Translations under genes and position numbers: made by a program | Source: Paracoccus onchidii | GTDB lineage: Bacteria > Pseudomonadota > Alphaproteobacteria > Rhodobacterales > Rhodobacteraceae | Length of the DNA: 64,000 nucleotides | Reading direction: 5' to 3' | Assembly: GCF_028294535.1 (NCBI RefSeq) | Contig: NZ_JAQBIE010000011.1 | Location: forward strand, 1 to 64,000 | Part shown: positions 1 through 64,000 of the stretch, piece by piece | Numbering within the stretch: position 1 is the first letter of the stretch | Layout: each line of letters starts with the position of its first letter | The notes under the pieces: model-generated | The model's database searches: none | The model's input: the letters and a program-made list of their open reading frames with translations, nothing else | What the model was told of the DNA's origin: nothing

Positions 1-113
1 TCATGTTCGGCAGCCTCAAGGATTGGCGGCGTGTGGCGACCCGCTATGACCGATGCCCCGTGGTGTTCCTATCGGCCATCGCCCTCGCGGCGACCGTAAT
101 CTATTGGTTATGA
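1..113 (+). CDS. IS5-family transposase, C-terminal fragment
   Basis: Reading frame from base 3 gives FGSLKDWRRVATRYDRCP and ends ALAATVIYWL before TGA at 111-113. The LKDWRRVATRYD segment is the characteristic C-terminal signature of IS5-family (IS427-like) DDE transposases, just after the catalytic Glu region. The ATG at 3 is internal, not a start; the gene continues to the left of the window. The copy could be intact, since only its last 36 codons are visible. Confidence 0.7.
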   Translation, partial: MFGSLKDWRRVATRYDRCPVVFLSAIALAATVIYWL

Positions 114-126
114 ATCCTGACCCTAG
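1..126 (+). mobile_element. Right end of an IS5-family insertion sequence (partial)
   Basis: The window opens inside an insertion sequence. A transposase C-terminus is readable up to the stop at 111-113, and ten bases later comes GACCCTAG, which read from the other strand starts GGGTCAGGATTCATAA. That resembles the terminal inverted repeat I remember for the IS427 group of the IS5 family. The element probably ends near 123 with a TA or CTAG target at 123-126. The left end and the matching repeat lie outside the window, so the boundary is inferred from one end only. Confidence 0.6.
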
Positions 127-225
127 CTTGATGGTGATGGACTGACCGTCCACAGGAACCGCCGCTGTTCTTCCCTTTGCCATATCGACCACGGCGGCAG
201 GTATCCGCTCGTAGACGTAGAACAT
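124..225 (-). pseudogene. Possible gene start interrupted by the IS element
   Basis: On the minus strand an ATG at 225 opens a frame reading MFYVYERIPAAVVDMAKG and continuing for about 34 codons before it runs into the presumed IS terminal repeat at about 123. Inside the element it continues out of phase with anything sensible. The composition is protein-like, but I do not recognise a family and there is no clear ribosome-binding site. It may be the 5' part of a gene broken by the insertion, or chance. Confidence 0.25.
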
Positions 226-349
226 GCCCGACCCAGGATGCTTCTAAGGTGTCGCCATTCTCAAGCCCATGTATTCATGCCCTGTATCAATTTGGGGCAG
301 GCCACAGCCCTGATAAATCAGGAAGTTCTCGCAAACCAACGGGATAAAC

Positions 350-424
<75 letters not shown>

Positions 425-564
425 ATCGTGGAGGGGCGTTTAGACAATGCGGCCGGAGGGCGCAAGGGGGCATCGCAAATTTTCTTTGGCTTTTGGCGGC
501 GTCATCTGGCCGAACATATGCGGCATTGCTGGACTGCGACGCCCAGCAGCGATAACAGAACCAG

Positions 565-735
565 ATGACTGATCGATCCAAGAACAAACAAAACGGAAAC
601 GATACGCGCGAAGACAGGCTTCGGGCTGCGCTGCGCGCGAATCTGCAGCGGCGCAAGGCCCAGGCGCGGGCGCGTGCCGAGCAGGTCGATCAGGAACAGG
701 ACAAAGGCAGCGAGACAGGCGGAGACGATAGCTAG
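565..735 (+). CDS. Small conserved hypothetical protein upstream of murA (56 aa)
   Basis: ATG at 565 to TAG at 733-735 encodes 56 residues beginning MTDRSKNKQNGNDTREDRL, with a central basic, Ala/Arg-rich helix (RLRAALRANLQRRKAQARAR) and an acidic tail ending GGDDS. The stop directly abuts the murA start at 736 with no gap, which suggests co-transcription and possibly translational coupling. Similar short Arg-rich proteins precede murA in other Rhodobacteraceae as far as I recall. There is no signal peptide or membrane segment. Function is unknown; the basic helix could bind nucleic acid or acidic membrane, which is speculation. Confidence 0.75.
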   Translation: MTDRSKNKQNGNDTREDRLRAALRANLQRRKAQARARAEQVDQEQDKGSETGGDDS

Positions 736-2016
736 ATGGATCAGATCATCGTTCAGGGAAATGGCCCGCTAAAGGGTGAAATTCCGATTGCGGGCGCCAA
801 GAACGCCTGTCTCACACTGATGCCGGCAACCTTGTTGACCGATCAGCCGTTGACATTGACCAATGCGCCGCGCCTGTCTGATATCCGCACCATGACGGCG
901 CTGCTGCAAAGCCTTGGGGCCGAGGTTGCGCCATTGCAGGACGGTCAGGTTCTGGCGCTGTCAAGCCATGACCTGACCAGCCACAGGGCCGAATATGATA
1001 TCGTGCGCAAGATGCGGGCGTCGATTCTTGTGCTTGGTCCGATGCTGGCGCGCGATGGGCGTGCCGAGGTTTCATTGCCGGGGGGCTGTGCGATTGGCGC
1101 GCGGCCGGTCGATCTGCACCTGAAAGCGTTGGAGGCGATGGGCGCCGAGCTTGATCTGCGCGATGGTTATGTTCATGCCAAAGCGCCGTCATCCGGATTG
1201 CGCGGTGCTGTCGTGGAATTTCCGTTGGTATCCGTGGGTGCGACTGAAAACGCGCTGATGGCTGCGACTCTGGCCAAGGGGACGACGGTTCTGCGAAACG
1301 CGGCGCGTGAGCCCGAAATCGTCGATCTTGCGCAATGCTTGCGCCGCATGGGGGCGCAGATCGAAGGCGAGGGCGAAAGCACCATCACCATCCAGGGCGT
1401 CGAGACGCTGCATGGCGCGACCCATCCGGTCGTCACTGACCGGATCGAACTGGGCACCTATATGCTGGCCCCGGCGATGTGTGGCGGCGAGGTCGAGTGT
1501 CTGGGTGGCAGGATCAGCCTGCTATCGGCTTTTTGCGAAAAGCTGGACGAGGCCGGCATCGATGTCGAGGAAACCCCCCGCGGCTTGAAAGTGTCGCGCC
1601 GCAATGGCCGCGTGCGCGCCGTCGATGTCACGACCCAGCCCTATCCCGGATTTCCGACGGATCTTCAGGCGCAGTTCATGGCATTGATGTGCATGGCCGA
1701 AGGCACCAGCAGACTGGAAGAAACTATCTTCGAAAATCGCTTCATGCATGCCCCCGAACTGACCCGGATGGGCGCACAGATCGAGGTTCACGGCGGGCAT
1801 GCGACCGTCACCGGTGTTGAAAAGCTGCGTGGCGCGCCGGTCATGGCCACCGATCTTCGCGCTTCGGTCAGCCTGATTCTGGCAGGCATGGCCGCCGAGG
1901 GGCAAACCACGGTCAGCCGTGTCTATCACCTGGATCGCGGGTACGAACATGTCGTGCGCAAATTGCGCGGCGTTGGAGCCCATATCGAGCGCGTCAAGGA
2001 AGAGGAGCAGGTCTGA
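736..2016 (+). CDS. murA: UDP-N-acetylglucosamine 1-carboxyvinyltransferase
   Basis: First committed step of peptidoglycan synthesis in the cytoplasm: transfer of enolpyruvyl from phosphoenolpyruvate to UDP-GlcNAc. The protein is 426 aa, normal for the family. Visible landmarks are the N-terminal AGAKNA with Lys22-Asn23 (substrate and PEP binding), the catalytic-loop Cys118 in [13 protein letters not shown] (the residue targeted by fosfomycin), and the C-terminal [15 protein letters not shown]. Cys rather than Asp at the loop predicts fosfomycin sensitivity of the enzyme itself. The start directly follows the 56-aa gene, and the stop overlaps the next start by one base (TGATG at 2014-2018). 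Confidence 0.97.
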
Positions 2017-2492
2017 TGGTTGAAGACGCCCGTTTCGCGGACGGAGACGAACGCCCGCTGTTGCTCAAGGCCGAGGACGAACAGGATCTTCAGATCCTGA
2101 GCGCCCTTGTTCAGGACGCGGTTCTGCCTGCATCCGAGATAAGCTATGATCCCAAGGCGCGCCGCCTGGCGTTGTTGATCAACCGGTTCCGCTGGGAAGA
2201 TGCAAACCGCGCCCGCGCGGAAGGTCGCGGATTTGAACGCGTGCGCAGCTTGTTGGTCATCAGCGATGTAACCGGATTGAAGAGCGACGGGATCGACCGT
2301 GACGCCGATACCGTTCTGGAGTTGCTTGCACTTGGCTGGCAGGCCGGAGAGGACGGGACCGGTCGTCTGACGCTGGATTTCGCGGGTGACGGCGCTTTGG
2401 TCGCCGAGGTGGAATGCATCAATCTGGATATTCGCGATGTGACCCGGCCATATCTTGCGCCCTCGGGCAAGGCCCCCAAGCACCCCGAATAA
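2016..2492 (+). CDS. DUF2948 family protein
   Basis: 158-aa soluble protein starting [20 protein letters not shown], with the family core DLQILSALVQDAVLPASEI, NRFRWED and the conserved tail ECINLDIRDVTRPYLAPSG. It belongs to the alphaproteobacterial DUF2948 family, which I know as a fixed partner of murA and hisD in Rhodobacterales and Rhizobiales. No catalytic motif is evident and there is no signal peptide or membrane span. It overlaps murA by one base, so it is almost certainly translated from the same mRNA. Function is unknown. Confidence 0.88.
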   Translation: MVEDARFADGDERPLLLKAEDEQDLQILSALVQDAVLPASEISYDPKARRLALLINRFRWEDANRARAEGRGFERVRSLLVISDVTGLKSDGIDRDADTVLELLALGWQAGEDGTGRLTLDFAGDGALVAEVECINLDIRDVTRPYLAPSGKAPKHPE

Positions 2493-2528
2493 GGGGTGGA
2501 TAGATGAATCAGGAATGATGGAACAGCC

Positions 2529-3842
2529 ATGCCGGTCACGCTAAATACTGCAGATGCCGATTTCGAAACGCGTTTTATTGAAATGCTGTCGGCCAAGCGC
2601 GAGGATTCGACCGATGTGCATGACGCGGTGGCCGGTATTGTCGCCAGGGTGCGGACGGAAGGCGATCTGGCGTTGTGCGAACTGACCGCGCGTTTCGACC
2701 GGCTGCAGCTTGACCCTGACGGGTTGCGGATCACCGAAGCTGAAATTGCCCGGCAGGTGGCCAAGGTATCCGCCGAGGATCGCGCGGCACTGGAATTGGC
2801 CGCAGAGCGGATTCGGGCCTATCACGAAAGGCAATTGCCACGGGATGAAAGCTGGGTCGACGATTCCGGGGCGACCCTGGGGTGGCGCTGGACGCCGGTA
2901 TCGGCGGCGGGCCTTTATGTGCCGGGCGGGCAGGCGGCCTATCCGTCATCGGTGTTGATGAATGCGATTCCCGCCCGTGTCGCCGGGGTAGAACGGTTGG
3001 TGGTATGCGTGCCGACGCCGGATGGCGTGCTGAATCCGCTGGTTCTTCTTGCGGCGCAACTTTCGGGCGTTGACGAAATCTATCGGATCGGTGGCGCGCA
3101 GGCGGTTGCGGCCATGGCTTATGGGACCGAAACCATCGAGCCGGTCGACAAGATCACCGGTCCGGGGAACGCATATGTCGCGGCTGCCAAGCGGCAGGTC
3201 TTCGGGCGGGTCGGAATCGATATGATCGCGGGGCCATCGGAAGTGCTGGTCATTGCCGAAGGGGCGCAGAACCCTGACTGGCTGGCGTTGGACCTGTTGG
3301 CGCAGGCTGAACATGATGCGGATGCCCAATCCATCCTGATGACCACCGATCCGGCGTTGGGCCATGCGGTGGCAGGGGCGGTGGATCGAATCCTGCCGAC
3401 CTTGCCGCGCGCCGAGATCGCCGGCGCAAGTTGGCGTGACTATGGCACCATCATCATCGTGCGCGACTTGCAGGAAGCCGCGCAATTGTCGAACCGGATC
3501 GCACCCGAACATCTGGAACTGTGTGTCGACGACCCCGAGGCGTTGTCGCAGGATTGCGTTCACGCGGGTGCGATCTTCTTGGGGGCACACACGCCCGAAG
3601 CCGTCGGAGATTATGTCAGCGGCCCGAACCATGTTCTGCCTACCGCGCGGTCTGCGCGCTTTTCCTCGGGGCTGTCAGTGATGGATTTTCTGAAACGGAC
3701 CACGCTTGCACGCCTGACACCGGGGGCTTTGGCTGCGATCGGCCCCGCGGCGATGCGACTGGCCGCATCCGAGGGCTTGCAGGCGCATGGCGCTTCGGTT
3801 GAAGCTCGTCTGGTTCAGCTGAATGAAAGGCAAAAGGAATGA
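2529..3842 (+). CDS. hisD: Histidinol dehydrogenase
   Basis: Catalyses the last two steps of histidine synthesis, L-histidinol to L-histidine, with two NAD+ reductions. Length 437 aa is typical. Family landmarks are YVPGGQAAYPSSVLMNAIPA, the signature region IDMIAGPSEVLVIAE, the zinc/histidinol segment LLAQAEHDADAQS and the catalytic Glu-His pair in NRIAPEHLEL, with GPNHVLPT near the C-terminus. The gene is separated from the hisS-hisZ-hisG group (13.6-16.8 kb), so histidine genes are scattered. Its last codons overlap the UPF0262 start by four bases (ATGA at 3839). Confidence 0.97.
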   Translation: MPVTLNTADADFETRFIEMLSAKREDSTDVHDAVAGIVARVRTEGDLALCELTARFDRLQLDPDGLRITEAEIARQVAKVSAEDRAALELAAERIRAYHERQLPRDESWVDDSGATLGWRWTPVSAAGLYVPGGQAAYPSSVLMNAIPARVAGVERLVVCVPTPDGVLNPLVLLAAQLSGVDEIYRIGGAQAVAAMAYGTETIEPVDKITGPGNAYVAAAKRQVFGRVGIDMIAGPSEVLVIAEGAQNPDWLALDLLAQAEHDADAQSILMTTDPALGHAVAGAVDRILPTLPRAEIAGASWRDYGTIIIVRDLQEAAQLSNRIAPEHLELCVDDPEALSQDCVHAGAIFLGAHTPEAVGDYVSGPNHVLPTARSARFSSGLSVMDFLKRTTLARLTPGALAAIGPAAMRLAASEGLQAHGASVEARLVQLNERQKE

Positions 3843-4318
3843 GCCGTCTGATCCGCATACAGATCGATGATTCCGCCATGCCACCCGCAACTGCGGAAAT
3901 GGAACAGGAGCGCAAGGTCGCCGTCTTCGATTTGCTGGAGGATAACAGCTTTTCCCTGCCGGGGCGCGAAGGTCAGGCCACACCTGACGGGCCGTTCGCC
4001 TTGGATCTGTGTATTCGCGAGGGCCGGCTGGTTTTCGACCTAAGCTCCGATGCGAATGAAAAAGTGGCGGAATTTCACCTGTCCCTCGGGCCGTTTCGGC
4101 AGGTGGTCAAGGATTACTTCCAGATTTGCCAAAGCTATTTCGATGCGGTGAAGAAGCTGCCGCCCGCACAGATCGAGGCGATCGATATGGCGCGGCGCGG
4201 CATTCACAATGAAGGCGCGCGTACGTTGCAGGATCGACTGGAAGGCAAGGCCGATCTCGATATTGATACGGCGCGACGTCTGTTTACCCTGATCTGTGCG
4301 CTGATACCGCAGGCCTGA
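3839..4318 (+). CDS. UPF0262 family protein
   Basis: 159-aa soluble protein, MSRLIRIQIDDSAMPPATAE, with the UPF0262 hallmarks QERKVAVFDLLEDNSF, PDGPFALDLCIREGRLVFD and the central LGPFRQVVKDYFQICQSYFD helix. The family is restricted mainly to alphaproteobacteria and its function is unknown. It starts inside the end of hisD (4-base overlap) after a GAAAGG ribosome-binding site, and the phosphatase gene starts three bases after its stop. This order (hisD, UPF0262, phosphatase) is a familiar alphaproteobacterial string, so a shared operon is likely. Confidence 0.9.
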   Translation: MSRLIRIQIDDSAMPPATAEMEQERKVAVFDLLEDNSFSLPGREGQATPDGPFALDLCIREGRLVFDLSSDANEKVAEFHLSLGPFRQVVKDYFQICQSYFDAVKKLPPAQIEAIDMARRGIHNEGARTLQDRLEGKADLDIDTARRLFTLICALIPQA

Positions 4319-4321
4319 GGT

Positions 4322-4780
4322 ATGGCGCAGGACAAGATACCGCATTCGATCCTGTTCTGCTGCGACCATAACGCCATTCGCTCGCCCATGGCCGAGGGGA
4401 TGATGAAGAAATTCTATGGTCATACGGCCTATGTGCAATCGGCGGGCGTCAAGAACGATATGGAAATCGACGGTTTCGCAATATCTGTCTGCGAGGAAAT
4501 CGGCATCACGCTTTCCGCCCATCGCAGCCGAAGCTTTGATGAAATGCAGGAATGGGGCGATGATCTGGGCGGGTTTGACCTGATTGTGGCGTTGTCGCCG
4601 GCAAGCCAGCGACAGGCCCTTGAAATGACACGGTTGTTCCATCTGGATATAGAATACTGGCCGATCATGGATCCGTCCGGAATGGCCGAGGGGCGCGACG
4701 CCAAGCTGGCATTGTATCGCCAGACCCGCGACCAGATCGAAACCCGGATGATCGCAAGGTTCGGCCCGCCAACCGCATGA
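4322..4780 (+). CDS. Low-molecular-weight phosphotyrosine-phosphatase-like protein (ArsC-like)
   Basis: 152-aa cytoplasmic protein of the LMW-PTP/arsenate-reductase superfamily. The P-loop CX5R is at Cys14-Arg20 (FCCDHNAIRSPMAEG), and a candidate general-acid Asp sits in WPIMDPSGMAEG. The fold serves both protein-tyrosine dephosphorylation and thioredoxin-linked arsenate reduction; genomes with this neighbourhood often label it arsC, but the extra resolving cysteines of true thioredoxin-type ArsC are not evident. It ends the murA-hisD transcription unit. A short inverted repeat at 4793-4806 lies between it and the convergent edd. Confidence 0.82.
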   Translation: MAQDKIPHSILFCCDHNAIRSPMAEGMMKKFYGHTAYVQSAGVKNDMEIDGFAISVCEEIGITLSAHRSRSFDEMQEWGDDLGGFDLIVALSPASQRQALEMTRLFHLDIEYWPIMDPSGMAEGRDAKLALYRQTRDQIETRMIARFGPPTA

Positions 4781-4792
4781 GTGTGCGTGGCG

Positions 4793-4806
4793 GAACCGTC
4801 CGGTTC
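4793..4806. terminator. Short inverted repeat between convergent genes
   Basis: GAACCG-tc-CGGTTC sits in the 38-base gap between the phosphatase stop (4780) and the edd stop (4819). The six-pair stem has no T-tract, so it is only a weak candidate for a two-way terminator. Confidence 0.3.
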
Positions 4807-4818
4807 AGGTCAGCCGCG

Positions 4819-6621
<1,803 letters not shown>

Positions 6622-6657
6622 CTGCTGGGCTCCTCTGGCGTTGGGCAATGAATACTA

Positions 6658-6671
6658 TGTTAGCGGTAACG
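6658..6671. promoter_or_regulatory. LacI-family operator upstream of edd (CceR-like)
   Basis: TGTTAGCGGTAACG matches 12 of 14 positions of the palindrome TGTTAGCGCTAACA with the central CG typical of LacI-family operators. The box begins exactly 36 bases before the edd start. A sister site occurs at 8533-8546 before zwf with identical spacing. In Rhodobacter sphaeroides the LacI-type regulator CceR controls Entner-Doudoroff genes from similar sites; assignment to CceR here is by analogy. Confidence 0.75.
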
Positions 6672-6789
6672 ATTCAACCTTTGCCTTCGCGCTTCATGAA
6701 ACCTGCGCGACGATGCGGCTTTGCGGAAGCTTGCTTCTTGTGCCTTGCGGGATGTCATGCGAGATCGGCAGGGAAAGGAATATTCCGCC

Positions 6790-7986
6790 ATGAACGATCT
6801 GCCCGTTATCCGTTTGCGCCCGAAATCCAAACCTCAGGCGATCCGTCACGGTTTTCCTTGGGTCTATGCCGATGAAGCCGTGCTGGATCGACGCACACGA
6901 AATCTTGCGCCAGGAGAATTCGCAATACTTGAAGATCCCGAGCGGCGGCCATTGGCATTGGTGTCGGTCAATCCGGCCTCGAAGATTGTTGGCCGTGTCA
7001 TGGATCGCGACCTGTCCGCGCAGATCGACGAAGATTGGGTGCGGGCGCGTCTGCGCGTCGCGTTGACCATGCGTGAACGTCTGTACGAGGCGCCATTCTA
7101 TCGTTTGGTCCATGCCGAGGCCGATGGCCTGCCGGGGCTGATTGTCGATCGATTTGGCGATGTCGCGGTGATGCAGCCAAATGCTGCCTGGTCTGATCGG
7201 ATGGCTTCGGTGATTGCTGATGCCATCGTTGCCGTGACGGGGGTCAGTTCGGTTATCCTGAACGGGCAGGGGCGTGCGCGTGGGCTGGAAGGGTTGCCCG
7301 AGCGGATGGACGTTCTCGTCGGTCAGGCACCGGCCAACCCGATCCCGGTGCAGATGAATGGTGCAACCTATATGGCCGATCTGATGGGCGGGCAAAAAAC
7401 GGGTATCTTCTTTGATCAGCGCCCCAACCATGCCTTCGCGCAACGGCTGGCAGCGGGCGGCGATATGCTTGATGTGTTCAGCCATATCGGTGGATTCGGG
7501 CTTGCCGCTCTGGCCGCTGGTGCATCCAGCGCGACCTGTGTTGATGGCAGCGCGGCCGCGATCGAGCTGGCCCGGCAGGGCGCCGTGGCGGACGGACGGG
7601 AAGACAAGCTGGAAACGGTTCAGTCCGATGCGTTCAAGGCGATGGAGAAAATGGCGGAAGAGGGGCGTCGCTTCGATCTGGTGGTGTGCGATCCTCCGGC
7701 CTTTGCGCCCTCGCGGCAATCGCTTGAAGCCGGTCTGCGTGCCTATGAACGCGTGGCAAAGCTTGCGGCACCGTTGGTCAAGCCGGGCGGTTATCTGGCG
7801 CTGTGCAGTTGCTCGCATGCCGCGGATCTGACCCAGTTCAGGAATGCGAGTGCGCGCGGGATCGGGCGCGGCGGCCGTCGCGGTGTGCAGATCCACAGCG
7901 GGCAGGCCGGGCCCGACCATCCAACCTTGCCGCAACTGGCCGAGACCGGATACCTCAAGGCCTTGTTCTTCCGGCTGGATGAATGA
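6790..7986 (+). CDS. Class I SAM-dependent rRNA methyltransferase (RlmI-like)
   Basis: 398-aa predicted 23S rRNA cytosine-C5 methyltransferase of the RlmI/RlmK-C family. An N-terminal PUA domain (about residues 5-80, RLRPKSKPQAIRHGFPWVYA) is followed by the connecting EEHB-like region (PGLIVDRFGD) and a Rossmann methyltransferase domain with FDQRPNH, DVFSHIGGFGLAAL, motif IV VCDPPAFAPS and CSCSHAADLTQF. The start at 6790 is chosen because it gives the normal N-terminus (MNDLPVIRL) after GGAAAGGA; an upstream ATG at 6721 would add 23 unrelated residues. Its stop overlaps the PIN gene start (ATGA). Confidence 0.88.
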   Translation: MNDLPVIRLRPKSKPQAIRHGFPWVYADEAVLDRRTRNLAPGEFAILEDPERRPLALVSVNPASKIVGRVMDRDLSAQIDEDWVRARLRVALTMRERLYEAPFYRLVHAEADGLPGLIVDRFGDVAVMQPNAAWSDRMASVIADAIVAVTGVSSVILNGQGRARGLEGLPERMDVLVGQAPANPIPVQMNGATYMADLMGGQKTGIFFDQRPNHAFAQRLAAGGDMLDVFSHIGGFGLAALAAGASSATCVDGSAAAIELARQGAVADGREDKLETVQSDAFKAMEKMAEEGRRFDLVVCDPPAFAPSRQSLEAGLRAYERVAKLAAPLVKPGGYLALCSCSHAADLTQFRNASARGIGRGGRRGVQIHSGQAGPDHPTLPQLAETGYLKALFFRLDE

Positions 7987-8522
7987 AGGTTGTTCTCGAC
8001 GCAAATGTCCTGTTTCCGACAATCCTCCGCGAAATCCTGATCGATGTTGCCGGAAGCGGCTTGTTCACGCCGATCTGGTCCCAGCGGATTCTGGATGAAT
8101 GGCGGCTGGCGGCCGAGCGGCTTGGCCCTGAACAGGGGGTAATCGCCGCCGGTGAGATCGCGGTCCTTACCGCATGTTTTCCGCTTGCGGCGGTGCGCGA
8201 TGATGGTGATCGTCTGATTGATTGGGATCTGCCGGATCCTGCGGACCGGCATGTCATCGAATCGGCGCTGGCGGGCGGGGCGGAAACCATCGTGACTGCC
8301 AATTTGCGTGACTTCCCCGGATATCTGATGCGGCGGGCAGGGGTCGCTGCGGTGCATCCCGATGCTTTCCTGTTGGGGCTTGCCGGGATGGATCGGATGA
8401 CTATCTCGAATGCCGTAGTCCGGGCGCATGAAAAGGCTGTGACGATGGGGGGGCAGATTTCATTGACCCAGATGCTAAAACGAAGCCGGCTGCCACGGCT
8501 GGCCAAATCGATGAAAGGTTGA
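7983..8522 (+). CDS. PIN-domain protein without adjacent antitoxin
   Basis: 179-aa protein with a PIN-nuclease-like fold: VVLDANVLFP (Asp6), RILDEW (Glu39), DPADRHVIESA (Asp88) and TANLRDFP (Asp110) supply the usual acidic metal-binding set. It starts within the stop of the methyltransferase gene (ATGA at 7983), so the two are translationally coupled. A PIN protein next to an RNA-modifying enzyme suggests RNA processing, but that is inference. No small antitoxin gene precedes it, and at 179 aa it is longer than typical VapC toxins (about 130-140), so a chromosomal housekeeping PIN protein is more likely than a toxin. Confidence 0.8.
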   Translation: MKVVLDANVLFPTILREILIDVAGSGLFTPIWSQRILDEWRLAAERLGPEQGVIAAGEIAVLTACFPLAAVRDDGDRLIDWDLPDPADRHVIESALAGGAETIVTANLRDFPGYLMRRAGVAAVHPDAFLLGLAGMDRMTISNAVVRAHEKAVTMGGQISLTQMLKRSRLPRLAKSMKG

Positions 8523-8532
8523 ACCGCCTTGC

Positions 8533-8546
8533 TGTTATCGCTAACA
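8533..8546. promoter_or_regulatory. LacI-family operator upstream of zwf (CceR-like)
   Basis: TGTTATCGCTAACA differs at only one position from the perfect palindrome TGTTAGCGCTAACA. It ends exactly 36 bases before the zwf start at 8583, the same spacing as the edd site. The position just before a strong ribosome-binding site suggests that a bound regulator would overlap the promoter or early transcript of zwf-pgl-pgi. Confidence 0.82.
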
Positions 8547-8582
8547 AAGGCTATGGCAAGTGCTGACGAGAAGGAGGACAGC

Positions 8583-10034
8583 ATGGTCTCGCGCGTCATT
8601 CCGGTCGATGACTTCGATCTGGTCATTTTCGGTGCCACCGGTGATCTTGCTCATCGCAAGATACTGCCTGGTCTGTTCCGGCGCTTTGTGGCCGGTCAAA
8701 TTCCACAAACCTCGCAGATCATCGGGGCGGCCCGCACCGATCAGGACGATCAGGCGTTTCGGGATCAGGCCGGCAAGGCGATTTCGGAATTTGCGGGCGT
8801 CAAGAAGAACGATCCGCGTCTGGCGCAATTCCTTGAATTGCTGGGCTATACCCCCATTGACGCCAAGGGCGAGGGCGGCTGGAAAGAGCTGAAATCGCGG
8901 ATGCGGGACGGGGCCGTCCATGCCTTCTATTTCTCGGTCGCGCCATCCCTGTTTGGTGACATCGCCGAGCGGTTGGCCGGGCACGGTATTGCCGATGAAG
9001 ACAGCCGTATTGTCGTTGAAAAACCCTTTGGTCGCGATCTGGAAAGCGCGCGGGCGTTGAACGCGACCCTGGCGCAACATTTTCAGGAACAGCAGATCTA
9101 TCGGATCGATCATTATCTGGGCAAGGAAACCGTCCAGAACCTGATGGCGGTGCGCTTTGCAAATATCCTGTTCGAACCATTGTGGAATGCGCAATATGTC
9201 GACCACATCCAGATAACCGTCGCCGAGACCGTTGGTGTGGCGGGGCGTGGCAGCTATTATGACAAGTCCGGCGCCATCCGTGACATGGTTCAGAACCACA
9301 TGATGCAGCTGCTATGCCTGATCGCGATGGAGCCGCCATATCACTTTGACCCCGATGCCGTTCGTGACGAGAAACTCAAGGTGATCCGGGCATTGGAGCC
9401 GGTCGCCCCCAATGACATCGTTCGCGGCCAGTATCAGCCCGATGGCGATGAGCCGGGTTATATCGAGGATTGCGAAAATCCCGATTCACGCACTGAAAGC
9501 TATGTTGCGATGAAGGTGCGGATTTCGAACTGGCGCTGGCAGGGCACGCCGATCTACCTGCGGACTGGCAAGAAGTTGCGCGCGCGCACCAGCGAAATCG
9601 CCATCACCTTCAAAGAGCCGCCGCATTCGATTTTCGATGACACCGGTGCGCCAAAGGCAAATGAACTGGTCATACGATTGCAGCCTAACGAGGGTATGAA
9701 CCTCAAGGTGATGATCAAGGAACCCGGTCCGGGCGGTATGCGTCTGGTCCAGGTGCCGCTGGACATGTCATTTGCCGATGCGCTTGGTGCGGAAGGTCAG
9801 GACATGCCGGATGCCTATGAACGCCTGATCATGGATGTGATCCGGGGCAACCAGACCCTGTTCATGCGCGGAGACGAGGTCGAGGCCGCCTGGGCCTGGA
9901 CCGACCCGATCATCAACGCCTGGGAAGACAGCAAGCAGGCCCCCGAGCCTTATGATGCGGGGTCCTCGGGACCGGATGAAGCGCTTAGATTGATGCATCG
10001 TGACAATCGCCGTTGGAGAGAAATCCGATCATGA
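8583..10034 (+). CDS. zwf: Glucose-6-phosphate 1-dehydrogenase
   Basis: Oxidises glucose-6-phosphate to 6-phosphogluconolactone with NAD(P)+, entry to the Entner-Doudoroff and oxidative pentose-phosphate routes. Landmarks are the nucleotide-binding VIFGATGDLAHRK near the N-terminus, active-site RIDHYLGKETVQN, and the C-terminal RLIMDVIRGNQTLFMR. The start at 8583 follows AGGAGG by about six bases and gives 483 aa; the upstream in-frame ATG at 8529 is rejected because the operator would then lie inside the gene. First gene of zwf-pgl-pgi; its stop overlaps pgl by four bases. Confidence 0.97.
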   Translation: MVSRVIPVDDFDLVIFGATGDLAHRKILPGLFRRFVAGQIPQTSQIIGAARTDQDDQAFRDQAGKAISEFAGVKKNDPRLAQFLELLGYTPIDAKGEGGWKELKSRMRDGAVHAFYFSVAPSLFGDIAERLAGHGIADEDSRIVVEKPFGRDLESARALNATLAQHFQEQQIYRIDHYLGKETVQNLMAVRFANILFEPLWNAQYVDHIQITVAETVGVAGRGSYYDKSGAIRDMVQNHMMQLLCLIAMEPPYHFDPDAVRDEKLKVIRALEPVAPNDIVRGQYQPDGDEPGYIEDCENPDSRTESYVAMKVRISNWRWQGTPIYLRTGKKLRARTSEIAITFKEPPHSIFDDTGAPKANELVIRLQPNEGMNLKVMIKEPGPGGMRLVQVPLDMSFADALGAEGQDMPDAYERLIMDVIRGNQTLFMRGDEVEAAWAWTDPIINAWEDSKQAPEPYDAGSSGPDEALRLMHRDNRRWREIRS

Positions 10035-10708
10035 GTATGGAATTGAAGGAATATCCCGATCGCGAAATGCTGGCCCTGTCGCTGGCCGACAAGCTGGCTT
10101 CGCAGCTGGCGCAGCAATTGCGTTCAGGAGGAGATGCCAGTCTCTGCGTTCCCGGCGGCACCACCCCGACGCCCGTGTTCGAAACCCTCAGCGGAACAGA
10201 TATCGAATGGGAACGCGTCACTGTATTCCTGGGGGACGAAAGATGGGTGGATGGCGATCACAAGCGGTCCAACAGCCGCCTGCTTCGGCGCCATCTGCTA
10301 AAGGATCGTGCGGCGGGCGCGCGCTATATCGATCTGTTCACCGGAGACGCGCAACCCGATGATGCGACCGCTGATCTGGGGCAAGCCCTGACCCCGCATT
10401 TGCCGATCACAGTTGCACTGCTGGGGATGGGCAACGATATGCACACGGCCAGCCTGTTTCCGGGGGCCGACGGACTGGCGCAGGCCCTTGCCAAGGACAG
10501 CCCGATGCTGATGCCAATTCGCGCCGAAGGGGCGGAAGAACCACGCATCACCCTGACGCGATCGGTCCTGAGCAATGCGATGCACACGCATGTTCTGATC
10601 ATGGGACCGGAAAAGCGCGAGGCGCTGGAACGCGCACAAAAGCTTGACCCGATCGAGGCGCCGATCCGCGCCTTTTTGGACAATGCGACCGTCCATTGGG
10701 CGGAATGA
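10031..10708 (+). CDS. pgl: 6-phosphogluconolactonase
   Basis: Hydrolyses 6-phosphogluconolactone to 6-phosphogluconate. The 225-aa protein has the family segments CVPGGTTPTPVFETL, FLGDERWV near residue 70 and LGMGNDMHTASLFPG, the last being the substrate-binding signature (usually GxDGHTASLFP; here Met replaces Gly before the His). The start at 10031 overlaps the zwf stop (ATGA) and has GGAGAG upstream. It is the second gene of the zwf-pgl-pgi unit and shares its operator. Confidence 0.94.
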   Translation: MSMELKEYPDREMLALSLADKLASQLAQQLRSGGDASLCVPGGTTPTPVFETLSGTDIEWERVTVFLGDERWVDGDHKRSNSRLLRRHLLKDRAAGARYIDLFTGDAQPDDATADLGQALTPHLPITVALLGMGNDMHTASLFPGADGLAQALAKDSPMLMPIRAEGAEEPRITLTRSVLSNAMHTHVLIMGPEKREALERAQKLDPIEAPIRAFLDNATVHWAE

Positions 10709-10726
10709 ACAAGGGACATATTCGTG

Positions 10727-12343
10727 ATGAATGACATCTGGACCCGGCTGGCATCCTGCCGCGCGGCGCAGGAAGACCTGCGCATTTCCGACCTGTTTGA
10801 CGCTAATCCGGCGCGGGCCGAGGTTTTTTGCACCTCGGCTGATGGGCTGGTGTTCGACTGGTCGAAAACGACCATCGATGACACCGCGCGTGACCTGTTG
10901 CTGGACCTTGCTGAAGCAGCCGGGGTCGAGGCGCGTCGTGACGCGATGTTTTCGGGCGCGCGTATCAACGAGACCGAGAATCGGGCGGTGCTGCACACGG
11001 CGCTGCGCAATCTGAGCGGTTCGGTCACGCTGGACGGGCAGGATGTCATGCCCAAGGTGCGCGAGACTTTCGATCGCATGGCGGCTTTTGCGGGCGCGTT
11101 GCGCGATGGCAGCTATGCAGGACAGGGTGGCAAGATCACCGATGTCGTCAATATCGGCATCGGCGGCTCTGACCTTGGTCCGTATATGGCTGCTCTTGCT
11201 TTGGCACCTTATCATGATGGGCCGCGCACGCATTTCGTGTCCAATGTCGATGGCGCGGATATTGCCGATACGCTTCGAGGGCTGAATCCCGAGACGACTT
11301 TGGTCATTGTCGCGTCCAAGACCTTTACGACCATCGAGACGATGACCAATGCCCGGACCGCGCGTGACTGGATGGCGGGCAGCGTCACCGATCCGGCGGC
11401 ACAATTCGTGGCGCTATCCTCGGCTGTCGACAAGACATCGGAATTCGGTATCGATTCCAGCCGGGTTTTCGGTTTCGAGGACTGGGTTGGTGGGCGCTAT
11501 TCTGTCTGGGGGCCGATCGGGCTGTCGGTCATGTTGGCCGTGGGCGCCGATGACTTCAGCGATTTTCTGGCGGGTGGCGCCGCAATGGACGCCCATTTCC
11601 GGCAAGCACCTCTAGCGCAGAGCCTTCCGGTCCTGCTGGCGCTGACAGGGATCTGGCATCATCAGGTCTGCGGTTATCCGACCCGTGCAGTGCTGCCCTA
11701 TGACAATCGCCTGCTGCGTCTGCCCGCATATCTGCAACAGCTGGAAATGGAGTCAAACGGCAAGCGTGTCGCCATGGATGGCAGCGATCTTGAGATCGAT
11801 TCAGGTCCGGTCGTCTGGGGTGAGCCGGGCACCAACGGGCAGCACGCATTTTATCAGCTGATCCATCAGGGGACGACGCCCGTCCCGTGCGAGTTCATTC
11901 TGGCGGCGCGCGGGCATGAACCGGAACTGGAACATCATCATATCCTGCTGGCTGCCAATTGCCTTGCGCAGTCAGAGGCATTGATGCGCGGGCGCGATCT
12001 GGAAGAGGCGCGCAAGCTGATGGCGGCCAAAGGTCTGACGGGTGCCGAACTGGACCGCCAGGCCCGGCACAGGGTGTTCCCGGGGAACCGCCCATCGACC
12101 ACTCTGCTGATTCCGCAACTGACGCCTTTTGCCTTGGGGCAGATCATCGCACTCTATGAACATCGCGTCTTTGTCGAAGGCGTGATCCTTGGGTTGAACA
12201 GCTATGATCAATGGGGGGTCGAACTGGGCAAGGAGCTGGCCTTGCAGGTTGAACCCTTGCTCAGCGGGGGCATGGGTGACGACCATGATCCGTCCACGCG
12301 CCATCTGGCCCGGCTGTTCAGGGAATTGCGCTATCAAGCCTGA
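10727..12343 (+). CDS. pgi: Glucose-6-phosphate isomerase
   Basis: Interconverts glucose-6-phosphate and fructose-6-phosphate; in this operon it would feed fructose-6-phosphate back into the Entner-Doudoroff route. Both family signatures are visible: [13 protein letters not shown] and [14 protein letters not shown], as well as [11 protein letters not shown]. Length is 538 aa from the ATG at 10727; a GTG codon immediately before it (10724) is an alternative start. AAGGGA lies upstream. A strong terminator follows at 12381-12409, ending the operon. Confidence 0.97.
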
Positions 12344-12380
12344 TACCTTCGAATGCCTTCGTCGACGAGGCCAAGATCGG

Positions 12381-12409
12381 GGCAGTGCGTGCGGCGCACT
12401 GCCTTTTCC
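12381..12409 (+). terminator. Rho-independent terminator after pgi
   Basis: GGCAGTGCG (12381-12389), a five-base loop and CGCACTGCC (12395-12403) form a nine-pair GC-rich stem followed by TTTTCCTT. It closes the zwf-pgl-pgi unit before ftsY. Confidence 0.85.
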
Positions 12410-12457
12410 TTGTCGCGGCAAAGCATTAGGGTGGCCCGGACGAATAGGGATGCGGAT

Positions 12458-13537
12458 ATGTCGTTTTTTAACAAACTGCGCGAGCGGCTGACACGTTCGT
12501 CGACGAAGATCGGCGACGGACTTGACGAGATCGTCAATGACGGGGATGCCGAAGCGCGTGTCCCTGCTGCCACCCCGGCGCCGGATGATCCGCCACAGGT
12601 GGCAGCCGCGCCGACTGATACGCCCGATCCGCGCCCGCAATCCACCCCGCCATCAACGGGATTGGTCGGGCGGCTGTTTCGCAAATCCGAAGCCGCGCCG
12701 GATGAGCCTCGCAGGGCATTGGATGATGCCATGCTGGAAGACCTGGAAGATATGCTGGTTCAGGCGGATCTGGGTGTTGAAACGGCGCTTCGAGTCACCG
12801 CGAATATCGCCGAAGGACGCATGGGTCGCAGGGTCACATCCCGCGAGCTGAAGGAATTGCTGGCCGCCGAGGTCGCAAGGATCATGACCCCCGTTGCACG
12901 GCCTTTGCCCATTTATCCGAAAAGGCCGCAGGTGGTTCTGGTTGTCGGAGTGAACGGATCGGGAAAAACCACGACCATCGGCAAGCTTGCCAGCCAGTTC
13001 AAGGCCGCCGGAAAGAATGTCGTGATTGCCGCAGGCGATACGTTCCGGGCTGCTGCGGTCGAGCAATTGCAGGTCTGGGGCACGCGGGCCGGCGTTCCGG
13101 TCATGGTCGCCGCGCAGGGATCGGACCCCGCCAGTCTGGCCTTTGATGCCATGACCCGGGCCGAAGCCGACGGTGCAGACCTTCTGCTGATCGACACGGC
13201 TGGTCGTTTGCAGAACCGTCAGGATCTTATGGAGGAACTGGCCAAAATCGTTCGGGTCATTCGCAAAAAGGATCCTTCGGCACCGCATAACACCCTGTTG
13301 GTTCTGGATGCGACGACCGGCCAGAATGCGCTGGGGCAGGTCGAAACCTTCCGCAACCTTGCCGATGTGTCGGGTCTGGTCATGACCAAGCTGGACGGGA
13401 CGGCGCGTGGCGGTGTTCTGGTGGCGTTGGCTGACCGGTTCGGGCTGCCGATTCATGCCATTGGCGTGGGCGAGCAGATCGATGATCTCGACGCCTTCGA
13501 CCCCGAAGAATTTGCGCGCGCCCTGGTAGGTCTGTGA
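12458..13537 (+). CDS. ftsY: Signal recognition particle receptor FtsY
   Basis: GTPase that docks ribosome-SRP complexes at the inner membrane for co-translational insertion. It has an N-terminal variable A-region rich in Pro, Ala and acidic residues (about 1-90), the helical N domain, then the GTPase G domain with G1 GVNGSGKTTTIGKL, DTAGRLQNRQD and TKLDGTARGG, ending DLDAFDPEEFARALVGL. The start at 12458 (MSFFNKLRERL) gives 359 aa and the standard amphipathic N-terminus; an upstream ATG at 12353 would read through the pgi terminator. It stands alone, with terminators on both sides. Confidence 0.96.
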   Translation: MSFFNKLRERLTRSSTKIGDGLDEIVNDGDAEARVPAATPAPDDPPQVAAAPTDTPDPRPQSTPPSTGLVGRLFRKSEAAPDEPRRALDDAMLEDLEDMLVQADLGVETALRVTANIAEGRMGRRVTSRELKELLAAEVARIMTPVARPLPIYPKRPQVVLVVGVNGSGKTTTIGKLASQFKAAGKNVVIAAGDTFRAAAVEQLQVWGTRAGVPVMVAAQGSDPASLAFDAMTRAEADGADLLLIDTAGRLQNRQDLMEELAKIVRVIRKKDPSAPHNTLLVLDATTGQNALGQVETFRNLADVSGLVMTKLDGTARGGVLVALADRFGLPIHAIGVGEQIDDLDAFDPEEFARALVGL

Positions 13538-13548
13538 CAGATTTTGCA

Positions 13549-13571
13549 CCGCGCCTTTAGGCGCGGCTTTT
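13549..13571 (+). terminator. Rho-independent terminator after ftsY
   Basis: CCGCGCC (13549-13555), loop TTTA and GGCGCGG (13560-13566) are followed by CTTTTC. Lying between convergent ftsY and hisG, it may work for ftsY chiefly. Confidence 0.8.
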
Positions 13572-13586
13572 CGGTGAGTCTCGGTC

Positions 13587-14264
13587 TTACGTCAGGCCCA
13601 GCTGCGTCAAGAAGCGTTGCATATCCTTTCCCATTGCCTGCCGGTTGGCAAACAGGGTGGCCTGCGATTTCAGAATCGGGTCTTCGTTCAGGATTTTCAG
13701 GTTGTTGGCGCGCAGTGTCGCCCCCGATGATGTGATGTCGGCGATCGCTTCGGCCGTGTGATTGGCGACCGTGCCTTCGGTTGCGCCCTGACTGTCGACC
13801 AGCTGGTAATCCGCGACCTCGTGCTGGGCCAGCCATGCACGAACCAGCCGATGGTATTTGGTTGCGATCCGCAGACGGAACCCGTGAACAGCCCGAAAAT
13901 CGCGCGCGATGGTGGTAAAGTCGTCCAGATTGTCGCAATCGCGCCAGCATTCGGGAACGGCCAGAATCAGATCGGCATGGCCGAAGCCCATTTCTGCCAC
14001 CGTTTCCAGATCCGAGGCCCAGCCGGGCAGCTTTTCACGGACCAGATCGGTTCCGGTCACGCCAAGCTCGATGCGACCGGCCACCAGCTCGCGCGGTATC
14101 TCTCCGGCGGATAGCAGCACCAGCGACACGCCGTCCGCGCCTTCGACCTGCCCGGCATATTCCCGATCGGAACCGGAACGCGACAGGCGCACGCCGCGGG
14201 CGGCGAACCAGTCGAATGTCTGTTCCATCAGCCGTCCCTTGGACGGCACCCCCAGTCGGATCAT
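13587..14264 (-). CDS. hisG: ATP phosphoribosyltransferase, short (HisZ-dependent) form
   Basis: First step of histidine synthesis, joining ATP and PRPP. At 225 aa this is the short form that lacks the C-terminal regulatory domain and works in a hetero-octamer with HisZ, encoded just upstream with a four-base ATGA overlap. Landmarks are LGVPSKGRLMEQT, AGRIELGVTGTDLV and the PRPP-loop ITSSGATLRANNLKI. Feedback by histidine would therefore be read through HisZ. Transcribed leftward as the last gene of hisS-hisZ-hisG. Confidence 0.96.
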   Translation of the reverse strand: MIRLGVPSKGRLMEQTFDWFAARGVRLSRSGSDREYAGQVEGADGVSLVLLSAGEIPRELVAGRIELGVTGTDLVREKLPGWASDLETVAEMGFGHADLILAVPECWRDCDNLDDFTTIARDFRAVHGFRLRIATKYHRLVRAWLAQHEVADYQLVDSQGATEGTVANHTAEAIADITSSGATLRANNLKILNEDPILKSQATLFANRQAMGKDMQRFLTQLGLT

Positions 14265-15325
14265 TGGCCTTGCTCCAGTTCGGCAATCAGTCCCGGGCGC
14301 AGGATGCCGCCAACGGCGGGAATTTCACGTCCCTTGCCCAGCACACGGGTCAGCGCGTCATAGCGCCCCCCTGAGGCAAGCGGCGGCCAGTCATCGCGCG
14401 TTGTCGCGCCAAAGCTGAAGGTGAAGCCGTCATAATATTCCATGGTGCTGCGGCCATGTTCGGCATCAAAGCGGATCTTTCCCGGGTCGATGCCGCGTTC
14501 GGCCAATGCTCCGGTGCGCAAGATGATCCCCTGAGCCGAAGCCGCAATGTCGGGCCAATCCTCGGCGATGCGCGATAGCTGGGCGCTGACCTGTGCCAGG
14601 TTGCCGCGCAGCGAAAACAGCTGACGCAATCGTTGCGCCCAGATTTCAGGCAGAGGCGGCGTATCCGCATCCGCCTGAAGACGCGCCATGCGCTGCTCCA
14701 TTTCCTGTTGCCCGCGCAGGCCGGCCCATGCTGCCTGCGTTTCGGGAAAGCTGCGTTCGGGGGCGGGGGCCGAAAACCTGTCCAGCAGGCGCGCGAAGCG
14801 ACCCGGCCGCCAGATATGGTGCAGCAATGCATCGCGGCGCGCCTGCGATACCGGCAAACTGCGAACGGCCGCCATCAACAGGCCAATATCTCCGACAACG
14901 GCATTTGCCCCATAGGGATGCAGAAGGTCGTGAAACATTGCGAAAACTTCGGCGTCCGCATCCGGATCGCGACTGAACAGTTCGAACCCGGCCTGCAAAT
15001 ATTCATTGTCGCGCGCGGTGTGCGGCCGCGTGTCGCCCATGTCCTGCTTGCGAAAAACCTCGCCCAGATAGCAATAGCGGGCGGGTTCCGCCCCGTTTTC
15101 CATATGCGCCTGCACGACCGGGACCGTAAAATCGGGGCGCAACATCATTTCGCCCCGGATCGGATCCGTCGTCACATAGGCGCGCGCGCGGATATCCTCT
15201 CCGTACAGATCCAGCAGGCTTTCCGCGGGCAACAGGATGTCGGGGACGATTTCCTCGGCACCGGTGCCTTGAAACGCGGCCAGCATCCTTTGGCCGATAT
15301 TGCGCTTGTCGCGTTTCGAGATCAT
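14261..15325 (-). CDS. hisZ: ATP phosphoribosyltransferase regulatory subunit
   Basis: Paralogue of the histidyl-tRNA synthetase catalytic core that activates short HisG and carries histidine feedback. The 354-aa protein shows [27 protein letters not shown] (class II motif 2-like), [10 protein letters not shown] and [14 protein letters not shown], with the C-terminal [10 protein letters not shown]. The start at 15325 overlaps the hisS stop (ATGA); the in-frame upstream ATG at 15397 would add 24 residues encoded inside hisS. It lacks the anticodon-binding domain seen in HisS next door, so the pair is a visible gene duplication placed side by side. Confidence 0.95.
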
Positions 15326-16806
15326 CCCAGAATCCGCCGCACTTCGGCCACAAGATCGCGGCGGGAAACTTCGGTCTGGGCGGGTTGCGCCTTCCATTCC
15401 TCGTGGCTGGCCTCTGCTGCGATCCTTGCGCCAAGGACAAGGTCCTTGATCTGCACGACGCCGCGCTCGGCCTCGTTTCCGCCCTGGATGATCGCGATGG
15501 GGGCATTGCGTTTATCCGCATATTTCAGCTGATTGCCGAAATTCTTGGGGTTGCCCAGATAGACCTCGGCACGGATACCTGCGTTGCGCAGCTCGGCGAC
15601 CATGGCCTGATAATCGGGCATCCGGTCGCGATCCATCACCGTGACCACGACCGGGCCATGTTCGCTTTGCCCGGTCAGCCCCTTGGCCCGCAGGGCCGCC
15701 AAAAGGCGGTCGACACCGATCGAGACGCCGGTTGCGGGAACCTTCTGGCCGGTGAAGCGCTCGACCAGACCGTCATAGCGTCCACCGCCGGCGACACTGC
15801 CGAACTGGCGTTTGCGGCCCTTGTCATCAAGAATCTCAAATGTCAGCTCGGCTTCGAAGACCGGGCCGGTATAATAACCCAGCCCGCGAACGACCGAAGG
15901 ATCGATGATCGCGCGATCAATGCCGATCCCCATCGCATCCAGCATCGCAGAAATCTGTTCCAGTTCCTCGACACCTTCCAGGCCGATGCCTGAATCGCCA
16001 ATTGCCGCGCGCAGATTGGCCAGCGTTGCATCGTTGTCGCTGCCTTTCGAGGTCAGAAAAGCCAGAACGGGCATCGCCTGGTCAGGGTGCAGGCCCACCC
16101 CCTCGATCATGGCGCCGCTGTCATCCCTGCGCCCCGTCGTCAGCAAGGCCAGCACGCCGTCGCGACCCACCTTGTCGAACTTGTCGATGGTGCGCAGCAC
16201 GTCATCGGCCATGGCGTCACCGGCAACGCCCGCCGCCTCGAGGACACCATTCAGGACCTTGCGATTATTGATGCGCACGATGTAGTCGCCACGATCGATT
16301 CCCACCGCTTCCAGCGCATCGGCCAGCATGGCGCAGATTTCGGCATCTGCGGCCACGGATGCGGACCCGACCGTGTCGGCATCGCATTGATAGAACTGAC
16401 GGAAACGTCCGGGACCGGGCTTTTCGTTGCGCCAGACCGGGCCCATTGCATAACGGCGATAGGGGCTGGGAAGGTCATTGCGAAACTGGGCGGCGACACG
16501 CGCGAGGGGGGCGGTCAGGTCATAACGCAACGCCAGCCAATCCCCGGAACCACCGCCCGGCACGGCCTCTTCCTGCCAAGCGAACACACCCGCGTTGGGG
16601 CGGTCGACATCAGGCAGGAACTTTCCCAACGCCTCGACCGTTTCGACGGCACTGGTTTCCAATGGATCAAAGCCGTGTCGATGATAGATTTCGGCAATGC
16701 GGTCCAGCATTGCCTTGCGCTCGGTCACGTCGGCGCCAAAATAATCGCGAAAACCCTTTGGCGTTTCTGCCTTGGGGCGGGGCTGTTTTTTCTGACTTTT
16801 CGCCAT
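15322..16806 (-). CDS. hisS: Histidine--tRNA ligase
   Basis: Charges tRNA-His. Class II synthetase with [10 protein letters not shown], motif 2 region [18 protein letters not shown], histidine-binding [11 protein letters not shown] and motif 3 [13 protein letters not shown], followed by an anticodon-binding domain to the end. The start at 16806 ([14 protein letters not shown]) follows a GAGG box and gives 494 aa; a continuous frame extends 88 codons further upstream but has no family similarity and overlaps the divergent slyX. The protein is longer than the E. coli type (about 424), as is usual for the alphaproteobacterial HisRS group, which recognises an atypical tRNA-His. Confidence 0.95.
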
Positions 16807-16898
16807 GGTGCTGCCTCTTCGGCCAATTCCGGGCTTGCTGTAACGGAAGGGCGCGCTATGGACAAGCAGATGCACGGGGATCTGGCAAGGTGGATCGA

Positions 16899-17111
16899 AT
16901 GACAGAGCAAGAGCGTATCGAAAAGCTGGAAGAGATGGTGGCCCATCTAAGCCGCATCGCCGATGATCTGAGCGATGTGATCGCCCGTCAGGATGGCGAT
17001 ATCGCAAGGCTGAACCGCAAGGTCGACATGCTGATGCGTGCCGAGGCGGCGCGCGAGGCTGATGGCGCAAATTCGATCGCGGTGGCCCATCAGCCCCCGC
17101 CGCATTGGTAG
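16899..17111 (+). CDS. slyX: SlyX family protein
   Basis: 70-aa coiled-coil protein with the SlyX pattern: [38 protein letters not shown], then [11 protein letters not shown], ending in the signature PPPHW. Heptad spacing of Leu, Ile and Met predicts a continuous coiled coil through residue 48. The biochemical function is unknown. The gene is divergent from hisS with a gap of about 90 bases. A longer in-frame reading upstream from 16359 is antisense to hisS and is discarded. Confidence 0.9.
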
Positions 17112-17128
17112 GCAGCTGTTGGGGGGGG

Positions 17129-17178
17129 GACGAAACGCGACCCCATCGAGGGGCCGCGTTTCGTCGGGGCGCTGCCCC
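17129..17178. repeat. Tandem stem-loops between slyX and purA
   Basis: An eleven-pair stem GACGAAACGCG / CGCGTTTCGTC (17129-17139 and 17155-17165) is followed directly by a second hairpin GGGGC-gct-GCCCC (17166-17178). There is no T-tract. This looks like one of the GC-rich intergenic stem-loop elements common in Rhodobacteraceae; it may end slyX transcripts or protect mRNA ends. Confidence 0.5.
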
Positions 17179-17288
17179 GTCGCCCGCAGCGGCCTTGTTT
17201 CGGGAAATGCAATTCGCCGCTTTCCCCTTGCGTTCCCATGCGCTAGACCCTGGCCCTGATCAATTTCGGGCAACGGAAGGACCGGCTC

Positions 17289-18581
17289 ATGGCCAATGTG
17301 GTGGTTGTCGGCGCGCAATGGGGCGACGAAGGCAAAGGCAAGATCGTTGACTGGCTGAGCGAACGTGCGGATGTGATCGCGCGTTTTCAGGGCGGGCATA
17401 ACGCTGGCCATACGCTGGTCATCGGTGAAAAGGTGTTCAAGCTGTCGCTTTTGCCTTCGGGCATCGTGCGCGATGGCAAGTTGGCGGTGATCGGAAACGG
17501 AGTCGTTCTGGACCCGTGGTCGCTGTTTGCCGAGATCGACAAGCTGACGGCGCAAGGGGTGAATATTTCCGCCGATCGCCTGATGATCGCCGAGAACACG
17601 CCTCTGATCCTGCCTTTGCATCAGGACCTGGACAAGTTGCGGGAAGAGGCGGCCGGCAAGGCCAAGATTGGCACCACCGGGCGCGGAATCGGCCCGGCCT
17701 ATGAGGACAAGGTCGGACGCAGGACAATCCGCGTGGCCGATCTGGCAGATGAAGAAACGCTGGACGCACGTCTTGATCGTTTGCTGGCCCATCATGATGC
17801 ATTGCGCAAGGGGTTGGGCGCGGAGCCGATCAACCGCGCAGAGCTGAAGGCGAAGCTGCTTGAAGTGGCACCGCAACTGCTGCCTTATGCCCGGCCGGTC
17901 TGGAAGATCATGGCAGAGGCGCGCAAATCCGGAAAGCGGATCCTGTTTGAAGGTGCGCAAGGCAGTTTGTTGGACATCGATTTCGGGACCTATCCCTATG
18001 TGACCAGTTCGACCACGATGTCGGGCGCGGCTGCTTCGGGAACCGGCATGGGGCCGGGGGCGGTGGATTTCGTGTTGGGTATCGTCAAGGCTTATACGAC
18101 AAGGGTCGGCGAGGGACCGTTTCCGACCGAGCTGGATGATGACGATGGCCAGCGGCTGGGGGAACGCGGGCATGAATTCGGCACCGTGACGGGGCGCAAG
18201 CGTCGCTGTGGCTGGTTCGACGCGGTGCTTGTGCGCCAGACCTGCGCGATCAGCGGCGTGAACGGTATCGCGCTGACCAAGCTGGATGTGCTGGACGGTT
18301 TCGACAAGCTGAAGATCTGTGTCGGTTATGAGATCGACGGCGTGACATACGATTATCTGCCGACCGCTGCCGCACTGCAGGCGCGGGTGAAGCCGATCTA
18401 TGAAGAAATGGACGGCTGGCATGAATCGACCGCGGGCGCGCGCAGCTGGGCCGATTTGCCCGCCGCGGCGATCAAATATGTCCGTCGCGTCGAGGAGTTG
18501 ATCGATTGCCCTGTCGCGATGCTGTCGACCAGCCCCGAGCGCGACGATACGATCCTTGTCACCGATCCTTTCGCAGACTGA
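17289..18581 (+). CDS. purA: Adenylosuccinate synthetase
   Basis: Joins IMP and aspartate with GTP to make adenylosuccinate, the first step from IMP to AMP. The 430-aa sequence shows [17 protein letters not shown], the GHNAGHT histidine region, [13 protein letters not shown], the signature [20 protein letters not shown] and [20 protein letters not shown] precedes the start by about eight bases. A DUF2842 gene begins 16 bases after the stop, a pairing I recall from related genomes, so purA-DUF2842-thiN is probably one transcript. Confidence 0.97.
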
Positions 18582-18597
18582 GCCGGACAGCGCCCTT

Positions 18598-18810
18598 ATG
18601 AAGCTGAAAACCCGCAAACGTCTGTCCTTGCTGATTCTGGTTCTGGGGCTGCCTGCCTATATCATGGTCGCGGTGACGCTGGTGAACTGGATGGATGCGC
18701 GTTGGGGCAGGCAACCGATCTGGATCGAATTGCTGGTCTATATCGGGCTGGGATTCATCTGGATCATGCCGCTGAAACGGGTGTTCAGCGGCATCGGCCG
18801 GGGCGAATGA
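18598..18810 (+). CDS. DUF2842 small membrane protein
   Basis: 70-aa protein with two predicted membrane helices (about residues 8-29, LSLLILVLGLPAYIMVAVTL, and 41-60, IELLVYIGLGFIWIMPLKRV) and a basic N-terminus MKLKTRKR. It matches the DUF2842 family of alphaproteobacterial inner-membrane proteins with unknown function. The start at 18598 is chosen over an ATG at 18556 that lies inside purA. Its stop overlaps the thiN start by four bases (ATGA). Confidence 0.85.
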   Translation: MKLKTRKRLSLLILVLGLPAYIMVAVTLVNWMDARWGRQPIWIELLVYIGLGFIWIMPLKRVFSGIGRGE

Positions 18811-19472
18811 ACGCCCCGGTGGTCCGGTCCGATCGCGGCGTGACCATCGTCGGCGGCGGGGCTGTGTCGCCCGAAGATCTGAAAACCGCGCTTTCCGTCG
18901 CCCCCTTGCTGGTGGCTGCCGATGGGGGAGCGGATCGCGCGATGCAGCTTGGCTACCAGCCGGATTGGGTGATTGGCGATCTGGACAGTATCAGTGATCG
19001 CTCAAGACGCAGTATTGCATCCGAGCGCCTGTGCCACGTCGCGGAACAGGACAGTACCGATTTCACCAAGTCCCTGACACGAATCAGCGCCCCTTTTACG
19101 ATGGCCGTCGGTTTTGCCGGGTTGCGCCTGGATCACACATTGGCGGCATTGACCGCCATGGCCAATATCGCGCAGCCGGTGACGATCATGATCGCATCCG
19201 ATGATATTGTCTTTGTCGCACCGCCGCGAATTCATCTGCCCTTGGCCGAAGATGTGCGGGTGTCGCTGTATCCGTTGGGGGCAGCGAGAGGGCGCAGCCG
19301 TGGTTTGCAATGGCCCATCGACGGAATTGATTTTTCCCCGGAGGGCCGCATTGGCACATCGAACCGCGCGACCGGACCTGTCGATCTGGAGGTCGAGGGC
19401 AAGATGTTGGTCATGTTGCCACGGACACAGCTTGCCAATGTGATGATTGCGTTGGGATTGGTCGCAGAATGA
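18807..19472 (+). CDS. thiN: Thiamine diphosphokinase
   Basis: Converts thiamine to thiamine diphosphate with ATP. The 221-aa protein has the two-domain family pattern: AADGGADRAM, WVIGDLDSIS, EQDSTDFTKSL and FAGLRLDHTLAAL in the catalytic half, and GLQWPIDGIDFSPEG with GTSNRATGP in the thiamine-binding half. The start at 18807 overlaps the DUF2842 stop. No thiamine riboswitch is visible upstream, which fits placement inside the purA unit. Confidence 0.93.
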   Translation: MNAPVVRSDRGVTIVGGGAVSPEDLKTALSVAPLLVAADGGADRAMQLGYQPDWVIGDLDSISDRSRRSIASERLCHVAEQDSTDFTKSLTRISAPFTMAVGFAGLRLDHTLAALTAMANIAQPVTIMIASDDIVFVAPPRIHLPLAEDVRVSLYPLGAARGRSRGLQWPIDGIDFSPEGRIGTSNRATGPVDLEVEGKMLVMLPRTQLANVMIALGLVAE

Positions 19473-19557
19473 CCGCGAGAGCCGTTCACAGGGGCGTGCA
19501 GCGGTTGCTGTAGCCGGCCGGATGCCCTATCTCTGAGCGGAACCTGCGGAGTCTAAC

Positions 19558-20688
19558 ATGTCGCTGAACCCGATCCGACCCTGGCGCAATATCGAGCGGC
19601 GGAAATCCCGCCAGATCATGGTCGGCAATGTCCCCGTCGGGGGAGACGCGCCGATCAGCGTGCAGACAATGACGAATACCGATGGCCATGACGTGCGGGC
19701 AACGTTGGATCAGGTGATCCGCGCTGCCGAGGCCGGGGCCGATATCGTCCGGATCTCGGCGCCTGATCAGGAAACGACCCGTGCGCTTGGGGAAATCTGT
19801 CGCGAAAGTCCCGTGCCGATCGTGGCCGATATCCATTTCCACTATAAGCGCGCGATCGAGGCCGCTGAGGCCGGGGTTGCCTGCCTGCGCATCAATCCGG
19901 GGAATATCGGTGACGAGCGCCGTGTGCGCGAGGTCATCAAGGCGGCGCGGGATCACGGATGTTCGATGCGGATCGGCGTGAATGCCGGCAGCCTGGAAAA
20001 GCATCTGCTGGAAAAATACGGGGAACCATGCCCCGATGCGATGGTCGAATCCGGCCTCGATCATATCAAGATCCTGCAAGACAATGATTTTCATGAGTTC
20101 AAGATCAGCGTAAAGGCCAGCGATGTCTTCCTGGCGGCCGCAGCCTATCAGCAACTGGCGGATGCCACCGACGCGCCGATCCATCTGGGTATTACAGAAG
20201 CGGGCGGCTTTGTCGGCGGGACGGTCAAGTCGGCGGTCGGGCTGGGAAATCTGCTTTGGGCCGGAATTGGTGATACGATACGGGTCAGCCTGTCCGCAGA
20301 TCCGGTCGAAGAGGTGAAGGTCGGGTTTGAAATCCTCAAGTCGCTGGGTTTGCGCACGCGCGGTGTTCAGATCATTTCCTGTCCATCCTGTGCGCGTCAG
20401 GGCTTTGACGTGATCAAGACGGTGGAAACCCTGGAACAGCGGCTTGAGCATATCAAGACCCCGATGAGCCTATCGATCATCGGTTGTGTCGTGAATGGCC
20501 CGGGCGAGGCGTTGATGACCGATCTTGGTTTTACCGGAGGCGGCGCCGGAAGTGGCATGATCTATATGGCAGGACGTCAAAGCCACAAGATGTCCAACGA
20601 GCAGATGGTGGATCATATCGTTCAGCTTGTGGAAGAACGCGCTGAAAAGCTGGAAGCCGAGAAGGCCGAAGTCGAAGCGGCTGAATAG
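19558..20688 (+). CDS. ispG: 4-hydroxy-3-methylbut-2-en-1-yl diphosphate synthase
   Basis: [4Fe-4S] enzyme of the MEP isoprenoid pathway, converting methylerythritol cyclodiphosphate to HMBPP. Length 376 aa is normal for the bacterial two-domain form. N-terminal TIM barrel: [33 protein letters not shown]-terminal cluster domain: [14 protein letters not shown] and [13 protein letters not shown] supply the cluster cysteines. GGAG lies about seven bases before the start. A hairpin at 20705-20730 follows. Confidence 0.97.
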
Positions 20689-20704
20689 GCTGGTTTGGCG
20701 CAAT

Positions 20705-20763
20705 GTCGCGGCCTTGTTTTGCGCCGCGACCGAGGCGATCCGGGTATTTATACGAAGAAGAAG
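20705..20763. repeat. Intergenic hairpin plus GAAGAAGAAG tail between ispG and moaA
   Basis: A perfect eight-pair stem, GTCGCGGC (20705-20712) and GCCGCGAC (20723-20730), is followed by GATCCGGGTATTTATACG and AAGAAGAAG up to 20763. Similar strings (a GC hairpin, then GGGTATTT and a GAAGAAG run) recur between genes in Rhodobacteraceae in my recollection. It lies between convergent ispG and moaA and may terminate both. Confidence 0.5.
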
Positions 20764-20764
20764 T

Positions 20765-21778
20765 TCAGCCGCCCGTATGGCTCATGTGGCGGGTCATCTG
20801 TCCGCCGACGGATTGGCGCGAATAGTCGAAATCATGGCCCTTGGGTTTGCGGGCAATGGCCGAGCGGATCGCGCTGTGCAGCGCGGCGTCATCATTGCTG
20901 GCGCGCAGGGGGGCGCGAAGGTCGGCGCGGTCTTCCTGGCCTAGGCACATGTAGAGTTCGCCGGTGCAGGTCACGCGCACACGGTTGCAGCTTTCGCAGA
21001 AATTATGTGTGAGCGGTGTGATGAAGCCGATTTTCTGATCGGTTTCCCGTAATTTGACATAGCGGGCAGGTCCGCCCGTGCGTTCGGCAAGGTCGATCAG
21101 CGTGAACCGTTCCGACAGTTGCCTGCGCAGATCGGTCAGGGGCCAGTATTGGTCGAGCCGATCCTCGTTTCCAAGATCGCCCATCGGCATGACCTCGATG
21201 AATGTCAGGTCGTGGCCTTCCTGACCGCACCAGTTCACGATGTCGAACAGTTCGTCATCGTTTACGCCTTTCAGGGCAACCGCATTGATCTTGACCTTCA
21301 GTCCGGCCTGGGTCGCCGCCCTGATCCCGCCGAGAACCTGTTGCAGGCGCCCCCAGCGGGTAATGCGCGAGAATTTCTGGCTGTCGAGCGTATCGAGAGA
21401 GACATTGACCCGGCGCACGCCGCAATCGACCAGTTCCTGGGCGTATTTCCCCAGCTGGCTGCCATTGGTGGTCAGGGTCAGCTCGTCAAGGCCTTCGCCC
21501 AGATGGCGCGACATTTGCCGAAAGAAGCCCATGATTCCGCGGCGCACAAGTGGTTCGCCCCCGGTGATGCGCAGTTTGCGCACACCCAGTCCGACGAAGG
21601 ATGTGCAGAGCCGATCCAGTTCTTCCAATGTCAGAAGTTCGGCTTTCGGGAGGAATTGCATATGCTCCGCCATGCAATAGACACAGCGAAAATCGCAACG
21701 ATCAGTCACGGAAACGCGCAGATAGGTGATGGCGCGTTCGAATGGGTCGATGAGCGGGGCGGTCGCGGAATGTGTCAT
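20765..21778 (-). CDS. moaA: GTP 3',8-cyclase (molybdenum cofactor synthesis)
   Basis: Radical-SAM enzyme for the first step of molybdopterin synthesis. The 337-aa protein has the N-terminal CX3CX2C cluster CDFRCVYC (Cys28, Cys32, Cys35), the GGEPL motif in [13 protein letters not shown], the second cluster [19 protein letters not shown] near the C-terminus, and the terminal double glycine (SHTGG) needed for activity in MoaA. It stands alone; moaC and the other moa genes are not in the window. Confidence 0.97.
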
Positions 21779-21899
21779 GCAGTCAATTTAGGCTTGCGGC
21801 AGGTTGCGCACAAGTGGCGCTGATGACGCATGCGTTGGTGGACCTTGGGACGAAATGCACGTTAGGCTATGCGCGACAGCGATCATGAGGAACCACGAG

Positions 21900-22424
21900 A
21901 TGCGGATGATGACCACGGGCGCGACGGCCGCCATTGCGCTATTGGGGCTGGTTGCCTGTAACCCGGGCGCCACGACGACACAGGCATCCCGGCCGGTTGA
22001 TTCGCCAGCCTCTGGGCCGGTTGATACGAAGTTGAGCGCCGAGCAGGTTGCAGCGGCCACCGCCGTGACCCGCGCGCCGGCGCCAAAACCGGCTGCGCGC
22101 GCGACGGCAGCGCAGCTGGATACGACAACCGCGGAACAGAAGGTTGCTGCAGCAAAGGCCCCCGAGGTGGCCGAGACCCGGCTTGGGACGACAGTCGCTT
22201 CATTGGGCGATCCGACCGAAGGTGGTTTCTGGATCAAGACGCCGCTGGTCAAGTCCAGGGGAATTGGGCGGATCGTCAATCCGGGGAACGGGAAATCCGC
22301 CAAGGTCGATCTGATTCCGCTGGATGGGCCGCAATCGGGCGGCAGTCAGGTATCATTGCCGGCATTGCAGCTGATCGGCGTATCCTTGACGGATCTTCCG
22401 ACGATCGAAGTCTACAAGTCCTGA
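21900..22424 (+). CDS. Putative lipoprotein, Rhodobacterales-specific
   Basis: 174-aa predicted lipoprotein. Signal peptide MRMMTTGATAAIALLGLVAC ends in a lipobox with Cys20. An Ala/Pro/Thr-rich linker follows to about residue 95, then a compact C-terminal domain (GTTVASLGDPTEGGFWIKTP ... LQLIGVSLTDLPTIEVYKS). Homologues are often mislabelled D-galactarate dehydratase; no catalytic motif for that enzyme is visible. The start at 21900 has GAGG nine bases upstream; earlier ATGs at 21804 and 21885 are less likely. Its 3' end overlaps the convergent AlkD-like gene by 13 bases. Function is unknown. Confidence 0.75.
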   Translation: MRMMTTGATAAIALLGLVACNPGATTTQASRPVDSPASGPVDTKLSAEQVAAATAVTRAPAPKPAARATAAQLDTTTAEQKVAAAKAPEVAETRLGTTVASLGDPTEGGFWIKTPLVKSRGIGRIVNPGNGKSAKVDLIPLDGPQSGGSQVSLPALQLIGVSLTDLPTIEVYKS

Positions 22425-23089
22425 ATCAGCCTGCGGGCCTCGCGGCGCGCGAATGGTTTCATCGATGCTTCGTGACGATCCAGGAAGGACATCACCCGCC
22501 CTGCGTCGCGCTTGGACAGATCGCGCAGCCACCAAGCAATCGCCTTCTGGATGAACCAATCGCGATCCTGGGTCAGTTGGCCGGCCCAGCCCAGGACGCG
22601 CTCTCTTGTTTCGAGGTCGCGGGGCTTGGGGTTGTTCATCTTTGCCCAGGGCAGGGTGATTGTCAGCGCGGCGCGACGGGTCCACATGTTCTGATCGTTC
22701 AGCCAGCCTTCGACCAGATCCAGCCGTGCGGGCGTGGCGGTGACGCGTTTCTGGCCGGCAATCATCGCGGCATCGGCGATTGCGCAGCCGTCGAAATCTG
22801 CGGTCCATGCTGCGATCAGCTGCCAGGCGTCGTCATCGGGGCGAAGGCGTGCCTGGGTCAACAATTTGGCGGCGGCGATTCGTGCTTCGTGGATATTGCT
22901 GTCCCATAGCTGTGCCGCCAGAAGGACGCGTTGTTCCGTCGAACACCGGGCACGCCATGACGCGACCAATTCGTCAATCCGGGGATTGCGAAGGCCCAGA
23001 TAGCGGCGATCGACCTTGTGATATGCGGCCATCTGGCTGGCTCTTTCATCATCGGCAAGTTCGATCAGTGAGGCAAGTTCCTGCATCAT
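22412..23089 (-). CDS. DNA alkylation repair protein (AlkD-like HEAT-repeat)
   Basis: 225-aa all-helical protein with AlkD-family features: YHKVDRRYLGLRNPRIDELV, LAAQLWDSNIHEARIAAAKLL, VEGWLNDQNMWTRRAALTI and DRDWFIQKAIAWWLRDLSKRD. AlkD removes bulky or positively charged alkylated bases without base flipping. Two adjacent ATGs (23089, 23086) follow AAGGAG; the second has better spacing. The tail-to-tail overlap with the lipoprotein gene means antisense pairing at both 3' ends. Confidence 0.85.
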   Translation of the reverse strand: MMQELASLIELADDERASQMAAYHKVDRRYLGLRNPRIDELVASWRARCSTEQRVLLAAQLWDSNIHEARIAAAKLLTQARLRPDDDAWQLIAAWTADFDGCAIADAAMIAGQKRVTATPARLDLVEGWLNDQNMWTRRAALTITLPWAKMNNPKPRDLETRERVLGWAGQLTQDRDWFIQKAIAWWLRDLSKRDAGRVMSFLDRHEASMKPFARREARRLIQDL

Positions 23090-23202
23090 CGGCTCCTTCA
23101 GGGTGACGTCCTTCTAGGAATTGGGTGCGACAGGCTCAAGATCGTGGTGGCGATAAGTCGATGGTAGCGGTAAAAGACCAGCGAAATTGAAAAGGTGCTT
23201 AC

Positions 23203-24534
23203 ATGTCGCATGCCAACCAGCCCCGCCCGATGACGTCTCGCCGCAGTGGCCCGTTGACAGGACAGGCGCAGATCCCCGGTGATAAATCCATCAGCCACCG
23301 CGCCCTTATCTTGGGCGCGCTTTCGGTGGGCGAGACACGGATCACCGGGTTGCTGGAAGGCGAGGATGTTCTGGATACTGCCAAGGCGATGGCCGCGTTC
23401 GGTGCCCGGGTTCAGCGCCACGGCAATGGTGATTGGACCGTGAATGGTGTCGGCGTCGGGGGCTTTTGTGAACCCGAAGGCGTGATTGATTGCGGTAACT
23501 CGGGCACCGGTGTGCGCTTGATCATGGGGGCGATGGCGACAACCCCGATCACGGCGACCTTCACCGGAGATGCCAGCCTGTCACGCAGGCCGATGGCGCG
23601 TGTCACCGATCCGCTGTCCGAATTCGGGGCCAGTGTGACCTGTCGCGAGGGCGGGCGTCTGCCGATCACCATTCAGGGGATCGAGGACGCGCTTCCGGTT
23701 CGCTATCGCACGCCTGTGGCCAGCGCCCAGATCAAATCGGCAATCCTGCTGGCCGGGTTGAACGCGCCTGGTGAGACGGTCGTCATAGAAGCAGAGCCGA
23801 CGCGTGACCACTCGGAGCGGATGCTGGCTGGGTTCGGTGCGGATATTCGCAGTGAAACAACAAGCGAGGGTCATGTCATCACGCTGGTGGGACGCCCCGA
23901 GTTGCGTGCGCAGCCGGTCGCGGTGCCCCGCGATCCGTCCAGTGCGGCTTTTCCCGTTGCGGCGGCGCTGATCGTGCCCGGCTCGGAAATCCGGGTGCCG
24001 GGGATCAGCCGTAACCCGACGCGTGACGGGTTGTATGTGACGCTTCGGGAAATGGGCGCGGATCTGCTGTTCGAGAATGATCGGGAAGAAGGGGGCGAGC
24101 CGGTGGCCGATCTGGTCGTGCGCTACAGCCGCCTGAAAGGGGTGTCTGTTCCTGCCGAACGTGCCGCCAGCATGATTGATGAATTCCCCATTCTGTCGGT
24201 CATCGCGGCCTTTGCCGAAGGTCCGACCATCATGAACGGTGTTGGCGAGTTGCGCGTCAAGGAAAGCGACCGCATCGACGCCATGGCGCGTGGCCTCGAG
24301 GCGAATGGAGTCCGGGTCGAGGAAACGCCCGACAGCATGACCGTGCATGGAATGGAGGCTGTGCCGGGTGGCGCAACTGCCGTGACGCATCTGGACCACC
24401 GTATCGCGATGTCGTTCATGGTTCTGGGGCTGGCGTCGCAATCCCCCGTGACCGTTGATGATGGCGGCCCCATCGCCACGTCGTTCCCTGATTTCACCGA
24501 TCTGATGCGCCGCCTGGGCGCTGATCTGGACTAG
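23203..24534 (+). CDS. aroA: 3-phosphoshikimate 1-carboxyvinyltransferase, class II type
   Basis: EPSP synthase of the shikimate pathway, 443 aa. Class II features as in the Agrobacterium CP4 enzyme are visible: [43 protein letters not shown] and [11 protein letters not shown]. In the PEP-binding loop this protein reads GNSGTGVR with Gly101, where CP4 has Ala (NAATGCR). AAGGTG lies about seven bases upstream of the start. A GC stem-loop (24549-24568) separates it from convergent prpE. Confidence 0.96.
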
Positions 24535-24548
24535 TCCGGAATTTGGCG

Positions 24549-24568
24549 GCGGCGGTCTGTTCCGCCGC
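24549..24568. terminator. GC-rich stem-loop between convergent aroA and prpE
   Basis: GCGGCGG (24549-24555) and CCGCCGC (24562-24568) form a seven-pair stem with a six-base loop in the 43-base gap between the two stops. No T-tract follows on either strand, so termination is uncertain. Confidence 0.45.
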
Positions 24569-24577
24569 TGCCCTCGA

Positions 24578-26467
24578 TCACGTGACCGGATAGCCCAGCC
24601 TTTTCAACGCATCGCCGATCTCGTTCAGAATTTCCGGATCGTCGATGGTTGCCGGTGGTTTGTATTGTTCGCCATTCGCGATCTTGACCATCGTCGCGCG
24701 CAGGATCTTGCCCGACCGGGTCTTGGGCAGGCGTTCGACGACGCAGGCGCGTTTGAAGGCCGCGACAGGGCCGATCTTGTTGCGCACCTGGGCGACCACA
24801 TCATGCACCACCTGTTCCTCGGTGACATTCGCGCCTTTCTTCAGACACAGGAAGCCCAGGGGCATTTGACCTTTCAGGGGGTCGGCAACGCCGATTACCG
24901 CGCATTCGGCAACGGCCGGATGGCTGGACAGCACTTCTTCCATCGCGCCGGTCGACAGGCGGTGACCGGCCACGTTGATGACGTCATCAGTACGCGCCAT
25001 GATGTAAAGATAGCCATCATCGTCGATATATCCGGCATCTCCGGTTTCGTAATAGCCGGGAAACTTCTCGAGGTATGATTTGCGGAAACGGTCTTCGGCA
25101 TTCCACAGGTTTGGCAATGTTCCCGGAGGCAGGGGCAGCCTGATCGCAATCGATCCAAGTGCGCCACGCGGCATCTGCTGCCCGGATTCGTCCAGGATCT
25201 GGACATCATATCCCGGCATCGAGACCGACGGGCTGCCCTTCTTGACCGGCATCGGTTCGATTCCGAACGGGTTCGATGCGATGGCCCAGCCGGTTTCGGT
25301 TTGCCACCAGTGATCTATCACGGGCAGGTCCAGCTTGGTCTCCAGCCATTCGATCGTGTCGGGGTCGGCGCGTTCGCCCGCGAGGAATACGGCCTGCAGG
25401 CTGGACAGATTGTATTCCCTGATCAGTTCGCCATCGGGATCTTCGCGTTTGACGGCCCGGATCGCGGTCGGTGCCGTGAAAAAGCTTTTGACACGGTGGT
25501 TCTGGATGATGCGCCAGAACGCGCCTGCATCGGGGGTGCCGACCGGCTTGCCTTCAAAGACGATGGTGGTGGCCCCGGAAATCAGCGGACCGTAACAGAT
25601 ATAGCTGTGGCCCACGACCCAACCCACATCCGAGGCGGCCCAGAAAACGTCCCCAGCATCAATGCCATAGATGTTCTTCATCGACCAGTTCAAGGCGACC
25701 AGGTGCCCCGCGGTATGGCGGATCACCCCTTTGGGCTGACCCGTGGTGCCCGAGGTATAGAGGATATAGGCAGGGTGGTTTCCTTCGACGGGAACGCAAT
25801 CGGCGGGCTTGGCGCCAAACTGAAAACTGTGCCAGGCCACGTCCCGGCCGGGGGTGAGTTGCGCGACCTCTTGTTCGCGCTGGAAGATGACGCAGAAATC
25901 GGGTTTGTGCACGGCCTGATCGATGGCGTCGTCCAGCAGGGGCTTGTAGTGGACCACGCGTCCGGGTTCCAACCCGCAAGAGGCGGCAATAATCGCCTTG
26001 GGCTTGGCATCGTCGATTCTGACGGCCAGTTCATGCGCCGCAAAGCCGCCAAAGACAACCGAATGGATCGCGCCCAGTCGCGCACATGCCAGCATTGCCT
26101 CAAGGGCTTCGGGGATCATCGGCATATAGATGATGACCCGGTCGCCCTTGGAAATGCCTTTTGCGCGCAAGGCGCCTGCCAGATTGGCAACGCGATCGCG
26201 CAATTCGCGATATGTCAGGCCACGATAGGAATGCGTGATGGGGCTGTCATGGATGATCGCCAGCTGGTCGCCGCGTCCGGCCTCGACATGGCGGTCAACC
26301 GCGTTCCAGCAGGTGTTGACCCTGGCGTCGGCGAACCATTCGCCTGCCGGTCCCTGATCGAAATAGGCGCGCCCGGGCGCTTGATCCCAGTCGATTTCCT
26401 GCGCGGCTTTCATCCAGAACGTTTCGGGATCTGACTGCCATCCCGCATAGACATCTTGGTATGCCAT
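24578..26467 (-). CDS. prpE: Propionate--CoA ligase
   Basis: ATP-dependent propionyl-CoA synthetase, 629 aa, starting the route from propionate to methylmalonyl-CoA and succinyl-CoA. The adenylation domain has YTSGTTGQPKGVIRH and the A-region WWQTETGW; the C-terminal RLPKTRSGKILRATM contains the lysine that is acetylated in this family. PrpE-type features (MAYQDVYAGWQSDPETFW, GRAYFDQG) separate it from Acs. GAGGAGG precedes the start. TTTGCAAA boxes upstream suggest control by a short-chain fatty acyl-CoA regulator. Confidence 0.94.
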   Translation of the reverse strand: MAYQDVYAGWQSDPETFWMKAAQEIDWDQAPGRAYFDQGPAGEWFADARVNTCWNAVDRHVEAGRGDQLAIIHDSPITHSYRGLTYRELRDRVANLAGALRAKGISKGDRVIIYMPMIPEALEAMLACARLGAIHSVVFGGFAAHELAVRIDDAKPKAIIAASCGLEPGRVVHYKPLLDDAIDQAVHKPDFCVIFQREQEVAQLTPGRDVAWHSFQFGAKPADCVPVEGNHPAYILYTSGTTGQPKGVIRHTAGHLVALNWSMKNIYGIDAGDVFWAASDVGWVVGHSYICYGPLISGATTIVFEGKPVGTPDAGAFWRIIQNHRVKSFFTAPTAIRAVKREDPDGELIREYNLSSLQAVFLAGERADPDTIEWLETKLDLPVIDHWWQTETGWAIASNPFGIEPMPVKKGSPSVSMPGYDVQILDESGQQMPRGALGSIAIRLPLPPGTLPNLWNAEDRFRKSYLEKFPGYYETGDAGYIDDDGYLYIMARTDDVINVAGHRLSTGAMEEVLSSHPAVAECAVIGVADPLKGQMPLGFLCLKKGANVTEEQVVHDVVAQVRNKIGPVAAFKRACVVERLPKTRSGKILRATMVKIANGEQYKPPATIDDPEILNEIGDALKRLGYPVT

Positions 26468-26551
26468 TGCATGCCTCCTCCTCGAAGCTGAATATCTGGT
26501 ATCCAGTAGACGAGGTTCGAAGCAATATTGTTAGCGGCATCACCAAGAATA

Positions 26552-26640
26552 TTTGCAGAATCGGCGCGGGTCGCGCTGCAAAATTTTGCAAATATCGCGG
26601 ATCAGTAAATCTTGCCATGCGCAGACGGATATTTTGCAAA
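26552..26640. promoter_or_regulatory. TTTGCAAA boxes upstream of prpE (PccR/RamB-like)
   Basis: Two exact TTTGCAAA octamers (26585-26592 and 26633-26640) and one near match TTTGCAGA (26552-26559) lie 85-173 bases upstream of the prpE start. The middle one is part of a perfect 14-base palindrome TGCAAAATTTTGCA (26577-26590). Regulators of the ScfR family (PccR in Rhodobacter, RamB in Paracoccus and corynebacteria) bind TTTGCAAA-type sites near propionate and acetate genes. Assignment is by motif and context. Confidence 0.65.
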
Positions 26641-26674
26641 TCAGCCGCGCATGATGTGTCACCCGGAGGCGAAT

Positions 26675-26704
26675 CACGGCCCGGACAAAATCATCCGGGC
26701 CGTG
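26675..26704 (-). terminator. Stem-loop downstream of maeB
   Basis: CACGGCCCGGA (26675-26685) pairs perfectly with TCCGGGCCGTG (26694-26704), an eleven-pair stem with an eight-base loop just past the maeB stop at 26710. There is no T-tract, so it may stabilise or end the maeB transcript by another route. Confidence 0.6.
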
Positions 26705-26709
26705 AAATC

Positions 26710-28989
26710 CTAGCTGTACAGGGCGACGGGCGTCCCGGCCAGGACGCTCATGTTCAGCAGGCCGCGCGTGGTGATCGAAGGGGTGACGATATGGGCGCGG
26801 TTGCCCATGCCCATCAGGATGGGTCCCACTTCGAGGCCGTCTGCCCGCATTTTTAGGGCGTTGCGAACGCCCGAGGCGGCATCGGTGCCGGGGAACACCA
26901 GCACATTGGCCACGCCTTCCAGCCGTGATCCGGGGAAGATGCGGTCACGCAGCGCCGGATCAAGCGCGGCATCGACATGCATCTCACCATCATACATGAA
27001 ATCGGGGTTCTGGTTGTCCAGTATTTCCAGCGCCGCGCGCATCTTGCGACCGGTATAGGTGTCGAGATTCCCGAATTGCGAATGCGCGCAGAGTGCGATT
27101 TTCGGGGTCATCCCGAAGCGGCGGACATGGCGCGCCGCACCCACAACGACCTCGGCGACCTGATCGGGGGTCGGGTCGTTGTGGCATTGGGTATCGGCGA
27201 TGAATAGCGGGCCATCTTCGAGAATGATCATCGAAAGGGCGCCGACAGGGTGCAGGCCGTCGCGGGCCAGAACCTGACGGACATATTGCAGATGCCATGA
27301 ATATTGCCCGAAGGTTCCGCAGATCAGGCTGTCGGCCTCGCCCCGATGAACCATGACCGATGCAATGGCCGTGGTGTTGGTGCGCATGATGGCGCGTGCG
27401 ATATCGGGGCTGACACCGCGGCGGGCCATCAAGTGGTGATATGTTTCCCAATAGTCACGATAACGGGGGTCGTTTTCGGGGTTCACGATTTCAAAATCGC
27501 GATCCGGGCGAATCGGCAAACCCGCCCGTTCGGCGCGTGATGCCACGACATCGGGACGTCCGATCAGGATCGGAGTATCGGTTGTCTCCTCCAGCATTGC
27601 GTTTGCCGCCCGCAAGACCCGTTCGTCTTCACCTTCGGCAAAGACAATGCGGCGTTCGGTGGTCGCGGCGGCCTCGAATACGGGGCGCATGATCAGCGCC
27701 GAACGGAAGACCGACCCGTCCAGCTTGCGCTTGTAGGCTTCGAGATGTTCGATCGGGCGCAGGGCAACGCCGGTTTCCATCGCGGCCTTGGCAACCGCGG
27801 ATGAGACGACCCCGACCAATCTGGGATCAAACGGTTTGGGGATCAGATAGTCTGCGCCGAAAGTCAGCGTTTCACCGCGATAGGCTGCGGCGGCCTCGGC
27901 GGCGGTGGTGGTGCGCGCCAGAGCTGCGATGCCCTCGACACAGGCGATCTTCATCTGGTCGTTGATGGTTGTCGCGCCGACATCCAACGCACCCCGGAAG
28001 ATGAAGGGAAAGCAAAGAACGTTGTTGACCTGGTTCGGATAGTCGCTGCGTCCGGTGGCAATGATCGCATCCGGCGCCACGGCGCGGGCATCTTCGGGCA
28101 GGATTTCGGGGGTCGGATTGGCCAGCGCAAAGATGATCGGGCGGCTGGTCATTTTTTCGACCATCGCAGGTTTCAGGACGCCCGGCCCCGACAGGCCGAG
28201 AAACAGATCCGCACCTTCGATGACGTCATCCAGCGTGCGCAAATCGGACGATTGCGCATAGGCCGCCTTTTGCGGGGTCATGTCCTCGGACCGGCCTTCA
28301 TGCACCAGCCCGTGAATATCGCAAAGCCAGACATTCTCGCGCCGGACGCCCAGCTTCAGCAGCATGTCCAGACATGCAATCCCGGCCGCACCGCCGCCGG
28401 TGGACACCACCTTGATATCTTCAAAGCGTTTGCCCGCGACACGCAACGCATTGGTCGCGGCGGCGCCGACCACGATCGCGGTGCCGTGCTGGTCGTCATG
28501 AAATACCGGGATGTTCATCCGCTCGCGGCAGATTTTCTCGACGATGAAACAGTCCGGGGCCTTGATATCTTCCAGATTGATCGCGCCGAAGGTCGGTTCC
28601 AGCGAACAGACGATATCCGCCAGCTTTTCCGGGTCGGGTTCGTCTACCTCGATGTCGAAACAATCGATATTGGCGAATTTCTTGAAGAGCACAGCCTTGC
28701 CCTCCATCACCGGTTTCGAAGCCGCAGCACCGATATTTCCAAGGCCCAGGACCGCGGTGCCGTTGGACACCACCGCCACAAGGTTTCCGCGCGCCGTATA
28801 GCGGCTTGCGTTTGTCTGGTCGGCCTTGATTTCCAGGCAGGCCTCGGCGACGCCGGGGGAATAGGCCCGCGACAGGTCGCGGCCATTTGCCAGCGGTTTG
28901 GTCGCGCGGATTTCCAGTTTCCCCGGGCGCGGGAATTCATGGTAATCCAGTGCCGACTGGCGGGCGGTGTCCTGCCTGCGCTCTTCCAT
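26710..28989 (-). CDS. maeB: NADP-dependent malic enzyme with phosphotransacetylase-like domain
   Basis: Oxidative decarboxylation of malate to pyruvate with NADP+, supplying pyruvate and NADPH. At 759 aa it is the long form: malic enzyme domain (residues about 1-430; [56 protein letters not shown]) fused to a C-terminal phosphotransacetylase-like domain (about 430-759; [34 protein letters not shown]) that in MaeB proteins is usually regulatory and senses acetyl-CoA. Upstream of its start lies a TTACCGTTAA box that resembles the core of the edd/zwf operator. Confidence 0.95.
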
Positions 28990-29016
28990 CTTTGCCTCTC
29001 CGGAATTTGTAATGAT

Positions 29017-29026
29017 TTACCGTTAA
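29017..29026. promoter_or_regulatory. Weak LacI-type half-conserved box upstream of maeB
   Basis: TTACCGTTAA keeps the TTA-NCGN-TAA core shared by the edd (TTAGCGGTAA) and zwf (TTATCGCTAA) operators, but the flanking TG/CA positions do not match (8 of 14 over the full palindrome). It starts 27 bases before the maeB start. CceR-type regulators also act on gluconeogenic genes, so the site is plausible but weak. Confidence 0.3.
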
Positions 29027-29117
29027 ACCAATTCTTGTCCGGGGAACAGCAGGCTTGCGCTTGCGTTGCGGTTGACGGGCAAGCAAGATTGGCCGGGTTG
29101 GTACAAAGGGTCACAAA

Positions 29118-29513
29118 ATGACGCTGATGGAATGCGCAAGAGAGGTCCGCGAGGCGGCCTATGCACCATATTCGAAATTCAAGGTCGGTGCGGCGGTGCG
29201 CGGGGCTTCGGGCAGGATATACCGGGGCTGCAATGTCGAAAACGTGGCCTATCCCGAAGGCACCTGCGCAGAGGCGGGGGCAATCGCCGCAATGGTTGCC
29301 GCAGGCGAAACCACGCTGACCGAGGTCGCGGTGATCGCCGACAGCCCCGATCCGGTTCCGCCATGCGGGGGGTGCCGGCAGAAACTGGCCGAGTTCGGCC
29401 AGGGGGATACGCCGGTCCTGCTTGGCACAACGGACGGGAAGATCATGACAACCACCATTCAGGATCTTCTGCCCGGTCGTTTCGACGCCAGCCATATGGA
29501 GAATGCCGAATGA
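29118..29513 (+). CDS. cdd: Cytidine deaminase
   Basis: Deaminates cytidine and deoxycytidine to uridine and deoxyuridine. The 131-aa protein is the short, tetrameric type with three zinc cysteines: Cys50-Ala-Glu52 (catalytic Glu) in GTCAEAGAI and Cys83/Cys86 in PPCGGCRQ. SKFKVGAAV and NVENVAYP are substrate-binding segments. First gene of a tightly overlapped salvage operon; its stop overlaps deoA (ATGA at 29510). Confidence 0.96.
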   Translation: MTLMECAREVREAAYAPYSKFKVGAAVRGASGRIYRGCNVENVAYPEGTCAEAGAIAAMVAAGETTLTEVAVIADSPDPVPPCGGCRQKLAEFGQGDTPVLLGTTDGKIMTTTIQDLLPGRFDASHMENAE

Positions 29514-30817
29514 CAGATCCCCGCCCCGTCATTGCCGCGATTCGCGACGGGCGCGGGCTTGACGGCCCCGGTGCAGCACTGATTGCCCAAGGGCTTGCCG
29601 ACGGATCCGTCAGCGATGCACAGGCAGGGGCTTTTGCGATGGCCACGCTTCATCGCGGGCTGGGCGAGCGGGGGCGCGTGGCGCTGACACGGGCAATGCG
29701 TGATTCGGGCCATGTCATGCAATGGGATCTGCCGGGGCCGGTTGTCGACAAGCATTCGACCGGCGGTATTGGCGATACGGTCAGCTTGGTTCTTGCACCC
29801 ATGCTGGCGGCATCCGGCGCCTATGTGCCGATGATCTCGGGGCGAGGTTTGGGGCATACCGGTGGTACGCTGGACAAGCTGGATGCGATTCCGGGGTTCA
29901 GATGCGATCAGCCTGAATCCGAGTTTCGCCGGATCGTTGAAATGACGGGATGCGCCATCGTGTCGGCCAACACCGAAATTGCGCCTGCTGATCGACGTCT
30001 CTACGCTATTCGTGATGAATCGGCGACGGTGGAATCCATCGACCTGATCACCGCCTCGATTCTGTCCAAGAAGCTTGCGGCAGGTCTGGATGCTCTGGTG
30101 CTGGATGTGAAAATGGGCAGTGGCGCGTTCATGCGCAGTGCACAATCGGCCCTGGACCTTGCGCAATCACTGGTGACGACCGCAAACGGGGCAGGGTGCC
30201 GTTGTGCGGCGCTTGTGACAGATATGGATCAGCCCTTGGCGCGCAGTGCCGGCAATGCCTTGGAGGTCAGCGAAGCCATTCGTGTGCTGCGGGGCGAGGG
30301 TGGTGCATTGCGCGATCTGTCTCTGGCGCTTGGTGACGAGATCTTGCGTCTGGCCGGGCTGGCGGGCGACGAGAGTTCGGGCGGTGGACTGGCGAAGGTT
30401 CTTGATTCCGGTGCCGCGGCAGAGCGGTTTTCGCAGATGGTGGCAGCCCAGGGCGGTCCGCGTGACCTGATCGAGCGGCCTGCGACCTATCTGGCACATG
30501 CCCCTGTGATCCGCGCGGTTCCGGCCCCGTCGGGCGGGCGCGTTCACGCGATCGACGTCACCGCGCTGGGGCATGCTGTGGTCGCGCTTGGCGGAGGCCG
30601 CGTTCGGGCGGATGATCGGATCGACCATCGCGTGGGCCTGGATCGCATGGCGAAGCTGAACCAGGAGGTTGGCCCCGACATGCCCTTGGCCTTTGTCCAC
30701 GCGGCCGATGAAATTGCCGCAGAGGTTGCGCGCAAGGCTGTGCAGGATGCATATCATATCGGTGACGGCGCGCCCGCCCGCCCGCTGATCCGACAGAGGA
30801 TTCCATGCAATGAGTGA
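29510..30817 (+). CDS. deoA: Thymidine phosphorylase
   Basis: Phosphorolysis of thymidine and deoxyuridine to the base and deoxyribose-1-phosphate. The 435-aa sequence has the family signature VVDKHSTGGIGDT, SGRGLGHTGGTLDKL, ASILSKKLAAGLDALV and VKMGSGAF. The start at 29510 overlaps the cdd stop; a longer open frame upstream (from 29066) reads through cdd in another frame and is discarded. It overlaps deoB by eight bases. Deoxyuridine made by Cdd is a direct substrate. Confidence 0.95.
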   Translation: MTDPRPVIAAIRDGRGLDGPGAALIAQGLADGSVSDAQAGAFAMATLHRGLGERGRVALTRAMRDSGHVMQWDLPGPVVDKHSTGGIGDTVSLVLAPMLAASGAYVPMISGRGLGHTGGTLDKLDAIPGFRCDQPESEFRRIVEMTGCAIVSANTEIAPADRRLYAIRDESATVESIDLITASILSKKLAAGLDALVLDVKMGSGAFMRSAQSALDLAQSLVTTANGAGCRCAALVTDMDQPLARSAGNALEVSEAIRVLRGEGGALRDLSLALGDEILRLAGLAGDESSGGGLAKVLDSGAAAERFSQMVAAQGGPRDLIERPATYLAHAPVIRAVPAPSGGRVHAIDVTALGHAVVALGGGRVRADDRIDHRVGLDRMAKLNQEVGPDMPLAFVHAADEIAAEVARKAVQDAYHIGDGAPARPLIRQRIPCNE

Positions 30818-31997
30818 GAACCGGGCATTTCTGATCGTGATGGATAGCGTCGGCATTGGCGGCGCGCCGGATGCGGGGCATTTCTTCAATCGGGATCTGC
30901 CGGATACGGGTGCGAATACAGTCCTTCATATTGCCCGCGCAAAAGGGCTGACCTTACCGGTTCTGGATGGGCTTGGCCTGGGCGCTGCGCTGAAGCTGGC
31001 TTCGGGGGCGGATGCGCCGGGGCTGGGCAGCACGCCTGAAGGGCTGTGGGGCGCGGCGACAGAACGGTCACCGGGCAAGGATACACCATCCGGGCACTGG
31101 GAAATCGCCGGTGTTCCGGTGCCATGGCAGTGGCACTATTTTCCCGACGAAACGCCGGCCTTCCCCGAACACGTGACCCGGCGGCTGTGTGAGATGGCCG
31201 GCACCGAAGGCATCCTTGGCAATTGCCATGCGTCGGGCACGCAGATCATCCGTGATCTGGGTGCGCGCCATATCAGTTCGGGCTGGCCGATTTGCTATAC
31301 ATCTGCCGACAGTGTTCTTCAGATCGCCGCTCATGAGACGCATTTCGGGCTGGACCGTCTGTTGACGCTCTGCGCCGGCGTCGCACCGATGTTGCATGAC
31401 ATGAAGATCGGGCGCGTCATTGCGCGCCCCTTTGTCGGCGATGATCCTGACGGATTTACACGAACAGCGAATCGTCGCGATTTTGCCATCGCCCCTCCGG
31501 ATGACACGATTCTGGATATTGCCGCTGCGGCGGGGCGTATGACCCATGCGGTCGGCAAGATCGGGGATATTTTCAGCCGTCGCGGAATTGCCCGGGAACA
31601 CAAGGGAAAATCCGATGCCGATCTGGCAGAACATCTTGTGCGTTTGGGTGGGCTTGCTGAACCGGGCAGCCTGACCTTTGCCAATTTTGTCGAGTTCGAC
31701 AGCCTTTACGGACATCGCCGTGATATAGATGGATACGCTGCCCAGCTTGAGTGGTTCGACCAGATTGCCGGGCGTTTCATTGCCACGTTGCGGCCAGGCG
31801 ATCTGGCGATTTTCACCGCTGATCATGGCAATGATCCCAGCTGGAGCGGCACTGACCACACGCGCGAACGGGTGCCGGTTCTGGGCTATGGTCTGGGGCA
31901 CAAGGCGGTGGGACATGTGTCCTTCAGTGATATCGGTGCGTCGGTCATGTCCCATCTGGGGCTTTCCGCACCCCATAGCGGAAAGTCATTCCTGTGA
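30810..31997 (+). CDS. deoB: Phosphopentomutase
   Basis: Interconverts (deoxy)ribose-1-phosphate and (deoxy)ribose-5-phosphate using two Mn ions; alkaline-phosphatase superfamily. The 395-aa protein begins with the metal-site motif IVMDSVGIGGAPDA and contains GKDTPSGHWEIAG (catalytic Thr region) and TADHGNDPSWSGTDHTRE near the C-terminus. AGAGGA precedes the start, which lies eight bases inside deoA. It processes the sugar phosphate released by DeoA. Confidence 0.96.
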   Translation: MSENRAFLIVMDSVGIGGAPDAGHFFNRDLPDTGANTVLHIARAKGLTLPVLDGLGLGAALKLASGADAPGLGSTPEGLWGAATERSPGKDTPSGHWEIAGVPVPWQWHYFPDETPAFPEHVTRRLCEMAGTEGILGNCHASGTQIIRDLGARHISSGWPICYTSADSVLQIAAHETHFGLDRLLTLCAGVAPMLHDMKIGRVIARPFVGDDPDGFTRTANRRDFAIAPPDDTILDIAAAAGRMTHAVGKIGDIFSRRGIAREHKGKSDADLAEHLVRLGGLAEPGSLTFANFVEFDSLYGHRRDIDGYAAQLEWFDQIAGRFIATLRPGDLAIFTADHGNDPSWSGTDHTRERVPVLGYGLGHKAVGHVSFSDIGASVMSHLGLSAPHSGKSFL

Positions 31998-32953
31998 AGA
32001 AAACCGAATTGCATCTGCATCTCGAAGGCGCGGCCCCACCTTCGTTCATTCGCGCAATCGCTGCGGAAAAACGTGTCGATCTGACAGGCGTGTTCGATGC
32101 GCGCGGACATTACGCCTATGATGATTTTCCCGGTTTTCTCAAGGTTTACGAGGCCGCAACCAGTGTGCTGAAAACCCCGCGAGACTATGCGCGTCTGTTG
32201 GCCGAGGTGTTGGAACGCTCGGCCGAGGAAGGGGTGATTTATACCGAATTATTCGTGTCGCCCGAATTTTGCGGCGGTGCCGATCTGTCCGCCTGGCGCG
32301 ATTATCTGGGTGCCATGACCGAAGTTTCCCAACAGATGAAAGGAAACGGAATCGAAAGCCGCGCAATCGTGACGGCGATTCGCCATCTCGGACCGGACCG
32401 GGCGCGCAAATCTGCAATCTGTGCGGCGGAAACCGCTGGTGACTGGATCACCGGGTTTGGCATGGGTGGGGCAGAGACCGTCGGCAAGGCAACCGATTTC
32501 ACCTGGAGCTTCGATTGTGCGGGCGAAGCGGGGCTGGGTCTGACCTGCCATGCGGGGGAATGGGGCGGCCCGGAAAGCGTTCGCGAAGCGATCGCGCTGG
32601 GATGCACGCGCATCGGGCATGGCGTTCGTGCGATTGAAGATCAGGATCTGGTGCGTGATATCGTCGAACGTGACATTCTTCTAGAGGTCTGTCCCGGTTC
32701 GAATATCGCCTTGGGGCTTTTCCCCGACTGGGCTTCACATCCGATTTCGCGCTTGGCTGATGCCGGGGTCAGGCTGTGCGTTTCGACCGATGATCCGCCA
32801 TTTTTTCATACCAGCCTGCGCCATGAATACGAACGACTTGCCAGCGCCTTCGGTTGGGGCGAAGAGGAGTTCCGAAAATTCAATCAATGGGCGGTGGAAT
32901 CGTCCTTCTGTGACAACGAGACGCAACAGCGTCTGAGAAAGGAGTTCGCGTGA
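31994..32953 (+). CDS. add: Adenosine deaminase
   Basis: Hydrolytic deamination of adenosine and deoxyadenosine to inosine and deoxyinosine. The 319-aa TIM-barrel amidohydrolase has the zinc pair His7/His9 in [21 protein letters not shown] (zinc His plus catalytic Glu region), RIGHGVRA and VSTDDPPFF (zinc Asp pair). The start is GTG, overlapping the deoB stop as GTGA (31994-31997), which indicates translational coupling. It is slightly short for the family. Confidence 0.93.
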
Positions 32954-33585
32954 CCCAGCCGCATCTGACCGTCATTACCCATCCGCTGGTGCAGCATAAG
33001 CTGACGATCATGCGCAAGCATGATGTGTCGACTGCCGGGTTCCGTCGCTTGTTGCGCGAAATCAGCCTGTTGCTGGCCTATGAAGTGACGCGCGAACTGG
33101 AACTGACGACGACCACCATCCAGACGCCGATGTGCGAAATGCAGGCGCCGACGCTAGAGGGCAAGAAGCTGGCCCTGATTTCGATCCTGCGGGCGGGCAA
33201 CGGGCTTCTGGATGGTATTCTTGAAATGATCCCATCGGCGCGTGTCGGTTTTGTCGGCTTGTATCGTGACCCCGAGACGCTGAAGCCTGTCGAATATTAC
33301 TGCAAGGTGCCCAATCTTCTTGATCAGCGCATGACCATCGTGGTCGATCCGATGCTGGCAACGGGCAATTCGTCGGTCGCGGCGATTGACATGCTGAAAG
33401 AACGCGGGGCGAAGAACCTGCGCTTCCTGTGCCTGCTTGCCTCGCCCGAAGGCGTCGAACGCATGCGCCAGGCCCATCCCGATGTTCCGGTCTACACGGC
33501 TTCGCTTGATGAGGGGCTGGACGATCACGGTTATATCGTCCCCGGTTTGGGCGATGCGGGTGACCGGATGTTCGGCACGAAATAG
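32950..33585 (+). CDS. upp: Uracil phosphoribosyltransferase
   Basis: Converts uracil and PRPP to UMP, capturing the base released by DeoA-type phosphorolysis. The 211-aa protein has [16 protein letters not shown], the PRPP-binding [17 protein letters not shown] and the uracil-binding C-terminus [20 protein letters not shown]. The start is again GTG in a GTGA overlap with add (32950-32953). Last gene of cdd-deoA-deoB-add-upp; no clear terminator follows. Confidence 0.96.
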
Positions 33586-33636
33586 GGGCCTGTTAACGCC
33601 GCCTTCAGCCCTGCTGGTCTATCACGGATCTAGAAA

Positions 33637-34608
33637 ATGATTCGTGGAAGGCTGATGCGGTTCCTGACTATGACAATCCTGGTGGCGGTATTGACGCGGA
33701 CGGTGGGTGCCGCGCCGGTGCCGTTTCCGCCGGATGATTTCAATGGCACACAATATGTCGATCGTTCGGGCTGCGTGTTCAGGCGGATGGATGGCGTCTG
33801 GGTGGCACTGAAGGACCGCGCCGGCGGGGCGGTTTGCGGGTTTCCTCCGACATTCCAGGACGTTGTTTCGGGAACCGCCGCGCCGGACCCGCAAGGCAAG
33901 CTGCTCGGTCAATTGGCGGCCGGCATGAAACAGGGCGAATTCATCGTCGACCCCCGCCCTGTCGAACAACGCGCCCCTGCGGTGCCTGATCAGCAGGATG
34001 GGGCACTTTTGCAAGAAATCGAGGCGGTCACCCGGGCACAGGCGGGTCAAGCCAGGGCGGGGCGTCCCTCGGATCTTTGTGCCATGCTGGGCTATGCGCC
34101 TGACAAGGATATGAAAACCGGGTTGGGGCAGGATGTGACAATGGGCCTATGTCCGGGAATGCGGGCAAGCTCGGATATCCAACCGGCCAATAAGCCCGTC
34201 AAGAAGGCCGCAATCACGAAGGCTGCAGCCAGCGAGGCGACGGCAAACGGATCCCAGATCGTGCAGGATCGCCGTAGCCCCGAAAAGCCGCGGTCGAAAC
34301 AATCGACGAAAGAAAAATCGTCGAAACCAGCGATGCAAAAGCAAGTCAAGAAACCGGAAGAAGCGGTCGAGATGATTCCGCCAACCGCACGGTTTGTTCA
34401 GGTTGGCGCCTATGAAGGCAACGAAAATGTCATGATCATCATTCGCCGCCTGTCGGAACTGGGCTACAAGGTTGCCCAGAAACGTATCCGCCAGAACGAA
34501 ACCGATATCCGGATCGTGTTTGCCGGGCCATTTACCAACCGCAAAGGTTTGATCGCCGCATTGAACGAACTGCGTGCCTCTGGCTATCCAAAGGCGATCG
34601 CAAGATAG
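33637..34608 (+). CDS. SPOR-domain secreted protein
   Basis: 323-aa protein with a signal peptide (MRFLTMTILVAVLTRTVGAA from the Met at 33655), an N-terminal domain with four Cys (RSGCVFRRMDGVWVALKDR, GGAVCGFPP, DLCAMLGY, MGLCPGM), a Lys/Ser-rich linker (about 190-245) and a C-terminal SPOR domain (RFVQVGAYEG ... GPFTNRKGLIAALNELRASG). SPOR domains bind denuded peptidoglycan at the septum, so a periplasmic cell-wall or division role is likely. The start may be ATG 33637 or ATG 33655; neither has a clean ribosome-binding site. Confidence 0.82.
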   Translation: MIRGRLMRFLTMTILVAVLTRTVGAAPVPFPPDDFNGTQYVDRSGCVFRRMDGVWVALKDRAGGAVCGFPPTFQDVVSGTAAPDPQGKLLGQLAAGMKQGEFIVDPRPVEQRAPAVPDQQDGALLQEIEAVTRAQAGQARAGRPSDLCAMLGYAPDKDMKTGLGQDVTMGLCPGMRASSDIQPANKPVKKAAITKAAASEATANGSQIVQDRRSPEKPRSKQSTKEKSSKPAMQKQVKKPEEAVEMIPPTARFVQVGAYEGNENVMIIIRRLSELGYKVAQKRIRQNETDIRIVFAGPFTNRKGLIAALNELRASGYPKAIAR

Positions 34609-34671
34609 AGGATGTCCAGAAATATCGGCTTGCGGGGGGAATCCTGGCCCACAGGCACCATTCACCCGTTG

Positions 34672-37092
34672 TCAGTCGTCGCGGGGGCGCAGTTCGGTGA
34701 TTCCCAATGCCGCCGCGCGCGCAAGATCGGGGTCCAGCGACATGCCGATATATTCCCCACGGCGCCACAACCCCGCCAGATCGTCGTAATGGCGCGACAA
34801 CGGGTGCCCCGATTGGCCGGTTGAGGTAATGAAGACCGAGCTGTCGGGATCGGCCAGGTCATAAACCCCGCGAAATCCTGCTCCGGTCCGGGCACCATAG
34901 GGATGTTTCTGGCCCCCAAGCAGGCCGCTTTGGGCCATGGTGAAATCACCGCCCGAAATCGACTGTGTCAGGTTGACGATCCAGCCTAACCCCGCCAAGG
35001 AGCCCAGTCCCGGATGGGTATGGACGGCCTGATGCAGATCGCCCCAGCGCCAGCTTGTGACCTGGGGGCCGAAATCTTCGCTCAGATCAAGGATCGCAAG
35101 ATCCAGCGCCTGACGCGCGATGGTCGTGCAATCTTCCTGCGGGGCGCTTTGCACGATGTCGCACCAGCGGGCGGCACCATTCCGGTTGCGGAACACAGCA
35201 TCGATAAACGAAGGGTGCAACGACCTAATGTCGTCTGCGATCGGGCCCAGATCATCGCGGATCAGCCGATCCTGAAGCCGCTTCATCCAGGCGGCATAGA
35301 TCAGCGGTTCGGGCAGATGCTCACTCATGCTGCCGTCCCATTCGGCCAACAGAGACAGGGCGTCTTGTCGCTGGCGTTCGATGGTGCCGGGTGCTGCGGG
35401 GTCGCCGTTGAACCACAGATTCGCGCCAACCAACGGCAGCAGGGCACGCGCCGCAGGGCTGATGATATCCAGCTGCGTTGCGATGAAGCTGTCACGGGAA
35501 TGCACTTCGCGATCCTGAATAAGTCTGGTCAAGCGTCCCTGACGCAGAGAATCGGGTTGCTGTTCCTCGGTCGCGATCAGGATTCCCCCCGTCTTGTCGA
35601 TCAGGTCGCCGTCGGTATCACCGGGGGGCTGCCAGTTTGCCGCCTCTAGCCAGCCCGGCGCGGGCATTCTTCCGGCGGTTGGATGGTTCGCGGCGCGCCG
35701 CGGAATCCGGCCTGCCTGAATTTGCCTGATTCCGTCTGAATCCGCCAACGAGACTGAAATCGCGGGGGCCACCACGTCGCGCAACGCGTTCCTGGCGCTA
35801 TCGGTGTCAGGCGCGCGCATCAGGCCGATCAACGCGGACATCGTGCTGTCATCGGCCGACAATCCGGTCCAGCGCAGCACAGGGACATGGCCCATGGGCG
35901 TGACATCGCGCAGACCCGGATCAAGTCCGGGTATAACCGGGCCGTTTTCGGTTTCCCGCAGGATGATGGCCTGCGGTTGCCCATCGAGGATCCGGATAAC
36001 CTCGTTCTGCGTGGCGAAATCGGTCCAGCCGTTTCGCCCACGATAGCGGTCCGGGTTCCCGGGCTGGATTTCCTCGATGGCGATATCGGCGTCGTCGACT
36101 GGGGTCGGTGCGATCCCCCAGGCCAAATGCGGATTGCGCCCCGACAGAACGGCAGGAATGCCCGGAATTGTCGCGCCGATCACACCGCCTGAGGACAGCT
36201 GCAGACGCGCCAGATAGAATAATGACGGCGCCGTCAGCGGGGTGATGATATCGTTGGCCAGCAATGCGCCGCCCGCAGCGGTTCGTTCAGGAGATGCGGC
36301 AAATCCGTTGGCGCCCAAGCCCTGACCGGGTTTCAGAAAAGTCGAAAGCACGGTCCCGTTGGACGAGGGCGAGGTCTTGGCAGGCGTTGCAAACCGTGCG
36401 CCGGGAAACAGCGACGCATAGACCGGTTTTTCTGATGATGTGGCTGCGGCGTCCAACAGATCCGGTCCGTATTGCGGGGACACGAGGGACAGGCGCGCGC
36501 GCAACACCTCATCCGCGACGGCATTGGTGGCGCTTGCGGCAATCAGTTTGAGGATTGCAAGGGAATCGGTGGGTTGCCAGTAGGAAATCTGATGCGGGAA
36601 CAGAAAGAATTCGGGCGCGCCACGTCCCAGCGCGTTTTCATTCACCTCGGCGATCCATTGGTTCACCCCGGCCGCATAGGCATCGAGCGCGGCGCGCGTG
36701 TCGTCGTCCTGAACGTCAAGGGAGGCGCGTGCATTGCGGTAAAGGCCCAACCTCCGGGCCAGGTCGTCGCTTGCGAAGGCCCCGGGGCCTTGTATCTCGG
36801 ACAGGCGCCCTTGGGCCGCGCGGCGCAGCAATGTCATCTGAAACAGCCTGTCCTGAGCATGGGCGACGCCAAGCGCAAAAAACATGTCCTTGTCACTCTG
36901 GCCGAAGATATGGGGAACATTCTCGGTGCTGCGCACGATTTCGACCGGAGCGCTCAATCCATCCATCCGATAGGTCGCATCATAGTCAGGCAGCGAGCGG
37001 ATCGAAAAATACCAGGTCAGAACCGCGCCCAGCAACAACAACAGGATAAGGGCTATGGTCAGCCTGAGCAGCCAGCGAAATATTGTCAGCAT
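34672..37092 (-). CDS. Penicillin acylase family protein lacking the catalytic Ser
   Basis: 806-aa member of the Ntn-hydrolase penicillin/acyl-homoserine-lactone acylase family. It has an N-terminal membrane helix (about residues 8-28), an alpha-chain-like region with GVAHAQDRLFQMTLLRRAAQG, and the start of the beta chain in GANGFAASPERTAAGGALLAN. Active members have Gly-Ser-Asn there, and the Ser becomes the N-terminal nucleophile after self-cleavage; here codon GCC at 36310-36312 encodes Ala261. DPHL is also replaced (ANDIITPL). Unless this is a sequencing error, the protein probably cannot self-process or act as an acylase. Divergent from the 37275 gene. Confidence 0.85.
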   Translation of the reverse strand: MLTIFRWLLRLTIALILLLLLGAVLTWYFSIRSLPDYDATYRMDGLSAPVEIVRSTENVPHIFGQSDKDMFFALGVAHAQDRLFQMTLLRRAAQGRLSEIQGPGAFASDDLARRLGLYRNARASLDVQDDDTRAALDAYAAGVNQWIAEVNENALGRGAPEFFLFPHQISYWQPTDSLAILKLIAASATNAVADEVLRARLSLVSPQYGPDLLDAAATSSEKPVYASLFPGARFATPAKTSPSSNGTVLSTFLKPGQGLGANGFAASPERTAAGGALLANDIITPLTAPSLFYLARLQLSSGGVIGATIPGIPAVLSGRNPHLAWGIAPTPVDDADIAIEEIQPGNPDRYRGRNGWTDFATQNEVIRILDGQPQAIILRETENGPVIPGLDPGLRDVTPMGHVPVLRWTGLSADDSTMSALIGLMRAPDTDSARNALRDVVAPAISVSLADSDGIRQIQAGRIPRRAANHPTAGRMPAPGWLEAANWQPPGDTDGDLIDKTGGILIATEEQQPDSLRQGRLTRLIQDREVHSRDSFIATQLDIISPAARALLPLVGANLWFNGDPAAPGTIERQRQDALSLLAEWDGSMSEHLPEPLIYAAWMKRLQDRLIRDDLGPIADDIRSLHPSFIDAVFRNRNGAARWCDIVQSAPQEDCTTIARQALDLAILDLSEDFGPQVTSWRWGDLHQAVHTHPGLGSLAGLGWIVNLTQSISGGDFTMAQSGLLGGQKHPYGARTGAGFRGVYDLADPDSSVFITSTGQSGHPLSRHYDDLAGLWRRGEYIGMSLDPDLARAAALGITELRPRDD

Positions 37093-37274
37093 AGGGGTGT
37101 TTTTTCCATGGACCGGTCGCGGAAGCCTTGGCGCTGGTTGCGGGATCTTGACCCGGGCGCGCGGGGGTGTTGGTGTGACCCATAAGACAGCCGCGCGACC
37201 ATTTCAACGGAGCGCTTGGTCGCGCCATGCGCGAAATGCCGGGCGGTGTGCAAATTAACGGGAAGGAAGTTGCG

Positions 37275-38141
37275 ATGGCCAAGTTGGCATTTCTGGGTCT
37301 TGGGGTGATGGGCTTTCCGATGGCCGCCCATCTGAAGAATGCGGGCCATGATGTCACGGTCTATAACCGCAGTTCATCCAAGGCCGATGCCTGGGTCAAG
37401 GCCAATGGCGGGCAGAGTGCGCAAACCCCCGGACAAGCGGTCGCGGGGGCCGAGTTCGTCTTTGCCTGCGTCGGCAATGACGATGACCTGCGTCAGATCT
37501 GTGTCGGGGATGACGGTGCCTTTTCCGGCATGTCCGACGCGGCGGTCTTTGTGGATCACACAACGGTTTCCGCCGCCGTCACACGAGAACTGGCAGAACA
37601 GGCCAGGGGGCTTGGTCTGGGCTATGTCGATGCACCAATCTCGGGCGGGCAGGCGGGTGCCGAGAACGGTCAACTGTCCGTGATGTGTGGCGGTGCACAG
37701 GCGGATTTCGACCGGGCTGCCCCCGTGATTGGGGCTTATGCCAAGATTTGCCGGCTTATGGGGGATGTCGGGGCCGGACAGATGACCAAGATGTGCAACC
37801 AGATCGCGATTGCGGGACTGGTGCAGGGCCTGTCTGAATCTCTGGCCTTCGCGCAAAAGGCCGGTCTGGAGATCGAAAGCGTGGTCGAGGTGATCAGTCA
37901 GGGCGCTGCGGGCAGCTGGCAGATGGAGAACCGGCACAAGACCATGGCCGCAGGTGAATTCGAACATGGTTTCGCCGTGAACTGGATGCGCAAGGATCTG
38001 GCGATTTGCCTTGCCGCCGCCGATGAGGTGGATGCATCCTTGCCCGTGACGGCGCTGGTGGATCAGTTCTACAAAGAAGTTCAGGGCATGGGCGGCGGAC
38101 GATGGGACACCTCGGCGCTGATCGCCCGGCTGACGCGTTAG
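37275..38141 (+). CDS. 3-hydroxyisobutyrate dehydrogenase / tartronate semialdehyde reductase family
   Basis: 288-aa NAD(P)-dependent beta-hydroxyacid dehydrogenase. Rossmann motif KLAFLGLGVMGFPMAAHL with the family-defining GxGxMGxxMAxxL, substrate-site DAPISGGQAGAENGQLSVM, catalytic Lys in GAGQMTKMCNQ, and HGFAVNWMRKDLAICL. The start at 37275 follows GGAAGGAAG; an ATG at 37227 is less likely. Candidates are valine catabolism (3-hydroxyisobutyrate) or glyoxylate metabolism; neighbours do not decide. The acyl-CoA ligase downstream hints at branched or short-chain acid catabolism. Confidence 0.88.
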   Translation: MAKLAFLGLGVMGFPMAAHLKNAGHDVTVYNRSSSKADAWVKANGGQSAQTPGQAVAGAEFVFACVGNDDDLRQICVGDDGAFSGMSDAAVFVDHTTVSAAVTRELAEQARGLGLGYVDAPISGGQAGAENGQLSVMCGGAQADFDRAAPVIGAYAKICRLMGDVGAGQMTKMCNQIAIAGLVQGLSESLAFAQKAGLEIESVVEVISQGAAGSWQMENRHKTMAAGEFEHGFAVNWMRKDLAICLAAADEVDASLPVTALVDQFYKEVQGMGGGRWDTSALIARLTR

Positions 38142-38227
38142 GCTCCGCACGGGCCGCGATGTAACCGCTTGATTTCGCGACACCGGGCACGCAACCTGAT
38201 GCGATTCTGGGAGGGAGGGGTTCTGAG

Positions 38228-39850
38228 ATGCATGGCCTGATGATGCACCGTCCGCTGTTGCAGGGCGAGTTGCTTGACTACGCAGCCGAGGGTTTTCCCG
38301 AGGCCGAAGTCGTCTCGCGGCGCGTCGAGGGTGACACCCACCGGCAATCCTATGGCGAAACGCGCGCTCGTGCGGTGCAGCTGTCATTCGCGCTTGAGCG
38401 GCTGGGCATTACCGGCGGTGATCGTGTCGCAACACTGGCCTGGAACGGCCATCGCCACCTGGAGTTGTATAACGGCATCTCGAATATTGGTGCGATCTGC
38501 CACACGATCAATCCGCGTCTCTCGGCGGAACAGATGATTTACATCATCCGCCATGCCGGGGACCGGTTGCTGTTTGTCGATCTGACCTTCGTGCCGCTGG
38601 TCGAGGCGATCAAGCAGCATTTTCCCGACCTGCGATACGTGATCATGACCGATGCCGCGCATATGCCCGAAAACCGGCTTGATGCGTTCTGCTATGAGGA
38701 TTTGCTGCAGGGTGAAAACAGTCAGCGGGTCTGGCCCGAATTCGACGAAGGCACGGCTTCGGGGCTGTGTTATACGTCGGGGACAACGGGAAACCCCAAG
38801 GGCGTGCTTTACAGCCACCGTTCGAATGTGCTGCATGCCTTTTCGGTTGCGGCGACAATCGGACCGGATCTGGGCAAGCAACCGCGGATCTTGCCGGTCG
38901 TTCCATTGTTTCATGTCAATGCCTGGGGGTTGCCCTTTTATGCGCCGCTGGCCGGGGCCAGTCTGATCATGCCGGGGCCATATCTGGATGGTGCCAGCCT
39001 TTGGGATCTGTGCGAGGCCGAATCGGTGCAAAGCGCGTGGGGCGTGCCGACCATCTGGCAAGGGTTGCACGCAGAAATCGTCACGCGCGGGCGCAAGCCC
39101 GCCGCGTTGCGTCACGTTGTGGTCGGGGGCAGTGCGATGCCCCGCAGCCTGACGGCAGCATTTGAAGACATGGGAATCGATGTCAATCACGCGTGGGGCA
39201 TGACGGAAACATCACCGCTTGGCAGCCAGGGCTCGTTGACGGCCAAGCAGATGTATCTGCCTCGGGAACGACGTCTGGACCTGAAATCGGCGCAGGGCCG
39301 GCGTGTATACGGTGTCGACATGAAGCTGGTCGATGAAGATGGGACATGCCAACCTCATGACGGAGAGGCGATGGGGCGCTTGTTCGTGCGCGGCAACACG
39401 GTCGCCAGCGCGTATTACAGGAATGAACAGGCCAGCGCCGACGCGATCGATGCCGATGGCTGGTTTGCGACGGGCGATGTCGCCTCGATTGCGCCCGGCG
39501 GTGTGCTGACCATTCGCGACCGCGCCAAGGATCTGATCAAGTCGGGCGGCGAATGGATCAGCTCGATCGATCTGGAAAACCTTGCCATCGCTCATCCCAA
39601 GATCGCCCAATGCGCGGTGATCGCGATGCCGCATCCGAAATGGGGCGAGCGCCCGTTGCTGGTGGTGAAATCAGTGGCGCCCGACGATCCTGCGACGCTG
39701 GACGATATCAAAACGCTTCTGTCGGCGCATCTGGCACAGTGGCAAATGCCTGACGATCTGGTTTTCGTCGAGGATATGCCGCTGACCGCGACCGGAAAAA
39801 TCAGCAAGCTTACCCTGCGGGAGCGGTTTGCCGATCATCCGATGCCGTAG
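38228..39850 (+). CDS. AMP-dependent acyl-CoA ligase (fatty-acid / DmdB-like)
   Basis: 540-aa cytoplasmic adenylate-forming ligase. Motifs: P-loop-like [19 protein letters not shown]5 [13 protein letters not shown]7 [10 protein letters not shown]8 [16 protein letters not shown] and A10 [10 protein letters not shown] with catalytic Lys. Overall layout ([20 protein letters not shown] at the start) resembles the medium/long-chain fatty-acid ligases of Rhodobacteraceae and the methylmercaptopropionyl-CoA ligase DmdB; substrate cannot be decided from sequence. A long GGGAGGGAGGGG stretch precedes the ATG. Confidence 0.88.
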
Positions 39851-39873
39851 CCAGTTTACCGGTTAAGGGTTGG

Positions 39874-40089
39874 CTAACCCTGTGCGGTGCGATGCAGCAC
39901 ATATAACCTGAGGGCCGTGGCCAGCCCGATTTCGGGCGGGCGGGCGTGATCGATCTGGCTGATCAGCGCGGCGCGGGTGATTGCATGGCGCCCGGCCTCT
40001 TTGTTCAGGGCTTTCCAGAAGGCATCTTCCAGTGAAACAGATGTCCGGTGTCCGTCGATGGTCACCGAGCGTTTCAGCGGTGGCGTCAT
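39874..40089 (-). CDS. Ribbon-helix-helix domain protein
   Basis: 71-aa protein from the ATG at 40089: MTPPLKRSVTIDGHRTSVSL, EDAFWKALNKEA, ALISQIDHARP and LATALRLYVL. This matches the small alphaproteobacterial ribbon-helix-helix family (KRSVTxxGHRTSVSLE) typically found beside DUF4169 and fumC. The fold suggests DNA binding or oligomerisation, but targets are unknown. An alternative start at 40110 overlaps the end of the DUF4169 gene. It is the last gene of the leftward fumC-VOC-DUF4169-RHH string. Confidence 0.8.
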   Translation of the reverse strand: MTPPLKRSVTIDGHRTSVSLEDAFWKALNKEAGRHAITRAALISQIDHARPPEIGLATALRLYVLHRTAQG

Positions 40090-40099
40090 GACGGGTAAA

Positions 40100-40279
40100 T
40101 CAATGGTCATCGCGGCGATGGGCATCGAGGTTGGTTTCAGCACGTTCCGTCAATGCTTTGCGCAATTCGCGCTGTGGCTTGGCTTCGCCGAATTTCATGG
40201 CGTTGCGATCGCCCAGTTTCCGGCGATCCATGCGATCACGTTGCTTGCGGGCCTGTCGCAGATTGACGATCTTGGTCAC
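40100..40279 (-). CDS. DUF4169 family protein (59 aa, GTG start)
   Basis: GTG at 40279 to TGA at 40100-40102 encodes 59 residues starting [20 protein letters not shown], then KLGDRNAMKFGEAKPQREL and an acidic/His tail. This is the DUF4169 pattern (MTxIVNLRxARKxRxRxxxR...GxxKxExxxRKA). A textbook GGAGG lies six bases before the GTG. The 5' end overlaps the VOC gene by 44 bases and the 3' end meets the RHH gene. Very basic, no membrane segment. Function is unknown; the Arg/Lys-rich helix suggests nucleic-acid contact, which is speculation. Confidence 0.85.
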   Translation of the reverse strand: MTKIVNLRQARKQRDRMDRRKLGDRNAMKFGEAKPQRELRKALTERAETNLDAHRRDDH

Positions 40280-40655
40280 GGTGGTCCTCCGATGGCGACA
40301 TGATCTGCCAGTTCACGCCGAACCTGTCGGCGACCCAACTATATCGTGAAGTGCCTGCAAGCGCATCATCTTGCAGCATGACCTGACCTTCGGGGCGCAA
40401 GATCGCGCCGATGCGCGCGGCATCACCGGGGGCCGAGCAACGTATCAGGACAGTGATAGGCCCGTCGTCGATATGGCGGTCCTGGCAATCAGCAGGGCGC
40501 AGATCCAGCACCAGATCGCTGATACGGATGCGGGTTGGTCCGTCGGGGGCCGTTGCCGGTGTCAGGATCCGCAGGTCCGGAAATGCGGCAGACCAAAGCG
40601 CGATGGCATCCGCCACCGCGCCCTGAATGAACATCATTGGAACCCGGGGGTTCAC
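40236..40655 (-). CDS. VOC / PhnB-like glyoxalase-superfamily protein
   Basis: 139-aa single-domain protein of the glyoxalase/bleomycin-resistance (VOC) superfamily, PhnB-like group: [20 protein letters not shown] at the start, [20 protein letters not shown] and the typical terminal [12 protein letters not shown]. The start is GTG at 40655 in a GTGA overlap with the fumC stop; an ATG at 40637 is an alternative. The usual second-shell metal ligands are not obvious, so enzyme activity is uncertain. Co-translation with fumC suggests joint expression rather than joint chemistry. Confidence 0.75.
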
Positions 40656-42046
40656 CCCTTGGGGCCGATCATGTCCTCGGGTCGGACGATCCGGTCAAAG
40701 GTTTCGCCGTCGACGAAGCCCAGGGCGATCGCCTCTTCGCGCAATGTGGTGCCGTTCTTATGCGCCGTCTTGGCGACCTTGGTCGCATTGTCATAGCCGA
40801 TGGTGGGGGCCAGCGCCGTCACCAGCATCAGCGATTCCTTCATCAGCTTGTCGATGCGGGCGGTGTTCGCCTGAGTGCCCAGAACCATGTTGTCGGTAAA
40901 GCTGCTTGCGGCATCGCCCAGCAATTGCATCGACTGGATGACGTTATAGGACATCATCGGGTTATAGACGTTCAGTTCGAAATGACCCTGTGAGCCAGCG
41001 AAGCCGATCGCGGCGTCATTGCCCATGACATGTGCGCAAACCATGGTCAGGGCCTCGGCCTGGGTCGGGTTCACCTTGCCCGGCATGATGCTGCTGCCCG
41101 GCTCGTTTTCCGGCAGGATCAGTTCGCCCAGACCGGAACGGGGACCCGAACCCAGCAGGCGGATGTCATTGGCGATCTTGAAAAGGGAACCCGCAACGGT
41201 TTTCAGCGCGCCCGAGAAGAACACCATCGCATCATGTGCTGCCAAGGCTTCGAATTTGTTGGGGGCGGTGACAAAGGGCAGGCCGGTGATCTGCGCGATC
41301 TCGGCCGCGATTGCACTGTCCCAGCCCTTTTTGGTGTTCAGGCCGGTGCCCACGGCAGTACCGCCCTGTGCCAGTTCGTAAATGTCGCTCAGGGCCAGCT
41401 TGACGCGTTCGATTCCCTTGGCGACCTGATGGGCATAGCCGCCGAATTCCTGCCCCAGCGTCAGTGGCGTCGCGTCCTGCGTGTGGGTGCGGCCGATCTT
41501 GATGATGTCCTTGAATTCTTCGGCTTTGGCGGTCAGGGCGGCGTGCAGTTTTTCCAGGCCGGGAATCAGGACATCGCGCGCCATCATCGCGATGCCGACA
41601 TGCATCGCCGTAGGAAAGGTGTCGTTGGACGATTGGCCCATATTGCAATGGTCGTTGGGATGAACCGGCTTTTTCGAACCCAGCTCGCCGCCAAGAATTT
41701 CGATGGCACGATTGGACACGACCTCATTGGCGTTCATGTTCGACTGGGTGCCCGATCCGGTCTGCCAGACGACCAGCGGGAAATTGTCGTCGAACCTGCC
41801 TTCGAACACTTCGGTCGCGGCCTGTTCCATGGCCTTGCCGATGCCGGGGTCCAGATCACCGTTCGCCATGTTGACGCGTGCAGCCGCCAGCTTGATTGCG
41901 CCAAGGGCGCGAATGATCGCGACGGGCTGGCGTTCCCAGCCAATCGGAAAATTCCTGATCGAACGCTGTGTTTGCGCGCCCCAGTATTTGCTGGAATCGA
42001 CTTCAAGAGGTCCGAAGCTGTCGGTCTCGGTGCGGGTCGTGGTCAT
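40652..42046 (-). CDS. fumC: Fumarate hydratase, class II
   Basis: Iron-independent fumarase of the TCA cycle, 464 aa, homotetramer. Signatures: [52 protein letters not shown] and the superfamily signature [13 protein letters not shown]. The start at 42046 ([16 protein letters not shown]) gives the normal N-terminus; an upstream ATG at 42118 would add 24 unrelated residues. Being stable to oxygen and superoxide, it suits aerobic respiration. It overlaps the VOC gene downstream (GTGA). sspB lies upstream on the same strand, 117 bases away. Confidence 0.97.
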
Positions 42047-42163
42047 CTGGAAAGGCTCCCTCGAGGTTTTCGAGGGAATGTCTAGCCGCAGCCACGCGGA
42101 TTCGCAATTCGTATACAAAGGTATGCGGCGGTGGACCTGCCCGGAATATCGGGCCGGGCCGAT

Positions 42164-42643
42164 CTATTTGCGCCAGCGATCCAGTTGCACGACTTCCCCG
42201 CCGCCGGGACCATCATCGGGACCGTCGCCTTCATCTTCGACATCCAGTTCGAACTCGGCGTCCTCGTCTTCGTCATCCTCGTCGTCATCGGGCGATTCAA
42301 ACCGCAGGCCGAATTCGACCGAAGGGTCGACAAAGGTGCGCAGCGCGTCAAATGGAATGCGCATCGGCTCCGGCGAATTGCCGAAATTCAACGTGATCGA
42401 GAAGCCGTCTTCGTCCACCGTCAGATTGTCGAACCAATGCTGGATCACGATGGTCATTTCTTCGGGATACCGCTCGCGAAGCCAGTCGGCCATCTCGACA
42501 CCGTCATCACGTGTATCGAAGGTAATGAAGAAGTGATGTTCGCCGGGCAGGCCGTCGGTTGCAATGCTGCGCAGCACATTGGCGATCAGACCCTGCATGG
42601 CCCGATGCATCATTCCGCCATAGTCGATACCCGAGCTGGTCAT
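42164..42643 (-). CDS. sspB: SspB-family ClpXP adaptor protein
   Basis: 159-aa protein. The N-terminal substrate-binding domain (about 1-115) starts MTSSGIDYGGMMHRAMQGLI and includes HHFFITFDTRDDGVEMADWL, EEMTIVIQHWFDNL and SPEPMRIPFDALRTFVDPSV. A very acidic linker of Asp/Glu runs through about residues 118-145, and the C-terminus ends VVQLDRWRK, a probable ClpX-docking tail. Adaptors of this type deliver ssrA-tagged proteins to ClpXP. AAGGA precedes the start at 42643; a longer open frame upstream is unrelated. Confidence 0.9.
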   Translation of the reverse strand: MTSSGIDYGGMMHRAMQGLIANVLRSIATDGLPGEHHFFITFDTRDDGVEMADWLRERYPEEMTIVIQHWFDNLTVDEDGFSITLNFGNSPEPMRIPFDALRTFVDPSVEFGLRFESPDDDEDDEDEDAEFELDVEDEGDGPDDGPGGGEVVQLDRWRK

Positions 42644-42808
42644 GCTCTCATCCTTCGTTATTGAACGCCAGCATAAGGGCGCGGTTTCAGATGTGAAAGG
42701 GGGGGATTCCAACGTTATCCGATTCCGTCGCCATGATCCGGTGGTGCATTGGGCCGCAACCGCCATATGATGGCATGATATAGCTTGCGTACCAGAGGGC
42801 GGAACAGG

Positions 42809-43657
42809 ATGCATAATTTGTTCACGCGGCGCCATTTCATGACGCTGATTGCTACCGGTGCGGCATATCCGTGGCTTGGGGCAGGGCTGTCCGCCGGTGG
42901 CACCGGGGGCGCGGTAGCGCCGGACGCCACCATTGCATTCAGCGGCCATTCCATGATCGCGGCGATTTTTCCCAACGACAATCATGCCTATAATGACGGC
43001 GTGGATTTCCCGTCGCTTTGGCAGGGAAAGGCCCATTTCGATTTTATCGGCGGGTCTTCCAACGCCAAGCGCTGGCGGGCCAAGGGCTTTGCGCGCACGG
43101 GCAATTACGATCGGCTGGTACTGACGGAGTTGGGTGATCTGGAACGCGGGCTGGCTGACCCTGCCTCGCCGCAGGGGCGGCACAATCTGCAATATCTGTA
43201 TTGGTTCGCGATGACAGCCATTGCAAAGGGCGCGGAACCCGTTCTGTTCATGCCATGGTCCCCGCGTTCACCCAATCTGGATGCGCAGGCCTTGCCGGTG
43301 TTTCACTATGAACGGCAATGGCTGGAACAGCATACAGGCCACAAGATCCAGATCATTCCCGCAGGGATATTTGCCCGGGCCGCGCGCGAATACTATGATG
43401 ATGACGATGCGTTATTCGTGGATCTGGTGCATTGGCGGGCGAACAGCGCCATGCCGACCGGACTGGCGTATCTGACCTATCAGTTCTTCGCGCGCGAACG
43501 CGTCAGGAACCCGTCACTTTATCCCGAGATGGAAGAACTGGCCTGGCAGGTCTTGCAGGATTATCGATGGGCGGGGTTCGGGGGAACCCAAGATGTGCCG
43601 GCCCTGACGATCAAAGACCCGCTGCCGGAACCCGCGCCCTTGCCGGACGCGGGCTAG
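42809..43657 (+). CDS. Tat-exported SGNH-hydrolase-like protein
   Basis: 282-aa protein with a twin-arginine signal (TRRHFMTLIATGAAYPWLG, Arg7-Arg8), so likely exported folded to the periplasm. After the signal, AFSGHSMI (Ser48) resembles block I of SGNH/GDSL hydrolases, and FVDLVHW (Asp205, His208) resembles the catalytic block V DxxH; YDRLVLTELGDLE lies between. Family assignment is tentative, since the first block reads GHS rather than GDS. The start at 42809 follows GAGG. It is divergent from sspB. Substrate is unknown; esterases of this fold often act on polysaccharide or lipid acyl groups. Confidence 0.6.
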   Translation: MHNLFTRRHFMTLIATGAAYPWLGAGLSAGGTGGAVAPDATIAFSGHSMIAAIFPNDNHAYNDGVDFPSLWQGKAHFDFIGGSSNAKRWRAKGFARTGNYDRLVLTELGDLERGLADPASPQGRHNLQYLYWFAMTAIAKGAEPVLFMPWSPRSPNLDAQALPVFHYERQWLEQHTGHKIQIIPAGIFARAAREYYDDDDALFVDLVHWRANSAMPTGLAYLTYQFFARERVRNPSLYPEMEELAWQVLQDYRWAGFGGTQDVPALTIKDPLPEPAPLPDAG

Positions 43658-43665
43658 GGTCAGGA

Positions 43666-44415
43666 TCAGCCCGCGGCGTCCAGCGCCGAGATGATCGCGC
43701 CGAAATCAGATGCCTTGAGGCTGGCCCCGCCGACAAGTGCGCCGTCCACATGTGCAATAGAGAAAATCTCTGACGCATTGGCGGGTTTTACGCTGCCCCC
43801 ATAGAGCAGGCTGATATCCGCAGCGTCAGCAACCGCTGCAGCCAGCTTGTTGCGCATAAAGGCGTGGACCTCGGCGATCTGGTCGTTGGTCGGGGTGCGA
43901 CCCGTGCCAATCGCCCAGACCGGTTCATAGGCAATGACGCAATTCCCGGCATGCGCAGCCTGGGGAACCGAGCCGGACAACTGCCGGCCAATCACGTCCA
44001 GCGTCTGCCCGGCGTCGCGTTCGGCTTCGGTTTCGCCAACGCAGATCACCGCAACCAGGCCCGCATCAAACGCGGCGCTGGCTTTTTGTGCGACATCGGC
44101 GTCTGTTTCGCCATGATCCGCGCGACGTTCAGAATGGCCCAGGATCACATGGCTCGCACCCGCGTCCTTCAGTTGCGCCGCCGAAATGTCGCCGGTATGC
44201 GCACCCGAGGGTTTGGCATGACAATCCTGACCGCCAATGGCGATCGCGTGATCGCCCACACGTTCTTTCATCGCGTGGATCAGAACAGCCGGGGGGCAGA
44301 TCAGAATGTCGCAGGACGCATTGCCATGCGTGCCGCACAGGCTGTCGATCTCGGCCAGTGCGGCAAGATCGCCATTCATTTTCCAGTTGCCTGCAGCAAG
44401 TTTACGCGGTGCCAT
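43666..44415 (-). CDS. tpiA: Triose-phosphate isomerase
   Basis: Interconverts dihydroxyacetone phosphate and glyceraldehyde-3-phosphate. The 249-aa TIM barrel has Lys12 in AAGNWKMNG, electrophile His94 in LGHSERR and the catalytic base Glu164 in [11 protein letters not shown], plus [11 protein letters not shown] near the C-terminus. The start at 44415 follows AAGGAGG; an ATG at 44430 upstream of that box is rejected. Single gene, convergent with the Tat-exported protein (8-base gap). Confidence 0.97.
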
Positions 44416-44502
44416 ATTCGCCTCCTTCACTTTGGTATTGGATTAGGAGGTCGGGGGGGCGGACGCAATGACCTTGCGGTCATGAAATTCTGGTCAGTGG
44501 TT

Positions 44503-44877
44503 CTACTGGTCCGAAGTGCGGCTGCCTTCCAGGGGTTCGAACCGCACCGATTCACCACAGCCGCAGCTGTCGGTGACATTGGGGTTGCGAAACTTGAAGC
44601 CGGATTCAAGCAGATCGGTCTGATAGTCGATCTCGGTTCCGAACAGGAACATTTGCGCCATTGGGGCAATCATCACCCGCGCATCGCCCTGTTGGACGAC
44701 TTCTTCATTGGCGTCGGGGGCTTCGGCCAGCTCCATGGTATATTCCATGCCGGCACATCCGCCTTTTTTCAGGCCGATCCGCAGCCCGAAGGCGTTCTTG
44801 CCCGACATCAGTCGCGCGATCTGCCGTTCAGCAGCCGGAGTGATGGTGACAGGAGAGGAACCCGGAATGGCAAACAT
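44503..44877 (-). CDS. Iron-sulfur cluster A-type carrier (IscA/ErpA/SufA family)
   Basis: 124-aa Fe-S carrier or scaffold with the three invariant cysteines: Cys41 in KKGGCAGMEY and Cys105/Cys107 in DSCGCGES. It begins MFAIPGSSPVTITPAAERQI at 44877; an ATG 15 bases upstream (44892) is an alternative. The SufT-like gene lies about 100 bases upstream on the same strand, so both probably belong to one Fe-S assembly transcript. Other suf/isc genes are not in the window. Confidence 0.9.
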   Translation of the reverse strand: MFAIPGSSPVTITPAAERQIARLMSGKNAFGLRIGLKKGGCAGMEYTMELAEAPDANEEVVQQGDARVMIAPMAQMFLFGTEIDYQTDLLESGFKFRNPNVTDSCGCGESVRFEPLEGSRTSDQ

Positions 44878-44981
44878 GACGTAACCCTGCATTTCAACCT
44901 GCACTTCAACATAAGTATCGCAGGCGGTTGTCTCAAGACCCGACAGGAACCGGCCATGTCGGGCCAATGGCAAGGGGATGG

Positions 44982-45338
44982 TTACATGAAGCCCAGTTCC
45001 AGCCGGGCTTCGTCGGACATCATGTCCATGCCCCATTGCGGCTGGAAGGTCATTTCGACATCCACCTGCTTTACGCCGGGAAGCGGTTCGATGGCATCAG
45101 CCACCCAGCCCGGCATCTCTCCGGCCACGGGACAGCCGGGCGCGGTCAGTGTCATGATGACGCGGATTTCGTTCTGGTCATTGATTTCGATCGTGTAGAT
45201 CAGCCCCAGATCAAAGATATTGACCGGGATCTCGGGGTCGTAGACTGACTTGCAGGCATCTACGACCTGCTCGTATAGCGGGTGCTCGGTCGTCGAGGGC
45301 GCGATCAGGGGGGCGCCTTCCATCATCGGCTCGGTCAT
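44982..45338 (-). CDS. SUF-associated MIP18/DUF59 protein (SufT-like)
   Basis: 118-aa protein of the MIP18/DUF59 (PaaD-like) family that assists maturation of Fe-S proteins. The domain includes VYDPEIPVNIFDLGLIY and MTLTAPGCPVAGEMPG with the conserved Cys, followed by VDVEMTFQPQWGMDMMSDEA. The start at 45338 follows AGGA about eight bases upstream; a frame running upstream to 45449 has no similarity. It is upstream of the IscA-like gene and divergent from tgt. Confidence 0.88.
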   Translation of the reverse strand: MTEPMMEGAPLIAPSTTEHPLYEQVVDACKSVYDPEIPVNIFDLGLIYTIEINDQNEIRVIMTLTAPGCPVAGEMPGWVADAIEPLPGVKQVDVEMTFQPQWGMDMMSDEARLELGFM

Positions 45339-45465
45339 GTCGTTATCCTGTAAAGTCCGACGATTTATATAGGGCACCGACCGGCCCGGGTCCAGACCGG
45401 GCAACAGATTGCAGCGCAGGCCCAATGTCGCTACATACGGGCGGTTCACCTGACAGGCAGCAAGA

Positions 45466-46596
45466 ATGACCGATCGTTTTCAATTCACGCTCAACGCCAC
45501 CGATGGCGCGGCCCGGACCGGCATTATCGAAACGCCGCGTGGCGCCATTCGCACACCGGCCTTCATGCCGGTCGGCACGGCCGCCACGGTCAAGGCCATG
45601 ATGCCGGAATCCGTGCGCGAAACCGGGGCCGACATCCTGTTGGGGAACACCTATCACCTGATGCTGCGCCCCGGCGCGGAACGGATCGACCGCCTTGGCG
45701 GGCTGCATGGGTTCATGAACTGGGAACGACCCATCCTGACGGATTCCGGTGGCTTTCAGGTCATGAGTCTGGCCGGGTTGCGCAAGCTGACCGAAGAAGG
45801 TGTGACATTCGCCAGCCATGTCGATGGCAGCAAACATGTTCTGACCCCGGAACGCAGCATGGAAATTCAGCGCCTTCTCGGGTCTGATATCGTCATGGCC
45901 TTCGATGAATGTCCGGCATTGCCGGCCACCGAGGATGAAGTTGCCAGGGCGATGCGCCTGTCGATGCGTTGGGCGCAGCGTTCGCGCGATGCCTTTGGCG
46001 ACCGCCCCGGGCATGCGTTGTTTGGCATCATGCAAGGCGGAGTGACCCCGGACCTGCGCGAGGAATCTGCCGCCGCCCTGACCGGGATCGGCTTTGACGG
46101 CTATGCCATCGGTGGTCTGGCCGTGGGAGAAGGGCAAGAGGCGATGTTCGGCGTGCTGGATTACGCGCCGGGTTTCCTGCCTCGGGACAAGCCGCGCTAT
46201 CTGATGGGGGTCGGCAAGCCCGATGATATCGTGGGTGCCGTTCAGCGTGGCGTTGACATGATGGATTGCGTGCTGCCCTCGCGTTCAGGGCGGACCGGTC
46301 AGGCATGGACCCGGCGCGGGCAGGTCAATATCAAGAATGCGCGACACCAGGATGACCCGCGCCCGCTGGACGAAAATTGCAGCTGTCCTGCCTGCCGGAA
46401 CTATAGCCGTGCCTATCTGCATCACGTGTTCAAATCCGGCGAGATGATTTCGGGAATGCTGCTGACCTGGCACAATCTGCAATATTATCAGGATCTGATG
46501 CAGGGATTGCGCGATGCGATTGCCGCCGGACGGCTGGATGATTTCGTTGCCGATTTCCACGCCACGCGTGATCTGGGCGATATCGAGCGGTTATAG
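45466..46596 (+). CDS. tgt: Queuine tRNA-ribosyltransferase
   Basis: Exchanges guanine-34 of GUN-anticodon tRNAs for preQ1, a step in queuosine synthesis. The 376-aa TIM barrel has [41 protein letters not shown] and the C-terminal zinc site [17 protein letters not shown]. The tRNA-Thr at the left edge is not a substrate. The gene stands alone, divergent from the SufT-like gene, with rnd 87 bases downstream on the same strand. Confidence 0.96.
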
Positions 46597-46683
46597 CAAC
46601 TGGCGCGGGGCTTTTCTTTCACGAAATGACAGCGTATTGCAGCGCAACTGGCGGACGACCCGCCCAAATCGAGAAAGAGCTGA

Positions 46684-47865
46684 ATGAGCCAGAATATCGT
46701 CACGATCACCACGACCGAGGAACTTGCACGCTTTTGCGATGCGGCAAAACGGCAGCCCTATGTCACGGTCGACACAGAATTTCTGCGTGAACGCACCTAT
46801 TGGTCGAAACTGTGCCTGATCCAGATGGCCTTGCCCCCGGCGGGCTCGGCCAAGGATGAGGGCGGCGAGGCGGTGCTTGTCGACCCGCTGGCAAGCGGCC
46901 TGTCGCTGGAACCGCTATATGACCTGTTTCGCCACAAGCAGACGGTCAAGGTCTTTCACGCGGCGCGGCAGGATCTGGAGATTTTCTTTCACGACGCAAA
47001 GCTTTTTCCCGAACCGCTGTTTGACACCCAGGTCGCGGCGATGGTTTGCGGCTTTGGCGAGCAGGTCGGCTATGAAACGTTGGTGCGCAAGATCGCAAAG
47101 GCAAATCTCGACAAGTCGTCGCGGTTCACGGATTGGTCGCGCCGTCCTTTGTCGGATGCGCAGAAATCCTATGCCCTTGCCGATGTGACGCATCTGCGGG
47201 TCATATACGAGTTCCTGAACGAAAAACTGAAGGCGAACGGGCGTGAAAACTGGCTTGCCGAAGAGGTTGCCGTTCTTGAAAATCCGGAAACCTATATCAC
47301 CCGGCCCGAAGAGGCCTGGTTGAAGGTTCGGACCCGCACGAACTCGCCCCGTTTTCTGGCCATCCTACGAGAACTGGCCACCTTCCGCGAGGCATATGCT
47401 CAGCAACGCGATATCCCGCGTTCGCGTGTCTACAAGGATGATGCCATGATCGAACTGGCATCGACCAAGCCTTCGAACGAGGCCGAGCTGGGCCGTTCGC
47501 GCCTGTTGCTGCGCGAGGCACGCAAGGGCGAGATTGCGGCGGGAATTCTGGCGGCGGTGAAGGCCGGGCTGGAAACCAAGGATCTGCCGCGCCCGAAAAG
47601 CGATCAGCAGGGCAAGCCGGGCAATGCGGCCCTGTCCGATTTGTTGCGGGTTTTGCTGAAGGCCAAGGCAGAAGGCGCCGGGGTGGCGACCAAGCTGATC
47701 GCATCGTCATCGGATCTGGATGCGATTGCAACGGGTGAGCGCGATCTGCCTGCATTGCATGGGTGGCGGGCAGAGGTCTTTGGCAAGGATGCGTTGCGCC
47801 TGGCGGATGGTCAGATCGCCCTGTCGGCAAAGGACGGTACCGTCCGCGTGGTGGCCGTCGACTAA
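46684..47865 (+). CDS. rnd: Ribonuclease D
   Basis: 3'-5' exoribonuclease for tRNA and small RNA maturation, 393 aa. DEDDy exonuclease domain: Exo I VDTEFLRERTYWSKL, Exo II VFHAARQDLEIF and Exo III YALADVTHL, followed by a helical HRDC domain (about residues 205-285; RNSPRFLAILRELATFRE-like stretch and PRSRVYKDDAMIELA). The C-terminal 110 residues include a Lys/Pro-rich part. A small hairpin (47892-47906) separates it from the convergent PAS_5 gene. Confidence 0.94.
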   Translation: MSQNIVTITTTEELARFCDAAKRQPYVTVDTEFLRERTYWSKLCLIQMALPPAGSAKDEGGEAVLVDPLASGLSLEPLYDLFRHKQTVKVFHAARQDLEIFFHDAKLFPEPLFDTQVAAMVCGFGEQVGYETLVRKIAKANLDKSSRFTDWSRRPLSDAQKSYALADVTHLRVIYEFLNEKLKANGRENWLAEEVAVLENPETYITRPEEAWLKVRTRTNSPRFLAILRELATFREAYAQQRDIPRSRVYKDDAMIELASTKPSNEAELGRSRLLLREARKGEIAAGILAAVKAGLETKDLPRPKSDQQGKPGNAALSDLLRVLLKAKAEGAGVATKLIASSSDLDAIATGERDLPALHGWRAEVFGKDALRLADGQIALSAKDGTVRVVAVD

Positions 47866-47891
47866 GCTGCTGCATTGGATTGCCGGTGGTT

Positions 47892-47906
47892 CGGGCCGCC
47901 GGCCCG
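47892..47906. terminator. Hairpin between convergent rnd and the PAS_5 gene
   Basis: CGGGCC-gcc-GGCCCG is a six-pair GC stem in the 49-base gap between the two stop codons. It lacks a T-tract, so it is a weak two-way terminator candidate. Confidence 0.4.
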
Positions 47907-47914
47907 GTCGCGCC

Positions 47915-48694
47915 CTAGTCCTTGTCAGATGAAATGACCCGGAATGACGCGCGGCGCTGTTCCGGGGTTGCGTTCGGTTCTTTGGGCGCGGCCTTGGATG
48001 TTTGAGGCGCGTCGGGCGCTGCCCCTTGATCGGGACGGATGGCAGGGCGGAAATCGCGTTGCTGTTCGGCCATTCCGAAAGACGAAGGCGACGGGCGCAG
48101 GGTGGTGCCGCCATCGATGATGGGGGATACCTCATCCTCGACCAGGTCGAAGCGGCGCGGCGCGACACCGGTTTCACCTTCCGAGATCAGGCATCCCAGC
48201 GCGCGGGTCACATCGCCGAGATCGGATCGCAGCGGCAGCAACATCATGCGGGCCTGCATGGCCGGGCGCGCATATTCGCCCGGTGCGTCCAGACCCATTT
48301 CGGCGATCTGGGGCGCCTTGAACACGCTTTCCAGCACATCCGAGAACCTGCCGCGCGATGTTGGCTTGATGAAGGAACAGGCCGGCATGCCCCGAACTTC
48401 CATGCCCATCAGGTCGATCAGGTGACGCCCGGCCAGGCGAAAGCGCGCCGCGCCGGGAGCGATCCGTTCCAGGATGAACGCGTAATCCAGCACCCGATGG
48501 ATGCCCCGCGGTTCTACGTCCGAACGGGCAGGAACGGCACGGCCATTGCGCAGGCTTTGCCAGTATTCGCGCATTTCCAGCATCAGGCGCCGGGGTTGGT
48601 TACGGTCGAAATCGGCAATCCGGAACAGCTGCCCCGGCGCGCTGGCCGGTTGCATCTGCGATTGCGAATTGTCCTTGCCTTTGGTGTCCGACAC
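47915..48694 (-). CDS. PAS_5 domain protein
   Basis: 259-aa protein with an alphaproteobacterial PAS_5 domain in its first two-thirds (LMLEMREYWQSLRNGRAVPA, RSDVEPRGIHRVLDYAFILE, FRLAGRHLIDLMGMEVRGMP) and a Pro/Ala/Lys-rich, probably unstructured tail after about residue 195. The start codon is GTG at 48694. No output domain (kinase, GGDEF or DNA-binding) is attached, so it would work through partners. A near-consensus CtrA box lies 105 bases upstream. Function is unknown. Confidence 0.8.
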   Translation of the reverse strand: MSDTKGKDNSQSQMQPASAPGQLFRIADFDRNQPRRLMLEMREYWQSLRNGRAVPARSDVEPRGIHRVLDYAFILERIAPGAARFRLAGRHLIDLMGMEVRGMPACSFIKPTSRGRFSDVLESVFKAPQIAEMGLDAPGEYARPAMQARMMLLPLRSDLGDVTRALGCLISEGETGVAPRRFDLVEDEVSPIIDGGTTLRPSPSSFGMAEQQRDFRPAIRPDQGAAPDAPQTSKAAPKEPNATPEQRRASFRVISSDKD

Positions 48695-48798
48695 GCGCGC
48701 GAACCTTTGTTGCTATATCAGTCCGTAAGAGAACTCCGGAATCGGAATTCATGCAAGGCCACGATACTCTAACCGTGCGTTGATCTCCGAGTCGTTTC

Positions 48799-48813
48799 CT
48801 AACGATTGGTTAA
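48799..48813 (-). promoter_or_regulatory. CtrA-like box between the PAS_5 gene and gmk
   Basis: On the minus strand TTAACCAATCGTTAG matches the CtrA consensus TTAA-N7-TTAA except for the last base. It sits 105 bases upstream of the PAS_5 start and about 115 bases upstream of gmk. Both half-sites are readable on either strand. In Rhodobacteraceae CtrA controls motility and signalling genes. Confidence 0.4.
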
Positions 48814-48849
48814 GATTTGGGCAATGCTGATATTGTGACGACAGATTGC

Positions 48850-48864
48850 AGCCCTTGCAGGGCT
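48850..48864. other. Small inverted repeat upstream of gmk
   Basis: AGCCCT-tgc-AGGGCT forms a six-pair hairpin about 65 bases before the gmk start. It might be an operator or an mRNA leader structure; nothing in the surroundings identifies a partner. Confidence 0.25.
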
Positions 48865-48928
48865 TGACCAGTTGCGGCCGGTGGTCCATCTCGGCCCGTG
48901 AATATTGGTGGCAGGAAAGAACACGCAT

Positions 48929-49561
48929 ATGGAGCGGACCGGGTTGCTGATCATTCTGTCGTCACCTTCGGGGGCGGGAAAGTCGACCTTGGCGCGGCGT
49001 TTGATGGATTGGGATCCTTCGCTGCGGTTCTCGATCTCTGCGACGACCCGCCCGCCGCGCCCCGGCGAAGAGGACGGGCGCGACTATTACTTTACGACGC
49101 CCGAAAAGTTTCGCGCCTTGGTGGCCGATGACCAGATGCTGGAACATGCCGAGGTGTTCGGAAATCTGTATGGCAGTCCGCGCGGCCCCGTCGAGGCCGC
49201 GATGCGCGACGGGCGTGACACCCTGTTTGATGTGGATTGGCAGGGCGGCCAGCAGATCCGTGCCTCGGCGCTTGGCGGGCATGTGGTGTCGATCTTTGTT
49301 CTGCCGCCTTCATTGCCAGAGCTTGAACGTCGGTTGCGCAGCCGCGGGCAGGACAGCGACGAGGTGATCGCCGGGCGCATGATGAAAAGCCGTTCGGAAA
49401 TCAGCCATTGGGCGGAATATGACTACGTGTTGGTCAACGATGATCTGGATGAAACCGAGACGCGCCTCAGGGCCATTCTGACCGGCGAACGGCTGCGCCG
49501 TGACCGGCAGGGCGGTCTGGGGGCTTTCGTCAAGGACCTGATGGCGGAGGGCGAGGCATGA
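48929..49561 (+). CDS. gmk: Guanylate kinase
   Basis: Phosphorylates GMP to GDP. The 210-aa P-loop kinase has Walker [15 protein letters not shown], the GMP-binding [21 protein letters not shown] and [11 protein letters not shown]. The start ATG at 48929 ([10 protein letters not shown]) gives the family N-terminus; an upstream TTG at 48905 is possible but less likely. Its stop overlaps the carbonic anhydrase start (ATGA at 49558). Confidence 0.96.
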
Positions 49562-50088
49562 TCTGGGAACTGGCAGGGGTCGCTCCCGACCTTGCCGAGG
49601 ATGTCTGGGTCGCCCCTGATGCGCAGGTCATTGGGCGCGTGGTTGCGCAGGCGGGGGCCTCGATCTGGTGGGGCGCGGTGTTGCGTGGCGACAACGAGCA
49701 GATCCTGATCGGCGCCGGCAGCAATGTTCAGGATCTCAGCGTGCTGCATACGGATCCGGGTTTTCCTCTGACCATCGGGCCGGACTGCACGATCGGGCAT
49801 CGTGCGATCCTGCATGGATGCAGTATCGGTCGGGGGGCACTGGTCGGCATGGGAGCAACGATCCTGAATGGTGCGAAAATCGGCGAAGGGGCGCTGATCG
49901 GTGCCGGTGCGCTGATTGCCGAGGGAAAGGAAATCCCGCCCGGAGCCCTGGTGATGGGCGCGCCCGGCAAGGTCGTGCGCATGTTGGATCACGAGGCGCA
50001 GCAGGGGCTTTTGGAGTCTGCTGCACGTTATCGCCGGAATGCGGCACGCTATCGGTCCGACCTGAGATCGGTGTCATGCAGCGAATGA
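49558..50088 (+). CDS. Gamma carbonic anhydrase family protein
   Basis: 176-aa left-handed beta-helix protein with hexapeptide repeats. Family landmarks: [28 protein letters not shown] and [20 protein letters not shown]; His residues HTD, GHRA and LHG are in the zinc-ligand positions of Cam-type proteins. Most bacterial members (YrdA-like) have uncertain activity. It is coupled to gmk upstream and overlaps the sensor kinase start downstream. Confidence 0.9.
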
Positions 50089-51185
50089 TCGGGCGCAAGA
50101 TCGAAACTTTCCTCGAGGCCGTGCCGCTTGCGATGCTGGCTGTCGATCATCATGCGCGCATCATCGGGGCCAATGCCGGGGCACGGGCGATGTTCGGCGA
50201 GGTGTTGATTGGCCGCCCATTCGTGACCGTGTTGCGCCACCCTTCGGTGGTCGAGGCCGTGGATTGGGTGATCGACCCAAGGTCCAATCCCGCGCCGCTG
50301 CCCGAACCGACCTTGGCAACGCCGGTCGAAGGTGTCGTGAACCTGCGGGCCGGGATCCAGGCCGATGGGCGCAATCTGGTCGCGGAAATGACGGTTTCGC
50401 CTTTGCCGCCGATTGTCGGCCGAGGGGCGATGATTGCCATTCTCGACCGCTCAGAGGCAGAGGAATCCGAACAGGTCCGCCGTGACTTTGTGGCCAATGT
50501 CAGCCACGAGTTGAAGACCCCGCTGACCGCGATGCTTGGCTTTATCGAGACGCTTCGTGGGCCGGCCCGCAACGACGCCAAGGCGCGTGACCGCTTTCTG
50601 GATATCATGGAGCGCGAGGCCGGGCGGATGAACCGGCTGGTCAGTGACCTCTTGTCGCTGAGCCGTGTTCAGTCGGATGAACGCCGCCGCCCGTCTTCGG
50701 AGGTGGATTTGCCGATGATGTTGCGCGGGGTTCTGGCGACGCTTGGGCAGGCCATCGACACTGCGGAAATGCGGGTCGAGACGTCCGGGCTTGGCGGGAC
50801 GCAGCGGATCCCCGGTGATCCCGACCAGTTGGTACAGGTCTTTCAGAACCTGATCGAAAACGCGGTGAAATATGGCGGATCAGGGCATTATCTTGGGGTG
50901 ACGCTGTATCGGGTTGAATACGAACCGACATTGCGCGGCGCAGCCTGGGCGGTCGAGATCGCCGACAAGGGCGACGGGATCGACGAAATCCACCTGCCAC
51001 GCCTGACTGAACGGTTCTACCGCGTGGATACCCACAGATCGCGCGAACAGGGGGGCACCGGGTTGGGGCTGGCCATCGTCAAACACATCGTCAACCGGCA
51101 TCGCGGGCGCTTGAAGATCGTCAGCCACAAGGGGCGTGGCAGTCGCTTTACCGTGATGCTGCCGGAAAGCCTGCGTCGCGGCTAG
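50076..51185 (+). CDS. Sensor histidine kinase, PhoR-like, without membrane segment
   Basis: 369-aa kinase. N-terminal PAS domain (about 10-125; VPLAMLAVDHHARIIGANAG), HisKA with phospho-acceptor His144 in FVANVSHELKTPLTAML, and HATPase_c with N-box QNLIENAVKYGG, G1 DKGDGID and G2 GGTGLGLAIVKHI. The kinase core resembles PhoR, but there is no transmembrane helix and no response regulator or pst genes nearby. The start is ATG 50076 or ATG 50085, the latter in an ATGA overlap with the carbonic anhydrase stop. It may be a cytosolic orphan kinase; the stimulus is unknown. Confidence 0.85.
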   Translation: MQRMIGRKIETFLEAVPLAMLAVDHHARIIGANAGARAMFGEVLIGRPFVTVLRHPSVVEAVDWVIDPRSNPAPLPEPTLATPVEGVVNLRAGIQADGRNLVAEMTVSPLPPIVGRGAMIAILDRSEAEESEQVRRDFVANVSHELKTPLTAMLGFIETLRGPARNDAKARDRFLDIMEREAGRMNRLVSDLLSLSRVQSDERRRPSSEVDLPMMLRGVLATLGQAIDTAEMRVETSGLGGTQRIPGDPDQLVQVFQNLIENAVKYGGSGHYLGVTLYRVEYEPTLRGAAWAVEIADKGDGIDEIHLPRLTERFYRVDTHRSREQGGTGLGLAIVKHIVNRHRGRLKIVSHKGRGSRFTVMLPESLRRG

Positions 51186-51294
51186 GCAAACCTCGTCATG
51201 GAATTTGCAGGGGTGATCATTTTCCGGCGGCCCCTCGCCCTTGCGGTTCGCATCCCCTATATGTAGCCCGACCAAGATCCGAAGGAACCCGATC

Positions 51295-52059
51295 ATGTCG
51301 CAAACAAGTCAACCTGATCCGGCCAAGCTGGCAGCGGCGCGCGCTGCCGTGGCCCTGGTGCAGGACGGAATGAAGCTGGGGCTTGGAACCGGCTCGACCG
51401 CAGCAATCATGGTGCAGGTGCTGGCAGAACGGGTGAAGGCCGAAGGGCTTTCATTGCGGATGGCGGCGACCTCGAAGGCGACGGCGCAACAGGCCGAAGG
51501 GCTGGGGCTGAAAATCGAAAGCCTTGATGAGCTGGGCTGGCTGGACCTGACCATTGACGGCGCGGACGAGGTTGATCCCGATCTGCATCTGATCAAGGGC
51601 GGCGGCGGTGCGCATCTGCGCGAAAAAGTGGTCGCCGCAGCCAGCGATCGCATGGTTGTCATCGCGGATCCCGGCAAGGTTGTCGATCAGCTCGGGGCCT
51701 TTGCATTGCCCGTCGAGGTCTTGCAGTTCGGTTTCGAATCCAGCCGCAAATTGATCCGGCGGGCGCTTCATGGCCTTGGCCTTGGTGATCACGATGTGTT
51801 GCAGCGGTTGCGGGGCAGCGATCCCTGGATCACGGATGAAGGGAATTTCATTCTGGATCTGCCGCTTGGGGCGATTGACGATCCGGTTCGTCTTGCGCGC
51901 GCGCTGTCCTCGATTCCGGGTGTGGTCGAACATGGGTTGTTCCTTGGCATGTGCGATCTGGCAATTATCGGGAAAGGCGACGGTTCCGTCGTCGAACTGA
52001 ACCGCAATGCGGATGTTGATGCCGATCTTCTGGCAGGTGAAGGAGTGGGTGCGGTATGA
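51295..52059 (+). CDS. rpiA: Ribose-5-phosphate isomerase A
   Basis: Interconverts ribose-5-phosphate and ribulose-5-phosphate. The 254-aa protein has LGLGTGSTAAIMV, LDLTIDGADEVDPDL with catalytic Asp, IKGGGGAHLREKVVA and DEGNFILDL. The start at 51295 (MSQTSQPDPAKL) has GAAGGA about ten bases upstream; the frame continues upstream to 51241 without similarity. It overlaps gor by four bases (ATGA), a pairing recalled from related genomes. Confidence 0.96.
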   Translation: MSQTSQPDPAKLAAARAAVALVQDGMKLGLGTGSTAAIMVQVLAERVKAEGLSLRMAATSKATAQQAEGLGLKIESLDELGWLDLTIDGADEVDPDLHLIKGGGGAHLREKVVAAASDRMVVIADPGKVVDQLGAFALPVEVLQFGFESSRKLIRRALHGLGLGDHDVLQRLRGSDPWITDEGNFILDLPLGAIDDPVRLARALSSIPGVVEHGLFLGMCDLAIIGKGDGSVVELNRNADVDADLLAGEGVGAV

Positions 52060-53435
52060 ATTTCGACTATGATCTTTTCGTGATCGGCGGTGGCTCGGGT
52101 GGGGTGCGCGCGGCCCGGATCGCGGCGGGAGAGCATGGCGCCAGGGTCGGCCTGGCGGAAGAAAGCCGGATGGGTGGCACATGTGTCATTCGTGGCTGCG
52201 TGCCGAAAAAACTGATGATCTTTGCGTCGAACGCACCGATGATGGCGGATGAGATGCGCGGCTATGGCTGGGGCGATGCCAATGCCCATCAGTTCGACTG
52301 GGCTGCGTTTCGAAACAAGCTCGATACCGAACTGAACCGGTTGGAGGCGGCCTATACGACCAATGCCGAACGTGCTGGGGTCGAAATTCACCGTCAACGT
52401 GCAAAGCTGGTCGATCACCACACGGTGTCACTGGCGGACGGGACCCGGTTCACCGCGAAACACATCCTGATCGCTGTTGGCGGCCGTCCCGCGAAAATCG
52501 GCATTCCGGGCGAAGAGCTGGGGTTGATTTCGGATGACCTGTTCCTGTTGGATGAATTGCCGCGCCGGGCGTTGCTGATCGGCGGCGGGTTCATTGCCTG
52601 CGAATTTGCGACCATTCTGAACGGTCTCGGGGTGCAGACGGTGCAGGCCTATCGCGGTGATGCGGTCCTGCGCGGCTTTGACACCGAAGCCCGCGAAATG
52701 GCGACCCAGCAATTGTCCGATATTGGCGTCGATCTGCGCCTGGGGCTTGCCCCGACGCGGATGGACAAATCGGAAGGGGGCGTGACCGTCAGCTTCGATG
52801 ACGGTTCGAGCGAAGAATTCGATGCGGTTTTCTTTGCCACCGGGCGTGACCCCTATAGCTGGGATCTGGGGCTGGAAAATACCGAGGTAAGAAGGCGCAA
52901 GAACGGCGCGATCGAGGTTGACCAGTGGTCGCAGACCTCGGTGCCTTCGATCTTTGCGGTGGGCGATGTCACCGACCGCGTCAACCTGACGCCGGTTGCC
53001 ATTCGCGAAGGCCATGCCTTCGCCGATACAATCTTTGGCGGTCATGCGCGCAAGGTCAATCATGATGTGGTCGCCAGCGCCGTTTATCTGCGCCCCGCAG
53101 AACTGGGAACGATCGGCCTGACCGAAGAGCAGGCCCGCGAACGCGGCGCCGTCGATGTCTACAGCGCTGTTTTCCGGCCGATGCGCTCGATGTTTGCCGG
53201 GTCCAACAGCCGCACGATGATGAAACTTCTTGTCGACCCCGACACCGACAAGGTTCTGGGCTGCCATATTTTCGGCCCCGAGGCAGGAGAGATGATCCAG
53301 CTGGCGGCGATCCCGATTACGATGGGGGCCACGAAGGCCGATTTCGATGCAACGATGGCCGTGCATCCGACGGCTGCGGAAGAATTGGTGACAATGCGTC
53401 AACCATCGCGCCGCCATCGTCCGGGCGAGGCGTAA
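52056..53435 (+). CDS. gor: Glutathione-disulfide reductase
   Basis: FAD enzyme that regenerates glutathione with NADPH, 459 aa. FAD site VIGGGSGGVRAA, redox disulfide in GGTCVIRGCVPKKLM, NADPH domain LIGGGFIACEFATI and FDTEAREMA, FAD-binding SIFAVGDVTDRVNLTPVA and the dimer-interface catalytic His/Glu in VHPTAAEELVTMR. The disulfide spacing CX4C and the Arg-containing QAYRGDAVLRGFD fit glutathione rather than lipoamide substrates. Coupled to rpiA, both serving sugar-phosphate and NADPH metabolism. Confidence 0.94.
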   Translation: MNFDYDLFVIGGGSGGVRAARIAAGEHGARVGLAEESRMGGTCVIRGCVPKKLMIFASNAPMMADEMRGYGWGDANAHQFDWAAFRNKLDTELNRLEAAYTTNAERAGVEIHRQRAKLVDHHTVSLADGTRFTAKHILIAVGGRPAKIGIPGEELGLISDDLFLLDELPRRALLIGGGFIACEFATILNGLGVQTVQAYRGDAVLRGFDTEAREMATQQLSDIGVDLRLGLAPTRMDKSEGGVTVSFDDGSSEEFDAVFFATGRDPYSWDLGLENTEVRRRKNGAIEVDQWSQTSVPSIFAVGDVTDRVNLTPVAIREGHAFADTIFGGHARKVNHDVVASAVYLRPAELGTIGLTEEQARERGAVDVYSAVFRPMRSMFAGSNSRTMMKLLVDPDTDKVLGCHIFGPEAGEMIQLAAIPITMGATKADFDATMAVHPTAAEELVTMRQPSRRHRPGEA

Positions 53436-53561
53436 GATCAGGGCGGCGCGGCCCTGTGCCACAGGGGCGGCGGCGTGAAGTGACAGCGGGCAGGGTTGAC
53501 TTTTTTGACCCCGACCCCAGTTTGCAACAAACGGAACAGGCAGGGAAAGAAGGTCGAAGGA

Positions 53562-54770
53562 ATGGCAAATCAGGGCCCTTGGGGCGGCGGCGGAAATGGC
53601 GGTGGGGATGATGACGATCGGGGCAAGCGCCCTTCGAATCGTCCCTGGGGCGAGGAACAGCCACCGAAAGGACCGCGCCGGCCTGGACAGGGCGACCAGC
53701 AGATGCCCGAGATCGAAGATCTCATGAAGAAAGGGCAGGAACGTTTGCGCGTGCTGATGGGGGGGCGCGGCGGCGGCTCGAACAATGGCGGGGGCGGTGG
53801 TCGCCGCCCGTCGGGTCCGGGCTTTTCGCTCAATCGCTCGACGATCGCGATTGCGGGGCTTGCCGTGGTCGCGCTGTGGGCCTTTTCCAGCTTTTACCGC
53901 GTTCAGACCAACGAAAAGAGCGTCGAGTTCCTGTTCGGTCGTGCCGTTGCCGTCGGCAGCGAGGGTCTGAACTTTGCACCCTGGCCGTTCGTGACCGCCG
54001 AGGTTGTCTCGGTCACCAACGAGCGGGTCACCGAAATCGGCACAGGGCGGTCGGGACCGATGGATAGCGGGCTGATGCTGACCCGTGACCAGAACATCGT
54101 GGATATGGAATATCAGGTGGTCTGGAACATTTCGGACCCCGAAAAGTATCTGTTCAACCTTGCCGACCCGTCGGACACGATACGGGCTGTGGCGGAATCG
54201 GCGATGCGCGACATTATCGCACGGTCCGAACTGGCGCCGATCCTGAACCGTGATCGCGGGTCCATCGCCAATGACCTGAAGGATGCGGTCCAGCGCACGC
54301 TGGACGCGTATCAGTCGGGCATCAATGTTGTCCGTGTCAACCTTGACCGCGCCGACCCGCCGACCGAGGTGATCGATGCATTCCGCGAGGTTCAGGCCGC
54401 GCAGCAGGAACGCGACCGCCTGGAAAAAGAGGCCGACGCCTATGCGAACCGGGTTCTTGCCCAGGCACGCGGTGATGCGGCCGCAACGCTTGAGCAGGCC
54501 GAGGGTTATCGCGCCGAAGCGGTAAATACCGCCCAGGGTGAGGCTGCGCGTTTCAACTCGATCTATGAAGAATATATCAAGGCGCCGGATGTGACCCGCC
54601 GCCGGATGTATCTGGAAACAATGGAAAAAGTGCTGGGGGATGTAGACAAGGTGATCCTTGACGACGTGACTGGCGAAGGCGGTTCGGGTGTTGTGCCGTA
54701 TCTGCCGCTGGATCAATTGCGTCGTTCTGGCGGCGCTGATGGCAGCAACTCGACCGGAGGAGCGAACTGA
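53562..54770 (+). CDS. hflK: HflK, FtsH-modulating membrane protein
   Basis: 402-aa SPFH/band-7 protein that forms a complex with HflC around the FtsH protease at the inner membrane. A Gly/Asp-rich cytoplasmic N-terminus (MANQGPWGGGGNGGGDDDD, then GGRGGGSNNGGGGG near residue 70) is followed by one membrane helix (about 93-112), then the SPFH domain with EYQVVWNISDPEKYLFN and the long coiled region ERDRLEKEADAYANRVLAQA. The start at 53562 follows GAAGGTCGAAGGA; an upstream ATG at 53496 is rejected. Its stop overlaps the hflC start by one base. Confidence 0.94.
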   Translation: MANQGPWGGGGNGGGDDDDRGKRPSNRPWGEEQPPKGPRRPGQGDQQMPEIEDLMKKGQERLRVLMGGRGGGSNNGGGGGRRPSGPGFSLNRSTIAIAGLAVVALWAFSSFYRVQTNEKSVEFLFGRAVAVGSEGLNFAPWPFVTAEVVSVTNERVTEIGTGRSGPMDSGLMLTRDQNIVDMEYQVVWNISDPEKYLFNLADPSDTIRAVAESAMRDIIARSELAPILNRDRGSIANDLKDAVQRTLDAYQSGINVVRVNLDRADPPTEVIDAFREVQAAQQERDRLEKEADAYANRVLAQARGDAAATLEQAEGYRAEAVNTAQGEAARFNSIYEEYIKAPDVTRRRMYLETMEKVLGDVDKVILDDVTGEGGSGVVPYLPLDQLRRSGGADGSNSTGGAN

Positions 54771-55906
54771 TGGCGGGACGTAGAATGACCATTTCCGCAC
54801 TTGCCATACCTGTCGTCATCGTTGCCGGCGTTGTTGCGATGGCCTCGATCTTTATCGTCGATGAACGGGAAAAGGCGCTGGTCCTGCGCCTTGGTCGTGT
54901 GGTCGATGTACAAGAAGAGCCGGGGCTTGGGGTGAAGGTGCCGTTTCTCGACAATGTCGTGAAATATGATGACCGTATTCTGGGGCTGCCAACCTCGCCG
55001 CTCGAGGTGACCCCGCTGGATGATCGCCGTCTTGTTGTGGATGCCTTCGCGCGCTGGCGGATTACCGATCCGGTACGCTTTCGCCAGGCTGTCGGCACAG
55101 GTGGAATTCAAGCTGCTCAGGGCCGGTTGGAACCGATCGTGAATGCTGCGATCCGCGAAGTTCTGGGTTCGGTGCCATCTACGACGGTGCTGTCGGATGA
55201 CCGGACGGCGCTGATGAACCAGATCCGGGACGAGGCCCGCAACAATTCGGCCGGTCTCGGCGTCGAGATCATCGATGTTCGTCTGACGCGGACCGATCTG
55301 CCCGAGCAAAACCTGAACGCGACCTATGCACGGATGCGCGCCGAGCGTCAGCGAGAGGCGGCGGATGAGATCGCCCGCGGTGGCGAGGCAGCGCAGCGTG
55401 TGCGTGCAGCCGCAGATAGAACCGTTGTCGAACTGACCTCCGAGGCGCAGAAACGGGCCGAAATCGTGCGTGGTGAGGCCGATGCCCGCCGCAACGCGAT
55501 CTATGCCGATGCCTTCGGGCGCGACCCTGAATTCTTTGCGTTCACGCGGTCCATGACCTCGTATGAACGTGCGTTGAAGGGATCGAACAGCAGTCTGGTG
55601 ATGCAGCCGGATGGACAGTTCTTCAGCTATTTGTCCGATGACGGATCCAGTCGCGCCACGCCTGCGCCTGCTCCCGTGCCGCCCAGATCCGTGATCGAGG
55701 GCGAGGCAGAAACCAGCGAAGCAACGGGCGACGATGATCTGGTGACGCCGACCGTGACGGATCGGGAAGGCAACCCGTTGGGTGAATCTGCGGGCGTCAA
55801 GCTGACGCCGGTGCCCGAAAGCCTCGCGACCCCGCCGCAGGAACCATCGGCCGTGGTGACCCCCGGCGAAGGCACGCCGGCACCTGATGGCGAAGAAGAG
55901 CAATAA
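54770..55906 (+). CDS. hflC: HflC, FtsH-modulating membrane protein with a long tail
   Basis: 378-aa partner of HflK. N-terminal membrane helix (about 7-27), SPFH domain (DEREKALVLRLGRVVDVQEE, VDAFARWRITDPVRFR) and coiled coil with RQREAADEIARGGEAAQRVR. After the conserved end at about residue 290 (FFSYLSDD) there is a tail of about 90 residues, rich in Pro, Ala, Thr and acidic residues, absent in E. coli HflC. TGATG overlap with hflK; a strong terminator follows. Confidence 0.93.
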   Translation: MAGRRMTISALAIPVVIVAGVVAMASIFIVDEREKALVLRLGRVVDVQEEPGLGVKVPFLDNVVKYDDRILGLPTSPLEVTPLDDRRLVVDAFARWRITDPVRFRQAVGTGGIQAAQGRLEPIVNAAIREVLGSVPSTTVLSDDRTALMNQIRDEARNNSAGLGVEIIDVRLTRTDLPEQNLNATYARMRAERQREAADEIARGGEAAQRVRAAADRTVVELTSEAQKRAEIVRGEADARRNAIYADAFGRDPEFFAFTRSMTSYERALKGSNSSLVMQPDGQFFSYLSDDGSSRATPAPAPVPPRSVIEGEAETSEATGDDDLVTPTVTDREGNPLGESAGVKLTPVPESLATPPQEPSAVVTPGEGTPAPDGEEEQ

Positions 55907-55914
55907 GCTTTATG

Positions 55915-55944
55915 GCGGGCGGATCACAGGATCCGCCCGCTTTT
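55915..55944 (+). terminator. Rho-independent terminator after hflC
   Basis: GCGGGCGGATC (55915-55925), loop ACAG and GATCCGCCCGC (55930-55940) form a perfect eleven-pair stem followed by TTTT. It separates hflK-hflC from degP, so degP has its own promoter in 55945-56081. Confidence 0.88.
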
Positions 55945-56081
55945 GCAACATATGTCACGATCTGTTCACTCTGCGAGAGCGTGGTTTATTTGCAACGCGA
56001 CGCAATATCCCTTTCATATCAACGCAGTTTCAGGGGCCCGATCGCCCCGGCAACCGTTCCGGAAAAAAGAGGACATTCAGC

Positions 56082-57638
56082 ATGAACACGCTTTCTCCTC
56101 GGCATCTTCTGACCGCGTCAGTCCTTGCCGTCACAGTCGGTTTGGGAATTGCAAGCGCACAGCAATCGGCCCCTGACGTTTCGCCCGAGGTCAGCCAGCA
56201 GGCGCAGGAAGCGGCGAACAACAACCAGCCCCTGGGCGCGAATGTCGCAAACAAGCAAAGCGCGCATGTGATGCCCAACAGCTTTGCCGACCTGGTGGAA
56301 CAGGTGGCGCCGGCGGTTGTGAATATCACCACGACTGCGGTCGTGGCCGCGCCGACGGGCGGACAGGGACCGGTGTTCCCGGAAGGTAGTCCGTTTTCCG
56401 ATCTGTTCCGTGAATTCGGCTTTCCCGGCATGCCCGGACCTGACGGCCAGCAACAGCGCCGCCAGCCACAGCGTTCGAACGCGCTGGGATCGGGTTTCGT
56501 GATCTCGTCGGACGGCTTCATCGTGACCAATAATCACGTGATTGACGGCGCCGATGAAATCGAAATCGAGTTCTATTCGGGCGAGACCCTGCCGGCCGAG
56601 GTGGTGGGCACCGACCCCAACACCGACGTCGCATTGCTGAAGGTCAAGGGCGAGGATGCAATTCCCTTCGTGAAGTTCGGCGATTCAGACGCAGCGCGCG
56701 TTGGGGATTGGGTCTTGGCCTTGGGGAACCCACTGGGGCAGGGCTTCTCGGCAAGTTCGGGCATCGTATCGGCACGCAATCGCGAGCTTTCCGGAACCTA
56801 TGACGATTACCTGCAGACCGATGCCGCCATCAACCGGGGCAACTCGGGTGGGCCGCTTTTCAATCTGAAGGGCGAGGTCATCGGGGTGAACACGGCAATT
56901 CTGTCGCCGAACGGAGGGTCGATCGGGATCGGCTTTTCCATGGCGTCGAATGTCGTATCCAAGGTTGTCAGCCAATTGCAGGAATATGGCGAGACCCGGC
57001 GCGGTTGGTTGGGCGTGAAAATCCAGGATGTGACGCCTGATATGGCCGAGGCCCTGGGGCTGGCCAGCGAACAGGGGGCGATGGTCACCGATGTTCCGGA
57101 CGGTCCGGCCAAGGATGCGGGCGTCAAGGCTGGTGACGTTATCATCGCCTTCGATGGCGCCGAGGTCGAAGATACACGGGGCCTCGTTCGTCGGGTCGCC
57201 GAGGCTCCTGCGGGTGAAGCCGTGGATGTCGTCGTGCAGCGCGCCGGAGGCGAGGAAACACTGAGCGTGACCCTGGGGCGGCGCGAGCTGGCCGAAGGGA
57301 CCGCCCCGGACAATCAACCGCAAACGCCAAGCGAATCCGATCTTCTTGGCATGACCCTTGGTACGCTGACACCCGATATGGCCAGTGATATGGGGCTGCC
57401 GGCAGACAGCAAGGGGTTGGTCGTCAACTCGGTTGATCCCGAGAGCGTCGCCGCCGAAAAGGGTCTGTTGGCCGGAGATATAATCGTCGAGGCAGGCCAG
57501 CAACCGGTCATTGACCTTGGTGATCTTGAGGATCGCATCGACGAGGCGCGCGAAGCCGGGCGCAAATCGTTGCTGGTTTTGATCAAACGTTCCGGAGAAC
57601 CGCGTTTCGTCGCGCTACCGATTGGCAGTGACAACTGA
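56082..57638 (+). CDS. degP: Periplasmic serine protease DegP/DegQ (HtrA family)
   Basis: 518-aa periplasmic protease and chaperone. Signal peptide MNTLSPRHLLTASVLAVTVG... cleaved after the ASA at about residue 26; catalytic triad His152 (TNNHVIDG), Asp182 (NTDVALLKV) and Ser255 (GNSGGPLF); two PDZ domains (about 320-400, RGWLGVKIQDVTP, and 430-515, LLGMTLGTLTPDM). The start at 56082 follows AGAGGA; a frame that continues upstream into hflC is rejected. A Gln/Pro-rich loop (LA loop region, FGFPGMPGPDGQQQRRQ) is typical of Do-like proteases. Confidence 0.95.
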   Translation: MNTLSPRHLLTASVLAVTVGLGIASAQQSAPDVSPEVSQQAQEAANNNQPLGANVANKQSAHVMPNSFADLVEQVAPAVVNITTTAVVAAPTGGQGPVFPEGSPFSDLFREFGFPGMPGPDGQQQRRQPQRSNALGSGFVISSDGFIVTNNHVIDGADEIEIEFYSGETLPAEVVGTDPNTDVALLKVKGEDAIPFVKFGDSDAARVGDWVLALGNPLGQGFSASSGIVSARNRELSGTYDDYLQTDAAINRGNSGGPLFNLKGEVIGVNTAILSPNGGSIGIGFSMASNVVSKVVSQLQEYGETRRGWLGVKIQDVTPDMAEALGLASEQGAMVTDVPDGPAKDAGVKAGDVIIAFDGAEVEDTRGLVRRVAEAPAGEAVDVVVQRAGGEETLSVTLGRRELAEGTAPDNQPQTPSESDLLGMTLGTLTPDMASDMGLPADSKGLVVNSVDPESVAAEKGLLAGDIIVEAGQQPVIDLGDLEDRIDEAREAGRKSLLVLIKRSGEPRFVALPIGSDN

Positions 57639-57648
57639 TTTCGGTTAA

Positions 57649-58065
<417 letters not shown>

Positions 58066-58532
58066 CCTTATCGATATCGGTAAGCACGGCGGTATGAACT
58101 ATCGCCGATCGACGCCCCTGTGCTCATTCGCGGGGGCGTTTTTCTTTGTTCAGGATGCTGAAAAAATGGCGACGCATCGGTTGCGGTTTCCGGTGCCGAA
58201 TCGAGAACTTTCCACTGTCCAATTTCTTTGCATGTACAAAATGAACCAGTAACAACCTTAGCGCGAATTAATTTCACCAAAGGGGCGTAATAGGTGTTTT
58301 TCTTGGTCTGACCTGTCCTAAAAGGCAGGTCATTCCTCAACTATTTAAAGTTTTAACGATGGGCGGAAACGTGCCGACATGTTAATGTCTAAGCAGTCAA
58401 GATACTTCCTTCTTTCAGACAGCTGGCAGGGTTTGGCCGGTTTCGACGAAAGGCATGTTCGTTCATTTTGTTGCGCAGTTGTTTGCGAAGCGGATGTGGC
58501 AAGGGGTATTAGTTGTAGTCGGTGTGAGTATA
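58066..58532. other. Intergenic region with terminator and A/T-rich leader
   Basis: This 467-base gap has no convincing gene. The left part holds the ferredoxin terminator (58112-58147). From about 58150 the sequence becomes clearly more A/T-rich than anywhere else in the window, with a hairpin GACCTG/CAGGTC (58310-58331), TTTAAAGTTTTAACG near 58340 and several short frames that do not look like proteins. It probably carries the promoter and a long leader of the sugar-transferase gene. Confidence 0.6.
58112..58147 (+). terminator. Rho-independent terminator after the ferredoxin gene
   Basis: ACGCCCC (58112-58118) and GGGGCGT (58133-58139) form the stem, followed by TTTTTCTTT. A clear stem plus T-tract. 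Confidence 0.85.
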
Positions 58533-59210
58533 ATGACGCTGGAAAATCAAATGGTTGCCGTTGTTCCTGTTACTGGGTTGGAAGCTGTCAAGTATTCGAA
58601 ACCCTGGTTTTATCGTAAAACCCTCAAACGTCCTCTGGATATTTTGCTTGTACTTCTGGGTGCGCCGCTTGTCCTGCCGCTGATTATTGTTTTGGCAATT
58701 GCAGTGCTGCGTGACGGCGGAAATCCGTTCTATTCACAGGAACGGGTTGGCCGGAACGGCAAGCGCTATCGCATGTGGAAGTTGCGCAGTATGGTCGTTG
58801 ACGCGGATCGGCGTCTTTCGGCCTATCTGGACGAAAATCCTGATGCCAAGCGCGAATGGGACGAAACCCAAAAGCTGCGCGATGACCCTCGAGTGACCCG
58901 GTTCGGGCGCGTTCTGCGGCGGAGCTCTCTTGATGAACTGCCCCAGCTTTGGAATGTGCTGCGGGGCGACATGAGCCTGGTTGGACCGCGGCCGATGCTG
59001 CCGGAACAGCAGTGCATGTATGAAGGCGATGGATATTACGCGCTGCGTCCGGGGATCACGGGCTTTTGGCAGACCGAAGGTCGCAACGCCACGTCATTTG
59101 CCGATCGGGCCTGGTATGACGACGTATATGAACGCGACCTGTCGTTGAAAAGCGATGCGACGATCCTGTTTCGCACCTTCGGTGTCGTGGTTCGTGCGAC
59201 CGGCTGCTAA
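58533..59210 (+). CDS. Sugar transferase initiating polysaccharide synthesis (PssA/WcaJ type)
   Basis: 225-aa predicted undecaprenyl-phosphate sugar-phosphotransferase. One hydrophobic segment (about 36-58) follows a short cytoplasmic N-terminus, then the bacterial sugar transferase domain: PFYSQERVGRNGKRYRMWKL, KLRSMVVDAD, SLDELPQLWNVLRGDMSLV and GPRPMLPEQ. Short single-domain forms like this transfer the first sugar phosphate to the lipid carrier for exopolysaccharide. The start is uncertain: 58533 is preferred, but ATGs at 58455 and 58551 remain possible. No other glycosyltransferase or export genes adjoin it. Confidence 0.88.
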   Translation: MTLENQMVAVVPVTGLEAVKYSKPWFYRKTLKRPLDILLVLLGAPLVLPLIIVLAIAVLRDGGNPFYSQERVGRNGKRYRMWKLRSMVVDADRRLSAYLDENPDAKREWDETQKLRDDPRVTRFGRVLRRSSLDELPQLWNVLRGDMSLVGPRPMLPEQQCMYEGDGYYALRPGITGFWQTEGRNATSFADRAWYDDVYERDLSLKSDATILFRTFGVVVRATGC

Positions 59211-59525
59211 GGGCATTCAAGCCTTGCTGAAATATTCAGGCCGCCCCGGACGGGCGGCCTTTTTCATGCTGGCGACAGATTGTGATCGGGCGTGCATGTG
59301 ACGGCCCAGTTTTTCGGTGATCACGCGTGGGTCGGCAATCGGCCGGTGGAGCCGGTTTTGCAAGGGTTATGGCGTTGCCCGCAGCGTCCGGCCCGAGGTC
59401 ATTGGTCAGGGGTGCTTGACCGGGCTTTGCTTTGAAGATGTCGATATTACCCGGGCAGCATGACGGCGCTATTGAACATGATCATTGCTATGCGACAGCC
59501 GCCCAACATGGAAGGCGATGGCGCA
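59211..59525. other. Intergenic region, terminator only
   Basis: The 315-base gap holds the sugar-transferase terminator (59238-59266). I see no gene, repeat or RNA in the remaining 260 bases up to the convergent VWA-gene stop at 59526. Confidence 0.6.
59238..59266 (+). terminator. Rho-independent terminator after the sugar transferase
   Basis: AGGCCGCCC (59238-59246) and GGGCGGCCT (59252-59260) form a nine-pair stem followed by TTTTTC. Confidence 0.88.
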
Positions 59526-60707
59526 CTAGCCTAGGGCCTTCATCGCCTGGGTCAGCCCCTGCAAGGTCAGCGGCATCATGCGATTTTCAAAGATCTGCCC
59601 GATCATCGCGATGGATTGGGTGAAGCCCCAATGTTCCTGCGCGATCGGGTTCAGCCAGACATGGTTGGGCCATGTCTCACAGGCGCGACGCAACCATATT
59701 TCGCCGCTTTCGTCATTCCAATGCTCGTTCGCGCCGCCCGGAACCGCGATTTCATAAGGGGACATGGCGGCATCGCCGACGAAGATGCATTTATAGTCAC
59801 CGCCAAATCGATGCATCACATCCCAGGTCGGGATCTGTTCGGTCCATCTGCGGTGATTGTCTTTCCAAAGACCTTCATACAGGCAGTTATGGAAATAGAA
59901 ATGTTCCAGATGCTTGAACTCGGCCCGTGCTGCCGAGAACAACTCATCGACCATCCGGCTGTGGCTGTCCATGCTGCCGCCGACATCCAGAAACAGCAGG
60001 ACCTTGACGGCGTTGTGACGCTCGGGCCGGGTCTGGACATCGATATAACCGTGATCGGCCGTGGCGCGGATCGTGGCGGGCAGATCCAGTTCTTCATTCG
60101 CTCCGTGGCGGGCCCATTGGCGCAAACGTTTCAGCGCCACCTTGATATTGCGGGTGCCAAGTTCGACCCTATCGTCGAAATCGCGAAATTCGCGTTTGTC
60201 CCAGACCTTGACGGCGCTGCGATGGCGGCCGTGATCCTGCCCGATACGCACCCCTTCAGGGTTATAGCCATAGGCCCCGAAGGGCGACGTGCCGGCGGTG
60301 CCGATCCATTTGTTGCCGCCCTGATGTCGCGCCTGTTGTTCAGCCAGTCTTTCGCGCAGTTTTTCCATCAGGGCTTCGAAGCTGCCGCTGCCCTCGACCT
60401 TGGCGCGTTCCTCCGCGGTCAGGATCTTTTCGGCCAGCTTTTCCAGCCATTCCCGTGGAATGGATTGTTCATGCACCAGCGCTTCGATCGGAATATGTTC
60501 CAGACCCGCGAAGCTTTCCGAGAAAGCGCGGTCGAACCTGTCCAGATGTCGTTCGTCCTTGATCAGGGCAAGGCGGGCAAGATGATAGAACCCGTCAACC
60601 GACCAACCGGCGATGCCGGCCTGAAGTCCGCCCATCAGATCAAGCCATTCCCGCAGCGACACCGGCACTCCGTGTCGGCGCAAACTGTCGAGAAAGGGGA
60701 TGAACAT
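59526..60707 (-). CDS. VWA-domain protein (CoxE-like)
   Basis: 393-aa cytoplasmic protein with a von Willebrand A domain in its C-terminal half. The MIDAS-like motif LLFLDVGGSMDSHS reads DxGxS (Asp241, Ser245) instead of DxSxS. The N-terminal half is helical (GFYHLARLALIKDERHLDRF) and the centre contains GTSPFGAYGYNPEGVRIG. Such proteins often accompany a MoxR-type AAA ATPase as metal-insertion or assembly chaperones; no ATPase gene is in this window. ATG 60707 overlaps the stop of the small membrane gene (TGATG); GTG 60710 is an alternative. Confidence 0.85.
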   Translation of the reverse strand: MFIPFLDSLRRHGVPVSLREWLDLMGGLQAGIAGWSVDGFYHLARLALIKDERHLDRFDRAFSESFAGLEHIPIEALVHEQSIPREWLEKLAEKILTAEERAKVEGSGSFEALMEKLRERLAEQQARHQGGNKWIGTAGTSPFGAYGYNPEGVRIGQDHGRHRSAVKVWDKREFRDFDDRVELGTRNIKVALKRLRQWARHGANEELDLPATIRATADHGYIDVQTRPERHNAVKVLLFLDVGGSMDSHSRMVDELFSAARAEFKHLEHFYFHNCLYEGLWKDNHRRWTEQIPTWDVMHRFGGDYKCIFVGDAAMSPYEIAVPGGANEHWNDESGEIWLRRACETWPNHVWLNPIAQEHWGFTQSIAMIGQIFENRMMPLTLQGLTQAMKALG

Positions 60708-60871
60708 CACGCCATCCGGTCGATGAACACGGTAACAAACAAGCCGAGAACGGCGAATGCCAGGCCGAACGCTGTGGCATATTGCGCCTTGTCCCGTGCG
60801 TTGCCGCCCAGTTTTCCGGCCCGGTACCAGCCAAAACCAAATCCGATGGCAAAGGCGATGATGACGATCAT
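60707..60871 (-). CDS. Small membrane protein upstream of the VWA gene (54 aa)
   Basis: From ATG 60871: MIVIIAFAIGFGFGWYRAGK, then LGGNARDKAQYATAFGLAF and LGLFVTVFIDRMA, giving two membrane helices (1-16 and 33-50) with a short basic loop between. Related proteins are sometimes labelled apolipoprotein acyltransferase, but at 54 residues no such activity is possible. One-base overlap (TGATG) with the VWA gene indicates coupled translation. Function is unknown. Confidence 0.78.
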   Translation of the reverse strand: MIVIIAFAIGFGFGWYRAGKLGGNARDKAQYATAFGLAFAVLGLFVTVFIDRMA

Positions 60872-60943
60872 GACGGCCTCATTTGAATTGCTTTCCCAGC
60901 AGATAGACGCTGTGCCACAGGCGTGCAACCACGCCGGCGCCGA

Positions 60944-62254
60944 TCAACCCAGCATGTCGCGAAACGCATGCCAACTGGCCTTGGGCGTGCGGGCAAGCGT
61001 GTCGTAATCGACATGGACAAGCCCGAAACGCGGGCCATAGCCATGCGCCCATTCATAATTGTCCAGAAGGGACCAATAGAAATAGCCCTGCAGATTGACC
61101 CCCTGATCCATCGCTGCCTTGGCCGCACGCAAATGATCGCCAATAAACACCACGCGATCGGCATCGTCGCGAATATCCTTGGCCGGGGCCAGGGCCATTC
61201 CGTTTTCGGTGACCAGGATCGGCAGATCGCCGGCATGATCGCGGGACAGTCGCAGCAAGAATTCGGTCAGCCCTTCGGGGCGGATCTCCCATCCCATCTG
61301 TGTTTTGGGCAAGGGGCCGGTTCCCGGGCGGTCATTGGGCCAGAGACCGGGGGAGTGTCCGTGCAGATTCCGGGTGTAATAGTTCACGCCAAGCCAATCC
61401 AGTGGCGCCGCGATCAGGTCCATGTCATCCTGCCAGCCGGACGGCAGATACGGTTGTAATCCATCCAGGGCGGCTTCGGGATAGCCTTGCCCCACGATCG
61501 CGCGGATGAACCATTGGTTATAGATGGCGTCCTGCCGATCTGCCGATTGTTGTGCGGCAAGGCTGTCATCTGCCGGATGAGAGGTTTCGAAATTCAGCAC
61601 GATGCCCAGGTTGCGCGCACCTTCCGAGCGTAATACCTGAACACCCTGTCCATGGGCCAGCAGCACATGATGCATGGCACGGGCTGCGGCACGTATGTCG
61701 CGCATGCCGGGTGCATGGTGGCCCAGAAAATGAGAGAGCCAGGCAATGCACCAGGGTTCGTTCAGGGTGGCGGTGCTTGCCAGCCGGTCGCCCAGCCTCG
61801 CCTGAACGGTTTTAGCGTAATCGGCGAACCAGGCGGCAATATCGCGATTTCGCCATCCTCCCTGATCGGCCAGTGCGGCGGGCAGATCCCAGTGGTACAA
61901 TGTCAGGAACGGTTGCAGCCCGCGCTGCAGCATGCCATCGACCAGACGGTCATAAAAATCCAGCCCTTGCGGGTTCAGCTTGCGTCCGTCGGGCATGACC
62001 CGCGCCCAATTGGTGGAAAACCGATAGGCATCAAACCCTGCATCGCGCACAAGATCGAGATCGGTTTCCCACAGGTGATAATGATCGCATGCGCGGGCGC
62101 CGCCGCTGTTATCGGCGATATTTCCGGGGGTCGCGGCAAAGCTGTCCCAATGGGATGGACCTGCATTGCCAAATGCCGAGCCTTCGATCTGATAGGCTGC
62201 GGTTGCCGCGCCAAAGGTGAAGTTCGTGGGAAAGTCTGAGCGGTTCGGCAGCAT
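60944..62254 (-). CDS. GH1 beta-glucosidase
   Basis: 436-aa glycoside hydrolase family 1 enzyme, probably cytoplasmic (no signal peptide). Acid/base Glu166 in TATLNEPW and nucleophile Glu350 in LVTENGMAL, with the N-terminal signature FTFGAATAAYQIEGSA and the glycone-binding WSLLDNYEWAHGYGPRFG near the C-terminus. AGGAG lies eight bases before ATG 62254; an in-frame ATG at 62329 is rejected. Likely hydrolyses short beta-glucosides such as cellobiose; no transporter or LacI regulator is adjacent. Confidence 0.94.
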   Translation of the reverse strand: MLPNRSDFPTNFTFGAATAAYQIEGSAFGNAGPSHWDSFAATPGNIADNSGGARACDHYHLWETDLDLVRDAGFDAYRFSTNWARVMPDGRKLNPQGLDFYDRLVDGMLQRGLQPFLTLYHWDLPAALADQGGWRNRDIAAWFADYAKTVQARLGDRLASTATLNEPWCIAWLSHFLGHHAPGMRDIRAAARAMHHVLLAHGQGVQVLRSEGARNLGIVLNFETSHPADDSLAAQQSADRQDAIYNQWFIRAIVGQGYPEAALDGLQPYLPSGWQDDMDLIAAPLDWLGVNYYTRNLHGHSPGLWPNDRPGTGPLPKTQMGWEIRPEGLTEFLLRLSRDHAGDLPILVTENGMALAPAKDIRDDADRVVFIGDHLRAAKAAMDQGVNLQGYFYWSLLDNYEWAHGYGPRFGLVHVDYDTLARTPKASWHAFRDMLG

Positions 62255-62390
62255 CGGGACGGCTCCTGTCGGGACAGGCGCAGCCTGACATGTCTGCCTG
62301 CTTTGGGAAACCCCGCCAAGGGGTGCCAATCGTCGCAGTGGATGCTATCTGGATCGACATTTCGGAAATGCGGGTCGGTCGCGGGGGCGA

Positions 62391-62756
62391 ATGCAGGTAT
62401 TTGACAAGATTATCTCGGATCGCGGGTCACGATATGCGGTGTCTGGTGGGGCGGCCTCCAACCGGGCCGAGGTCGCGGCCCTGTTGGGACAGCTGAAGCG
62501 GAACAAGCGTTTTGCCAAGGCCACGCATAACAGTTGGGCGGCGATCCTTTCGGGTGAGCCGGTCAAGGATGACGACGGAGAATCCGGCGCAGGCAGCCTG
62601 ATGTTGCAGATGCTCGAACGGGCCGGGTTGCAGGATCATGTCGTCGTGGTGACCCGCTGGTATGGGGGCAAGCATCTGGGTGGCGACAGGTTCCGCCATG
62701 TCGCCGATGCGATGCGTCACTATCTGCGCGAAACCGGCCATCAAGACCCAGAGTAA
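62391..62756 (+). CDS. IMPACT / UPF0029 (YigZ-like) family protein
   Basis: 121-aa protein containing the IMPACT-family core: FDKIISDRGSRYAVSGGAA, DDDGESGAGSLMLQ and VVVTRWYGGKHLGGDRFRHV. It is shorter than E. coli YigZ (about 205 aa) because the C-terminal ferredoxin-like domain is missing. The eukaryotic homologue affects Gcn2 activation; the bacterial role is unclear. Divergent from the beta-glucosidase and convergent with the thioredoxin gene (six-base gap). Confidence 0.85.
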   Translation: MQVFDKIISDRGSRYAVSGGAASNRAEVAALLGQLKRNKRFAKATHNSWAAILSGEPVKDDDGESGAGSLMLQMLERAGLQDHVVVVTRWYGGKHLGGDRFRHVADAMRHYLRETGHQDPE

Positions 62757-62762
62757 CGCGGC

Positions 62763-63332
62763 CTAATCCTGTGTGGCCAGCTTTTCGACCATGTAGCGCT
62801 GGAAATTCTGTTCCTGTTCATAGCCGTGTTCACGAACCCACTGAAACAGGAACAGCGTGGTGCCTTTTTCAAACGCGCCGGGCATGGTGGCAACTGCCGC
62901 TTGTGCGGCGGTCATGTCCTGGGGAACCTCTTCGGGCATGAACAGCATGGTTGGGGTGAACATCGTTCCCCAGCGATTTGCCATCTTCTTTTCGCTCAGT
63001 TCGGTGCCGTCGAAATCGGTCACTTCGACATCGCCGAACATGTTCAGCTGCACGACAAAATAGTTGTCGGCGATATAACCGGCGATCTCGGGGTCCGAGA
63101 AGACCTCTTCATGCATGCGCGTGCAATAGATGCAGCCGCGCTGTTCGATGATGATCATCAGCCGCTTGCCTTCGGAATTGGCTTCGCTCAGGTCTTCGCG
63201 CAGATCCTTGAAGGTCTCGCGGATCCAAGGCTGATCATGCAATCCGTCATCGCCCAATGTCGCGGCCCCCAGCGGTGTTGCCAGGGTTGCCCCAAGAAAG
63301 AGCGCGTTCAGGGTGGATCGAAGAAATGTCAT
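62763..63332 (-). CDS. Periplasmic thioredoxin-like protein (SoxW-like)
   Basis: 189-aa secreted thioredoxin-fold protein. Signal peptide MTFLRSTLNALFLGATLATP... cleaved around residue 24; active site Cys67-Ile-Tyr-Cys70 in QRGCIYCTRMHEEVFSD; cis-Pro region MFTPTMLFMPEEV. It lies directly downstream of a CcdA-like gene on the same strand, the order of soxV-soxW in Paracoccus, where the pair keeps the thiosulfate-oxidising enzyme reduced. The other sox genes are not downstream here (the next gene is convergent), so a general periplasmic reductase role is also possible. Confidence 0.85.
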   Translation of the reverse strand: MTFLRSTLNALFLGATLATPLGAATLGDDGLHDQPWIRETFKDLREDLSEANSEGKRLMIIIEQRGCIYCTRMHEEVFSDPEIAGYIADNYFVVQLNMFGDVEVTDFDGTELSEKKMANRWGTMFTPTMLFMPEEVPQDMTAAQAAVATMPGAFEKGTTLFLFQWVREHGYEQEQNFQRYMVEKLATQD

Positions 63333-63344
63333 CTTGTCCTCGTC

Positions 63345-64000
63345 TCAAATCAGGGTGGAGGTCCAGTCAAAGTTTCGGATCATCCAGTCAGCGATCAGGT
63401 TCACCGTATTCGTGGCAATCAGCAAGGCGAACAGGATCAGCATAACACCCATGACGCGTTCGACATGCCGCAGATGTTTACGGTTTCGAGAGGCCCAGGA
63501 CAGAAACGGTTTGGCAAAAAATGCCGCCAGCACGAAAGGCAGGGTCATCGAAAGGCCATAGACCAGCAACAGCGTGCCCCCGCGCCACAGATCCTGAGAG
63601 ACCGAGGCCACCATCAGAATCGCGGTCAGGGCAGGGCCGACGCATGGCGTCCAGCCAAAGCCAAAGGCAAGCCCCATGACATAGGCGCCAAGAACCGAAC
63701 TGGGCCTTGCGGGGCCTTCGACGCGGGCCTCGCGATACAGGAACGGGATTTTCAGAACGCCAAGGAAATGCAGCCCGAACAGCGTCAGGACAATGGCTGC
63801 CAGATAGGAAAGCGGTTCCCGCCACTGGGCGAAGACCTGTCCAAGGGCCGTTGCCCCAAGGCCCAGCAGCACGAAAATCGTCGTGACGCCAAGGGCAAAG
63901 GCAGCGGCCGATATCACCAGCCTTCGCTGGGCACCGGCCGGGACCTGCCCATCGCCGCGCAGTTCGGCCATCGAAATGCCCGCCATATAGGACAGGTAGA
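63345..64000 (-). CDS. CcdA / SoxV-like thiol:disulfide transport protein (5' end outside window)
   Basis: Partial gene; the frame is open to the right edge (YLSYMAGISMAELRGD after the last visible codons), so the start and the first conserved Cys helix are missing. The visible 218 residues contain at least five membrane helices, including LVISAAAFALGVTTIFVLLG, the second conserved Cys in GWTPCVGPALTAILM and GTLLLVYGLSMTLPFVLAAF. CcdA proteins pass electrons from cytoplasmic thioredoxin to periplasmic thiol proteins. Coupled with the SoxW-like gene 12 bases downstream. Confidence 0.88.
   Translation of the reverse strand, partial: YLSYMAGISMAELRGDGQVPAGAQRRLVISAAAFALGVTTIFVLLGLGATALGQVFAQWREPLSYLAAIVLTLFGLHFLGVLKIPFLYREARVEGPARPSSVLGAYVMGLAFGFGWTPCVGPALTAILMVASVSQDLWRGGTLLLVYGLSMTLPFVLAAFFAKPFLSWASRNRKHLRHVERVMGVMLILFALLIATNTVNLIADWMIRNFDWTSTLI

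Follow-up and report, generated by a model that had tools for sequence, protein, structure and literature searches.

The nearest solved relative of the protein described here is the D-succinylase of Cupriavidus sp. P4-10-C (7eby, 7ea4), which keeps both a Gly-Ser-Asn sequence and the Asn motif. In acylases, according to the available text of PMC4069103, two groups hold the reaction intermediate, namely the Ala69 main chain and the Asn241 side chain (B69 and B241 below, with B1 as the nucleophile at the start of the beta chain). Laboratory mutants in which B1 has become Ala or Gly, or in which the oxyanion Asn has been replaced, retain the fold: the entries 4pem and 5ubk, an S1G penicillin G acylase and an inactive S1A/N269D PvdQ by their titles, are both folded. 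MacQ, a distantly related AHL/penicillin acylase of Acidovorax (5c9i, 4yf9) with the same fold, carries Ser and self-cleaves as wild type, and the portion of PMC5566955 available describes its Ser-to-Ala mutant S210A as uncleaved and active on several AHLs, but not on penicillin G, with no change of an oxyanion residue reported in that portion. Closer still by sequence are the active orthologues of other Rhodobacteraceae (Rhodobacter capsulatus, locus L260, Thioclava, Gemmobacter), which resemble the present protein in length, N-terminal helix and gene neighbour. They possess SerB1, a residue other than Pro at B69, and AsnB241 within a full loop, whereas the Paracoccus proteins have none of these; the two groups are called active and inactive forms below.

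The window, that is, the whole stretch of 64,000 nucleotides of Paracoccus onchidii that was analysed, contains an ORF of 806 aa with an ATG start and no internal stops. The features to which we refer are the following.

34672..37092, minus strand: probable pseudoenzyme of the penicillin acylase family, 806 aa (ORF, PF01804, AlphaFold2 model, D-succinylase match)
36997..37092, minus strand: putative N-terminal membrane anchor, residues 1-32 (model helix, excess conservation)
36340..36372, minus strand: segment of the former spacer (residues 241-251), of low model confidence (pLDDT)
36310..36312, minus strand: B1 codon GCC, Ala261 replacing the nucleophile Ser (sequence, profile alignment, VIA-align)
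36244..36249, minus strand: B22-B23, Ile282-Ile283, Pro-His in most relatives (a weak marker)
36106..36108, minus strand: B69 codon CCG, Pro329, removing the backbone NH of the oxyanion hole (locus alignment)
35542..35604, minus strand: remnant of the AsnB241 loop, residues 497-517, with Glu509-Glu510 replacing Asn-Asn (motif counts)
37227..38141, plus strand: divergent neighbour, an NAD(P)-dependent reductase of the hydroxyisobutyrate dehydrogenase type (Pfam PF03446 and PF14833)

The product matches the penicillin amidase profile PF01804 over residues 49-789 (profile positions 1-671 of 675, 568.7 bits), and this full-length match together with the Ntn acylase fold predicted by AlphaFold2 (pLDDT 85.7, pTM 0.88) places it in the family. 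It is the sole PF01804 protein of its genome, and with the PvdQ-type AHL acylase profile NF051460 it scored 33.6 bits, below the curated cut-off of 950 bits. Residues 2-32 form a single N-terminal helix in the model, and residues 241-251 have pLDDT below 50; the region 205-260 has a median length of 56 in inactive and active groups alike. A second model, of the active Rhodobacter capsulatus orthologue, reached a pLDDT of 81.1. VIA-align gave D-succinylase as the best solved match (7ea4 and 7eby, Z 43.6 and 43.1 over 694 residues, 2.7 A, 27% identity), Foldseek against 7eby returned TM scores of 0.78/0.83, and the next-closest structures were those of cephalosporin acylases, uncleaved or in precursor form, and of MacQ in its uncleaved state. 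The window protein differs from D-succinylase in lacking both Gly-Ser-Asn and the Asn motif.

The original prediction, made from the letters of the window, was that Ala stands in place of the autocatalytic Ser, and the alignments confirm it. Residue 261, within GLGANGF, is aligned to residue 1 of many solved beta chains in a profile of 29 active and six Paracoccus rows (A3, mostly active Rhodobacteraceae orthologues), and the pair of model residue 261 and beta-chain residue 1 is the first one aligned by VIA-align for most of the separate beta chains listed; Ala261 therefore occupies the SerB1 position, where a functional Ntn acylase has Ser, Thr or Cys. The same holds across the genus. Among 128 Paracoccus loci, the window's own included, 121 are readable at B1, and these have Ala (81), Gly (39) or, in the frame-broken locus L157, Arg (1), and never Ser. 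The outcome that the original prediction had named as refuting, orthologues all with Ser because of a recent mutation or a sequencing error, is thus contradicted. Ser is present in 97 of 98 readable loci from the family (99 in the set), the remaining one (L194) being a piece of an interrupted copy, and in 7/7 loci of the class outgroup. Thus, Ser is indeed what active members have, as had been stated, but the Gly said to precede it is usually Ala in Rhodobacteraceae (95/98 readable family loci). At B2, the 90 non-redundant inactive sequences have mostly Asn (69), Ser (12) or Thr (7). We also considered a nucleophile shifted to position -1, where Ser occurs in 48 of the 121 readable Paracoccus loci (GASANGF, as if by insertion) and otherwise Gly (62), Thr (7), Ala (2), Trp (1) or Glu (1). 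This idea was abandoned: Pro stands at B69 in 46 of those 48 loci, and among the 47 that can be read at B241 there is no Asn.

Proline lacks a backbone NH, and Pro329 at B69 therefore deprives the oxyanion hole of the NH that a functional Ntn acylase offers there. Pro is found at this position in 117 of 119 readable Paracoccus loci other than the window, the exceptions (L097 and L145) having Ser, and in none of the 98 readable family, 7 class and 65 named non-Paracoccus loci. The second half of the oxyanion hole is missing too. The NTNN motif of the family aligns to Asn239-Trp240-Asn241-Asn242 of 7rep, a Kluyvera penicillin G acylase variant (residue numbers counted from the chain coordinates), and in the window protein Glu509 (GAG, 35566-35568) and Glu510 (GAA, 35563-35565) stand in its place, so that the AsnB241 side chain is lost. 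The motif is present in 0/122 readable Paracoccus loci against 97/97 of the family, and AsnB241 is kept in 0/90 non-redundant inactive against 147/147 active sequences; the loop around it has shrunk or been replaced in Paracoccus, some members of which carry long Ala/Pro-rich inserts at the site. Leaving the window aside, 115 Paracoccus loci are readable at all three elements, B1, B69 and B241, and 114 of them have lost all three, L097 being the lone exception with its Ser at B69, yet with B1 Ser and AsnB241 both lost. All three are intact in 95/95 family, 7/7 class and 65/65 named non-Paracoccus loci.

The losses at B69 and B241, which the original prediction did not mention, are stronger lesions than the one that it did name in addition to B1, namely the change of Asn-Asp-Pro-His to Asn-Asp-Ile-Ile. 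The change itself is real (the window protein reads LLANDII up to B23), but it is the least secure element of that prediction: of the 121 readable Paracoccus loci, 44 have His at B23 and 68 have Gln, and this variation makes it a weak marker. His23 is counted among the oxyanion-hole residues of PvdQ in the available part of PMC5474475. As a key lesion, however, loss of His was demoted, considering that 112/121 Paracoccus loci have His or Gln and that the engineered Kluyvera variant 7rep has Gln.

A match to the protein was present in 123 of 125 Paracoccus genomes and in 289 of 295 sampled Rhodobacteraceae genomes, nearly all of different genera. The copy is full length and open in 115 of the 123; among the remaining eight, six run into a contig end and two (G023 and G121) have frame breaks or stops, which may mean either that some strains can do without the gene or that these two assemblies are faulty. 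Some matches outside Paracoccus are also listed with one stop. Of the 123 Paracoccus genomes in which PF01804 has a match, 94 show exactly one, counted from the match table. The family loci read were 99, from the 295 sampled genomes (29 best, 30 low-scoring and 40 from among the matches listed), and relatives were taken as the best 80 of at least 580. The 15 Paracoccus loci found by name, all inactive, repeat rows of the genus set, and 7 of the 65 named non-Paracoccus loci repeat rows of the family set, and these are not independent. In a FastTree phylogeny of 244 rows, from which the stretches around B1 (residues 240-290) and B241 (residues 490-530) had been removed with the B69 column kept, the inactive forms made up one side of a single branch (local support 100, without bootstrap). 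By this tree the catalytic loss looks like a single change of single origin. In the flanks fetched, the reductase was found upstream of the gene and oppositely oriented in 80/80 Paracoccus and 30/40 family loci, and likewise in 15/15 Paracoccus and 56/65 other named loci. Because of the single branch and the shared upstream neighbour, the Paracoccus gene and the active genes are most likely orthologous, the former not being a new copy; 29 aligned active Rhodobacteraceae orthologues are 51-57% identical to the window protein.

For the analysis of selection, and also for the conservation and tree sets, rows of at most 700 aligned columns were dropped, as were the frame-broken L145 and L157. Pairwise dN/dS was 0.058-0.180 (mean 0.112) in 14 close inactive pairs and 0.042-0.191 (mean 0.101) in 14 active pairs, and maximum likelihood codon models gave an omega of 0.133 for the inactive (18 sequences, 788 codons) and of 0.113 for the active forms (18 sequences, 778 codons), which means purifying selection of roughly equal strength in both. 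Among the four closest pairs of each group, however, the values are lower in the active (0.042-0.057) than in the inactive forms (0.068-0.112), and selection on the inactive copies may thus be slightly weaker. After reduction at 90% identity, 90 inactive and 147 active sequences remained for conservation. Of 177 positions conserved in at least 95% of the active set, 148 have the residue retained by 90% or more of the inactive sequences; for the 75 positions conserved at 99% or more, the figure is 68, and among the remaining seven, four still have the same majority residue (84-89%) and B1, B241 and B242 are replaced. The earlier statement that the rest of the 806-aa protein is intact and the gene not decayed is borne out by these numbers and by the predicted fold, and so is the view that this is a pseudoenzyme clade under purifying selection and, judging by its sequence, anchored to the membrane.

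Constraint along the protein was expressed as regression residuals of conservation against the expectation from the active set. In residues 495-520 the inactive clade fell to -0.312 and its three subclades to between -0.199 and -0.276, against -0.026 to +0.010 in three active clades of similar diversity. The N-terminal helix (residues 1-32) moved in the opposite direction, to +0.126 in the inactive clade and +0.058 to +0.121 in its subclades, with -0.036, +0.015 and -0.029 in the active clades. A third region, residues 547-600, showed an excess in the inactive clade (+0.097) that was set aside, as two of the three active clades had +0.066 and +0.049. Relative constraint is therefore gone from the active-site loop and raised at the putative membrane anchor; the signal at the anchor is a regression residual, and insertion of the helix into the membrane is predicted from its hydrophobic sequence.

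We believe that classical acylase catalysis has very probably been lost, judging from the residues. Across the clade the catalytic residues are gone, the fold is kept according to the predicted model, and purifying selection has continued after the loss (omega 0.133). A preserved body without its catalytic machinery makes a job other than catalysis probable. On balance, and with moderate confidence, we favour the reading that a core Rhodobacteraceae acylase lost catalysis once, on the branch leading to Paracoccus, and was kept as an uncleaved membrane-anchored pseudoenzyme or tethered partner. With Ala or Gly at B1, self-cleavage would be absent and, since there is no Ser at this position, a single chain is expected, consisting of a membrane helix, an uncut spacer and an intact acylase body; with the B69 NH and AsnB241 both gone, the classical oxyanion hole would be absent as well. 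The S1G and S1A/N269D mutants 4pem and 5ubk, folded as they are, fit this model, although they were made in the laboratory and the Paracoccus losses are natural, genus-wide and accompanied by Pro at B69 and the change of the loop. We infer that the protein is unprocessed, inactive and periplasmic, and that the two parts by which it would work are the membrane anchor and the folded body in the periplasm, which would make it a kind of tethered scaffold, a structural or regulatory partner for other envelope components. Such a membrane-tethered partner is favoured because the body has been kept and the active-site loop has not, and because the anchor helix is more constrained. For the scaffold or partner role in particular, we consider the chances to be about even. 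The complete account, in which a genus-wide pseudoenzyme of single origin passed from acylase to membrane-anchored scaffold, losing three elements while selection rose on the helix, is offered more tentatively and falls somewhat short of that. A parallel from an unrelated family is provided by the alpha subunits of the proteasome, which likewise have the Ntn fold without catalysis and sit in a multi-subunit complex with active partners; the genome of the window, in contrast, has no second PF01804 protein. In the available part of PMC8665760 these subunits are described as a catalytically inactive Ntn fold with a structural gate-keeping part.

It could be, instead, that the ancestral acylase already had a second, non-catalytic role that has simply been retained, catalysis having become dispensable once the substrate vanished in the Paracoccus stem. 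We hold this to be somewhat unlikely, although the match in 289/295 Rhodobacteraceae genomes, the divergent reductase adjoining the gene in both groups and the 148 of 177 positions kept from the active copies are all in its favour. The raised constraint on the helix is found in the inactive clade alone, which hints at a changed role, and functional data for either group were not found in the literature searched.

Another proposal, advanced in the original prediction, is that of a binding or decoy protein for acylated ligands; a pocket that is dead as a catalytic site could continue to bind them and so sequester or sense them. This proposal gained no support, the AsnB241 loop having lost constraint and the excess lying at the N-terminal helix instead, and we regard it as unlikely. 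Inactive S1A/N269D PvdQ was crystallised with substrate, by the title of entry 5ubk, and some pocket positions are more uniform in the inactive forms (Leu B31 89/90, Ser B57 77/90, Leu B154 89/90). However, the family residue is lost at B24, B71, B177, B178, A145 and A146, and the changes from small to Leu at B154 and from polar to aliphatic at B177 look like cavity filling. Averaged over 16 positions, which we take to be those of the penicillin G acylase pocket and mapped by hand onto the A3 profile alignment, conservation of the pocket falls short of expectation (mean residual -0.079, a value as low as that being reached by 3.5% of random sets). This test is weak because the value of one active clade (-0.097) is equally low and those of two inactive subclades out of three are near zero (-0.006 and -0.027), and pocket relaxation was accordingly set aside as a proof against ligand binding; the pocket could also have changed for a new ligand. 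An acylated signal may be near, considering that the LuxI-type profile PF00765 has matches in 122/125 Paracoccus genomes, but for the same reason its presence or absence cannot separate the hypotheses, and a link to AHLs by gene content was dropped. Several of the PF00765 matches in Paracoccus cover the profile only in part.

The strongest fact opposing the pseudoenzyme reading is the activity reported for MacQ S210A, by which Ala at B1 alone is no proof of inactivity. On this precedent, the Paracoccus protein might be an unconventional enzyme, one that needs no serine nucleophile to inactivate AHLs and other acyl amides. The uncleaved mutant, as our protein is predicted to be, is active on C8-C12 and OC10-OC14 AHLs in the available text of PMC5566955, and the position of ArgB263 (Arg517 in the window protein) is Arg in 88 of the 90 inactive sequences. 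In Paracoccus, however, neither the oxyanion Asn nor the B69 NH is present, B1 (Ala/Gly) and B2 show no conserved replacement for the nucleophile, and the constraint on the active-site loop is gone, for which reasons we consider this reading very unlikely. Quorum-sensing inhibition by Paracoccus sp. JM45 is also in point, its authors having suggested, in the part of PMC6328668 available, that a penicillin amidase encoded on scaffold 1 may degrade AHLs; this was the only relevant mention of the Rhodobacteraceae gene that we found in the literature. The locus concerned (L237) is an inactive form, with LGGNAF (Gly at B1) and TTEE replacing the Asn motif, and the genome that matches at its contig coordinates (G079, which from these would be JM45) has one PF01804 protein only, so that the assignment needs testing. 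For the breakdown of penicillin G by a Paracoccus, no gene assignment was found in the accessible part of PMC8554860. Genes of this kind are annotated as "penicillin acylase family protein", as is the copy of Paracoccus ferrooxidans, known here by its annotation. Finally, a decaying gene or a sequencing artefact, suggested by the frame breaks or stops in 2/123 Paracoccus copies, is hardly credible given Ala or Gly at B1 in 120/121 readable loci, an omega of 0.13, and 115/123 full-length copies with six of the other eight ending at contig edges.

Pseudoenzymes in general are a known kind, and a search of titles and abstract beginnings, with most subscription journals outside its reach, found no description of inactive penicillin-acylase homologues or of the present Rhodobacteraceae gene as such. 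The finding is larger than first noted: what began as Ala261 in one protein extends to a genus-wide pseudoenzyme clade with three catalytic losses. It offers a clean natural comparison: over 100 copies of each form, active and inactive, were read, and the two forms share a gene setting and are apparently one event apart. If true, it means that the conserved role of this core protein across the Rhodobacteraceae may be partly non-catalytic.

The N-terminal membrane helix predicted for the acylase gene product, a penicillin-acylase-family pseudoenzyme, and the gene's surroundings were examined together with the lost catalytic loop, as follows.

36997-37092, predicted N-terminal membrane helix (residues 1-32)
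37227-38141, + strand, hydroxyisobutyrate-dehydrogenase-type reductase, divergent to the acylase gene
Site equivalent to window residues 497-517, remnant of the AsnB241 catalytic loop, with Ala/Pro-rich inserts in Paracoccus loci L132-L144

Conservation of the helix was higher in the inactive clade (Paracoccus orthologues without the catalytic residues) than in comparably deep active clades, and its residues Thr12, Leu25, Trp27 and Phe29 were nearly fixed. Most Rhodobacteraceae loci inspected showed the divergent pairing of reductase and acylase gene.

At B1, the nucleophile and self-cleavage Ser position (Ala261 in the window), 48 Paracoccus loci (e.g. L085 and L087-L094) carried a Ser directly ahead, often as GASANGF, while in the remaining readable Paracoccus loci that place was taken by Gly, Thr, Ala, Trp or Glu. 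The arrangement looks as if a single residue had been inserted behind the former Ser. At B69, the oxyanion-hole backbone position (Pro329 in the window), only L097 and L145 among the readable Paracoccus loci presented Ser instead of Pro; in G121, the genome of L145, the acylase gene contained in-frame stops. The inserts replacing the catalytic loop in the L132-L144 subgroup were of low complexity and variable length, and the stretch equivalent to window residues 490-517 reached up to 156 residues in Paracoccus loci.

Copies 63-64% identical were found in five Paracoccus records (P. pantotrophus, P. denitrificans, P. versutus twice, and P. ferrooxidans) on replicons of 1.5-2.2 Mb filed as plasmids. 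Searches of the Paracoccus genome G104 (95% complete) for the acylase gene and PF01804 gave no match, an absence that is unsure because the assembly is in about 620 contigs. More than one PF01804 match was present in 29 Paracoccus genomes (e.g. G084, G025, G056 and G077). Some such multiple matches were pieces of one gene, and the additional full-length paralogues may be active acylases.
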